Shown here: piece after piece, positions 1 through 64,000 of the stretch
How the letters are laid out: every line of letters begins with the position of its first letter
Numbering within the stretch: position 1 is the first letter of the stretch
Origin: Paracyclopina nana
Lineage: Eukaryota; Arthropoda; Copepoda; Cyclopoida; Cyclopettidae
DNA: 64,000 nt
Assembly: GCA_019096065.1 (NCBI GenBank)
Contig: JAGUCH010000006.1
Location: 1,570,001-1,634,000, forward strand
Direction: 5' to 3'
The notes under the pieces: generated by a model
What the model was told of the DNA's origin: nothing
Databases searched by the model: none
The model's input: only the letters and a program-made list of their open reading frames with translations
Position numbers and translations under genes: made by a program

Positions 1-3000
1 CTTCTTGATCCAAATCTGGATGAGAGATCTCATCCTCTGATGAACTCTCAGGAGGCCCCTTACTGCTGCCAGAGTCACCATCGTCATCACTTTGATTGGA
101 GTCCAAGTCCTTGTGCCCATCCCCTGAGTCCTTTGGGAAAGCCTAGTAACAAAAGAAAAATTATATTATGACAGAAGGATCTTGAACACAAATGCTTACT
201 TTGGTAAATGCATAGATGGGCTGCAAATTAGGGGGATTTCTGGTATCAGTTAGGGCCATCCTGACCACTTTTTTGGAGGCATACCATTCTGAACAGGTAA
301 CTGCGATAGTTTCTGCAATGACATGCCCTCCAGTTGCCATGGGCCTTGAACACACATCTGGCACATCACTTTTGGAGCTGCATCTCCAGCCATACAATGC
401 CTGGAGCTCATTTTCCAAGTGAAGCAAATTGTTGGGCTCATTTGCAAAGACCAACATAGTGTGCTTGTCAAATTTTCTGAGATAAAGGTAAGGTGAAATT
501 GGTTGAGCTTAGTCTGCTTTAGCTCCTCTTACCTTGATGCCATACTCCTGTTGGCAGAGGGAAATGTGCAATAGACCAAAAGGACACCTTGGGTTGGCCA
601 ATTCCCCATGGTGCTCTCATCCCAATCACTGGGGGCTTCAGGCATGTGTCGCACATGAAGAAGGAGGTCCTGAGGAAGCTCTTCAAGTGCATCTTGGTGC
701 TGGTTAAAGTCCTCAAATGTGCCTTCAATGGACTTTAGCTCAAGTCGCCTTGCCAAGGTTAAATAGTAATTTGCCCTTTCCAATCTGTAAGGGCCCATTG
801 CTACATAGAAAATTAGAGCATTTAGAAAAGAATGTGGTTTTAAAGCTATTATTAAGTACCTAGTTGCAGAAGGGCTCTTTTGTTGTCTTCAGGCAACTTT
901 GGGATCTTGATAGGGAAAGCATCTCTGAAGTCCTCAATTTGCTTCAAGGGGAAAGTAGTCCACTCTGTGTTGGACTTGTCAGGGCAAGTTTCAATTTCAA
1001 AACTGAAGTCTAGGCCAATGTCAAACCCATTGATCAAGTTGATCCTCTTGGTGATCAAGTCCACCATCTCAATTTGTTCAGGGTGGTTAAGGTACTTAAG
1101 CTTGAATTTAGGGTGGCCATCATTGTAGCTTGCAACTGAGCATCCATACAATACTTGAAGTTTGGGAATGTTCCCAAACTCTGGGCTCAGCCTATAAAAA
1201 GATGCTGTATAATACACACTAACAGTTGTGAAATCTAATTGTAACTAACCCAAACTTTTTGACAAATGATGATCCAAGGATTCCAATGTATTGGTGGATG
1301 AGCTGGTGGGAGAACATCTTGTCCATCTTTAAGGCAGCATGGCATTGCTCTATGCCATGCCTCAAAAAGCCCACAAAGGCTTTATGATTCTTGATCTTGA
1401 TTTCAGCTCCAAGAATGTCTTTAATTGACTCATATTGAAATTTGCCAGTTGACTCTGTAAAAGTGAAAGTTGAAGACTGAAGAGTATTAGGAGAAATAGC
1501 TTATACCATCAAATTGAATAACTTCCTCAGCATCAGCAGACACTGGGGAAATGAAGACAGCTCCAACAGATTGGCAGTACTCTTTGATGTTCACTAAACA
1601 TAAATTGATTGAATTCAGTCAATCTTAGCCTATTATGTGAATGCCTACATATTTTGTCGGTGACATTCTTGGGATAGTAGTCATAGCCCCGGTCAGCCAC
1701 AACCACCACAAAGTAATTTGAAGTGCCTTTGATCAGAGTTGATACACCACAATGAAGTTGGTCACCAGAATCAGCTCTGGTTTCATCATCTTTCAGGTGA
1801 AAGCCTGTCAACACTGAATCTCCGTGTGCTGGACTGATGGAGGCTGCAGCAGTTGTGTAAAGGATGATTGTTCCATCAGGAGTTGAAACATTGGTAAGAG
1901 TGATGTAATGGCCTGAAAAGAAGTTTATTCAAGTAAACTAACATAAAGTTAAGTTTTAAGGAAAATGTTACCTGATTTTTTGCTGAAATGTGTTGATTTT
2001 TGAATCTCTTGGTCAGTCCTCTTTTGCACATCAATCTGGAGAGGCCAAATACAGAATTACATTTGATATCTTCCATTAAATTGAAAAAATTAACCTTGGT
2101 TGAATCAAAAACACAAATGACAGCAGACCTGTCCAATCCAAATGGATCAGCAATCCTTGATGAAATCTCCATAAAGAAGGGGTCTTAAGGCAAAAGAAGG
2201 CTCATCAGCATTTTCTTTCTTTTGATTAGCATTGACTTACCAAGAGATTTTAAGACAGATTCAAAAAAGGCATTGATGTCAGCCTCAGTCAAGGTTTTTT
2301 GTGTCCACATGCGAGGAGTTTGATTGGCCAAGTCATAATGGTGTATGGCCACATACCTAAGTACCATACATAGATCATGATGACTATCACATATTTTAAG
2401 TGCAATAGTACCAAAAAGCATCATTGATGCAGGATTTTGACACCATGAAGAGGATTTCCAGCACCCTTGTGCCAAGATTGTGCCTCAGTTTCATCCTAAT
2501 TAAACTAGTTAAGAAGTCTTCTTGGGAATAATCATTATGTTGCAAGCTACCTATACAGGAGAACCAGTGATGGCAGAGTCAAGTTCCCAGGGCGCTTTGT
2601 CATTCCATGCCTGTGTAAGTCATCACAGAGCCTCCAGAAATAGCTTGCTTTGTATCCACATAGATTGAAAATCCACTCTTCTGTTAGCTTCCATGGCTCC
2701 AAGAACAGATTTGTTGAGAACAGGCATGACTTGGGATATCTGCAAATAGAAAATTGATGTTGAGTTACATATCTAATTAGTAAACAGTCAGAAAGACCAG
2801 TAATACCTATGAGGAGCAAATGGAAAACCTTGACCCTTGGAATACTTCTTGATCTCACTCAAGGAATTATCCACTTCCATTAGCTGCTCAGTTTCAAGAA
2901 GCCCCCTTTTGTGATCTACAAGAGCTACTTCATAAGCCATGGCACTTTTTTTGGTGGCCCTCAGGACTTTTCCTTTTGGTAGCAACACATCTTCTCTAGC

Positions 3001-3525
3001 CATGAAAACAAGCTTACCATCCTTATCAAAGATGTCAATGTTGGCATCAATTAGGATAGTGTTTTCTTGGCCTTTTTCCATTTTTTCAAGAAGAATCTCC
3101 TCTAGTAACTGGGTTCCTGTAGTGCAGCCAAAATCACCATGACTGGTCTGTCTCTTCCAGATTGGAGCAGACAAAGCTGGATAAATCCCAGGAAGAGCAT
3201 ACTTTCCCTCAAAACAGACAAGGTATTGCTTGAGTGGTGACAACTCCTTCACCATTTTACCAAACTCATCCATTTGATTCTTCAATGTGTAGGAAGTCAC
3301 AAGCGATTTGTCAGTCTTTTGTGCCTTGGTGCATGGATGCTTTTCATATGTGTCTTTTTGATTAAACTTTTGACCACAAACAGAGCAAGGCAAAATTGGC
3401 TTCTTGTGAGATGCACATCTCACATGCTTGGTGAAGTTCTTGTAAGCAGTTTTGCTCAAATCAAAAATTGACTCCTCTTTAGGGCACAGATGGCAGTAGC
3501 CAATGGACTGAGTTGGCTGTGGAAT
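1..3525 (-). CDS. Zinc-finger plus DDE-type (DDE_Tnp_4-like) transposase-derived protein, partial
   Basis: Thirteen exons join in one open frame on the minus strand: 3525-2807, 2739-2551, 2495-2412, 2356-2241, 2183-2095, 2035-1972, 1912-1649, 1593-1507, 1454-1250, 1191-860, 800-533, 476-200 and 142-1. Every junction is GT-AG and phase-consistent, giving about 945 residues without a stop. The first exon has Cys/His clusters (CHLCPKEE, then CSVCGQKFNQKDTYEKHPC) that look like zinc fingers. Next comes a helical recognition region (RPGNLTLPSLVLLYR, then VLEILFMVSKSCIND), as in PIF/Harbinger and IS5-type transposases. The catalytic core reads FDSTK (first Asp), FSKKSGHYITLTN, then VVVADRGYDYY (second Asp), with a candidate Glu in RHGIEQ. 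The visible tail is acidic and Ser/Asp-rich. The start lies to the right of 3525 and the stop beyond the left edge, so both ends are missing. The family call is good. Whether it is an active transposon or a host gene is open. Confidence 0.72.
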
Positions 3526-3569
3526 CTGAAAGTAGAATAAATATAAAACATTGACTATTTTTGGCTATT

Positions 3570-4730
3570 TCATATAGTCAAGATTCGTGGCAAGCACCTA
3601 CTCAAACATCTACAGCAGACTGGCAGGCCAATGCTGCATAAGCAGGGAACAAATTCAAGGAATTTTTTTCCCATATAAGTAAAAAAAATATGCTGCAATT
3701 CTTGGTTGCTGTACTTGCAGTGCTTGCAAAGTACAAAAGGCTGCTGTTTCAAACTCGTATTGCCAAAATTCGAAAAATGCTCTGATTTTTGATATATTTA
3801 CATTTTTGGAATCTAGAGACAAAACTGAACACTTTTTGCTAAATAGTAAACAAGATATCTCCGCTTGAAGACTCCGTAAAGCTCAGCAGTTAGGCTGCTA
3901 TTTAGCGGTAAACTTTGGCGCGCGATATCTCCGGTTCTAGACCAGATATTTGGCCCCAATTTGATTCTATGAAGTCAGGGCAACCTCCTCTACAAGGTTT
4001 CAAGGTGTCAAAGACCGTAGACCGACTTTAATTTGATCGGCCAAAATCTGACGCGATCCGTTTGTCGCGGAAAATTCCACTCTAGAATGCAATAAAGTCT
4101 TCAAATTCATGAAAAAGTCCAAGAAAACAATAAAAGGAAGACTTGGCTGCAAGAATTGCCCCATTTCGCACTGTTTTAGGCCCCAAAACAGGCCAAATTC
4201 AGGCCCAATTTGCAAAAGTAGACAAAGCCTCTATATAGTAAACTTTGGGGAGCGATATCTCAGCAACGGAGAGTCTCAGCTTACTGCTTTTTGGACCCAT
4301 GGATTCGTCTTGACATTCTCTATAACTTTTATTAGTACTCAAAGTCCCTCAGCGCATTTTCGTTTACGAAGTTCTGTACTGCTGAGTGCTCAGCGCTATC
4401 TCAGCTCGTAGTTGTCCGATTTTAAAACTGTTTACATCAATGGAATCCTGAGACTCAGCAGAAACTACTTATAATTCATAGCAAAATTGATATCTCCACT
4501 TTTGGACCCGCTAATTCTTAACGAATAGCCCTATGTAGTACGTAGTACATAAGGCTGCGTTTCATCCGTCTATTCAATGCCAAAATTCGAAAAATGCCCC
4601 GATTTTCAATATCTTTACAGCTTTGGAAATGGGAGATGAAACTTTTTGTTACATAGTAAACAAGATAGCTCAGCTAGAAGTCTCCGTATAACTCGGAAGT
4701 TAGGCTGCTATTTAGCCCATGCAGTTGCGG
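3570..4730. repeat. Left repeat arm with two direct copies of a ~150-bp unit
   Basis: A block around 3750-3910 recurs in the same orientation around 4577-4720. Shared features are CCAAAATTCGAAAAATGC, an ATAGTAAACAAGATA stretch and GTTAGGCTGCTATTTAGC. The block is also present in reverse complement at 7015-7376. A GATATCTC motif follows 'taaactttgg' near 3910 and again near 4230. The minus-strand open frame at 3570-3752 lies inside this repeat and is probably not a gene. Confidence 0.7.
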
Positions 4731-4734
4731 CCGC

Positions 4735-4870
4735 TGCTATTAATGAGCGCGCGCTACGGAATTGACGCACGGCAATTTCGCGAGATTTTAATATTTTGTG
4801 CGAGCGCATAGCTGGGGCGCGCAACGCACGGCCGTCAATTTGGCGCGCACACATCTATTAATGAAGAGCT
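4735..4870. repeat. CpG-rich imperfect palindrome
   Basis: GCGCGCTACGGAATTGACG near 4748 is matched on the opposite strand by GCGCGCCAAATTGACGG read from about 4845. The direct motif TATTAATGA lies outside each arm. The block is far richer in CpG than its AT-rich surroundings and could fold into a hairpin. It may mark the end of the left repeat arm. Confidence 0.45.
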
Positions 4871-5121
4871 GAAGACTATGTTTTGGCGGGCTAATTATTT
4901 TTAGCTATTTATTTCTTACTTTGAATTGGAACCCACTTGTAACTCAACATATTTTGAAAGTGTGCAAAAAATTGCACCTATTGATCAAAAAGTATTGTTT
5001 TAAACATGCTCAACTTCAATGAAAATTACATACTGAAACCTTTATTGCTACCCTGGCTCAACCATCAACCAATCAGATTGCAGAAGCTGCGCCCATGGGA
5101 GAGTTGGAGCCTTCCTTTTAG

Positions 5122-5128
5122 TATAAAT
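5122..5128 (+). promoter_or_regulatory. TATA box of the small membrane-protein gene
   Basis: TATAAAT lies 66 nt upstream of the ATG at 5194, the usual position for a core promoter with a short 5' leader. Confidence 0.5.
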
Positions 5129-5193
5129 CTAAGCAACCTCCCTTTGGGACTTTATTCAGAAATTAACATTCAAAGAAGTAACATCTCCTTGAA

Positions 5194-5718
5194 ATGGCAC
5201 TCTCCTGCAGAGTAAGTCTTGAATAAGTTACAATTTAAGCTTAAATTGCTCACACTGTTCATTTTTTAGTCGTTTATCAATGAAGTGGAAGGCCTGGCAC
5301 AAAGTTCGTACCAGTGCGGTGCAATTTGCCAAGATGGCTCCACTCTATGGGCTGGTGCCATAGAAAATGAGGCCCAGCGGCTCCTACATAATGGGCTGGT
5401 CGTTTGCTCGAGCAACATGTAAGTTCAAGCAAATCCTTCAGATGTGCCTTTATTAATTGTTATCCTCATAGGTGCAATGAGTCTCTATGTGGTAGAACCT
5501 ACACAGTCGAAATTGCCACAAGTGTGGTCTCTGCCCTTGTTTTAGTGGCAATTTTGGTGGGCCTGGTCAAGAAAATAACGGAAGTCAAAGGTTTTTTTGG
5601 TTCAATGTTTGACAAGATACGCAGGTTTTGCAGGAAGAAGGATGAGGTGAACAACAATGAGGACATTGAAAGTGCTGATGCAGTCCCCAACTCCTACCAA
5701 TTTTGTGGCATAATGTAA
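5194..5718 (+). CDS. Small single-pass membrane protein with possible CaaX tail, unknown function
   Basis: Exons 5194-5211, 5270-5418 and 5472-5718 join in phase to give 137 residues. I do not recognise the family. The N-terminal half has no clear signal peptide but carries seven cysteines (SYQCGAIC, VVCSSNMC, ESLCGRT). One hydrophobic segment follows at about residues 69-89 (IATSVVSALVLVAILVGLV). After it come a basic patch (KIRRFCRKK) and an acidic stretch. The protein ends in CGIM, which fits a CaaX prenylation box. Exon 1 codes only six residues (MALSCR). A TATA box 66 nt upstream of the ATG and an AATAAA about 60 nt after the stop support a real transcription unit. It sits between two inverted repeat arms and converges on the small minus-strand gene at 6150-6591. 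The gene structure is well supported; its function is not known. Confidence 0.62.
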
Positions 5719-5775
5719 AATTATTTTGGTCTCTGTGCTCAAAATTATCTGTGATATATCGTAATTAGCTGTGAT

Positions 5776-5781
5776 AATAAA
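5776..5781 (+). terminator. Polyadenylation signal of the small membrane-protein gene
   Basis: AATAAA lies 58 nt after the stop codon at 5718. Confidence 0.5.
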
Positions 5782-6149
5782 ATTATTAGTTATTTTGACA
5801 CCATAACATGTCTCATCTATTAAAAATTGGTATTGTAATAAATGCAAGTTTTTTCCTTGAAAAAAAAGTTACTTAATTGCGTGTTGACTAATAAGCATTT
5901 CAAGCTTTTTGCTACTTTGGTACGCAGCGCCATTAAAGCCGCGATTTCAGTCAAGACCAAATTAAGAATTCATTTAAAAAGTGGATTTTTTATTCATTAA
6001 GAGTCCTTATTCCAACTTTAAATTGATCACCCGTTTTCCATCAACAGGCCTCGAATTCTGTTTTTTTTCCAGCTTTCTAACTCAGTGACGTCGCACTGTG
6101 TGAGGCGCGAGTGCTACGTAATTAATGCGCACTAATTTGATGGAATAAA

Positions 6150-6591
6150 TTAAATCTGGAGAATAAAATCAAAAGATCACAAAATGGTGGATGATAAAGC
6201 TGATAAGCTGATTGGGAAATCGTCGGAGTAGTCTATTTTTAGGGGTGTAAGGTGAAAATTGACTTTCAGGGCTCGCAAGTCATTACATTTCCGCAGCATT
6301 TTGTTATAAATAAGATTAACTTACCTCAGAATTTTCGTCTAGGAAGCAGTTTGCAATACTGCCTTCCTTGACAACCACAAAATTGATGAAACTGTTCCTA
6401 TTTTTTTGAACAATTTCACTCATCTGTCGAAAACTCAAGTCTCTGGTGTCCTGATTGTTGAATGAGACAAGTGTGTCACCCTTTTTGATGCTTGGTACCT
6501 GACATGATTCAATTATAACAGTGTTAGGGAACAACACTAAAACTGGCTGATTTTTAATCACTTGATAAAAAACTTCAATTACTGCAGCCAT
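6150..6591 (-). CDS. Small PDZ-like domain protein
   Basis: The main exon, 6591-6325, encodes 89 residues from an ATG (MAAVIEVFY...). It ends at a good donor (GAG|GTAAGT). An acceptor at 6156-6157 adds a final Ile and a stop (6155-6150), giving a protein of about 90 residues. The section PSIKKGDTLVSFNNQ followed by DLSFRQMSEIVQ and SFINFVVVKE matches the second half of a PDZ fold: the 'GD.l..vN' turn, the helix, then the last strand. The N-terminal carboxylate-binding loop is poorly conserved (VLVLFPN), so the peptide-binding mode is uncertain. An upstream in-frame start at 6693 would add a hydrophobic leader. The last exon is the weakest part. It is convergent with the plus-strand membrane-protein gene. 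Confidence 0.42.
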
Positions 6592-7014
6592 TGTAAGGCT
6601 GGAGTAAACTGCGAGGAAGAGCTGAAGAAGGCTTGCTTTGGTGACCTTAAGATAGCAAGTGACCCCTTGAAGTGCAACAGCATATACAAGCACACATCCC
6701 TTCTAACTGTTTGATGCCCCGTTCATGTGTGCCCTTAACAAAGCAAAAAAATCCTTTTCAGTTATTTTGGTAAAAATAGAATTAGAAAGCAAAAGGACAA
6801 ACTTAATATTTATTCTTATAGCTTGCCAAAATTGCAAATGAATGCAGCTTCAATAAAATTGGTCTAGGTGAATAGGGCACGATCAAAAGCAGTCTTATGA
6901 AGTCTTTTTTCTATATGCCTAGTATTTGAGGCTGGAGCCCGGTTCCAAAAATCAAAAGCAGTATAGAAAAGAAGCCGTAATTATGCTCATAAAAATTATA
7001 ATTACAGCTTAATG

Positions 7015-7376
7015 GCAGCCTGTCTGCTGAGATTTACAGAGGCAAGATGCTGAGATGCTGAGTTTGCTCACTAATAATCAATCCAAAATCGGAGCATTTT
7101 TCGAATTTTGGTATTGCATACGAGTTTGAAACAGCAGTCTTAAGTACAATGCACTACATAGCAGCCTGTCAGCTGGGATTTACGGAGGCAAGGCGCTGAG
7201 ATGCTGAGTTTGCTCACTAATAAAAAGTGTTTAGTAAGGTCTCTGGTTTCCAAAACTGTAAATCAATCCAAAATCGGAGCATTTTTCGAATTTTGGTATT
7301 GCATACGAGTTTGAAACAGCAGTCTTCAGTACAATGCACTACATAGCAGCCTGTCAGCTGGGATTTACGGAGGCAT
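7015..7376. repeat. Tandem repeat, two full units and a partial third
   Basis: Units begin with GCAGCCTGTC at about 7015, 7161 and 7346. The first is shorter because it lacks a ~38-nt piece (AAAGTGTTTAGTAAGGTCTC region) present in the second. Each carries GAGCATTTTTCGAATTTTGG and ACGAGTTTGAAACAGCAG. These are the reverse complement of sequence in the left arm (3730-3780), so the two arms are inverted copies. Confidence 0.72.
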
Positions 7377-7526
7377 GGTTAGCCTTTCCCAAGGTCATCT
7401 GGCCTTTCCAAAGCCATTTAAAACAAAGGAGACTTTAAATGAAGGCTTCATGTGCTCAAATCATGGCCATTTCTTGTTTGCTACTTTGCCATTCAAATAA
7501 AGTAGGCTGAAATGATTATGCTATTA

Positions 7527-7817
7527 AACGCTCGTAAACAAGTACCCTTGGAAGTTCGAATTTGGAAAAAAGTCATAAATAGAAATTGTGGGGATTGCAA
7601 AATTAGGGCTCCATGCGAAAATTCAGCTTGTTTGCTTGAAGCCTCTCGGAGATATCGCCAAAATACGAAAAACGCTCATAAACAAGTACCCTTGGAAGTT
7701 GAATCTGGAAAAAAGTCATTAATAAAAGTTGTAGCCCTGGCAAAATGGGAGTCACACACAAAAATTCAGCTTATTTCGTCAATTGGGAGCGGAGAAAAAT
7801 GGAAGTCTGTCATTTGG
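7527..7817. repeat. Two tandem ~144-bp units
   Basis: AAACAAGTACCCTTGGAAGT recurs with a spacing of about 144 nt (units from ~7527 and ~7671), followed in both by TTGGAAAAAAGTCAT-like and AAAATTCAGCTT motifs. An open frame runs through both copies, but its internal duplication and lack of splice sites mark it as repeat sequence, not a gene. Confidence 0.65.
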
Positions 7818-8700
7818 CGGAAAATCAAAAAATGCCGCTAATAAAGATCATGCGCTATGGGGAGGAGAATGCACGTGCCAAATTTCAGGTCGCCTACTCA
7901 AAGTATAAGCACAGGGCTCCCAAATAATACTACTAGTTTCAATGTGGACAGCTCCTTTTGTTTCCTCAGCTTATTACAAGTAATGGCTAATTTGCTGAAA
8001 AATTGGCCATTTTTAATGAATCCACATCAGATAAACTTTTTTGTTTTGAACTCACACAGAGCAGAGCTACAAAAAGTAAGGCCATTTCTTCTGATTTGAT
8101 CCATCATGCTCAGGTCTGGATATGATGTGACTCATGATCCAAAATTCCTTGACTTTCATGAATCTTACTCAAAATGGTACCAATCTGTTCCTTGAATCAA
8201 TTGTGATGTTACAAGCTCAAAATGAGCACTTTCTTTGCCATTTTGTTCCCAACAATTCTAAAAAACGTTTTGTTTACTTTTAGTCAGAAGAGCTATTTTT
8301 TGCAATTGCTACGCTGCACTAATGAGGGAGGGGTGAAGAAGAAGTGGGAGTTGGATGAAAATGTGTTCCGATTTATTTAATAAAGATGATAACATTAAGC
8401 TATAAGGATGGCATTTATGGGTGGATAGATGCATGAGATTTGGACTGGCATACGTTGAATTTTAATGTTATAAGTGCAATGTACTGAATTTTGAAAACCT
8501 GTGTTTGACTTGGCAGCACTTCTACTAGCATACGCCAGCCGACCTCCTACTGGCAGAATAGCATGCAAAAAGTTGGATTCTAGTCTTTTTCAGCAAAACT
8601 GAGCAAGCAGAGCGTTATACTCATTCTATTAACAACTCTGGCCCCACTATCTTCGTCATAATCAGCAAAAATATTTCGTATGCCTTCGTGACTTTGGAAA
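7818..8700. other. Non-coding stretch with no gene seen
   Basis: AT-rich sequence beyond the right repeat arm. The open frames are short, without recognisable domains or convincing splice sites. I see no RNA gene. Confidence 0.4.
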
Positions 8701-8707
8701 AAGTGGG

Positions 8708-9081
8708 TCAGCTGCTGCTCTCATTAGCCTCAATGCTGATGCTGGCAATCTTTAAGTAAAGGCCTAAAAAATTGATGCACTTTGAAGTTGGCATATCTGG
8801 GCCAACTGCAAAAATTCCTTGAATTTGGAAGTGACGCAAAAACAATGAAGCTTTTCCCACCGTTCGCATATTCAGCACAAAAGATAAATCAGCCTTGACA
8901 TGAACTTGACGTTGATAGTGGTGACATCCTCCAAAAACATTCGATTTTTCGTCAATCCGTAATGAGTAACTGTGCACCACACGATTTGGTGACCCGAGTC
9001 GCGACCTCTGTGAGTATATACTTTGTATGCTCTCTTTCCGGTGGAGATGATGAAGTAACCGAACATGAACTTGATGATCAT
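8708..9081 (-). pseudogene. Possible coding remnant, two overlapping minus-strand frames
   Basis: One frame starts at 9081 (MIIKFMFGYFIISTGKRA...). A second covers 8980-8708 and contains QRQVHVKADLSFVLNMRT. The second could begin at an acceptor (GTGCACAG|TTACTC) just inside the first. The amino-acid pattern looks more protein-like than the surrounding noise, but I recognise no family and cannot build a full gene. It may be a decayed gene or chance. Confidence 0.15.
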
Positions 9082-11038
9082 GACATTAAATTGCAGTAGG
9101 CAAAATCATTACAATACGCGTGACGATTTTGCGTGCGCAAGGATACTCAAATGTTATCTTTTGGGTAGGCCGCGCTCACATTATGCCGCAATAATCTTTC
9201 TCAATTGGTGATGGATGATTGAAAACACGCGCAAAAGTTACTAGCTCAACTAGGCCCCCCACTGAGTTGTCCGATGTTTCTCGGCCTACTCTCCGCCGTC
9301 ACTTCTTTTTAAAGTAGAAAGGGCCACGAATTATAATCGCGACCCCCTCCTGTGGATTTCGCTTTACTCCTTTAGCAATTGCTAGCCACTAAATAATGGC
9401 TGGCCTCACTAAATCAAACGGTGGGCAATGCAGTTGTTACTTAAAGCTAATCTATAGCTCTCTCTTCATCCATATATGCAGTGCATGACTAAAGAGCTAG
9501 CCTGATATCAGTAAAATCGGCTGATCATTTGGCTCACAAAAGAACTGCTAATTTAGGCCTATTGTAGAGCAACAAATGGGTAGTAACATCTGAGCCATGC
9601 CACATGACGTTTCTTCCAATTGTGAGCACACTCACGAGAAACGAAATTGTGGCCCCATAAAAGCAAAAGTGTCTTCTCTGTAGGGATTAAGATGCATTTT
9701 TTATGGGGGCCTGAAACAACCGCATTCCAGCACGTGGAGGAGATTTACGTTCGAGCTATTGCATCCTTTGTGATATGTTGCATTCGAGGAATTCCCTTCT
9801 CAATTGTCTCCTACAGAAGAAAAGATATGATTTTCTAGGGCTTTACAGCCTTTTAGTGGTAACTCATTTCTTTCCCAGGAGTTAGCTGAAGGCTGCCTAC
9901 GGCCCCTGTAATTTGGGCACCATCATAAAAAGGAATCGTAGTTTTAGCTGTAGATTTTATGGTTGCTCCTTCTACAAATACTTTATAATACCTTTAAAGC
10001 AAGTGGCACGCTATCTCGCGCAGCTCACAGGTGCAAAAACATGAAAATGAGTTTGTTTGTCTTGTGCAAAACATGAAATTGGACCCTCGAGTTCTATTAT
10101 CCTGGCCTGCCCAAAATACTTTTCCCAGGATTTTAAAACCCTGCGCAGCCGGCGGACGCATCATCACGGTGCAGTTACTGCGCATTTAAAAATGACAGGG
10201 TGTTGCCTGCTGCCCATGAAGAAATGGATCTCGCCTACTGGTGATGACTTTTCAATGGCAAGCTGCCCTCAAGGAAAATTGTCAGGAGAAATGATGGTGG
10301 AAAAGAACAAAAATCTATTCGGAACAAACGTACGCGAATTATAACGGTAATTATAATTACCTCTAATGTATTTTAGCTTTTGAACTGAGCAGGTAGAAAT
10401 TCAGCTCATGCAGATCAGAGCAGTGTAATTGCTTCTTTGTCCGAAACATATTTTTCCTTCGGAAATTCCGTGGGAGAGCCACCCAGTTATTGACGGTGTG
10501 GTGTACTTGTTATTGACCGAAAGTGAACGTGGATGTTGTTTTGCCACCATATTTGCCCTCAAGGGGTTGACCTACAGAATAAAAGGCCAGGGTCAGTGGC
10601 AACCCTTTGCAGTTTCGCACCACCATACGAAAGCTAAACATATATATACGTCTTGCTCGTGGAACAAAAAACACCTCTCCAAGGTAACGTAATTAAGCAA
10701 ATGGGCGGCACACATTGCTTCTTTTTCTGGTTTTCTGTTGGTTTTATTCCGTGAGAAGAAGTGGCTTGAAAAGTGAGAGTTTTCTTTTCAAAGTCACATT
10801 TTTTAAGCCGACTCCCTTCCCTTCTTTTAGCAAATGAAAAAAACCTGCCAAGCTCTTTTTGCCAGAAGGAACTTGATAGCGCATATTATGCCATATTATG
10901 CGACAAATTATACATTTAAAATGTCGCGCGCGCAATCTAGCTCAATGTGCTATTAAGCATAGTAAGTCGGCCGTAACTGGGAAATTTTTCCACTGTGGGA
11001 AAATCTTGAGGTGATTTCCACTCCATTCATCATTTCAG
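9082..11038. other. Intergenic, no gene seen
   Basis: Only short open frames with no domain signal. The pyrimidine run ending in CATTTCAG directly before the ATG at 11039 looks like a splice acceptor, so an untranslated first exon of the next gene may lie in this stretch. Confidence 0.35.
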
Positions 11039-11749
11039 ATGCTTCGTTTTGTCCTCGCTTCGGTTTTGCTGGCCTCTGTGGCGCTCGCAGATGTCCAAAC
11101 CAACTACCAAGATCCATATGCCAGCCCAAGGCAATCTTTCGGGTAAGTCTCACACGTGATTTTTGGGTGCTGCTGCCTTCAAGTATAACATACGCGTAGT
11201 AGGGTTGATCAGCGGAGCATTTTTCCAACGGCTGTGTCAGCGAGTTATGTGCAGGGTCTCTTGGTGACCTTTTTTCTCGTGCTTGGCCTTGTCAGCCTTT
11301 TGGACATTGTCTTCTCCACGGTCAACCTAGGAGAAGCTCTGGCGTTTGCCCAGTTTGCAGATATTCGACGCGATGACAGCCCTCAGCTCTCGTTTTTCGA
11401 AAGATTGCTCCGAAATGCTATTGACACTTACGGGAGTTACTACTAATTTTTCAGCGTTCAAGGCAATCTCGGCCTCGGTGACTTTGGCGGCCTCAACGCC
11501 AATGCCAACCTCAACCTGCCCAGCCCTGCTGCGGCTGGCAACAACCTCTTGATGATGGCCATCATTGGTCTTGGAGTTATCAGCTTGATCAACACCATTG
11601 CCACCATTGCTGTACCATTCTTCACCGGAAATGACGCCGAGGACGCTGCTGACCCCGAGGCCGCTGCCAGACGCATGAGAATGCTCCATTACGTCCGTGA
11701 CAATGTCATCGAAGGCATCCAAGCTTTTGCCCAGAAATACGCCCAATAA
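11039..11749 (+). CDS. Small secreted or membrane protein, unknown family
   Basis: Exons 11039-11142 and 11456-11749 join in phase (GG|C, Gly) to give about 132 residues. The N-terminus is a clear signal peptide (MLRFVLASVLLASVALA, cleavage probably before DVQ). A Gly/Asn-rich linker follows (GDFGGLNANANLNLPSP). A strongly hydrophobic segment (LLMMAIIGLGVISLINTIA) could span a membrane. The tail is charged (NDAEDAADPEAAARRMRM) and ends AFAQKYAQ. Codons in exon 2 are strongly GC-biased at the third position, unlike the intron and flanks, which supports coding. The ATG directly follows an acceptor-like CATTTCAG, so a 5'-UTR intron is likely. I do not recognise the family. Confidence 0.7.
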
Positions 11750-12860
11750 GAGTTGTAATCGTGCTTTCACTTTTATTTAGCGAAAAGAATGATCTCACAA
11801 AAAAAGAAAAACGACGCTAAAACGTTGCAGACGACCAAAAATAATGAAATGTTGATGAAAAAAATCTATAACAAAATGCTCTCTTTCTTTCAATAAGCTA
11901 CTACTATACTAAAGATGTTGTGTGAATGCTAAACTGCGTGTGTGCTACATGAGGAAACGCCTTAATAATACTATTTCTCCCAAGACAAAATTGTTGAGCA
12001 ATTTCACTTAGATGATATTGTGATGATGTGTATTACGTGCAATAAATTGCCTTTGATCCTTGCAGATACAAGCGTCAATCATTGATATAAAGCTTTCAAC
12101 GCACCCACGCAAATTATTTCTATTAATTGCTGACATGATGAGTTTTCACTTTCAGGCTGTCTTGTATTTTTGGAAGATGCATTTAGGCTTTTTTCTGCTG
12201 CATCATCTGTTCTTTTTTGGGATTGCTCATCTCACTGCTAATTGTATGCAAAGTTATGGGGGAAAAGTGCTTGATCCCTCTTGAACTCCTCGTTTAGGCA
12301 AGGAAACCACACCTAGTGGAAGTTGTCAAGAATGCCATTATGACAAGAGTTTATGATACTGCATTTCTAGGCACCATGTAAACAAAACCTCTTGTATGCA
12401 CAATATTTGCTGCATGCTTTTTCGATGGAAGGCTGCCAAAAAATTAATTGAATTGTGCTCGAAAAAAAGTGCATGTAAATAGAACCATCCATCAGCGTAG
12501 CCTCGTTTTTGTAGCCATCATTAATGAACAACCAACATATTTTTTTTTTTGCCCACTTAAATCCCTTTTCTCCTGGTAGAAATTGAAATTGTTTGCACCC
12601 TTCCATCTTGCAACAAATCTGTTGGCACAGGCTCGGCCAAATAATCGCCCATATTATGAAGACTCTCTCAATAATTAGGGGTGGAGTGGATTTAAAATAC
12701 CTGTATTTTCTCCAATTTTAAGATGGCACAAAAGAGAAAAGAGGGATAAAAGATAAACGCAACGCTTAGCGAAAATGTCAATTACTCTAGTTTGCAGTTT
12801 CTTTTAACAAGACAGAGAATGTCGACGATAGTGATTTAGCACAGCGAGCAGCAAGAGTAC
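11750..12860. other. 3' UTR and intergenic, no gene seen
   Basis: A candidate AATAAA at about 12041-12046 (gcaataaattg) may end the upstream transcript. Otherwise AT-rich with no supported gene. Confidence 0.35.
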
Positions 12861-12863
12861 TAA

Positions 12864-13085
12864 GGCCCTGTTCACCTGCAATATTATCAGCAAAATAACG
12901 CGCGATATTATGCTGATATTTGCAAATATCCGGTATTTGTAAAATGATTTTTCAGATTTTGACTTCGGAATCGATATATTGGTACCAAAAGCCATCCTGC
13001 ACCAATAATAAAATTCTCAGTTTCTCAGTATTTCTCTCCAATATTTTGCCAAAATAATGGCCATAATAAGCAGGTGAACAGGCCC
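12864..13085. mobile_element. MITE, PIF/Harbinger (Tourist)-like, copy 1
   Basis: A 222-bp element with inverted ends (GGCCCTGTTCACCTGC and, read inward from the other end, GGGCCTGTTCACCTGC), bounded by TAA on both sides (12861-12863 and 13086-13088). The interior is AT-rich with no coding capacity. It is nearly identical along most of its length to 59508-59727 and shares its terminal motif with 62781-63000. Confidence 0.8.
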
Positions 13086-13089
13086 TAAA

Positions 13090-14760
13090 TCTATATACCT
13101 ATTATATGTGTAGCAGCAATTATTTTCATTTTGCCTTGAGGCCCGCCCTTGTTTCAGGATTGAGTCGTTCTGCTGCTTGGTCACATGCCTTGGATAAAGG
13201 TCCATTAGGTCCTTATTATATTAGAAGCTAGAGAAAACTTTGATGACCTAGTTGGCCACTTCTTTTCTTCGAGTTCCTGCTGCTAATTTTTGGGATGCCA
13301 AAGACGTTGCTCCTCTATTTTCTTGCTGATGGCCCTCCTGGCAAAGTAAACAATAGCACCTGAGTGACAATAAATGTTCGATGTTTCCACCACCGTTTTC
13401 TCTCTTTCTACACAGTATGGAATCTGAGCAAATATTGCCTTGCCAAGAATACGACGATCGAGCAAGCACGTTTCACAAGCATCCCTTTGACCTGATCATG
13501 ATCGAGAAATGATGCTAAGATTAAACGTGACCGATTGCGACTTTCTCAAATGCATGACAATGAAGTGTGGAGTTGCCCAAAAAACTTATGTTCAATTCTC
13601 ATTAAGATTTTATCAGCACAGCATAAAGCTATTAGTGCATGCAGTGGCTCTTTAACTCCAATGAAATATGATGCTTCAAGGTTTCAAAGGTCTGAGTTTT
13701 CATGATGGATTTTTAAGAGACATTTTTTGGCCACATTTGTGGCTAACTAAAAGTGAGTTGGGCAACCTGGCTCATTTCTGCAAAGTGTGTAAGAAAAAAG
13801 AGTATGTTTGCGGTGGTGGGAAAATTACGCAAGGATTACTCTAGATGCAAGGAACTTTACCTCAAAGCGCACCTACTACATACCGTCTTAAGAGACAAAT
13901 AACGAAGTTCATGAGCATCATCATCCATGATCTCACAGGTGTGTGTGCAAAAACTTTCACCCTAGCTGCTGCTTGCAAGATTTTCGGCCAAAGTTCAAAG
14001 TCAAGAAAACAATGGCATTAATTGCCATATAATGGATCCATTATTTAGAATACCCCTTATATGGCCTCCTTCAAATTTAATGGCTTATTCTATTATCTCC
14101 TTGACTGTTGCATTAGGAAATCATACATCTAGAAGCTTTAAAATGGATGGCATTCTTTTGCACGCAATTTCTCCTCTCTTGCTGTGATGGACAAAGGATG
14201 TGGTATTAAGTGATTTTTTTGCGTGCTTGAGATTGATTTGCTGATCAGAAACCAGTGTGTTTTTTCTGCGTGTATACCTACCCTGCTTAAGATTATTTTC
14301 CAGCCCGTCAGCTTCAAGTTTCGGGGGACATAAATCCGATTTCAACTTTCGATCGTTCCATCATCGCATGGATTGACTCGCTCAATAAATTTCAGTTAGC
14401 GCTATTCCGCGAGCGAATTATACAGCTTTTATGAAGCAGTCCCATGTCAGCAGACAAGCGTTGATGATATATTCATGCATACTTTTTTGCCATAGATGAA
14501 TGGAAAAAAGGCAAGAGTAGCGGCTATAATTAAATAGGGAACCATCTACCATGACACGACTTTTTGCTGACTTAGGCTTGAAAGTCAAGCCGTTCACAAC
14601 TATTGAAAAGGAGTGCGGACAAAAAGCAAGTTTGCATTCCGAGCAGGGTTTTCCATCGCCATTATAAAGATGATCACTCTAAACGGAAAGTTGAATTGAA
14701 CCCACTTACGCATGAAATAGGGTTATGTCCCTTGAACTACATGCGGTTTTGGTGCTAAAG
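13090..14760. other. Intergenic, no gene seen
   Basis: Several open frames of 60-75 codons on the minus strand show no domain or splice support. No RNA gene or repeat recognised. Confidence 0.35.
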
Positions 14761-14768
14761 TAAATGAC

Positions 14769-14774
14769 TTTATT
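14769..14774 (-). terminator. Polyadenylation signal of the F-box gene
   Basis: AATAAA on the minus strand, about 105 nt past the stop at 14880. Confidence 0.45.
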
Positions 14775-14879
14775 GAAAAATGATTTGCATAGTAGAGCTA
14801 ACTAATTTAATAATAGTATAATAATGAAAGTTGTGATTGGCAACATAGCTATGATAAGAAATCACGTTAGCATCCGCAT

Positions 14880-16816
14880 TCACCAAAACTTGTAAATATC
14901 GAGCACGGCAGGAAAGCTACGTTCATAATCGTGGACAGCGATCAATTTGTCCTCATCGAAAATGAAAAGGCTGAGGCCAGTCTGTTCGAACATGCAGTAT
15001 TTCTCGTCTTTGCCTTTGGATCGCTCCAGGTGACCAGGGATGTTGATGTTGCCCAAATAGGCACCAGTTTTGACATTGAACAAGGCGAATCTCTTGGAAT
15101 CAGCCGCAGCTAAAAAAGCCCCATTTGTGTATATGCAAATGGATTCGTCTCTGGACATGCCGTATTTGCACAGGTCCAAGTTAATACTGTACAGCTTTTC
15201 CTGAGAGTATGTGTACACGTCGATTTTACGGCCGTTGGGGACATCGCTCGCACTTTGCATTACACAAATTTGCTCCTTTCGATTCACAAACAGCTGGTAT
15301 TCGCTCATATGACCAATGCTAGCATTCTTGTTTGCAGCTTTGTTGGCGATTTTGATGGTTTCCGTCTTGTTATTTGCATCGTAGAGAACCACATCCCCGT
15401 TTTTCTTGACAAGATAGATTTCCTCGGGTTCAGTGAACAGAGCCACATCAACTACGTCCTTGCTTGGGAAAATGGAACGGAGCTTGATTTTCTCGGGGTT
15501 CACATCCACTGTCACAATAGTGTTTGAGGATTCTTGAGTTTTGTGCGCAAACAAAATGATCGCTGTGGACCGATATGACCGGATTTGCTGACATTCGAAG
15601 AGGCCACCAACTTCATCAAGGCTGATATTGCAAAGAAGGCCACATTTTGGTAAGTCGACGACGATGCATCGCCAGCTCGGACATCTAGAAAAATAATGAT
15701 AAGACTGCGTCTTCTACGACATTAAAAAGTGCTTTACCTGCAAACAACCATTGCTTTATCCTTGACTACCCTCAACTGGGTATGTTCCCAGTTCTCATCT
15801 ATGGCAGCTTGCGAATCCATATCTCTGAACATAAATTTGCCCTCCTCTTTCATCTCTTTGTCTATATCTAGAGTCATGACTACAGCCTTGGCAGAAAGAG
15901 GCCAGGATGGCACTATCACAACATGGCCATCATGAACAAACACCTTGTCAGTTATGCATTCGATTCCTTTATCGATGGAGTAAACAAACTTTGGCTCTTG
16001 CTCAATGTCCCATACACGAATTGTGCATGTTTCGCCTTCGCTACGAAAAAAGTGAAACACGACCAACTTCTTGTCGTCCCAGTCCATTTTCAGATCGTCG
16101 TTCACGCTGAGCTTGGCCAGTTCACCCATATCTTTCTTGACTTCGTTCAGGTCAAGGTCCGGAGTAAGTTTGGCCACGGGGACTTCACTATTGGCGTAGA
16201 TCCGCCACCCTTCGAAGTTACTCGAGATAATATTGCGACGCATTTGCAGGCCGCGCAAGTAGACTTTGCGCCATTGCTCGTAGTCGTCGGGAGGTCGAAT
16301 ACGCATTGGCTTTCCGGCCCAACCCACTTTGTTTAGTTCATCCTGCGACTCGTTTTCTTTGTCCCCCAAGCATTCGTAGTTGGCCAACTCCTCTTTCTGA
16401 CAAACATATTTCCAAAAGGTTCCGCTATGCCGAAGCATGTCATAGAAATAGTGACAAGACCTGTACAGGTTGATTAGAGAGCTCCCATCCAAATATCTGG
16501 CCAAGTGCAAGACCACATCAACGCCAAGGCTTTGAATCGTTGTGGAAGATGGAGCAGAACCTTGAAGGCCTTCTTTATGGTAGTCTTTGTCGTCGCTTTT
16601 GATCGATTGTAATTTGTGCAAAACCTTTCGTCGACACACAGTCATGCGGGCCTTTTTCTCAGGAGGTTGGACGCTGCTGCTGTCACCCTCGCGACATTGT
16701 TTACTTGGGCCCGGCAACGACTGATTGGAGCAATCATGGGTGTAGGACGAAGATGAAGTCTCAGGGGTCATCGAGGCCGTTTCACCCTTCGTGCTGCTCC
16801 TTAGCTTGTACCTCAT
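14880..16816 (-). CDS. F-box protein with C-terminal beta-propeller-like region
   Basis: Two exons (16816-15738 and 15684-14880) separated by a 53-nt intron join in phase to give about 627 residues. Residues 1-92 are low-complexity, Ser/Thr-rich, with a basic patch (KKARMTVCRRKVLHK). Residues about 95-140 form an F-box (SLGVDVVLHLARYLDG, INLYRSCHYFYDML, FWKYVC), the SKP1-binding motif of SCF ubiquitin ligases. A linker with the F-box-propeller style WRKVYLRG and EGWRIYA follows. The rest has repeated beta-strand blades (CTIRVWDIEQEPK, IYLVKKNGDVVLYD, RFALFNVKTGAYLG), like a WD40/quinoprotein propeller for substrate binding. By family it should recruit a substrate to an SCF E3; the substrate is unknown. 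An acceptor just upstream of the ATG (CTTTCAG|ATCACCATG) shows the 5' UTR is spliced. Confidence 0.8.
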
Positions 16817-16822
16817 GGTGAT

Positions 16823-16883
16823 CTGAAAGCAAACATTTTCATCAAAATTGTTGTCAGAGGCTTTCTGCCTTCGAATGACTCAC
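16823..16883 (-). other. 5'-UTR intron of the F-box gene
   Basis: On the minus strand, donor CATTTTG|GTGAGTC and acceptor CTTTCAG|ATCACCATG frame a 61-nt intron that ends six bases before the start codon. A further donor-like site (TGTCAG|GTGAGT) near 16945 suggests a second upstream exon. Confidence 0.45.
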
Positions 16884-16989
16884 CAAAATGGTTTCTCGAG
16901 GTATTGGCTGGATCTGAACACTCGAAAGTATGGACACCGTCACTCACCTGACAGTTGGCCAAGTAGTATGCTGTAAGGAATTTTCAGTA

Positions 16990-17520
16990 CTTGACAAAAT
17001 GGTCGTTCATGATCAACTATGGTAAAAATTGGGCTGAAGCAGCCTTATGCTGTTGTAGCAGTTTGGGCCATGTGTCAGCTGTCGCCGAAGAAGGCCGAAA
17101 CAGCCAACGTAACGCGTACTATCATTTTTGGTCGATGCGAAAACATAATTTTAGGTCATGTTTTGAGCACAGCAGTTTGACAAAATTTTTCAAAGTGTTA
17201 TTTTTGTGATGAAAAATCTTCCTAGCATTGTTTACATTTTTACAGGGTGGAATATTTTTTTCGTCAATTCATCATGAGTTGTTTTCTGCTGAGGTCAACT
17301 GTTGGCGCAATGATTTTAGTTGAGCGGCTGAATGCAGCTGAGCTGGCCGGCGCGATTTTTCAGTGCTGACCCATTTCTGTGACCAACTCGACGCGTGAAG
17401 AAGGTGGACCAATTTAATCCACGATAAGAAAAGAGTGCCCAGACGGTCTCGATGGGGTACTAATTACCATCAGTGCAATTGGAATGTGTTAAATCGAAAC
17501 TGATTAAAGGTGAACTCTAG
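16990..17520. promoter_or_regulatory. Likely divergent promoter region
   Basis: This region lies between the minus-strand F-box 5' end (near 16980) and the plus-strand candidate first exon at ~17520. No TATA box is seen. It holds CpG-containing GC-richer patches (for example GCCGGCGCGAT near 17347). Assignment as a shared promoter is inference from position. Confidence 0.3.
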
Positions 17521-17578
17521 TTTTTGACGCGAGAGCCAGCTCCAGTCGCAGAGGCCTCAAATCCTCAGGACTTCCAAC

Positions 17579-19618
17579 ATGGCGGTAAGTTATTTTGCTA
17601 TCGACCTCCTTTGCATTAGGCGTATGCGATTGATTCTTATGAAGTGCCTAAAATGATACCATTCATTGTAAAATCGTAACGTAGGACATTCTTGTTTGTG
17701 AAAGGTGCGTTAGTTAAAAGCAGTCGATGCTTAGATTTGTCTCAATTTGGGACTCGTCAAGACTAGAAATTTTCGGCTTGGCTTCATTCCGGCTTGACCT
17801 AAGCAGCCTTTTGTCGTAGACATTTGATGCATTGTATGCATGATCATAGCATGACCTCGTCTAGTTCTATGTGCGGTCACGAAAAAGTGTTCTCAATTCT
17901 CGTTAGATAAATATGCATACTATATTTTGATACACTTTGGTTGAAAATATTCGCCTAAAAGAATGTACACATGTGGTGGGATAATCCATTGTTGTCTCGT
18001 CTGGAAAGCGGATCAATTTTCCCGTTGCTGCAACGTCTGCGTCTTGTCTAGCCTGCTGTGGACAGTTAGCAGATGACCGGCGTGACCCGCCTGCAGCTGT
18101 ACCGCTATTTGTTATCTCGGTGACTAGGTCAAACTTTCGTCATACTGCGCGGTCTCGCTCAACGAAACCGTTGTTGTCCCACTTTCGCTTTCTCCCATGA
18201 CCGGTGCTCTGACCCCACCCTCTGCGCCGTCGTACCGGCCCGACTTATTTTGATAGGGAGATCAGCAAAACGAGCTTCTTAGCTCCGTCCTACACACTCT
18301 TATGTGAAATTTTGGTTACTTTACTCTTATCAGGAAAGCTGATACCTCTCTGAATGACCTTTAAATGCTAACGTAGGGTGGGAAGTACAGAGTAAAAGGT
18401 TATAATTATATTGCTTGTACTAATTCCGTATTCAGGGGTTTTGATTTTATTGTCATACAAATTAGTAAACTGTAGGACTCAGCTTGCATCCAAATCCCTA
18501 TAGATGGCTGGAGTAAAAGACATCCAAAGCATGCCAGAAATTCGCTCCTTTTTCTGGCTCTATGACGACATTGGTCTTCGTAAGAAATGTAATCAAAAAT
18601 AATTTTTCATTTGCTGTGGAATTTGAGCTATCAAAAGTGCTTAACACTTCTCATAGGAGTCAACTGGGGTGCTTTAATCAAAGTCAAGGAATTCCTTTCC
18701 GTCCCCATGACAAATCACATTGTAGCTCAAAATAGCCTTAAAGTTGATGAACAATTTTTTTGAGCCTTCAAAACAAAGTTGATGCTTCAGAAGAGCCTTT
18801 TAAAAGATAGCCACTTTGGTGTCATGCTTCAATTTTTTTGCTGGCTGGGAAAGCAAGCCCAAGTTTTTTTTTCATTTTTCAAAGATAGCTCCCACAAAAA
18901 ATTGGAATTTTCTTGCCAGAATCATTTGCAATATGGGTTTGACTTAGTAAAAATGTCTTTTAAAGAAGTTAAGTTTGGGGCTCTTTAATGTTCCCTATTC
19001 ACTAGCAAGACACGAAAAAAAACTGTTTGGGAAGTCCCAAGCTAGGCCAAAAAGGCATCCAAGACTAGCAAATGTTTCGTTTTACAAATATGGTCCCAGC
19101 CTTGTTTTAGTAGTTTTGATCCTAGAAGAACGGCATTATTCACTAACATGGTTGTAAATACATAATCAAAGCAATTTGTTTAAAGCCATGAGCAAGTTAT
19201 TTTATTGATTTGCACATTTCACTATTATGAAATCTTCATATTGCAAGCTCCTCTAAAAGTGCCTAATTTTGGGCTTCTTTTGTCTGAATTTTTTTCGTGG
19301 TTCAAGTTGACTTTCAGGGGGTCGATGCAAGCATTTGAGCAGGATTTTTAGTGCGGTATAAACCCGAAAATGCATTTTTGACCTATTCATTAGGAGCATA
19401 TTACGTCCCTTGATTTTTCGTGCTCTCGCAAGTTAGCAATATTTATAACGCAACCTCGAGAATATGCTCTCCGTCTGCGAAGTGCAGGTGAGGTAGAATT
19501 ACAACTCCTAATGGCATGGACTACAAGAATGCGCGTTATGACATCAATAGACTGAAACGTGAGGCCTCAGTGGCCGCCCAGGCTGACGCACAAATGCAAA
19601 CGGTTGCAAATGAGAGCT
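17579..19618 (+). CDS. Candidate alternative 5' exons, possibly of the NR2C/Hr78 gene
   Basis: Three plus-strand segments chain in phase: 17579-17584 (ATGGCG before a consensus GTAAGT), 18504-18579 (after CCCTATAG; MAGVKDIQSMPEIR... ending at CTTC|GTAAGA) and 19493-19618 (NGMDYKNARYDINRL..., ending AGCT|GTAAGC). The third segment has coding-like composition (RLKREASVAAQADAQMQ). It ends in phase 1, the phase in which exon 2 of the nuclear receptor at 37602 is entered, so these could be a distal promoter's alternative N-terminus. I recognise no domain, the 19493 acceptor is weak, and no other downstream partner exon was found. It may instead be part of a separate gene or chance. Confidence 0.28.
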
Positions 19619-19843
19619 GTAAGCATAAATCAGTCTCGTTGCGTTAAAGAGCCCTTTTCCAATCAAGATTGATCAATGCAATTTGAAATCCTATTGCCGT
19701 TTTTATTGCGCACTTAAGCCCCTCTGGCAAAAGGCAAGAAATTGCATTCTTACCGAATTATGAAGGGGAGCAAAAAGTGAATCTTTTTTGATGATTCCTG
19801 CTAGCTGTTCATTTTGGTTGGTTATTTGTTACAAGGGTGGGAG

Positions 19844-19865
19844 GCTGCTGCTGCTGCTGCTGCTG
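19844..19865. repeat. CTG triplet run
   Basis: About seven GCT/CTG units. Similar runs occur near 21690, 33772-33793, 33975-33996 and 34838-34856, so CTG/CAG runs are common in this half of the window. Confidence 0.7.
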
Positions 19866-22800
19866 TTTGAATCTTCATTCGGCCGTAGAAGACGAGAAGG
19901 CAATTTTCATCAACATTATTATGGAATGATAATTTGATTTCCCTTGGCGGTGGCGGCTTCCGACGGTCGTCTTGTTCCGGCCGAGAGACCGAGATAATGC
20001 GCTGCGAAAATCTCCCATCTGTGTGAATCTATATGGCAAGCTCACTTGTCACGAAAGGCCCCTGGAGAAAAAGATGAGCTGGTTTTCTTTGCATCCGGTA
20101 ATCCGACAACGGTCCGTTTCCGACACATTCTCGCGCGACGACCGGAGTCTATGTTGAAGGCATGTGTGCGACCACTTGCTGTAATTAGGTGGCAGCCGGA
20201 AATCTGTCAACATCCCAAGAAATTTGGATTTGGTCAGGCCATGATCATCACCAGGCATGAAATTGTGATGATGGGAACAGGAGAACATCCGTTGTTAGCT
20301 AGACCTCCTGTTTGTCTGAATATTATGCCACTATAAACATCTTGCGGTCTGGTCCGCTCGCCGGGCCGAGGTTAGAAAATGTCTAATTAATTTCTAGCAG
20401 AAGCAAAGGAAAAGAAGTGAGCTTGCTGCTGCGAACGGAAGTGTTTTTTCCCCTCCCTGCAGTATGTGAAGTCAATTTAAATGCCCCTGCGTGGCTGTCA
20501 GAGTTAATCTGTGATTCTCTGTTCACGATGGTGATGAATGAAGATGATCGTTGATTGAGGTCTTCGTCGCTTTTTCTCCTCTCCAATACGGTTGTTGCCA
20601 TTAAGTATATGATGGTCAGATCTCTTCCGTTCTCAGCATAGTTTATCATCATTCATGAAATGCAAAGAAGGACTTTTTATAGCCGAAAAGATTCGCACCA
20701 AGAATTGCTACTGTTCTTGCCGTGATTGTCGAGCAATTAAAGTAGTCACTGGAGGCTACGAGTATGACACTTCCGTTTGGTCTACGAAAACTGCTCTCCT
20801 TGCTTCGTACCCAATGCTATGCATCATCATGTGGTTGAAAGGAAAATGCAAGTCAAATAAGTAATTCCATTATCGGTTCGGCCAGGGTCGTCACCGTCGC
20901 TCTGAATTGACCCGCAGAATCGCACCGTCACTGCCTCGCCACTAGCTGTTGTTGGCTTCGTTAAAATCTCAACTGCTCGCGCAACAAAGAGATCTAGTGC
21001 GAATCCTTCATTTTTGTCGATGCAGGAGGAGGAAAAAAGTCCGAATTGATGATAATGGTGCAGCCTCTAGTCAAAGGCTCTTCTCTGGCTTGATGACACG
21101 ACACATTCCAGCCTGCAATAATAATCATGGAGTCTTTAGTGGCGACCTGTAGGTATTTTTATACATTCTTTGTGCCCGTCAACAATAAATGGAAAGAGCT
21201 GCCCGGCTACGAGCAGATGGCGCAAAGCCAACGCTATTAAAGCCTCTTTTGAAGATGAGTTATGCGTCTCCCTGGCCAGGTCTCCTCTCCACGCATCACA
21301 CAACGCTTGGGTGACTCCCAATGCAAAATTAAATGATGTCTCCTGGCGGCGGAGACCACCAGACATGAAATTTCTTTCGGTGGTGACCGGCAAAGACGAC
21401 AACGACGGCGACGTCAGATGGCCTCACTTTGCTTAGCCGATCTGGCTTCGGTTCCGGATGAGCCCAATTTTTACACTGCTTGGATATCTGCATGCAAGAA
21501 ATTGCCGACCATATGTCACAGGAATTGCAGCAGCAAAGACAAGATTCGGTCACACATGTCGCAATTGTTCAGCGGCGCAACACCGGCAAAACAACCCTAT
21601 TAAAAGAACGGGATTTTGCCGATTCGAATGCAAAACAGCCATTTGGCTGAGCTTCATCGTCGTCGTCGGTGTTGTCATTATCGTTGGCTGCTGCTGCTGC
21701 TGCTGATGGTCACGTACTACATAATGATGGCGACACATTTTTTTCTCTCTCTCTCTTTTTTGTTCAGTTTGGCGATTCTGATTAGATCTTTATCTCCTTG
21801 CCGCCGCCCGCCGCAAGCTTTACTTACACGTACATTTCAAAGGTGACAATTACTCCCCAATAGCTTTTAGAGCTGATGACAACCAAGAAGAAAAGCCTAA
21901 TTTCCTCCCAAATTGGCCGCTGACTTGGCTGAAAGGCTCTCATGAGCGAAGATGGCGGCCTGTTGCTTTTTGGCAGCTTCACGACGCGATGAGATGATGA
22001 TGACAACTATTTTGATTCTTCTCTTTGGGAGAAGAATCATTTTGCGCCTCGTTTAGAAGACAATCTAGTTAAGAAAAGCTTTTTTGCTCTCATCACTCAT
22101 TGGTCATGACCAGAGAGAGTCACGAAGTGGTGATGGGAGAAGAAAAAAGCCATTCAACTGGCCTGCAGGTAATTTGGGAGAAATGACCCTAAAATGCTCC
22201 TCCAATGGGAAAAAGTCACATCCTCAATGTGTTTTTCACAGCTCATCCGGTCTTGCCACTGATCCCCATTCATGGGTAATGGTTGAACTTTCGAGATTGA
22301 AAAACAACAGAGCTGGTTCCGGCTGATTGACCGCCTTCAAGTTTGCCGTTCATTTGGCCTCAAAAGTCAAAGGTTCACCACGCTGGCAGGTGCCATGGCA
22401 TCTTTTGAGGTCCTTTCTTTGCTTGATATTTGTATTGTTATTGCGCACCTTGCTCAAGCACGTGATGAGACGTGAGCTCAGTCATCCTCATCTCCTCTGT
22501 GGCGACCGTCCAAACTTCCATACTGACTTGCGCCTCAAGACAATAATCAGCCACCGCCGACCTAGCTGCCATAACATTTTTCGTCTTTCTTTGTTGCTGC
22601 TACTGCACAAATTTTATGATCTGATGATCACACCACACTGGCAAATTCCAAACCTCTGCGCCTCTTTATTATTAAGACGTTTGCATGTTTGCGAACGATT
22701 GGAGCTTAATTAAAGAAGCTTAACTCCATGTGAATGATATTTGGTTGAATCCCCTCTCAGTGCGCTAATTTGCGTTTTTTCCGCAATTTGGACATGGAAC

Positions 22801-25800
22801 TTGAGCATTCGACATTGAAACAATAGAGTCCCCTTTTATGATTGCTGTTGCCATAAAATGGCAAACCGCAGCGGCACCAGAGTTAACATTTCAATGGCAC
22901 ATGAATATCTTTGATACTATTACTGCACTGCAACATGATAGTATTCCTTTGAATTTCATGGTATTCTGACTTCATAATGGCTCGCCCTCTGTGTGTTTTG
23001 CAAATACCCTTTTGGCAGAGGACCTCTTTCACAAATGTCATTCAAGGCCACAAAATCGTCGATTTGAGGTGCTTTTGGGCTGGATTTTGAGAGTGAGTTT
23101 TGATTTATGATGATGATGGTGGGTAGTAGTAGCAATGGTGGCATTTTTTCCAGGTAGGTCGCTGGGCTTAATTGTGAAGTTTGGTATGTCTCTGCATCAG
23201 ACATGGGGATTAGAATCCTGGGCGTGGGCAATGCATCCCCACACATCATGACTTGTTGTGACCCATTCAAAGAAAAACGGGTCGTATCATCATCCATCAA
23301 AAGCTCTGCTGCTGCTACTGCTGAATGAAAATCCCAACTGGTATCACCCTTAGAAGGTCCTGGACTATGACTAACGAGAGCCTTGTTGTGCTATTTTGTT
23401 CGCCATCATATTTCAAGCTTCCCCCTTCTATGAACTCACTTGGGGTCACTGTAAAGGTGACATCAGCCTGAAAAGCCTACTACTCCAAGTGCTAATTTTA
23501 TACCCAGCCAAGGTCTCGCTAGCAGTTGAACTCCAATAATTAATAGCAGCAATTTCAGAGCATTTAGAGAAAGATGCACTTTTTCTAGGCACACTACAAT
23601 GATAATAGCATTGCAGTCAGAGGTGGCCAAGATTCAATTGGCAGTTTGATTTATCGATGTATGCTAGGAGATTGACCTACACAACGTACGTAGCAGCAGT
23701 TGGATTCGGAGAAATTTTTTTTCTGTGAAATTTGGCGTGGAACCAATCGATGACCACAAACTCGTATGAAAAGCAACAACAATTTGTTGTTGGTTGGCGG
23801 TGGTTGGGCCATTTGTCATGTCCATTGGCTGTTCGCAAATTAGATCGTGACAAAGGTGGACAAGTCCAATTTATGGGCGCTCCTTTTCATGTGACATTTC
23901 ACTTGCAGTGTGTGCCATCTGGCTGACAAGACCTTTTAAGATTTGCTCCACCTTCATACTTCCAAGCTATGTGCGCGAGTGTCAGCTGTGTGTCACACAG
24001 ATTTTTTAAAAAGGTCACGTTCACTCTCAGCTAGGCCTCCCTCAATTAGTGCGCAGAGCTAGGCCACATTTGCATGGTCATCAATCGTCAAGCGCACAAT
24101 GAAGTATGGAGGAGCAATAGAATATATCCCAAGGCCAATATTATTAGAGCAACAAACCGTTGCTGCTGCTGCTTCAAATATCGACCTTGACATTACCTTT
24201 TGCCTGGATGTTGCTGCTGACCCTTCCCATCATTGATGATCGTGGCAAACAGGTTGTTGCTGCTGCCGCCTGTGGCTGCTCCCGTGAACTTTTATCGTTT
24301 TGACACAAAGGAAGTGACATTTCGCTGCTGTTTAGCAGCCCTACTTTATATACCAGTCAGTGCGGCTTGGGAAGGACATGGTCGTGGTGTCAGAGGGGGT
24401 CTGGACAAATTGGAGGAAATGATACGTTTCCACGTTATATTTTGATCACGGTTGTGTTCTCAAGCCAGCCCATGTTAATTGAGTTGTTTGCAGTGCTATT
24501 CTCTAGTAGCAGTACAGCCCTGGGTCACGATTTATGATGATATTCCAAGGCTACTGCAGAGCCGCTAATTCTTCTTCACTCGTGACGACAGCATCGAAGA
24601 AAGTGATGACTCTGGTCAATGGAGCCGCGCTTATGCCAAGGCTTAAGTGAATCATCACTATTACTGCAATCTAGCTTCTGCTGCAAAAATTGTATTTCTT
24701 CTTCTGCTGCGCAATGATCATCATGAACCTGCTTAATTTTTTAGCGACCACAAGTAACACTGCTGTTGTTGAACCGTGAGAATCAAATTGGATTAGCGTC
24801 CTTGATGACGTACAGATTAATATAGAGAAGTGTTGTCGAGCTGGTGCTGCTGTTCTTAAAAAGTGGGAGTCCAACAAAGACCTGCTGTAATGACCCTTTA
24901 GAATGAATTTTTTCAAAGCCAATCCTGGTCATGCTGTAGTTTGCGGAGCAGGATGACTTGGCTCAAAAAAGTGATTCGACATCGTGCAACCCATTTGGAG
25001 CAACACTTTACACACCAGCAGCACAGATTAGTTTTGCAGCAGCCAGAACTGTAGCGGTGATGCTGCGAAAATTTCAAAGACAGCCCCAAGAGTGGTATCA
25101 TGACCATTTGTCTCGAAATTAGATAAAGCCAGCTAGTCGTGGCTTTTTTCGTCAAATCCTGTTCTGCAGTGCACACCACCTGCCTTGTTTTTTCAGTGTG
25201 CTTTTTATGAATGACCTGGCTCAAGATGGGAATCGAGGAGAAGACAATGAACTTGTGTTTCCTGTCTTCATAATCTGCCATAGTGTTCGCGTGTCGACGG
25301 TTACCCATGCGCCTGTTGCCATCGTTGCACTGCCACAAAACGCGTTCCACTCGCTGACTTTCTTTCGGCTTGGCTAGTTCTTGTAAGCAGGTGGTTGTTG
25401 CTCGGTCACATATTACTCGCCGGTGTGGCCACCATCCTCAGGTCGGATAATCATTGCTCACACGTCCGGAGGAAATAATACCTTGGGTTCCGCCGCCTCC
25501 GGCATTTTATCGCTTTTACTCATCTTTCCTTGCTTAGCTCCACATCAGTAGAAATGACTTAATGATGCCAATTTTCGCTACATAATGGAAAAGGGCGCCA
25601 TCTGCTGCGCTCCGCCTTCTCTCTGGCTGAAATATGCGACTTGGTAGCCACGCGCGTTAAAGTCTCTTTTTTGCCTACAAAGGAAATAACTCTTGGCTGA
25701 TGATGACCGCTTTGACGACGATGATGATCACCAGTATTTCCCCTCTTGCTAGATGTTCACTGTAGCTCCTACAGGTGGTGTGGCCGGCAAGTCAGTGTCT

Positions 25801-28800
25801 TCAATGGTTGGCTGCCCACTTCATCCGGTTTTGGCCAGAAGCCGTGTCAGCTCTTTAAATGGCCAAAAAGAACAAAGCATTTTTATGGTGGTGTGCACAA
25901 CAGTAAGTCAACAACAAACTGTACACCGGACAAATTGTCGTCGTTAGCCGTCGTCGTCGTCGTCTCGTGGGAATGACCAAGGATATGGATAATTATGAGC
26001 CATCCGGTCGACACGTGCGGGTGGTGCGACAAAAAGATTAAGCCATTTTGTTGATTACCTCAATCTCAGCCATTCATCTTCAGTTAAAAGTTTGGAGTGC
26101 AATCTCCTTTGTTGTCCTAGGCTTAAATGACAAGTCTGAATAATTTGCTGCAGTTGTCATAAAGCCTGTGATCTGGTACGTGTTCTCGGTGTCGTTCAAA
26201 TTCTTTGCCAATCAACTAAAATCCGCTATCTTGCTGCGTTGCAATAATGGCACTTTACTCTAATTGACCATTAGCTACACCAGTACTCCTGCAAAGTAGA
26301 GGGAAATGAAACTTCAATTCTCCGGTGGAGGGGAATGTAAAGCTCCAGTTTTGAGGTTGAACATGCAAAAAAGCCTAATTATCACTCTCTTATGATCAAT
26401 TTTCTGGTCTAGACCGTAGCGCACATAATGTGTAGTTGTCTTTTTGTGGTATTTAAAGCCCTGGGCTTTTTGCTCCGCATGTCATATTTGAGTAATTCAT
26501 TAGTGCTTCGTACGTCAGCAGCTTAAAGCAGCTGACAAGGTTGATGAAAAAAGGCTAATAATCAGAGGTCATCGCATGCGTTGAGAATTTACCACCTAGA
26601 TGCACTGTAATGTACTGGATCGGCACAGTAGCTTGTTGTCAATTGGAATTTTCTACACGTGGTAGCGGCCATCCTATTGTAATTGCGTGTGAAGGCCAGC
26701 TAATTGTCGATCAGTGGCAAAACAAAATGACGTGCCATATGCGCGAACAAACGCATCCCACATCGACATTGGCATACTACGACGAGCCGTTGTCAATCTC
26801 ATCTCACGCATGAATTCTTTTCTCACTCGCTTGCTTCTTCCAAGTGTACACACATAGTAGTTGAGGTGATTTTTGCCTTAATGAAGGCAGAAGTAGTTGC
26901 GTTTACGCCCTCTTAGCAGAATGCGAATATGCGATTATCACCGAAGGTGACCATAATAAAAGTGGCAATACTCGTCATGTTCCATTGCCAAGTGTAATGA
27001 TAGCCATTTTCTATAGGTTGCCAGAAAGATTGGACTTCCGTCCAGCCTCTTCTTCTTCTATTGTTGCAAAGCGCCTGCTTGATGGGCAAAAAAGAAAGTC
27101 ATTTGTCTTATGAGAGAACCAACGTGGAATGATAATTTTGCGGAAAATCACATCAGCCTTTGAACGATGGTTATATAATTACTGCATGGTTTTTCTTTCA
27201 TTAATCTCTGCTGCTTCTGATCTACCCCTTTTTTCTGCGCGTGAGATTGCCATCATTAATTTGTTTGCATTCGCGCGTTCAAATCTCCAGTTAGCTTTCT
27301 TTTTTCCAGCTTCTTTAGGGCGTGGCCGGATTGGCGGCCATTTCCTTTTTTGTGTGAAAAACGCAACAGGGCAGAGGGATGAGTATATTTGATATACTGT
27401 ATTTTGGAAGCTCACGATTAATAGCTTTTTTGGTAGCTCTCCTTGTGCTGCAGTGCAGCAAAAATATTGCTTTGCTCCAGCAAAATAAGGGGACAACTCA
27501 GTGGTACTCTATGGTCGTGCTGTTGCAAGACATGAAGAGAGGAAATGGCTCTGTGGCATTTTTCGGCTGCCCCGATGATCATTCTTTTTTGGCTTTGGCT
27601 GACTGCGTTTGGCTATGGAGGCATAGCGTGCCTTGGATCATTCATGAGCTCTTGTTACTTTAAACCTCATTAATATGACTTTACCAGAAGAGATACACTT
27701 TAAGCTGATAGCTGCAAATAGCTAAGTGCCGCCCACGAGCCAATTTACAGTTTTGGTAGCCACAAAACGTTTCGTCATGCGTAGGCCCAAAAGTGACCCC
27801 ACATGCGTTCGCCATTCTGGTCAATATTCAATTAAACTGTTGCCGGTAACTTGCTAACCACCACGCCAAACCAGCATCCAGTGGAAAGAGAGAGTTATTT
27901 CCATTTTCTATAGGCTTGAGCATATTAGCACATTGTCAGCAATATCTTGCGAGCTAGTGCAATAGCAGTGACACGACGCGCACAGTGGGAAAAGTTAGGC
28001 AATTTGCGGTGTATGTCGGGCCGTTGACAATAATTTCGGACTTTTTTCCCCGAGTCGAACCTTGGCGGTGGTGCGGTGGACACCTCGTAAACAAACCTCT
28101 TTTTCTCTGTCTCAAGAATTTTCACATGAATTTAGAGCAGCAGTAGGAGCGCGGAGAATTTGTGGTCCAGGTCTTTTCTCGTGTTTCTTTCCCCCTTCTT
28201 TATGCTATATTTAAAGACGCCAAATGTTCCTCACCGTGTGGTCATGACAAGCCAGAATTGCATCTGTTTTCTCAGCAGCTAGTGGTATGCACTGCTATGT
28301 TTGTGTTTGGAATCAAAACAGCGTCGAGACCAAACTCGAAAGAACAACCAAAAGGGCTCCTCTCCCGGGAGCCGTGGGCAAGAAACGATGCCCAAACCTT
28401 CTTTCAGCAATGATGAGCACTTTTCTTGACCGTTCAGGACTGTTGTTGCCTCCAGACATGAGTACCAGTTAGTAGTCTCGATCTACAAAATGGCCGGCCA
28501 CACAAGGCGGGATTTGAGAGGCCCCTGGCTGGGCAAAACTGGCCGAGTCATGCTAGCGTGTCATTTGGTGTCGATTCCCTTATCCTCTTAGGGGTTAAGG
28601 CGAGTGACAAAGCTGCTACTGATGATGGTAGTGAGAAAGAGTCACGACTTCTTTGAACAGGTCGACTTGGGGACGCCCACAGGGTGCAGATCATTGCGCG
28701 CCTATTCAATTTTTTTGTTGTGAGTGCGACGATTTTTAATTGTCATCCAAGACAACTTCAACCGCCAGTTATTAATGGCCCCGAAAAACATCTCGCATTG

Positions 28801-30957
28801 TTGGCGAACGTAAAGGGTCATTCTGAATACTGCCTCTGGCTTTTCTAAGCTATCTGATACTTAAGCCTTTTGTCACTGATTGGAGGGGCTCCGCGCTCGA
28901 TCTCTTGGTTGTCGTAAACGAAAGTCAAGCAAGTCCTGCGGCACCTTTCCCACGTTACAAGAGATATGGTCATCTCCCAGCTCAGATTCTAATCGTATTA
29001 ATTTCGACGCCATGTGGCAATTTGAAACACTACTACTGCCCGCCAACAACAACCCATTTTGTAAGTAATTTCTTTCTTCGGCGATTAAGTACGGCACGCC
29101 CACCCTCATTTTCAAGTATAGTCTGGCCATCAATTTGGTGATTTTAATTTTTGAAGAAGAAGATGATGATATCTTTGTCATAGGAGCAACAGCGTTTCAA
29201 GAGTCAATGGGCATGACTTCAAGTTATTTGTGTTTGTAGCTGGCCTCAGGATGCCATTCATCATGGTTGTTGCGCACTCCTATGTAACACTGCTGCTGCT
29301 GCTAATGCTGCTTCTGGCCACATGAACGTATATGGCAATAACATTATTAGCAAATTGTACGATTGGAGCTAGTGTGTGTGCCTAGATGCGTGTCAATCCT
29401 TTGTTCTTCCTCTTCTTGCTTGGTATCACTTTTCAATCAACATGTCGTGATCGATCAGAGGCAAATTCCTGGACTATTCTGGGAACATTTGACACAAAGG
29501 TCTCGGCCTCGCCTCCCGAAGTGACGTGTTCCAAATCGCCAAAGTTTTAAGGTGTTTGCGTCTTCTTGTCATAACCACACGCGGTTCCGGTCACTCAGTC
29601 AGGTGGAACTCGAACAGAAGTAGTGGCCATCAAGGCAAATAATATGACCAACGATATTTTGCTGCTTGTGATGCTTCTGCGCTTCTGCCAAAGATTGAAG
29701 CTGGAATACGTTTTACAGCATGGAATGATGACACTCGCGTTTATTCATTTTTGCTGCAATCATACGAGCGAGTGGGTCGGATTTATTAACTCCACTTGAC
29801 CTTTTGTGGCTGCTCCTCGACCCTACTAAGCTTGTACACACTCGCTAAACTGTTTCGCAGCACAAGTTCAATTTCCCGACGGATTTCACGGTTGGCTTGG
29901 GTCACTTCAACTCCTGCTAATATTCTGCCACTGCCATAAAGTTGATTACTCCTCCTTGAAAATGGCTTCAAATGACCTTTACACAATATTCAATCGGCAA
30001 GTCGTCATTCGTCTGCAGGGCGAAATTATGTGCGAGTGTATTTTTTGCTGCACACTCCACAGAGTAAGAAATTATGCGTGTCGAAATGTCGTCAGTAAAA
30101 GTTCAGGCGAAAGCTTCACTCGCTGGGTCATTGGATCTGCAAAGAGCTTTTGCTTGTCAAAGCAGAGGATGACAGCATGCAGCAAAAGCATTAGCACTCC
30201 ACTTGGGTCACGCCAGAGGAGGAGCTGTTGCGTCTCTTTGGAAAGCTCGTGCCCTTTTCGAACGAAAGCAGCAATGACCTTTTCAGCAGCCTTGCTTTTC
30301 GGAAATGTCAGGTCGCTCCGCACTGTTCACATCTCCATTTACTGCTGCTGACCTTTTCAATTTGATCTGGAGACCTGGCCAGCCGGTCTCGCGAGCATAT
30401 GCAGCAGTGCGACCCGGGATTCCGCTAGAAAGCAAGCGCCTTCGCGCCAAGAGATGATGTAGCTTGGTGATGACCTTTTACAACTTCTTCTATGCAGCTA
30501 GCTAAAATCAGCTTCTTGGAGAGCTTGTCATAACAAAGACTTTTGCTTCATTCATGACCCGGTGTGCCGTCAACTCCACGAGCTGATATATAGATTAATG
30601 CTACCTGAATAAGAGTTTCGTCGGTCAATATGTGGGAAAAGTTGTGTCTTGACATTTCAAGCAAGCTTTTAATGTCATTTAAGATCAGGGCAACAGCAGC
30701 AGCTTTGCAGGGTTTCCTCCTTGCTGTTTAAAGTTCGGTGTAGTGACCTGTGACCTTTTCTCTGTTCTGGCCTGATTTTTGGGGGATATGAGTCGTGAGC
30801 TCGAGCATCTAATAAGTAGGAAGAAGGCGTGAGCGCCAGTTAGAAAGCTGCACTTCGAAAGCGCTGTGTGATCATTGGCCTCAGCCTCATTTTCGTATTG
30901 AAGAATCTCCCAACACGAGCACATTCCGTTGCACACATTGATCAACAACTATTTGCA
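19866..30957. other. Long non-coding stretch, no gene seen
   Basis: About 11 kb with only short open frames, none with a recognisable domain or a consistent exon chain on either strand. The sequence is of balanced composition, with scattered CTG/CAG and CGTCGT triplets. If the candidate exons at 17579-19618 belong to the nuclear receptor, this would be intronic. I see no tRNA, rRNA or transposon ORF. Confidence 0.4.
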
Positions 30958-30965
30958 GGCTAACC

Positions 30966-33900
30966 ATGGCGTCCAAAAGAAGCTCTGCTGAAGATGGAAA
31001 GTCTGCGAATCCCTCATCGGCCTCCTCTGAAAGGAGCCCTTTCGGCAGCCTCACAAGTACCCCAGCCCTGACGTTTACAGGTAAGCTCTCGAGTTTCATT
31101 AACCGCATGCATGCGTTTCGTTTCTTATGCTGCTGGATATTTTTCGACTGCTTTTTATGACGTGGCGTGCTGCTACTAGGCATTTTCGGCCAGGAACTGA
31201 CCCCGCTGAGCAGGCATTTATTGTGCTGACTTTGCTGGTGATTAAGAAGGTGCGAGGAAATACAGTAGCAGCCGAGGTGGCAGGTAGTTGATGTCATCTT
31301 TGTCAATTGCCAACGGCCACCACCAATGCCATGATCTCAGCATGGGGCGACAAAAATGTTTGTGTCGACTCCTTGTGTGATCACTTGTAAAATGGTTGTC
31401 GTCGAGATCTCTAAGTAAGATAGCGGTTGCGAGGAGCCATTTTCTAAGGAGCCACTGAGTTACTTTGTCAGATATGTCAGCTAGCCTGGGCTGCAACCAA
31501 CACTTTATACATGTGCATTGTAATAGTTAAGATGTTCCCACCCGATAATGGCTTGTGAAAAATGTTGCACGAGGAAAATCTAATCAACGATGATTTGCGC
31601 GCGCGTCCACTCTCACGCCGCGCTTGTAAAAAAGAGCTTTTTGCGTAAAATCGTCATCTTCCTGCTTCTGGTTCAACGAGAAGGTCAACCGTATGATTGG
31701 ATTAAGCACACACCTCTGAAAATTGATTGTTACAATCATCATGAATCGCTCAAGTGCGCTCGAATTTCCGTATGCATGAGGAAAAGTGATGGCATCTCCA
31801 TATTATTGTGGCTATAAGGGGCCTCTAATAGGTTTGCGTGCATTGTTTTGTCACACATAGCTTGACTCGTGAACTGCACAATTTGAAGCAATGATGGCAG
31901 AACCAATAGTTGACACACGACAGTAAACACTTCCTATATTTACCAGTAGTAGCGCATGTTCAAACGGCTGTCATTTCTAATCTAGCGAAAAGCAATGATG
32001 CGTCCGAGCTTGACCGCAGTACTGCTTCACTGTTCTCGTGGCAAAATTCACAGAATTACGGAAATGAATTGACTTGTCGGCGGCCCTGGGAGAAGATAAT
32101 TTGCGAGAAAAGACCATATAGCACTTGCACACGTTTTTGCATGATGATCATGAAAATCAGCTAATTGTTAATGACTGCCATATGCAAAAAACAACTAATG
32201 CTAACCATATCCCTTGCTTGGTTAATTCGCACGGCCTTAAAATCAAACCTTGCATTTAAGGCCCTGGGATAGTTCTCACTTTATTTTCCTCGTCGTCTAG
32301 TTATTGCTTTATGAGGCATGTTGGGGTAAAAGTCAGACGTACCAACTGTAGTGAGTAAGTAGGCTCTGCTGCAGGCTTGATGCTCGGAAATGAAAATTTT
32401 TCTTGACCATCTGACGTGGAATCTCGGTCAGGTGGCAACAACATATGCCGTAAACTGCCACTGCTGCAGCCACTGCAAGATTTTCATGTGTGCTGGGGAG
32501 AGAAATAATCGAGTGCAACTCGAAACTCATCGTCACGATGTGTAACTTAGATAGGGTGCATCTAAATTTGCGGGTGATGCATATACGTGATAAACAAGGC
32601 TAGGCCCCTAATTGGATCTTTGAAAGCGAGCAGCTCGCGGGAGGGATCCCGTTTTTTTCGTAAGTGGCCAGCAGCACTAAAAATGTATGTATACACACAC
32701 ACTGAGAGGATCAGCAACGAGAGCGGTAAACAAATTCATAAATAATACTCAAAGGTTATCCCGTTGCTCTCTCGCGGACGACGACGACGAGAGAAATGGG
32801 CATGACGGGTTAGCTGTATATAAATGGAGATCAATGAATTCTCTCCCCGCGCAATTTTCCTGCTATTCTCCGCCTTAACTAAATACCACAACATATTATC
32901 ATCTATCTTGCCAAATTGCGCAAAAATGCGCGGGGATAAAAATGCGCAGCTGGTAATTGAAGCCAGGCCTTCTTTTTCTCGTGATGCTGCTGCGGAGTAG
33001 TGACAAAAATGTCAATTATGCCGGCATGGGTAAAGAGATAAAGCGATAAATCGAGAAAACGATAAATATTCGCGCTTAGGTGTGAAATTTTGCGCTTTAT
33101 TTTGGTGGTCAATTTCTCGTTTTACTTTGGGGTAAAACGATAAAATGGAATTATTCATATCACACTACAAAGTGAAATTAGTTTGCCATTTGAAAGGCTC
33201 ACTCTGCTATACCTTAGCTCTATTGTTACTGTATACTACATGCCCTAGATCCTGGGCATAGACATGTTGACAAGATCCTTTTTTGCACTTTTTTCAGAAA
33301 TACCAAGAGTAATGCAACAAAAAACTAAATCCAAGCTCAAAAAAGAAAATTATTTAGTTAGATGATAGCTAGCAAGGCATTCTGATATAAAGTTTTGAGC
33401 TTATGGCTATGTATTTAGTCATGAGAGCACTGAAAGCAAATAGTTATGAGCTATCTTGGAACACAAGAAAGCTATTCCATAATCATTGAATACTTTAACA
33501 TAGCAATATAATGGTAGGTTAGGACACTTATAGTGATAAAATATACTAAATATAACATTAAGCTTGGTTAAAGAATTTTTCAATTAAGAATATTGAAGCT
33601 GCATCTTAAGTCTATCATTTTATCGTTTTACCCCAAAGTAAAACGAGAAATTGACCCTGAGAATAAAACGCAAAAATTCACACATAGGTGCGAATATTTT
33701 GCGATTTATCGGTTTATCGTTTTAACGCTTTACCCATGCCCCAATTATGCAGAAGAAAAAGAGAGGATCGAGCTGCTGCTGCTGCTGCTGCTGGTTGCAT
33801 GCATGCATTCAGCCTCTCCTTTTGTTAAGGGGGGCCCCTCCAATTATCGTTAGGTCAACAATCATTTCTTAGAATGAGCCACTGTGAGCTGGCGAGATGA

Positions 33901-36900
33901 TGTGGCGAAAGGATTCATTGTCCAATCATGCCTGGCCAAGGCCATGTGCATCTCGCGACATTTTGTAGTTTGGCAACATGGCTGCTGCTGCTGCTGCCAT
34001 GAGCTTATCAAATGAAGGAAACATCGCTACGCTTGCTTGGCAATCGGAGGGCACGGTTGCGTTGCCTCCAGCTAATTTTGGTCACAAAAAAGGGTTCCTT
34101 TTTAAGGCCTCAATTGCAGGTGCTGCTGCTGTTGGCGTCACGGTAGTTGGCTTTTCGGTCGATTCATGAACAAAGAATTGGTAAATTCCAGTACTGCTAA
34201 CAGCAGCAGCAGTCGTCGTCGTGTCAGTGGGATTCCAAGCAAGTAGTTCATCCGACAACAGATGTTGACGTCATTTTTTATCTTCTCGTAAGAAGCAGTA
34301 AGGCTATATCCACTCACACGTGGGGTCATGAGTGCGCGGCTGTTAAAACGACCAGCTGACGCTTTTTTCAAGCCATTATTATTACCTCTAAAATACAGGT
34401 CAGCACGCCACTTCGGCGACGGCATGACCTGTTTGAATAGCTTTTACGAGCTCTAGAAATTGGGGCCAATGATACTACTTCCACACAAAGCTCCCGTTGA
34501 ATGAAGAAGTCGGGAAAGTGCCAAGAAAAAGATTGGTATTTGTGACCATTTTCTTATAACCCATATTATAAAATTGTTGGAATGGGCTAGCCCTGCGGCC
34601 AAATGTCCGGGGCCCGCTTCTCCATCATTTAGCTGGTGGTGCCTCAATCAGAGCTGTTTAAAATGAGCAGAAGAACCCGCAGCGGTGGGACGTTTGGGCT
34701 GCTGCTGTGTCCAATTTGTCGGCCTGCCAGCTGCCTTCATGCTCTCCTCTGATGGGTCGGGTCACAGCCTCCGGTGATGCCGTAATCGTTGCTTGAGGTC
34801 AAGTTTCCTCCCACAATTTTCTTAGCAGATCATCACTGCTGCTGCTGCTGCTGCCAGAGATCTTCTCTCGTATGATGCCCTGATAAAAGTCGTGACCCAG
34901 GCTAGAGTAATCCCGACTGGGCGATGATTTGTGAGCCTGAGTGAAAATGACTGTAGGCGATAAATCGGGGCAGCAATCGTACAAACGTGACATCGTCAAT
35001 TGTGGTGTAAGCCTCTGCAGCTAGGGCTTTTTCTTGGGGCCTTTCTTTTGTTCCCATGATTTATTGCGATGATGCAGTCTGGGTAATTGGCAGTATCCTT
35101 GGAATTAGCTTGGTTTTTTTTTCCATAAAAAAAGTTGATGACGGTGCCTGCATCACTCTCGTCGTCAGTTACTTAGGGATCGAGATTTCTGTCCAGATTC
35201 CATCGAAGACCCAACTCTAGGCTAAATACGCTGGCTGCTCAATTGCCCCAGGGAAGACCTAGGTCAATCGAGTAAATTGTAATGTTTGCGGTGGGAAATG
35301 AAACGGAACCATTTCAAGCATATTTCATTTTGCGGCTCAGTGTCAGTCCCACCCGACAAGAACAGGACTTCTTTTCTCTGCGCGGATCCTTCGGCCATCT
35401 GACAGTAGCAGGGATTGTGTTAATTCTCATACTTCTTCTGTTGATTATACAATGATGATGATGATCATCATCAGTAGGTGGAAGCTTTTGCCGTGGGCGC
35501 CGTCACCGTTGCCCCGCTCATGCTGCTGCAGATGCTGCCGACGTCGCGTTGTTCTTTTTAAATGCAAACTGGATGAGGAGAAACACTATGGGGACGTGGC
35601 AGTGCTGGCATTCTGGGTCAATGCAAGGTGCTGTAGCATTTAATTGACAATAGGGCGGCTTCAGCTCCTTTGGGCCCACATTTTTTGCGTTGTGTGTATT
35701 TTCCATAGAGCTTCTAAGGAGCTGGTGGCGAGGAGAGAGATCCCACTTCATGTCACGTCCGCCCACATTTGAATGTAAGTGTGTGTACTTGACCCACCCT
35801 CGAACAAAATTGTGAACAAAGCCCTGCGAGTGCATGCACAGCGTTGAGAGCTGGCTAAAAGGTACACGGTTGACCTGTTAGGTTGACACAATATTGACAT
35901 AGCAAACATGTCATATTGGAATGGCAGGAGAGGCTGTGCTGGCCCTGAGCCCACAAAGCTTGGATGACCTAAACGTACTGACGAGTCATCATCCCACTCT
36001 TCAGCAGGAAAAGACAGTAATTCCAGTTTGGACTTGGAAGGAGAAAAATCCGTTTTATCGACAACAGCCTGCAAGGTCTACTGGCGGCCAAATTAGTTTT
36101 ATCGGGATTATATGCCCTTCATTACTGCGCTGTGTATAGGAAGGGTAATTTCGATAGCATGGCCGCATTTTACTGGAAAGCCGATAAGCTACTCCGCGCT
36201 TCGCTGTGAGTGGGTGACCCAATAAAGCATATAACGACAATTTATGGGACTATGGGGAATCATGACATCCAATAATTGCCCTGAAATATCGTGGCATTTG
36301 CAAGTACTCAACTCGCGTGCAAAGTACTCCTGCTGGTAATTTGACCAGATCCGCCAAATATTGAAGACAATAGCCCAACAGGTCACACACACACACACAA
36401 TTCGAATTGAACAAGTCTTTGGGGGGCTTTCGTCAATATTTGCCCACTCTTCTCCTCAGGCTCAGAGTTGTCGTCGAGTTCTTTTGTGACATTCCTGGGC
36501 TTGTCGTAAATATGCCTGGCCACAACCAGCTTTGCTGCTAATTTGAGTGGAAAAGCTGCACTAGAGAAGTGGTTGGCATTTATTCCTCGACCTGACCCCA
36601 GTTCACAAAACCAGCTTTGACCTGGCTCTATAGCTCATCATGGAATTATCTGATCCGTGCGCGCGCGCCGTTGCGCTTACATTTTTAATTCTCGGGAAAA
36701 AGAGTCGTGACCTTGATGACGATCTAAGCGGGTCACGACGACGGACCCGCGAGCTCGTATATTATATTCAGCTTCTGACCATCTTTACATCTCTGCATGC
36801 ATATCACTTCTAAAAGAGTTGCTGTTCCAGTTCGACCACTCCCCTGACCTATGCCTATAACGTGGCCGCGGGCGAGCTATCTATGTGGGCCCCTTCGAAC

Positions 36901-39900
36901 CACTTCTTCGAGGCATGATTCACGTTGCCCAGGTCAACAGCACTATACGTAGCTATATACGCGCGTGTCCCTATGTGATATGAATGTGATTTTGGAGAAG
37001 ACAGCTGGCGCGATGTTTTTTAGCTACTCCTATTGAACTAATAGGCGTGTCGACGATGCAATCGCGTGGGCCTTTTTGCATCGCTCCCATTATTGACCTT
37101 TTCCAATTTAGGCAACGTACAGTCGTTGCTCGCGTCTAATAGATTAGTTGAAGCCAAGTTTTCGTTTTTTCGGTGCCGCGGTAGCAGGACTTGCCATAGT
37201 ACATAGCAAACTCCAAGCCGCTGAGCGCCTCGCTGCGAGCCGTTTGGTGGCTTGGAGGATCCTCCTCGGTGCGCACGCTTGTGGCTACCATGACATTTGG
37301 GGTCGGCAATCCACAAGTCGACAGTTGGCCGCCGCCTCTCCTAGTGCACGGTGGACTTTTCATTTTTCCGTCCAATAAACTAACTCGAGTTTTGTTTTTT
37401 GGCTAACATCTCCTACGTATCTGTGGTGTGTGCTACACGACATCATCATCCTTCGCACACCTCTCTCGCATCATCATGTCAGTTTTGCAAAGTGTGTATA
37501 CCCTTTTAACCCCATAAGAAAGCTGGTTTGCATTAATTGCCAAATTCTTCATGATGGGACGCAAGTTGCTTAGTTTTGTTCTTTTGTTGCTCCATTATTA
37601 GGCGAGATGCTAGCCGATAGCACGGTGACAGTCTCAGGCGGCTCGTCTCCATTCTTCCTGCCTCCGACCTCGGTGGCCTCAGTTAACTCTGCTGCAGCAG
37701 CAGCCGCGGCCACCAGGGCCCTCATCATGAACCCAGCAGCCTACTTGGCCGCGGGGGCCGCAGCCGCCCCTTTTTTGTACGGTGGCAACGCTCTCAGGTA
37801 CTACATAATTAAAAACGGCTTAATTACGCGGCGCGATCATCGGGTCAGCGAAATGCTAATTTGAGAAACTCGACACCTTCGGCCGACGTCGTCGTCGTTC
37901 AAGTCGCGAATTTACTGCATGTCTGACCTCAACGTTTGCATTTTTCAGCTACGCGCGAGAGTGGCAAGCCAAGTTGAGAGAGCTTCAGGAGTCGACAGCC
38001 AAGAACAAGATCAGCATCCGCAGGTCGCCCAGTAAGGATCACTTGCCGCTCCTGTCACAACATCATCATCATCAAGCGCCGGTTGTCTCAATCACAGCGT
38101 CAGCCAAGAGGAACTCGCCTACGAATAGCAGCAGCAGCGGCAGCCGCAACAAGGACAGCTCGCCCATCAAGATGGACTCGAACGGGGCCCTCAACTTGGT
38201 GTCCTCGCCGTCGCCACCAGCCTCGGCCGACCCTTTGGCGACGACGACCTCGGCGGCCGATTCGAGCCGTCACTCGCCCAACAGCCGGAGGTCACCGCAG
38301 CCTCACTCCCGTCCGGCCGCAGCCTTGACGAGCTTCGGTGTGGAGATGTGCGTGGTGTGTGGCGACCGAGCCTCCGGTAAGTCATCTCATCTTGAAAGTT
38401 CATTGGCATAAAAGTGGTGGTGGGGGGTGCTGTCGTCATCAGTTCCGGTGGCTGATCCCAAAGAGGATGATGATGATTCTTGGTCACCTGCTGGCTAACA
38501 GTGACGACGGGAAAAGTTAGACGTACGAAGGGAGGATGCCAATTAGGCGAGAGCACCGCACAATTAAGGGGCTTGAGAAATTATCGTCGTGGTCATATGT
38601 CGCTGCAGCAATTCATGGGTGGGGCATTGTTAGTCAACAGTTGCTTGAAGGGGAAATTGGTGTGAATTTAATATTGAAGCAGATGCTCGCTGCGGTTTTC
38701 GTATTTTGGGCGTTGGCCTCGTTTTTTCTTCTCCAAGCAAACGCGCGGCCATTAAAGAATAAGTAGCTTCAGTGGTAGTTTTGGTTAACAGCTTTGACAC
38801 TCTGACCCTGGAAGCGTGAGTGGCTGGGAAGTAGCCCTATCGAGGTCATCTAGAGTCACCGCAGTGTGACCTGAAGGGGGTCAACTCTGCTGCTGCCTTC
38901 GTGATTACCTTCAAAAACGGCTGCACGATTGGCGCAAAGTCATGCCCCGCTACACTTCATGAGCATAACCGTGAAATGGGATTGCTTTATGACTCGATAT
39001 CACGATGACGCGCGAGGACTCCTCTATTCAACAAATTGGCCATTACGCGCACAGATTTCTAATGAGCACTATTCAATTACTAATTTCCGACAACTCATTT
39101 TGCAGGGAGACACTACGGGGCCATCAGCTGTGAGGGCTGCAAGGGCTTCTTCAAGAGGTCCATCCGCAAACAGCTGGGATATCAGTGCCGCGGCAACCAG
39201 GACTGCGAAGTCACCAAGCACCACAGGAATCGTTGCCAGTACTGCAGACTGCAGAAATGCCTCGCCATGGGCATGCGCAGCGACTGTAAGTCGAACAAAT
39301 TTCACATCCTCTTTATGACCCATAATTAAGAAAACTACTCTCTCTGTAGATAACTTATTTGCCCCCTTTTTAATCATGGGTGGTCCCTGCTTATATCTTC
39401 TTTACGTTAATACTGGGTCAGCCTATGCTACCCTCCGGTCATGGTTTGGTCAAGCATCATCTCATAATTTTTTTTTCCAGCTCCTCGAGTGGTTGCTGTT
39501 CAGCCTCAGATCGATAGGAGACCCGCTTTGGCCCCCAGCAATGCTGGAAACGTCAATGTTCCCGGCTCGAACCTTTTTGGTGTTTATGATTCACCAACGA
39601 TGCTTCCGAGAACGCCGCTAGCTCCTGGTAAGTCTCATTACCAACGTGCAGCCCATTTTTATGCTGTAGTGCTCATTTTTCGTGTAGAAACCCTTCTTGC
39701 CCACAATGACTCCAAAGACGATGATAACTCCACTGATAACGGATCAAGCAACGGAGACCACGGAAGCAGCATTGGTGGCATGGACCCCAGCAGCATGTTG
39801 GCAGCCCGCGAAAAGACAATCATTTCCCACGCAATGGATGCTCTCACCCGAAGAGTCACCTCGACTGGAGACTCGAGCAGTAGCAGCGAGTCCGACGAAG

Positions 39901-41049
39901 AAATGTTCGACATGGAAGGTCTCATCCTCGAAGACGACCTTGTCCACTTCAAGCTCGCCACACCTTCACCCATGCCCACCCACTTGAATATCCACTTCAT
40001 TTGCGAGACAGCCTCGCGTCTCCTCTTCTTATCTGTCCATTGGGTCCGCTCCGTCCCCGTCTTTTCTCAATTGAAGTAAGTTTTACCTCATCAATTTTTA
40101 GTGGCCCATATCAAAAACAGTTTATAGCCAGCCTGTATGCATAGATGCAAACTTAACGGGTTCCATTATTATTTGCAGTTATGACACACAAGTTGCCCTG
40201 GTGAGGAATGCTTGGTCAGATCTGTTCGTCCTGGGCATGGCCCAATGCTCTGCCACCATGAACTTGTCCAACATCCTGAGCACAATTGTCAGCCAGTTGC
40301 AGACCTCGGTGCAGCAGGAGAAGCTCACCGCGCAGAGAGTCAGGCAGGTGACGACGACCATTTGCAAAGTCCAGGAATACGTCAAGGCCATGGCAAGGAT
40401 GGCCATCGATGACAAGGAGTTTGCCCTCCTGAAACTAATTGCACTTTTCAGCACAGGTAAATTAATAAGGACTATTATCGCATTGCTCGACCTCATCAGA
40501 TTTTTTGGCAAGCTACTCTTACGCTAGGTCGGTGATAGCTACGTGGCTCGTAAACTTATTTTGCAACTTGTTTTTGCCAATACTTGTTTTCGGTGCATTT
40601 CGGTGACATCGATGAACTGATCCATTTAATGTTTATTCCTTGCAGACCAAATGGGCATCACTTCACCTCGTCAAGTGGTCAAGATCTGCGACAAAGCCGT
40701 CCTTGAGCTGAAAGATTACTGCGGCAAAAAGGACGAGAACAGGTTCACCAACCTGTTGCTCAGGTTGTCACCCCTGCGGTCATTGCAGCCCGATGTTCTA
40801 GAGGAACTCTTTTTTGCCGGCCTTATTGGCAACGTCCAAATCGATTCCGTCGTTCCGTACATCTTGAAAATGGAGTCGTCCGAATATCAGGCTTCTTCAA
40901 ATTCCAACGGAGGTAAGTACGAGAAAAACAATACGTAGTAATGATTACCAATCTAAAATATCTCTTTCTAATAACTTGCAGATAATGGCAGCAAAGTAGT
41001 TGATGGAAAAAGCTCCAAAGAAGATAAATCCGCTGAAAATATGTCTTGA
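30966..41049 (+). CDS. Hr78: Nuclear receptor NR2C family (TR2/TR4, Hr78)
   Basis: Nine exons (30966-31080, 37602-37797, 37949-38376, 39106-39285, 39481-39627, 39688-40075, 40179-40456, 40646-40912, 40982-41049) give 688 residues with every phase matching. The N-terminal domain is Ser/Ala-rich and ends with [15 protein letters not shown]. The DNA-binding domain spans residues 238-304: [17 protein letters not shown], the P-box [11 protein letters not shown], then [19 protein letters not shown]. These match TR2/TR4/Hr78. A Ser/Asp-rich hinge leads to the ligand-binding domain (about 455-660). Its [30 protein letters not shown] and IPYILKMES are NR2C signatures. By family it is a nuclear transcription factor binding AGGTCA direct repeats; in Drosophila Hr78 acts in ecdysone-timed development. 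The exon containing the ATG follows an acceptor (TTTGCAG|GCTAACC), so an upstream untranslated exon exists. Intron 1 is 6.5 kb and carries a DNA transposon. Confidence 0.93.
33022..33741. mobile_element. Foldback / Mutator-like non-autonomous DNA transposon
   Basis: The element starts CGGCATGGGTAAAG and ends with its near inverse (CTTTACCCATGCCC). The inverted arms are about 130 bp each (33022-~33152 and ~33612-33741) and share CAATTTCTCGTTTTACTTTG. The 9-bp sequence CAATTATGC flanks both ends (33013-33021 and 33742-33750). Long terminal inverted repeats with a 9-bp duplication are the pattern of Mutator-like elements. The AT-rich interior has no coding capacity. Confidence 0.82.
36382..36399. 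repeat. CA microsatellite
   Basis: A short run of CA dinucleotides (about eight units). Confidence 0.7.
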
Positions 41050-42100
41050 AAAAGCAAACGAAAAGGAGCTTACCTATTTGACCTTCCGCCCTCCCACAAA
41101 TCCCCATAATATTTTCAATGATAGTAAATTAAATTTGTATAGCACCTTACACGTTCGCAACGGATGATACATATAAAAAATATCTATGAAATCGTCAACG
41201 ACTTCTGACGCAACAAATCCAAGGAAATCGATTTTTCTGTCTTCAATGCAATTTTGTACATAAATGAGCACTATAAAATTCGTAGTCTCGCGCATCCAAG
41301 TGCTGCTGCACTCGCACTTTGCAAGTTTGCAAAACTCTTGACACCCCAGGTGTCGACATTAATGGACTTTGTGCAATATTTTCCCCTGCTTTCCCAAAAA
41401 GGTTAATATCTCCTCCTCGTCCAGTACATGCTGCTGCAGAAATCGCATTTTCAACTTTAAGGAGTCTTATTTTTGTACAACTCAACCTAAACCTATAGCG
41501 AGACATGAACTAGTCTCATGAGAATAATCAAATGACATTTCTAAGAATTTCTCTGACCATTTTTGTGGTGCAACAACATTGTATTGTTATAATTCCGCTC
41601 TGAAAATTACTTATGATGAAAACGAATTGCTGAATTAGCAATTTTACAATTGAAGAACACGTTCAAGTCGACTTGTGATATACGTAGAATCAATCATATT
41701 GAATAAAACCGAATCGGCTTTATGCTTACAATTGTCTTTCATTTATCTCACTGGTATAATTTAAAATTGGTTTTACAGCACTAAAGCTGCTAACCATTTT
41801 GCTAGCATTTTTAGCTTCGGAAGAAATAATTATCGGCCACTAAACCTCTCATGCTGTAGAGCTTTCTTAAGGGCGCTGTTTGAAATAGTGTTATTTGACC
41901 AATCCAGTTAAATCAAAGTTCTAAAAAGATTGGGTCAATGTACTGACCTTCCTACAAGAAATGAGGCGACAAATGTCTTAGCATTAGAAATGGGAAGAAA
42001 AGGCTTCGTATGTAGGAAAAGTTTGATCCAACTTTTCTTCTGACGTTTCTATTATTGGTATATGGGTATCCATTGTACCGTGAAAAGTTATTGTTAAAAT
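41050..42100. other. Hr78 3' UTR and intergenic
   Basis: AT-rich sequence after the stop at 41049. A candidate AATAAA lies at about 41703 (tgaataaaacc). No other gene seen; the minus-strand open frames at 41074-41506 have no support. Confidence 0.4.
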
Positions 42101-42104
42101 GTCC

Positions 42105-42110
42105 TTTATT
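42105..42110 (-). terminator. Polyadenylation signal of the cuticle-like gene
   Basis: AATAAA on the minus strand, 54 nt past the stop at 42164. Confidence 0.55.
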
Positions 42111-42163
42111 CCGATCGAGGATAAAAATAACATTACATCAACTCAACACTTTGCGTGGCTCAA

Positions 42164-43011
42164 TTAAGCAGCCAATACTTCGGGCACAGCAGGGAAAGCT
42201 GGGAGGGCAGCAGGAATCACAAATTGACCTTCATCAAGCGGAGCAAAGCCACGAGGATCCACAAAAGCCTGTGGAGCTCCAACAAAAATTGAGTTAGGGC
42301 CATCGGAAAAGTCCTGCAGATCATCCGGAACAATCACTTGCTGGACATCACCGAGTGGTGCTTGGAAAAACAGAGGCTGCTCCTCCTCCGGAGCTGGAGC
42401 TAAGAATTGCTGCTCTTCAAGGCTGATTAGTGGAGCCGATTCATCTTCAGCAGGCAAGACAAATTGGCCAGGAAGAGGATTCACAATGTGGCTCTCCTCA
42501 CCGAGGACGACTTCTCCTGCTGGAATAACTTGTTGATGAACTACTTCTTCGTGATGGATTGGCTGTGGGTGTCGTCGAGATGGAAGTTCTTTGATGACAA
42601 GAGGTTCTTGAGGAGCAAGATCAGTTGCAATTGGAACTGGCTCGATGGGATGGTGAGGCTGAACACTATATTGGTAAGGGTGAAGTGCTCCATGGTAATT
42701 GTTGTATCCTTGATAATGGGAGTTGTACCCATACCGAATATTGCCATATTGCCTATGTATAAATTAACTTATTTTGCAAAAGATTTCATGATGAGCTAGA
42801 GTTTCTTACCTTGCTCCTCCGTAATGGTGCCCTGAGTATCCACGATAAGCATATGGGTGACGATAGCCATAACCTGGCTCCGGACCTGCGTTGATCAGTG
42901 AGGCCAAGGAGGCCAAGACAAGCACTGTCTAAAAGGTAAATTTTCAGCCAAATTGACTACGAGTCCAGAATCAGAAAGCTTTCTTACCGAGAGTTTTGTT
43001 GCAGAAATCAT
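42164..43011 (-). CDS. Secreted Tyr/Pro/His-rich, cuticle-like protein
   Basis: Three exons (43011-42988, 42928-42810 and 42752-42164), with introns of 59 and 57 nt, join in phase to give 243 residues. The signal peptide is MISATKLSTVLVLASLASLINA, split by the first intron as in many arthropod cuticle genes. The mature part starts with Gly/Tyr/His-rich sequence (GYGYRHPYAYRGYSGHH, NSHYQGYNNYHGALHPYQY). It then becomes Pro/Glu/Gln-rich (HHPIEPVPIATDLAPQEP, LISLEEQQFLAPAPEEEQ) and ends PAFPAVPEVLAA. No chitin-binding R&R domain is visible, so 'cuticle-like' rests on composition, the signal peptide and gene layout. An extracellular matrix or silk/adhesive component is an alternative. A TATATA box about 95 nt upstream suggests strong, regulated expression. 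Codon use is clean throughout. Confidence 0.78.
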
Positions 43012-43103
43012 GATTTTTTTTTTCGGGTCTCAAAAAGTTTGTTTGTCCTACCCAGGCAACCGGTACTGACACAATGATTCAGGTTAACCTTTTCCCACGT
43101 CCC

Positions 43104-43109
43104 TATATA
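43104..43109 (-). promoter_or_regulatory. TATA box of the cuticle-like gene
   Basis: TATATA within TATATAGGGACG on the minus strand, about 95 nt upstream of the ATG at 43011. Confidence 0.5.
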
Positions 43110-43111
43110 GA

Positions 43112-44230
43112 TTTGAGCTCCGCGGCAAAAATGCGTCAGGCGTTAGGGCGTAGCGTACTGAACGCATCGTTTAGGCAAGCGTAGCATAAGACAATACTTC
43201 CTGAAGACAAAGAGCAATGTCGTTCCATGCGCTGAACCGTCTTCGTTTTTCCCTCTCGCATATTTGTGATTCGCACGCTCCACCGAGTGATAACGGCCTA
43301 AATTGATTCTTTAAACGCCTTGAGAGGATATGTCATGACAGCAGCAATATCCTGGTAGTATACCTACAATCGGGTATGCATGACTACAAATTAATCAAAT
43401 TTTGCCAGCAATAATTGTAAAAAATCGATTATTTTGCATTCCGTATTTTAGGCTGCATTATTTTGCTTCCGTTTCAATATTGTCTTGAGATTTATGGCTT
43501 TGGTAACCTTTTGTGCTTTATGTGTGTGTACACCACCATTCATGTTAATTATTTTTTTAAGCGCTTTTGTTGAATGCCACCATTATCATCATCACTAAAG
43601 AGACTGTAATAATCATCACGGGAGTCGCTATAATGAGGTCAATTTTGGCTCGAGCGTCTTATTTTAAGTTCGTTCGTTATGGTCGAATCACGCATTTTAC
43701 CCTCGCAAGAAGCGCATACCATATTTATCGCCATCGCGTCGTGGGATAGATGCAATGCGTTGAATGCAGAAGATGTAGGCGTGTGTGCACCCTTGACAGC
43801 GCGATACACTTTTTTAAAAGGTCACCTTGCTATTATAAAACTCAGCCCTTTGCGCTATATGCGTATCGAATTGCCATACGGAAATAAATATACTCTTAGT
43901 GGTGATGAGGCTTGTGTATTAAATGTCACCCAGCTATGGGCATTAGCAGTTTTTCTTGAAACAGTGATTCGCAGCAAAAAATGGCTATAAAATCTCGCAG
44001 CACAAAACACGTAGCAACTTTGGGCGTGTCCGTCTACTTTCAGGAAGGGCAAAGCCTTGACATTTTCAATCCTTTTGGGGGGAACTGTGCTACACAAGGG
44101 ACAATTTACTTTGTAAAAATCAGGTCATGAAAACGAAAAGAAAAAAAGCGCTTTTAAATAATTGTCGAGCAGTAGCAAGAATGGCGTCCATACATATGAA
44201 TGACAATAAAAAAATTGTAGTCGTTTTCGT
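43112..44230. other. Intergenic, no gene seen
   Basis: Only short open frames; no supported gene, repeat or RNA. Confidence 0.35.
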
Positions 44231-44242
44231 AGACGCACATGA

Positions 44243-44410
44243 TCATTTTGTCGTCGTCATCATGTTGTAAAACTCTTCGTAGTTGATCTGGCCGTCACCG
44301 TCGATGTCAGCCTCCTCAATCATCGAGTTGATCTCATCTCCAGTCAGCGTTTCGCCCAAATTCATCATGACCACAGCTAATTCTTGTCTGTTGATGAAGC
44401 CGTTGCCATC
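44243..44410 (-). CDS. Alternative last exon B of the calmodulin-like gene
   Basis: This encodes 55 residues and a [43 protein letters not shown], ending [11 protein letters not shown]. It starts in phase 0 after AG (TTCTAG|GATGGC), the same phase and the same Asp-Gly-Asn-Gly start as exon A. It completes EF-hand 3 and supplies EF-hand 4 ([12 protein letters not shown], all ligands present). Joined to the shared exons it gives a 151-residue protein, very close to classical calmodulin in length and ending. Confidence 0.7.
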
Positions 44411-44642
44411 CTAGAATTTGATAGAAGCAATATAATCAAATTGTGGTGGCTCCTCGCAAAGTGAAAGCAAGAAATTATTATTAGGAGTTGCTGTTGGTGT
44501 CATTAGTAGCAAATAGGTATATACTCACTTATATATAATTGATGTCAATCAAGCACAGCACAAACATGTCGTAAATTCAATAATTAGTCAATTTAGTAGC
44601 TGCTCGCTCTGAGAGCAAAACTAAGCCACTTGAAAATGCTTC

Positions 44643-45999
44643 CTATGTACATTTAGTTTTATGACCAGTCTTTGCAGGGTTTTTAGCGCACATCATGGTG
44701 TAAAATTCCGAGTAGTCGATCACTCCGTCGTGGTCAGCATCGGCTTCCTCGATTATATCCCTGATCTCGTCTTCAGTCACCGATTCTCCCAAGAATTTCA
44801 GCATGACTGCAAGCTCTCGTCGATCGATGTAGCCATTGCCGTCCTAGCAGTAGGTGGTGGCATTTTTAGCATGAATAGAATTCCAAGGAAAAACGATTGA
44901 TATGCCTGCGTTCCTACTTACACCATCGAACACTTTGAATGCTTCACGTATCTCGTCCTCGGCATTTTGGTCGTTTATTTTCATGGCCATCATGGCCAAA
45001 AATTCAGGGAAATCAATTGACCCAGTGCCATCCTTGTCAACTTCGTTCACCATATCCTGACAAATAATGTACGTTTCAAAGGCGCTTTTGAAGATTATTT
45101 TGGCCGATTATGCAGGCTGCTCTTCTTACTACCTAATTTAGCTGCCAAATGCATATGGAGGAAAAATAAGGCCAATTTCATTTAAATACCCCAACCAGAA
45201 ATCCCAAGTTTTCTGAAAGTTACTGTCACGTGTTAGCACTCCTTCGTTTTACCCAGGTTGAGTTTATGTCGTTATGTAACATTAACTTCCGTACCACCTA
45301 TGTAAAAAAATTGAGAAAAATCGAATGTGTCACAGAAAATTTGTATTTTCGATTTTACCTAGGTGTCAAGGCAATTAATGTTACATAATGACTTGAACTC
45401 GATCTATGTTGATAAAACGTATAAGTTTCACTGAGGGTTTTTTTGCCGTATGAGGGCTCAGAATTTCTGGTTGGGACTGCTTTAAAAACGTATTTTTGGC
45501 TTACTTTCAATACACTATGACTCATTTTGAGGGGGAAAAGGTTGAATTGGAACAGTTGCGTAACGAAAAGCAGCTAGAGTGCCTTGTCGAAAGCACAATC
45601 TTACTCCTGAAAGCCAATTTCCTTGATTTTATGTGGAGCTTAGGGACTTCTAAATGAATACTTCATTCAGCTATCAATTTTCATCAACTCTTAATTACAA
45701 CTCTTAGCCAGGACGCGTACTTAATATAGTACGATACAGACTACTTTTTTTTGGGGTGCTCCTTTTACATGTCACGAGGAAATTGGAGTTGTTTTCTCAG
45801 CCAAAGAATAAGCAACTTTCTTCGCCAAGTCAAGCACAATAATTACCTGCAATTCAGCTTCAGTTGGATTTTGCCCTATTTGGCGAAGCACTGAGCCCAG
45901 CTCTTTGGTAGTAATAGCTCCATCATGATCCGAGTCAAAGAGGCAAAAGGCATCTTGAAATTCGCCAATTTGTTCCTCTGTCAACGAGTCTCGTGCCAT
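44643..45999 (-). CDS. Calmodulin-like EF-hand protein (isoform with last exon A)
   Basis: Exons 45999-45847, 45056-44922 and 44843-44643 join at phase 0 to give 162 residues (calmodulin has about 149). Four EF-hand loops are present: [12 protein letters not shown] (22-33), [12 protein letters not shown] (58-69), [12 protein letters not shown] (95-106, split by the last intron) and [12 protein letters not shown] (131-142). All have acidic residues at positions 1, 3 and 12. The N-terminus ([14 protein letters not shown]) and IREAFKVFD are calmodulin-type. Isoform A ends in a basic extension ([12 protein letters not shown]) that calmodulin lacks. By family it is a cytosolic calcium sensor that binds target helices. 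Divergence from calmodulin throughout suggests a calmodulin-like paralogue, not the canonical gene; troponin C is less likely. A second copy of the last exon lies 232 nt downstream. Confidence 0.85.
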
Positions 46000-47178
46000 T
46001 ATTTCTTATATATCCGTCGAAAGCAACAGTACCGACTCTTGGAGGGGAAAAAACTCCAGAAAGAATGGCGCTCGCACAGATGTCACCCACAGTGTAGGAA
46101 ATGAGCGTGCTGCAGCAGCCTCAGGATGACTGATTGCCAATAATGTACTGCTACTACTAACTAGGAAAAGATTTGTGAACGACTGACACACCAAAAAAGT
46201 AGCCTAAGTAGTCGTCAAGCCCGCAGCCGCTTTGTCTGCATAATAGAAAGCAAGGACAGCTCGCGTACTTAAAACAATAAGTGAACTTTCGAAGGCTGAT
46301 GCAAAGCATGTGCATGACGACTCAAAGTTGGGCATTTGCTCTTGATAATAAGGCTATATAGCATACAGCGAAAATCCGGAATTTTCCTCCGTGTATCTTT
46401 CACGGGAGAAGACAAACAGAGCTGTGAAATTTTGATGCGCGATAGAAACCGATCGTGTCACATCAAACGAAAAAAGTTCACGGCCAGTATCAACATTGGA
46501 TGCATCAGCGCAGGATAGAAGAAGCACCTTGAATTTCTTAGTGCTGCTATGTATGCATTTGGAGAAAGCAAGTCACCCATTTTATGTTTGTTGCGATAGG
46601 TGAGAGACTATTCGAAATTCATCTCATGCCGACGACAAATGACCTCTCCCTCGGCTAAGTTGAACGAAGGTAGCACCCAAGAACAAATGAAAAAAAATCG
46701 AGTCTTATGAAAAAAGTTCTTTCTCTCAGAACTTGATTTAGTGAGCTTGCATCACAGCTTCGCGCGTTGTCAAGTTCAATTTTTTTCGCACATAAATACC
46801 AGACACTTGATAGTCAGTCTACAGTACATTTTTATCGAGCCTGCGAATGCAATACACGCTATTGATTGTCGACGTTCATCAACGTCTTCTTATTATGAAA
46901 TCAGTGTCAAATTGAATTACAAGATAGCATCTTACAGCACAGAAAAAAAGTACTGCAATAAGAACCCAAATTCTAATATTCGTAATATAATAAATATATA
47001 TATGTTCCAGGCATTGTTTGCACTAGAAGTGACTACAACTGCCAATATCTGACAGCCATGAGGATAAGAACTCTGAAAAATGCCTTTCATAAATTCGTCT
47101 AGCTGCAGTCTCTAAAGTGATACTCACCAAACTGGCCTCTTTTCATCGGAATCCGGGAAAATAGTATCACTTCTTGTT
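46000..47178. other. Intergenic between divergent genes, no gene seen
   Basis: This lies between the 5' ends of the calmodulin-like (minus) and QSOX (plus) genes and therefore contains both promoters. The plus-strand frame at 46741-47052 has no domain. Confidence 0.35.
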
Positions 47179-47185
47179 TATAAAT
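47179..47185 (+). promoter_or_regulatory. TATA-like box upstream of QSOX
   Basis: TATAAAT lies 79 nt upstream of the ATG at 47264. Confidence 0.35.
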
Positions 47186-47263
47186 GAAGGAGCTCTCATT
47201 TGGTCTTGAAAACAAGTCCTGTCAAAGTCAATTCAGTCTCATGGGAAAAATCAGCGTGGGAGC

Positions 47264-50014
47264 ATGGACAATGTTATCAGGCTGTTGTTCCTTTTCCTCG
47301 TCGTGAGCTGTAGCCGATTCGAGTTGGCATCCTCGGATGAAGAGCTCATCTCTCTCTACGACGAAAATGATTCTGTCATCGAGCTGACAGACAAGAATTT
47401 CACATCAAGCATTCATGACCCTGATGTGGCCTGGTTTGTAGAGTTCTATGCCCACTGGTGCGGCCACTGTCAACGATTTTCATCCACTTGGAAAAAGCTC
47501 GCAACGGAATTTGATGGTGATCACGAAATTGCATCAACTTGACCCAAAATGTAGTATACAGCAAAGAGCATATTGCAGATCCTGTCTGGGCTGAAAGCTT
47601 CAAATTTGGGGCCACCAACTGCGCTCAAAATGCCATATGCGGAAATTACTCCATTCAGGGTAAGGCAAAACGAGAGTAGGCGTCGATTAATTATAAAACA
47701 ATGAGAAGTTTTTAATTGATCACTTGCCAAGGAATTTCATGTACGTGAAGGTTATGTTGACACGAGTCACTCGTAATTAACGTCTGTAACCTAGTACATA
47801 CATTCTTTTTGTCGAGCGTGGAGGATTACAAGGGAAGTATTAGTAGTAAATGTTCTCTCTGCAACTTTTGAATTTATAGCTTGAAAAAGTTTACCCATTT
47901 GGCGGAAAAAACCGCATTTCACCCATTCTTTTCCTTTGAGCGCCCACGACCCTCTCGAATAACTAAGCGTTTGAGCACATATCTATGAGGACGCACATAA
48001 CTCTGTATAGGCACGCCGACGTTGCGACTTTTCTATGGAGGTCAGAGCTTTGCCAATCAGGGAATAGATGTCATGGCCACCCTCGACTCGGATGAGCTGC
48101 TCAGCTTGATTCTCCAGCAGATTGAGATAGCCCAAAGTTATGGCTACTTGAAATCGCAAAAGTTGCCCAACTTTAGCCTAGTCTCGTAAGCCATTCTTCC
48201 GGATTGCCTTGAATCAAAGCTAATTTTTCGTGTATCTCTGCGACGAAAAAAAAATAGAGGATTGAAAACGACTCCGCCCAAAAACAAAAGAATGATTGCT
48301 TACGTAATTGAGGAGGACAACCGAGGCTTACTTGGCCGAGATATTGTTTTCCACGCTTCGAAACAACACCCAGAGCTTCAAGTGCACAGGCTCGATTGGC
48401 TCTACGCTCGCAATTCGATCGCTGACCTTCGAACTCTCCCATTGCCCTCACTTCTGCTCGTGCCGGTTACGCAAGGACAGCTCAACTGGTGCGAAAACAT
48501 GAATGTCGAACTCAGCAGAGTCTTCAACTAACTTTCCTTCCATAGGAAATCAATGCTCATGATGAGCCCGAGCCCGCTGCGGCCAACTTTTGCAAACTAC
48601 CGAAAAGAGATGCTCCATTTCGCAGCCAAAGTCATGAGAGATTTGGATTATCTAGCTGACAACCCAACAAGCTTCGCCACCACCACTACAGAAGCCACGA
48701 GCACAACCGCAATGCCTCAATTTACCACTGGCCAACCAGGATTTGGTAAGCAATTTTGCCGGCTAGAAATTTCGCCGGACGAGTACTTGTAATCATTCGC
48801 TTCGTTTGGCAGCAGAATCAGAAGGAAGACGACACTCGGACCTTGTCTATATGGGCGATCTCGAAAGGGCTATTAAATATATGCTGGAAAACGAGGTGCC
48901 CACTCAGGAAAACCTGGACGAGTTGCGCATGAAAGCAGTCAACCAGATGCTCGCAAATATGATTAGGTACTTGCCTTTGCGCAAGCCCATTCGCGACTTT
49001 TTGGTCGTTTTGCGTGATTGGCCGTCCCTCATGGAAATTAAGGCCACCACTGGAGCTGCATACAAAGAAAAGGTACAAAGTCACAACGAGCACGCTTACT
49101 CAATAAAAATCTGAATGCCCAGGTTGATGAGCTGGAAGAGATTTACCATCCGTTTGAAGGCACTCCCCAAAAATGGATCGGATGCGCAGGCTCGGAGTCC
49201 CGGTTCCGGGGATACCCGTGCAGCCTTTGGCGCATTTTCCACGCAATGATGGTCAATGCAGCACTGAAAGGCGACCCTTCGATGGCTTTGGGAGGTGGCA
49301 GCTCGGTGGCCAGGGCTATGGTTAACTACATCTATTACTTCTTCTCCTGCCGCCATTGCGCGGAAAATTTCGCCCATAAGGTCAACAGTTTGGGCTTTCT
49401 TCCGGCCACCTCTCGCGACAGCATACTCTGGCTGTGGCAAATTCACAATATGGCCAATAAAAAGCTTCAAGGTACGCGGCGACGACGACGACACCCCACA
49501 TGCAATAAACTGCCGCTTCGAGAGAGGGCAAAGTTATTTGTGGAATGAAAATGGCCACTTGAACCCACTTTTGAAACGGTATCCCTCCGTCGCAACTGCA
49601 TCCAATAAAGGCCACTATAAATTGCAGGTGACCCTACAGAGGACCCATCTCATCCGAAAATAATCTGGCCTTCGGAATTGGATTGTCCGAGGTGTCGGTC
49701 CAACAGGCCGCTTCTGCTGCATAGGGATCCTCAAATTGCACTCATCCAGGGCGGACTGTGGAACCTCACTGAGCTCGTGGAGCACAACATCAAAGTCTAT
49801 GCGGCTGACCAATTGGTTCCAGTTGACCCATCACACTTTGAAGGTTCACATGTGTAGATAGCGGTAGAGATCTTACTTTTGCTCACATTTTCCTTTAGAA
49901 CGTCGAAAAAGTGCCCTGAAGGACTTGCAGAGCCGATTGCTGGATACCATGGATGCAGACTCGCAAAAGTTCGCCTCAGCAGTGGATGATTTTTGCACAA
50001 GTTCGTTCAACTAA
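47264..50014 (+). CDS. QSOX: Quiescin sulfhydryl oxidase (QSOX)
   Basis: Nine exons (47264-47516, 47555-47659, 48011-48185, 48258-48488, 48546-48745, 48816-49072, 49123-49471, 49628-49843, 49899-50014) give 633 residues in one frame. A signal peptide (MDNVIRLLFLFLVVSC) is followed by a thioredoxin domain with WCGHC (VEFYAHWCGHCQRF). A second thioredoxin-like domain lacks a redox CxxC (RMIAYVIEEDNRGLLGRDIV). A helical linker leads to the Erv/ALR domain: KWIGCAGSESRFRGYPCSLW, the active-site CRHC, the FAD-binding WLWQIHNMANKKL, then CPRC. By family it makes disulfides in secreted proteins, passing electrons through FAD to oxygen in the Golgi or outside the cell. No C-terminal membrane segment is visible, so this form may be soluble. 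Two junctions are uncertain: the 38-nt first intron and the donor at 48489 (TG|GTGCGA). Confidence 0.9.
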
Positions 50015-50313
50015 AAAAAAAAAGTATTTGCCTCGCTCAATACAGAGCACTCATTCTTTTTAAAGTTTCCGCAGTGTACTTGCAATTATCAGGGCTGGCT
50101 GGCTGGCGGCATAAGTAGCCAAATTATCCGGGTTTTTTCGTCGGCGCTGCTGTAAACTTTTCTGCCTAGCCCACATATACTGCCTTGAAAAGGATAGCTA
50201 GATTGCTCTCAGCAAGAGAACAATTACATGCCAACGCACAATTAAACTTTTCATAGTGGCGCTACTTTGTATCACTGCTTCCACATTTACTTTAAGAGGC
50301 CCAGACCAATCTA

Positions 50314-50319
50314 AATAAA
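50314..50319 (+). terminator. Candidate polyadenylation signal of QSOX
   Basis: AATAAA about 300 nt after the stop at 50014. Confidence 0.35.
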
Positions 50320-53300
50320 AGCATCAGCCAAGGTACTTTCAACCGGTTAAACTGGAAGAGGGAAGGTGGTAGCTCGGATGAACTTCAACTTCATCCCACT
50401 AGTTTGGCCATCTTCCTCTTCTGGCTGGCTTCTTCTAGGAAAACTTTGCCTCCTTCTTCTGAATTGTTTTGATTTTGACAGCTGACCAAACTTTTCTTAA
50501 GAGCCTACTCCCGCACCAGCTCTTTCAGTTTTAGTGATATTGGCCTAAATTTAAAGGGAGTCCATTGTAGAAGCTGATCATGAAAAAGACTGGGAGAAAT
50601 GAGAGCCGGAATTGACAGCAGTTGCTGCACCATTCCAGATGATGCTAAACTTGGCCTTTTCGACCAAATCGAGGCCCAAAGTGAAATAATGCATGCAACA
50701 CTGTATCTGCAACTGAAACATGTAAAGCTACATGGAGCAAAGGCAATTTGTTTTAACCCAGATATGGTTGGGGTTTTTTTTCAAAGCCCTCCCTCAAAGT
50801 TTCCAAAGTCTTTTCAATTTGGATCGAAAAGTTTCTCCTGAAATTTGCGGCTGAAAGAGAAATTTTGCTCGATATATATCCTGCAGTAAACCAAGCAAAA
50901 TCTCGGGCATATATCCATCTTGTTTACAGCTGCTTCGCCTTGTTCTTCTACAATCTGCGCCTTATCTTTTAAATGAGCCAAATGAAGCTGTCTCCTAATT
51001 TTTAAATGGTCCGTAAGGAAGTTGGAGCTGTAGAAGTTGGAGCTTTCTTGCTCTAAGTTGGCTTGCTGTATTCTTTCTACCTAAAAAAAAGATGGACAGT
51101 ATAAGTTATCTCGATTTGCTTTTTGTCATCCCCAATTGCATTTGGTTCGGAAAACGCTCCTTTTTTGCCTCCAATCTCCAAGGCCAGCAGCAGAAGTAAG
51201 CTAGAGCAGCATAGTACTATATACTGGCAATAAAGGCTGCCCCTTGAATTTCCATGAGAAATACGAAGGATATGGGAGGGGATCACCGATTCGGAACTAC
51301 ATACATACTGGGGATTTGCCGTGCCCATCATCAATTTCTCACATGCCTGCGATTTCAAATGGCATCTGCTTTCAAATTTTTTAGCCCATCGAGCGCAAGT
51401 AACTGAGAGAGGCCTTTCTCGTACGTAGTAGGAACTGGAGCCCGCGAGAAGCAGTCGTGGTCGTCGTCAACGGCCTCCATGCCGCATTTCGCGCCTCAGT
51501 TACGGCCTAACTTTCAGCAAGGTCTGACATTTCGGACGAAAGCTACCTTGGCTTCTCTGCTGTTGCTGCTGGCATCATCAACAACTTTTTGTCAATGTAG
51601 CATCAACGAGTGTCAAACAAACGCCAAGAAAAGTTGTGGATCCGCTGACTGCTGCTACTAAAGAAGAAGGGTTTCATCGTATCCCAAGCTAGCGCGGAGC
51701 TGATGATGTGCAAATAGCTGGGCACAATGCTGCAGCAAGCATTCAACTTTGGTACCGCATCACCAGCAAGGTAACGTAACAATAAGGAGCATATGTGCTT
51801 TATAAGTAATGGAGCTCCTCGAGTAGAAAAATAGGCTTTATTGTCTAGAAAATTGAGCCCGAGTGATGCACGTCAAAGAAGCTCAATTGTCAGAGACTTT
51901 TTCGGTCCAAACAAAAATTGAGGATACAACTGCAATTGCGTGTTCAATATTGGTAACAGCAAGAATCAGCTAAACAATAGGAGCCATTTTCCATATACAA
52001 TGCATAATGGAGAAGCTCTCAATCAGGCTTTCACAGAAAATTGGCCCTGCCATAGATCATGCATGCAAGACTAGCTCATTAATTAGGACTTTTCTCTCCA
52101 CACTATATGGTTTCAAAGCAGTGTTTTCATACATACGCGAACCAAAATCAGCGGGCAGACTTGGGGTCACATCTCGCATAGTACATGCAACGTTCTAGAG
52201 CTGCGAAAGCATTCAGCAAAGTTAGGCTCAAAATTAGCCTTCTTCAGCTTTTTCACCTGACTTCATCATCAGGCCATCTCACAGCTAGAGGCGGCCTTAG
52301 TGGCCGAAAGGCTACACTGGAAGTTTGCAAAGGAGCAGCATGCTGTCACAAAAGTTATCCTTATAGATTCATCCCTCCAACTCCGTAGGTTCTTCCGCGA
52401 GCAATATTAATAGGCCTCTCCCTGCTGAATTCTTCATAGGCTACATCTTACAAAAACCTTGCTACTTCAGCTGGTCAATATAGGCATCATTTGTGTGCGC
52501 ACGTACGCCAGGACAGAAAGGCTGGAAAGCATATTTACTGAAAAGAGGATGGGGCTTTTACGGTCCACTGAACGTTTCTGTCAAATGCATGTCGAAGAAG
52601 TAAACGACCTTTTCCGCATGGCAAAAAGTAGCCGATTCCAGCTGAAGAGCTCAATTATTAAAGGCGGTTTTCGACGACTTTCCTCTTTTCTATCATTCAC
52701 AAGAAACTTTATGATCACGACAATTCATTCTGCCATAATTGATAGTAAAACATGTCAAATTAGTTGGGGAAAAGCCGAGCAAATTGCACACTCAATCATA
52801 GTAGTTTTGCTAGCTATGAGTCAATTTGGCGAAAAAAGAGCGGCCCTACAAAAACGACATCAAGGCTCCCTTAACGAGGCATATGTCAACAGGCAAATCC
52901 AAAATCCGCAGAGAATTGCGGTCCACCAGCGTATGTGCGATTGGCCATTAGCAAAGTCTGCATGATTTATGACAATGGAGCTATATTTTCCAGCCCTTTT
53001 CAAATTGTGCGCTGCGCCGTGCATTTTTTGCCTTTGCCGATAAAGGCGACAACAGCTTTCTCGCTCGGGTGGCCTTTACGAAAAAAGGTCGTCATGCAGT
53101 GGGGAAGTAGTAGAAGGTGCACTAATACCACCCCACGACTGACTCCTACGAGGATTATTGAGCAGTTTGGGCATGAAAGGTCGATTCATTAATGAGGAGC
53201 ATTAATTTAATATGAGTGCGCGCACCGCACAGAAGTACTGCCCATATGTATGACAATAATCTTATTGGTACTATGTACTACTCAATGCATATTATGACAA

Positions 53301-56300
53301 AGCAAAGCGACAGTGAATAGTAATTAATTAAGTTTTATGACTCGCCTGCCACCTTTGGGTTATGATTGCTCATTTGTTTCATTTCGTGGCCCCTACTAAT
53401 GTGCTGTTGCGCTTTCTTCTGAATGCTCCACATATAGTAAGCTCCAAGGCTTACGTACAGAACAATTTTTCATTCATATCGTGCAACATAGGGCGATCCC
53501 ATATTCGAATTTTTAGTCAAGTTACCTTGCTAAAACAGAAACCTTACTTGATCAGTTAAGTTCAGCTTGTTCTAGCCAAGTTCGGTTCGTTTTAGCAATG
53601 TTCAGGTGACCGCTGAGCTGACACGACAACGCGTTGTACATCAGCAGCTGATGAGCAAAGTTAGCTTTTCTCAGTTAAGCGAGCTTCAGTTACTACGCAT
53701 ATGAGAACACTTTTTGCAGCTAAGTTCAGTTTGGCAACTAAACTTAGCTGGGCAAACAAGCTAGTACTACATAAAATCAAGCTAAGTTAAGTTCTACCAA
53801 CATAAATATCTGGGAACTGAACTGAACTAAACTTTACTTTCTACCTAACTTAACTTGACTAACAGGGAACGCCCTATAATCGAGCTTGTAGTATTCGTCG
53901 AGATTTTGGTGTTTAAGAGGGCCCATTTAGGACCCAAAGGTCAGAGATTGATCAAGGCCAATAACAACACAACCAGAGTTCTCATCTTAATTTGATCGTT
54001 GCGGTCAAAAGTTGGCTCCGAGAGGAGCCTTGTACATAGTGAAGGCCTTGAGTGCTCAGCTAGTACAGCATGAAGTTTTACTTGTACTATACGTTGTACT
54101 AATGCAACGAACATGCTCGAGAATGGGGAGTAGCGCCGACCCTAATTTGAGCTGTCGGGTACCACGTATTGTTTTCTTTCTATTAATACATCATGTTCAG
54201 GAGCATAAGAATACAGTATACAACATAGTCGTATGTTCCCTAGCACAGCCAGACAGCCGACAACCACGAAACACATTATTTTGATGCACAGTACGCACGC
54301 TCGACTACAGCCTCTGATCCTGCTTGCCTGGAGGGCAAACGCAAGAACAGCAGCATTTCAGTGGTCATCGGGGAAGATGAGTGATAGGCAAGTGATGCTA
54401 ATGCATACGAGTGCATGTCCACAAGGTAAAAACTGCAGCCTACCAAGCTGGCATAGCGATCTCTTAAAACACCGAGATTGAGTGCTCTTGACCTATCATT
54501 CTCATCGCTAAGACGACACTTGCGAGTTTGCCCGAAACTTTGTGCTCTTGCAGTATACTTGAGGCACACCCAGCTCGGAAAAGGCCCGAACAAAAGCCGC
54601 GCGGTCCAATGGCGGCGGCGCCATAACAGCTGCCTAATGGACTTGTATCATTAGGACTACTTTGGCCTCCCTCCGAAAAGAGGTTGAGGTAGTAACCAAA
54701 GATAAAAAATTACTCCGATTACGCGATGAGCCATACAGGGCTTTTTGATGCATGGGAAAGCTCGCGCGGTGCGAAATGTCTGTTGCCCACTCCAATTTCC
54801 CCTTTTTTACGGACAATGTGAAAGTCGGTGGAGATTTTCAAGTATCCTTTGCAATAGCAGTGTGGAAGTACCTATACGACGAACGACACAAATCTACTCC
54901 CCTGTTTTCGTTACCCTCTCTCGTATACGCAGCAGCTAGCAGTAGAAGGGCCTCGCACAAACTATATTGGAAAGACACTTAATGGAATTAGATATCGATA
55001 CGTATAAAACTAGGCTACGCGGCTGTTCTTCCCATATCAACGAGATTCTCCCACATGTGATAAGAAACTGGCAACGCTCATACCATGGTGGTTGGATATT
55101 ATTTTTTCCAAATCCAAATGCTTGGGGCTCAAAGTGAAGCAATCCCATGGGAAGCCCCCGTCAAAGTTGCTTCTCCTCCCACTATTGCTAGTAAGAAGAT
55201 GAAGACAGATCGATGCTGATACTACAACTGAAACAAGTACGGAGTAATGCCAAGATAAACTTTAGAAACGCTGCTGCACTGTTGATTGGCGTATCTTGAC
55301 AAAAAGAGAAGAACTAGGGATATATCCGCAAGGAAGCAAATTAGCGGTGGAATTTACGGCATTGCCTAGGAGGATTACAGCAGCAGCGCATCCAGTTCAT
55401 AAAATACGTACGTACTCTTGCGTGCCATAAAACTAGCAAATGAGACTGTCAACTAAAAGAAACGAAGCAGAAAGAGAAATTATTGTGGGTGCAAGCACAT
55501 GGCCCGCCACCGACATCATGGGTGGTGGTAAAATGCATCAAAAAGGAGATAGAATTGGGATATGGTGTTGTGGCCACTACAACGGCTACGATCAAAGTAT
55601 GGGCTGCGTATCAATCACCGACCGATCCCTTCTGCACTTAAACCAATGTTGCAGTTGACGTGGCTTAGCTGCGAGCCTCAAATGCATTTCTAAGTGCGTG
55701 CGATTGAGGATGAGAACGCTGCTTGCTGATCGCCATTTTCCCTCTCACCAACAGCAGCAGCAGCCAGTCTCGTATGGGGATTTTAATTTGAAAAAAGACC
55801 ATTCATCACTCCCCAGCTGCCGAGGAGCTGAGGCTGGCTCAAGAGAGTTTTGCATTGAGTATGACAACTCCTAGGGGAATGGCCATGCATCACCTTACTA
55901 TGGCTCTGCTACTCTGTTGCAGATCTCAACTTTGTCCAACTACCAGTAGCTTATATAAGTAATGATAATGTATTATTACGTCCTGCCAGGATAAATTAGC
56001 TTTCTCTCCTGTCGTAAACATACCTATATTGTAGTTTCAACAATGGAGCTTTTTTGCTGCATCAGTAGCAGGTGAATGAAAAAGGCGCGTTGAAGGCCGT
56101 CCTTGTTTGAATGAGACAATGACTTTAGCTGCTGCATGGCAGCCATTTTTTGGCATGCATCTTACACAGTAGTTATAGTAAATTGGAGAGGTAGCCAGTG
56201 GATGACAAGCTCATCAAGGTGCACATCCCAGGTCTGTCACCACTTGACGGGTCCCTAGGTGACCACCACATATAGTGCTGCGATGCATGGACTTTTGAGA

Positions 56301-58850
56301 GACAGCTCCTGTTTGAACTAATCTATCGAGTAGGCAACGATGCGCGAGGAGTCATTGAGGATGGATGGAACAGATCAATAGCAGCACTCGCTGTTTCCAT
56401 AATTGATCTCAAGGTTTACTCCAAAGCAGGCATTACTTCCTCGAGAATTTATGAGCACATCGTTGGAAGATATTCCACAACTATGTATCTACAAGGTTAG
56501 CCTGCTGAAGTATATACACAATAGCGTGGCAATAATGCCTGTGAAGAGGAGAAGAAGAAGAAGTTATATTGCTGACGTGCCACAGTGTTATCATGCTTCC
56601 TCTGGTATAAGTTGTCGACGACGTCAAAAAGCAATAAGTATTTCTGTACACACTAAATGGGGTGGTGCAGTGCTGTGCTTGTGCACTGCAGCTGCACCAG
56701 CAGTCGAGGACAAGGCCAAAACGCGATTCATGAGTAGAAAGTGATCGGCTGCTGCAGATAGCAGAAAGTAGTTCCTTCGCCGCTGTCACCAATGCTAATG
56801 ATTATGGCTCATTTCGAAGGCCTTGTCGAGGGGATAATGCACCACATGGCAGCAACTCTCGAACATCTCTCTTTGGCTCTAGTAATTTCTCTTGGAGCCA
56901 TGAAAGGCTATAGACGACATGGGAAAAAAGAGATGCCCTTGATGAGGGGCTCTTGAAACAGGAGGCGATTTCTGATAGAATCTGTTGTTTGAGTTGCGTG
57001 TGCGCGTGTCGTGTGGGCAAACATTTAATAACATGCCAACCTACATAACACACAAGTGACAGCAGCAGCAGCGGCAGCAGCAACAGCTGCTATTTTAAGA
57101 GGAGAAAATCACAAATGTCAAAGTCGGCACTCTTCAGCCGACGAATGGAGACAAATTGGCAGCGCAGGAGTTGCAACAATTTCTAAGGATAATTGGGCCT
57201 CGCGACGTTGCCGCCGCTGCTGCTGCTTTTTTGTAACGAGGAAGGAGGAAGTTAAGAGAACAAGGTTGGCACCAGATAAGTTCTATACTTAGGAGAGGAA
57301 AAGTCCGCCTCGTTTGACCTCCGCCAGCACCTTGGCAGCGAGCAACTGCCTGCATACCCTCGCGAGGATGAAAAATGCTAAACAGCTCCCAAGTTTTCTC
57401 CGCTTTGCCACTTTCGGATTTGGATCGCAGATAAAGCAAGACACCAGCTCCATTGTCTTTGTCCCGAAAGCTTGTTTAAAAGCATCAGCGCTCCGGCTTC
57501 TGATCCCCTTTTTTCTGCTCAAGGTCTCAGGAATTTCAATACTTTTGCCTCGTACGCGCAGGTTATCGGCAAACAAAAATGGCCTCGACAAACAAGTGAA
57601 AGGGAGAAAGAAGACCAACCAACCGTACTGCTTTTGTCGCCGTCACCCAATTCTACTATCTTTCTTTGAACCAAAAAAACAACAGCTATACAATTCAATC
57701 GATACATCTCCTGTTTTTTGGGCCTTCTACAACATACTGGCTACATATTGCTTTTGTTCAAACTTTAGCTACGTCTCCTCCTCCGGCAACGAGCATTTAA
57801 TTTCCGGACCTTCGGCACAACTGGACCTTTTTTACTCAACCTGTCGTCGTCGATCCATCAATTATTCCCCCTTTTGGAGCATGTACCAACGGGTACAATA
57901 ACAGTTGCTCTATTAATCTGGGCATAATAATAATGCATGGGATTCGAGGTGAGAAGGAAAGTAATGGCAACGCCTGCCAAATTGTCCCACGAGATCGGGT
58001 GCGGACACACAAACGACGGGTTTTTAAGCTATTGCCAGTATATACATGTGGAGTACAAAAGCCATATAATCAATCTCGACTGTTGATAGTGCAATTTAAC
58101 GCAAAATTGCATAGCATTGATTGATTCCATTGAAAAGAGTCATCTAAGCGTGAAAGCCTGCAAGTTGGAAGTCAGAGTTATGTTAGCAAGATGGGGGCAA
58201 GATTGGAGGAAGCAGCAGTGGAAGTAGAGGAAGAAGAAGCAAAAGTAGTGAATTATGCATGAATCTGAACGTGCCTTACAGCTTAGACCAACCACAACCA
58301 ATTACCAAGTACAATCTTAAGCATACCAAATGGGTCTGCTTTGCCTGCTTTTCTTTTGATCTATGGAGCACAAGCTCAGCCTCTCCTTTGCTCTCCGTTC
58401 TAGCTAAATAAAGCTTTTTCTTTTAATTTTACGTCAAAAGATAACAAAGCATCTCACTTCAATCGCTGTTCTACAACAGTAGCATGTTTAAGCAGCAGAA
58501 GTAGGTTGCTACTGCGCTCATATGGCCTCCTTTCTAAATCATGAAAATTGTGTTAATTCGAACACACGCTCGCATATTAGTACACCATGTCTCTAATGCA
58601 TATGCACAGAACTCACACACGTCTTGAGCCCATTATAATAAAGCAAGGGAAAGTGCTACAACACACTTCGGCTTTGATCATGCATTTACCACAAGGTCGA
58701 ACTTCCATTTTGATTGAAGTTGCATAATAATACCACAAATCTTGGCTGACAGCACTTTTAAAGTGTCAATAAACAGAGAAAGCTCTTTGACGTTTTCTGG
58801 CTAAAAGCAGAAAAGCTAAAAACTTTTTTGGTTTTTTTTGCAGCTGGATT
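50320..58850. other. Long non-coding stretch upstream of the mGluR
   Basis: About 8.5 kb without a gene I can support. The largest frames (52459-52965 plus, 57314-57901 plus) lack domains, start context and splice signals. One frame at 51479-51661 has a signal-peptide-like run (LASLLLLLASSTTFCQC), but no onward exon is found. The mGluR start codon follows an acceptor at 58843, so one or more untranslated exons of that gene probably lie here. It also holds the MITE at 53491-53874 and CAG runs near 55750 and 57060. Confidence 0.4.
53491..53874. mobile_element. MITE with GGGCG ends and TA flanks, copy 1
   Basis: The ends are inverted: GGGCGATCCC at 53491 and GGGAACGCCC at 53865-53874, each bordered by TA. 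Further in, TTAGTCAAGTTA at the left matches TAACTTGACTAA at the right. The interior is filled with CTAAGTTCAG/AACTTAGCT-type variants in both orientations and could fold on itself. It has no coding capacity. Its end motif (GGGCG.TC.CATATTCGA) is shared with 62392-62559. Confidence 0.7.
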
Positions 58851-58868
58851 CGAGGGCTCTGATTAAGG

Positions 58869-60881
<2,013 letters not shown>

Positions 60882-61990
60882 GTACGGCTACACTGCAACA
60901 TCTTAACTATTAATGACACCTCAAGTGCGAGAAACTTTTCCTGTCTCAAACTGATGAGGCAACCATAATTTAAGGGGGCATCACTCTTGGGGATGTCGAT
61001 AAGATAAACAGTGCTAGTACTTCCACTACACCATGATCTATGAAGGCTTATAGTCAATATTGTAGCTGTGTAATGCATAGCTCTTCTGGGGGGAAGCCAC
61101 AGATGCATTGTGGCTCTGAAAGGCTCTTATCTAGTGCCCAGACCAACAGCCAGAATATTTACTATACACCGCTGGTGTGAGCAAAGCTCCAGATGGATTC
61201 GCTCCAAATATTCAACTTGTTGTCGGCAGACGTTTGCAAGATTATATTCAGTATTCTCTCAGAGGTCCCCAATAGAGACCAAAAATGGGGCTTCAACACC
61301 TTTTTTGCCTAATGCCTCCATCAATGTGGTGCGCATAAAAAGCCATTTACTGGCCATGTCAGCCACAAACAAGTAGTTTTGGGCTTTGCTCACGGTGTAG
61401 TTACATTTTTCCCAATAAGGTAAAAAAGATGGCATTAGGAGTAACCTCCGATTCTTTTTCAAGGTCGCTTCAACTAGTTCGTCGCATAATCGTTATCATT
61501 TGGCTTTTTGACTTTTAAAAACGAAATATTTTGGCGTTCTTGTCAAGAAACGAGAGATTTTCTGCCTTTTCTAGAAAGCTCCACCGTGTATCAAGCTTGC
61601 TTTTCTTGGGCAAATTGTCCTGCAAAGCACACAATTATTACTCACTGTGCCTATAAAATGGCAACAAAACTGGATTAAATCTTACTTTTAAAAAGTTAGA
61701 AGACTAAAATATTTGTAAATTAGTTGAAATATACCAAATCTGTTGACTTTAAAAATTGATCGGAGGTTCAATTTTTTTAGATCGGGGCTTGTAGCGGAGC
61801 AGGTGCAAACAGAAACAGATCGAAATTCAATTTTCAGCCCGCTTAGCCTACGCTGCTATTAGCTGGGCTATCATTAGCTCCTCCTAGCGGCAAAAATCAT
61901 TACTAACAGAGCCTCCGTAAGCAAAGCCCAATTACAAGAATATGCTTAAGCCCTTATGTAGCGCCTCAATTATCAATTGTACTATGCTGA
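60882..61990 (+). other. mGluR intron, first part
   Basis: No further mGluR exon is recognised after 60881. The sequence is AT-rich, with short open frames on both strands that match nothing. Confidence 0.45.
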
Positions 61991-62001
61991 TCGGCTCATA
62001 T

Positions 62002-62155
62002 AACCCGGAGCCAACAAGGAAAATCAGTTAAGTCAGGAGATGCAGCTGTGACTTAAGCATATTCAAGTCACAGCTAGCTTGCACGCTTAGCAAGACCTGA
62101 CTTAACTGGTTTACCACACTTTGCTAAGCTAATAATCCTTGTTGGAACCGGGTTG
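62002..62155. mobile_element. Small element with AACCCGG inverted ends
   Basis: Left end AACCCGGAGCCAACAAGGA and right end TCCTTGTTGGAACCGGGTT are inverse copies with two mismatches. Further in, AGTTAAGTCAGG pairs with CCTGACTTAACT. About 154 bp, non-coding, inside the mGluR intron. No clear target duplication. Confidence 0.6.
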
Positions 62156-62332
62156 TTACTACCACTGAAATTTTACTTTATGAAAAGCTGATCCAAGCCT
62201 AATGATCGAGTCGCATAAAGCCTGGCTGTGACGTTTGTAGGATTTGCACTCAAGTCTAGCTACGGGGGAGAAGGTATTTCTTGGAATTGTATTATCTAAG
62301 TGCAATTAGCCTTGACACATCAAGATGACTCT

Positions 62333-62355
62333 ATATATATATATATATATATATA
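62333..62355. repeat. TA microsatellite
   Basis: About eleven TA units. Confidence 0.8.
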
Positions 62356-62391
62356 CTAATGCTATGACCTCACACGTAATATCAAATAAAA

Positions 62392-62559
62392 GGACGTTCT
62401 CATATTCGACTTTTGGTTACAGAAAACCTGATTTTACGTAACCAAGAACTGGTTTTAGTCAACCGTTATGTAGGTAGTGGTTACCTATCTAAAACAGGCT
62501 TTCGGTTAACAGGTTTTGGTCAAGGTTTTGGTAACCCAAAGTTCAATATGAGAACGCCC
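62392..62559. mobile_element. MITE with GGGCG-type ends, copy 2
   Basis: Left end GGACGTTCTCATATTCGAC and, read inward from the right, GGGCGTTCTCATATTGAAC are inverse copies. The interior has alternating GGTTAC/GTAACC motifs in both orientations, so it can fold back. The end motif resembles the 384-bp element at 53491. No clear target duplication. Confidence 0.6.
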
Positions 62560-62780
62560 TCATGTGACGTTTGCTTGATTGGCCATAAAAAATTATCCAG
62601 AAAATGTAGATAACTGTCTGGTTATAATATCATCCTTGCCTTTAAGCACAAGCTAAAAATATGCAAAGAGTTAAAAAAGCTGTCAGTAGAAAAGTGCTCC
62701 TTAACAAAACTAACGAATACTACTTAGCACACAAAACGTAAGCGAATTTAGTCAAAAATAAAACTAAGCCTTAAGTCTAA

Positions 62781-63000
62781 GGCTGGGTTCACCTACAAAA
62801 TTATGGCATAATTTTGAGCAAAATTACGCTGATATTTGCCTATTTGAGAGGTGACAAAACAACTTTTTTACATTTTTCTTCAAAATTGTACTATTAAATT
62901 AAGGCTAATCAAAAATATTCAGCCAAAAACCCTGAACTTATCTCTGTTCAGTAATAAATTATGCCATAATTTCGGCCGTAATTTGGAGGTGAACCGGGCC
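62781..63000. mobile_element. MITE, PIF/Harbinger (Tourist)-like, divergent copy 3
   Basis: A 220-bp element flanked by TAA (62778-62780 and 63001-63003). The ends are GGCTGGGTTCACCT and, inward from the right, GGCCCGGTTCACCT, followed by AAATTATGGC-like inverted sequence. The interior differs from copies 1 and 2, but end motif, size and target site are the same family type. Confidence 0.75.
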
Positions 63001-63003
63001 TAA

Positions 63004-64000
63004 GGTTGTCTTCTGACAAAAAGAGGCAAGCATTTTTTATGCAAAATAGTTGCTTAAGAAAAGCTCTGACGTGTACATTGCCTCTAAGTTATGATAAATT
63101 GCCAATTCTGCAACAAAATTGCTGAGTAAATTGAGTTTGCCAAAATTAAGAAAAACTACTTCTCTGAGTTTACAATACATAGGATAATTTCTCATACTTT
63201 TGCCGCGCCACAGAAAAGCAAAGTAAATGCCAAGAGAAAGAAGGATGTAGAGATGATTATGGTGAAAGATAGGAGTATCAGTAGCTGGCAATGAGCACTT
63301 CCAATATTCCTCAAACTATGCGACGTACACACAGAATATTGGTTTATCAGCTATTATTATCAGATTATGTATCACACTGCTACAATCTGAGGTGAAGTAA
63401 AAAAGTGTAACTATTGGCTGCATACAATCCTGGCTCGATGAGTAAAAAAGTTCGCTTATCAAAGGCCCTATAAGGCAAATGAGGCAATCTCTCTGTACAT
63501 GTTACTATTGGAAACTTTCAACTAGTGAATTATAGATAGGGAGGAGATTTTCAAAAGGAAAATCAATTTTCACATGGTATATTTAGCAATTCAATGCACC
63601 AAGAGCAAAAAATGAATCGTGAGAACATCTTCTCCAACTTCATTGTAAAAGTTTTATTCCAATTGCTACCTAATGATTGTTAATTGCTTAATTCGGGCAA
63701 GCAAAGGTGGAAAAGTCGAGAAGATGCTACCAATTTTTATCCATTGGTGGCATATGCTTCAAACGAGGAATTCCCAAGACACAAACAAAGTTTTAGAGGA
63801 GCCTGCTGCAAGACAGCTGGCTTAATTTTTATAGGCAGCCTCTATTAAAAGTTTTTGGGAAAGCTTCCAGTTGATAAATCTTGGCTCGAAATAAACTCTC
63901 AAGAAAAAGTCGCAACCATATGTTACGTCCTTTTCATCAACATCTTATGCTAATCAGACACTATCTGCTACATGATGCTGTTTTCTACATAGGGGTATCC
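63004..64000. other. mGluR intron or intergenic, no gene seen
   Basis: AT-rich with no recognised exon on either strand up to the window edge. Confidence 0.4.

What the first reader, a model, noticed from the sequence alone, without database searches (positions are those of the whole stretch)
1..3525. Intact thirteen-exon transposase-derived gene
Twelve short introns and about 945 codons stay open and in phase across a zinc-finger plus DDE transposase. Random decay would be expected to break a dead transposon copy, so the frame is under selection or very young. Most PIF/Harbinger-type transposases have few introns; this many, plus an acidic Ser/Asp tail, suggests a domesticated host gene or an unusual host-like transposon family. 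Catalytic Asp, Asp and a candidate Glu look retained.
Basis: partly seen in the sequence, partly recalled or inferred. Interest (0 to 1): 0.72.

Follow-up and report, generated by a model that had tools for sequence, protein, structure and literature searches.

The report
Giant jumping gene with built-in deubiquitinase
The intron-rich gene is the transposase of a 10-kb mobile DNA element in a small arthropod genome, and its protein continues past the window into a ubiquitin-removing protease domain, a combination I did not find described for animal jumping genes.

Summary
The reading frame is real: 13 exons in the window, 12 GT-AG introns of 52-67 bp, 945.3 open codons, minus strand. It is not a domesticated host gene. 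It lies inside a 10,058-bp element (window -2102 to 7955) with 435-bp terminal inverted repeats 98.2% identical. Its joined flanks occur uninterrupted elsewhere (2 mismatches in 220 at best): clean insertion between AAAA and TTTT without target-site duplication, the hallmark of Spy-type PHIS transposons. The window cuts the gene: the protein continues through an acidic linker into a C-terminal ubiquitin-specific protease (USP) domain (Pfam UCH 4e-8). The fusion recurs in three subfamilies and in a second family 29-41% identical, with elements up to 18.7 kb. Selection on the protein is purifying (omega 0.10-0.21). The element also carries a small membrane protein and a weakly supported PDZ-like protein, both conserved in relatives. 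Described Spy elements are at most 5.9 kb with one or two ORFs (PMC11304231). I read this as a new giant, deubiquitinase-armed lineage with Spy-like insertion. The protease's role is inferred; splicing and activity are untested.

The parts
1..3525 (-). Transposase-USP gene, part inside the window (13 exons, 12 introns); continues beyond the window's left edge to window -1122 (C6:1568878) with the USP exon; 5' exon not identified
2807..3525 (-). Exon with zinc-finger-like Cys/His clusters
   Evidence: Pfam C2H2 models only below cut-off
2412..2739 (-). HTH-like region (two exons)
   Evidence: Pfam HTH_Tnp_4 E=0.0017, below cut-off
1250..2183 (-). DDE region: D 2106-2104, D 1694-1692, E 1351-1349
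   Evidence: Pfam DDE_Tnp_4 E=0.003, below cut-off; residues invariant in A4, 3 of 3 rows, except that the assignment of the E is by eye
200..800 (-). Conserved middle domain without Pfam match
1..142 (-). Start of the acidic linker that leads to the USP domain outside the window
5194..5718 (+). Gene B: 137-aa single-pass membrane protein, exons 5194-5211, 5270-5418, 5472-5718; C-terminus CGIM
6319..6591 (-). Gene C: PDZ-like exon (91 aa shown; a donor site near its end suggests a further exon)
   Evidence: weak Pfam and PDB support
7526..7955 (-). Right terminal inverted repeat (left repeat at C6:1567898-1568328, window -2102 to -1672)
7956..7959 (+). TTTT half of the target site AAAA|TTTT

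Best explanation
The gene is the transposase of an autonomous-looking, recently inserted giant cut-and-paste DNA transposon with Spy-like insertion (PHIS superfamily). Shown: long inverted repeats, clean insertion at AAAATTTT, a coding frame under purifying selection that ends in a USP domain. Inferred: the zinc-finger/HTH part binds the repeats; the DDE part cuts the element out blunt and inserts it between AAA and TTT; the C-terminal USP removes ubiquitin from the transposase itself or from chromatin and host factors around it, so that the complex escapes degradation or silencing. The element also carries a membrane protein and a PDZ-like protein that may work as a pair; their role is unknown.
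For: Inverted repeats 435 bp, 98.2%. Empty sites: 220-bp joined flanks match 40 scored places at 93-99%, 4 of 4 fetched ungapped. AAA left in 12 of 13 elements, TTT right in 13 of 13. HTH_Tnp_4 and DDE_Tnp_4 in collinear order, below cut-off. UCH above cut-off in E1, E14 and family 2; profile hits to USPs in the PDB; 50 of 50 listed Foldseek rows and 50 of 50 listed VIA-align rows are USPs; Cys14 and His249 invariant in 4 of 4 rows. Same architecture in family 1 (4 models) and family 2. Omega 0.10-0.21 in 6 of 6 pairs. The E1 USP exon has no ATG before the catalytic Cys in its frame.
Against: No RNA evidence for the junctions, including the one that joins transposase and USP. Pfam support for HTH and DDE is below cut-off, and an unrelated model (RdRP_2, E=0.0037) scores as well on the same piece. 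A PDB profile search with the DDE region gave nothing meaningful. The AlphaFold model of the USP has mean pLDDT 53, with the Cys (1-82) and His (241-277) segments under 50. The Cys box is not canonical: the invariant Asn lies 6 residues before the Cys, where I recall 5, so activity is not certain. dS between subfamilies is near saturation. The start exon is missing.
Confidence: 0.85

Rival explanations
1. A domesticated host gene derived from a PIF/Harbinger-type transposase.
For: Open frame, many introns, purifying selection.
Against: Bounded by 98.2% identical inverted repeats; uninterrupted target copies elsewhere; related copies, some with stops, at other loci.
Confidence: 0.02
2. The USP domain is a separate gene that travels next to the transposase and is not part of the same protein.
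For: No RNA data; if the last intron is retained the transposase frame ends soon after window -167.
Against: In-frame GT-AG junctions lead into the USP in 4 of 4 family-1 models, and the family-2 prediction also joins them; the E1 USP exon lacks an ATG before the catalytic Cys; the order is the same in both families.
Confidence: 0.1
3. The USP domain is present but catalytically dead and serves only as a ubiquitin-binding or structural module.
For: Non-canonical Cys box; low-confidence model around Cys and His.
Against: Cys and His are invariant between families at 33% identity; USP omega is low in E1/E11 (dN 0.27, dS 1.88).
Confidence: 0.2
4. The giant members are virus-like elements (transposase plus membrane glycoprotein genes) rather than plain transposons.
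For: E11, E14 and E15 carry a further membrane gene D, and family 2 has other membrane-type ORFs.
Against: No Pfam match for any exon piece; no match to gene D in the window element; no relative in the viral contigs scanned by pattern. Capsid or polymerase genes were not searched for systematically.
Confidence: 0.05

Closest known systems
Spy group of the PHIS superfamily (passages read in PMC4482050 and PMC11304231)
   Same: Insertion between AAA and TTT without target-site duplication; HTH plus DDE transposase; inverted repeats up to several hundred bp; arthropod hosts
   Different: Described Spy elements are 1.2-5.9 kb with one (or two) ORFs and a transposase of about 700 aa; here 10-18.7 kb, a gene of 14 or more exons, about 1,300 aa, a C-terminal USP domain and extra genes
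ISL2EU and PIF/Harbinger groups of PHIS (passages read in PMC4482050)
   Same: Related HTH + DDE transposases; ISL2EU repeats usually start with GG
   Different: They make AT or TWA target-site duplications and carry YqaJ or Myb/SANT second proteins; none was seen here
Plant MULE and CACTA elements with ULP1 protease domains (passages read in PMC2528002)
   Same: A transposon that carries a ubiquitin-like-modifier protease domain
   Different: ULP1 is a different protease class and the transposases are of other superfamilies
Kolobok lineages with accessory enzymes (passages read in PMC9587614)
   Same: A DDE transposase fused or paired with an accessory enzyme, lineage by lineage
   Different: The accessory enzymes are nucleases or helicases; other superfamily

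Membership tests
Spy group (PHIS) | No target-site duplication; insertion between AAA and TTT | tested here: met
   12 of 13 left and 13 of 13 right flanks; 4 of 4 fetched empty sites ungapped
Spy group (PHIS) | DDE transposase that groups with Spy in a tree | not tested
   No Spy transposase sequence was at hand; the original Spy paper is not held
Spy group (PHIS) | One ORF (one or two in PMC11304231), element up to 5.9 kb | tested here: not met
   10,058 bp with three predicted genes; relatives 13-18.7 kb. So I do not file it as an ordinary Spy element
PHIS superfamily | HTH_Tnp_4 / DDE_Tnp_4 transposase | tested here: inconclusive
   E=0.0017 and 0.003, below cut-off; E=0.06 and 0.016 for E11, HTH 0.001 for family 2
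USP deubiquitinases (peptidase C19) | UCH domain by profile and fold | tested here: met
   Pfam above cut-off; PDB profile hits; fold rows all USPs though the model is of low confidence
USP deubiquitinases (peptidase C19) | Catalytic Cys and His retained | tested here: met
   C14 and H249 invariant in 4 of 4 rows; the third residue reads N in 3 rows and D in 1
USP deubiquitinases (peptidase C19) | Cleaves ubiquitin | not testable with these tools
   Needs a biochemical assay
Domesticated transposase gene | Immobile, no inverted repeats, fixed locus | tested here: not met
   Inverted repeats and empty sites; fixation across species not tested
PDZ domain proteins (gene C) | PDZ profile or fold | tested here: inconclusive
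   PDZ_6 E=0.05 below cut-off; 3 of 4 PDB profile hits are PDZ domains at E 0.54-0.86; model pLDDT 53

The most novel reading that the evidence does not exclude
A separate lineage of giant animal cut-and-paste transposons that carries its own deubiquitinase in cis to overcome host control of the transposase, plus a membrane module (a small membrane protein with a conserved CGIM end, a PDZ-like partner, and in larger members a second membrane protein) that does a second job outside the nucleus, possibly spread between cells or individuals.
Probability: 0.12. Interest if true: 0.9.

Novelty: new variant of a known kind. Interest (0 to 1): 0.62.

Why it matters
It would be a eukaryotic DNA transposase that brings its own deubiquitinase, which makes it directly testable whether hosts restrain transposons through ubiquitin-dependent turnover of transposase. 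It also shows that elements with Spy-like insertion can reach 10-19 kb and keep extra membrane and PDZ-like genes. An active Spy element is already proposed as a gene-transfer tool (PMC11304231), so a larger natural relative with a possible stability domain is of practical interest too.

Tried and rejected
Domestication was rejected (inverted repeats, empty sites). The idea that gene D of the larger elements is a baculovirus-F-like fusion protein came from a motif that I recalled; no exon piece had a Pfam match, so it is only a lead. A PDB profile search with the DDE region gave no meaningful hit. The PDZ model was of low confidence (mean pLDDT 53) and was not searched. A pattern-based scan of viral contigs found no relative. 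A USPL1-like origin of the Cys box was a recollection; the PDB profile hits were ordinary USPs. The 5' exon of the transposase was not found: upstream predictions differ between copies. A CGIM-stop at window 9190 minus looks like a chance ORF, and so does a short one in L021. Automatic splice predictions such as E1 minus and E15 plus and the 41-exon prediction are not credible as whole genes and were not used as such.

Full report
Observation. The window is C6:1570001-1634000 of an unnamed 92-Mb, 10-contig genome. The host is an arthropod by inference: 80 matches to the cuticle domain Chitin_bind_4 and 12 to Wnt, with 0 of 14 control genomes ringing for either. The window truncates the gene. 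It runs on to window -1122 with a 14th exon. An exon with the start codon upstream of 3525 was not identified; predictions there differ between copies.

It is a transposon. A 616-bp piece from left of the window matches window 7526-7959 inverted, 98.2% over 435 bp. Counted from the first G to the last C the element is 10,058 bp, window -2102 to 7955, flanked by AAAA and TTTT. The joined flanks (220 bp) matched 40 scored places (of 179 candidates) at 93-99%, at or very near full length. The 4 that I fetched align without gaps, with 2, 7, 8 and 10 mismatches; 3 of them read AAAATTTT at the junction and 1 AAAATTCT. The element therefore inserted into a dispersed repeat, precisely and without a target-site duplication. 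The repeat probe found 43 matches in the genome, a lower bound (40 of 286 candidates scored). I paired 13 intervals by eye. For the flank table I left out the two short ones (E12, E13, about 1 kb) and added E14 and E15: AAA on the left in 12 of 13 (the miss is E7), TTT on the right in 13 of 13. Window triplet frequencies are 0.034 and 0.038.

Relatives. Long relatives with paired repeats lie at C3 (E11, 13.35 kb, repeats 99.0%), C6 (E14, 14.5 kb, 95%) and C2 (E15, 16.0 kb, 96%). A copy at C1 (E2) carries two stops in its USP part; one at C2 (the L010 locus) lacks the end of the USP and shows further stops, some of which may be introns read through. E14 and E15 are 98.6% identical over 5 kb around the transposase but about 80-89% in several other pieces, a mosaic. 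Transposase proteins are 60-65% identical between E1, E11 and E14/E15. Nei-Gojobori estimates (my script, 4 sequences, 6 pairs): E14/E15 dS 0.032, dN 0.007, omega 0.21; E1/E11 dS 1.94, dN 0.26, omega 0.13; the other four pairs 0.10-0.14 with dS of 2.0-3.1, i.e. near saturation. E1 and E11 share the 14-exon structure; E14 and E15 lack one intron.

Second family. Searches of the genome with the middle domain and the USP (15 and 24 matches) found a second family: four similar copies with a USP frame free of stops (C1:9905261, C1:13040004, C8:5800974, C9:837145; 32-33% identical to family 1) and a fifth at C1:1305468. By repeat coordinates two elements, C1:13037545-13056117 and C8:5785513-5804254, are 18.6 and 18.7 kb; these two are 97.8% and 99.7% identical in the pieces compared. 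The end that I read in both is GCCCC|TTTT; the other ends and about 2.6 kb of the C1 element were not read. Its transposase is collinear with family 1 over zinc finger, HTH, DDE, middle and USP parts at 29-41% identity. The simplest reading is that the fusion predates the split of the families. Several shorter USP fragments lie within repeat-paired intervals too.

Cargo. The window element encodes a 137-aa single-pass membrane protein (gene B, 5194-5718 +) and a PDZ-like exon (gene C, 6591-6319 -). A protein search for gene C found 4 places in the genome: E1, E11, E14 and E15. Gene B found the same four plus its C-terminal part in E7 and E8. Where the last exon could be read (E1, E11 and the similar pair E7, E8) gene B ends in CGIM; in E14 and E15 no such end was found in the stretches searched. 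CGIM could be a prenylation (CaaX) signal or a PDZ ligand; both are guesses. The PDZ assignment is weak (Pfam E=0.05; 3 of 4 PDB profile hits are PDZ domains at E 0.54-0.86). E11, E14 and E15 carry a further membrane gene D, for which no match was found in the window element and whose pieces have no Pfam match.

How it works. Shown: repeats, clean AAA/TTT insertion, a conserved transposase-USP coding sequence under purifying selection. Inferred: end binding, blunt cleavage, one spliced protein, and that the USP protects the transposase or its chromatin site from ubiquitin-dependent control. Precedent in kind: ULP1 domains in plant MULE and CACTA elements (passages read in PMC2528002).

Literature. 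Passages read: PMC4482050 (PHIS groups, Spy without TSDs and with one transposase), PMC11304231 (Spy 1,165-5,910 bp, AAA/TTT, repeats 5-691 bp, arthropods, cnidarians, molluscs), PMC6431247, PMC9587614, PMC12730594, PMC2528002. I saw no title or abstract start that describes a USP fused to a transposase among the rows listed: 15 of 161, 12 of 42 (24), 5 of 5 (65), 15 of 74 (66), 12 of 189 (69), 8 of 8 (93), 4 of 4 (94). The library holds open-licence papers only and the original Spy paper is not held, so absence from print is not established.

Noticed in passing
window 12858-13086 and 59510-59733; L009 2503-2736 (window about -1497 to -1264): A ~230-bp MITE-like repeat with 21-nt inverted ends (90% complementary in L009) is nested between the left repeat and the USP exon of the window element and has two more copies, about 92% identical, in the window.
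   Followed up: no
window 7956-8065 and C6:1567788-1567897: The window element sits inside another dispersed repeat (179 candidates, 40 scored at 93-99%) whose identity I did not determine.
   Followed up: partly
L011/L016, L012/L029, L013/L030: The larger elements E11, E14 and E15 carry an extra membrane-protein gene (gene D) on the strand opposite to the transposase; no Pfam match for its pieces.
   Followed up: partly
window 5704-5718; L011 9575; L022 4685; L023 4644: The small membrane protein keeps the C-terminal residues CGIM although the rest of its tail has diverged.
   Followed up: partly
L012 1843-6925 versus L013 8648-3566: Mosaic pair: the transposase half is 98.6% identical between E14 and E15 while several other pieces are about 80-89%, as if modules had been exchanged.
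   Followed up: no
L012 8000-8824; L040 7430-8600: Tandem repeats inside the elements: a 60-bp unit array in E14 and tandem-looking repeats in family 2.
   Followed up: no
L018-L025: Pairs of 4-6 kb elements with 90-99% identical inverted repeats (E3/E4, E5/E6, E7/E8, E9/E10) gave no match to the transposase probes; probably non-autonomous, content mostly not annotated.
   Followed up: partly
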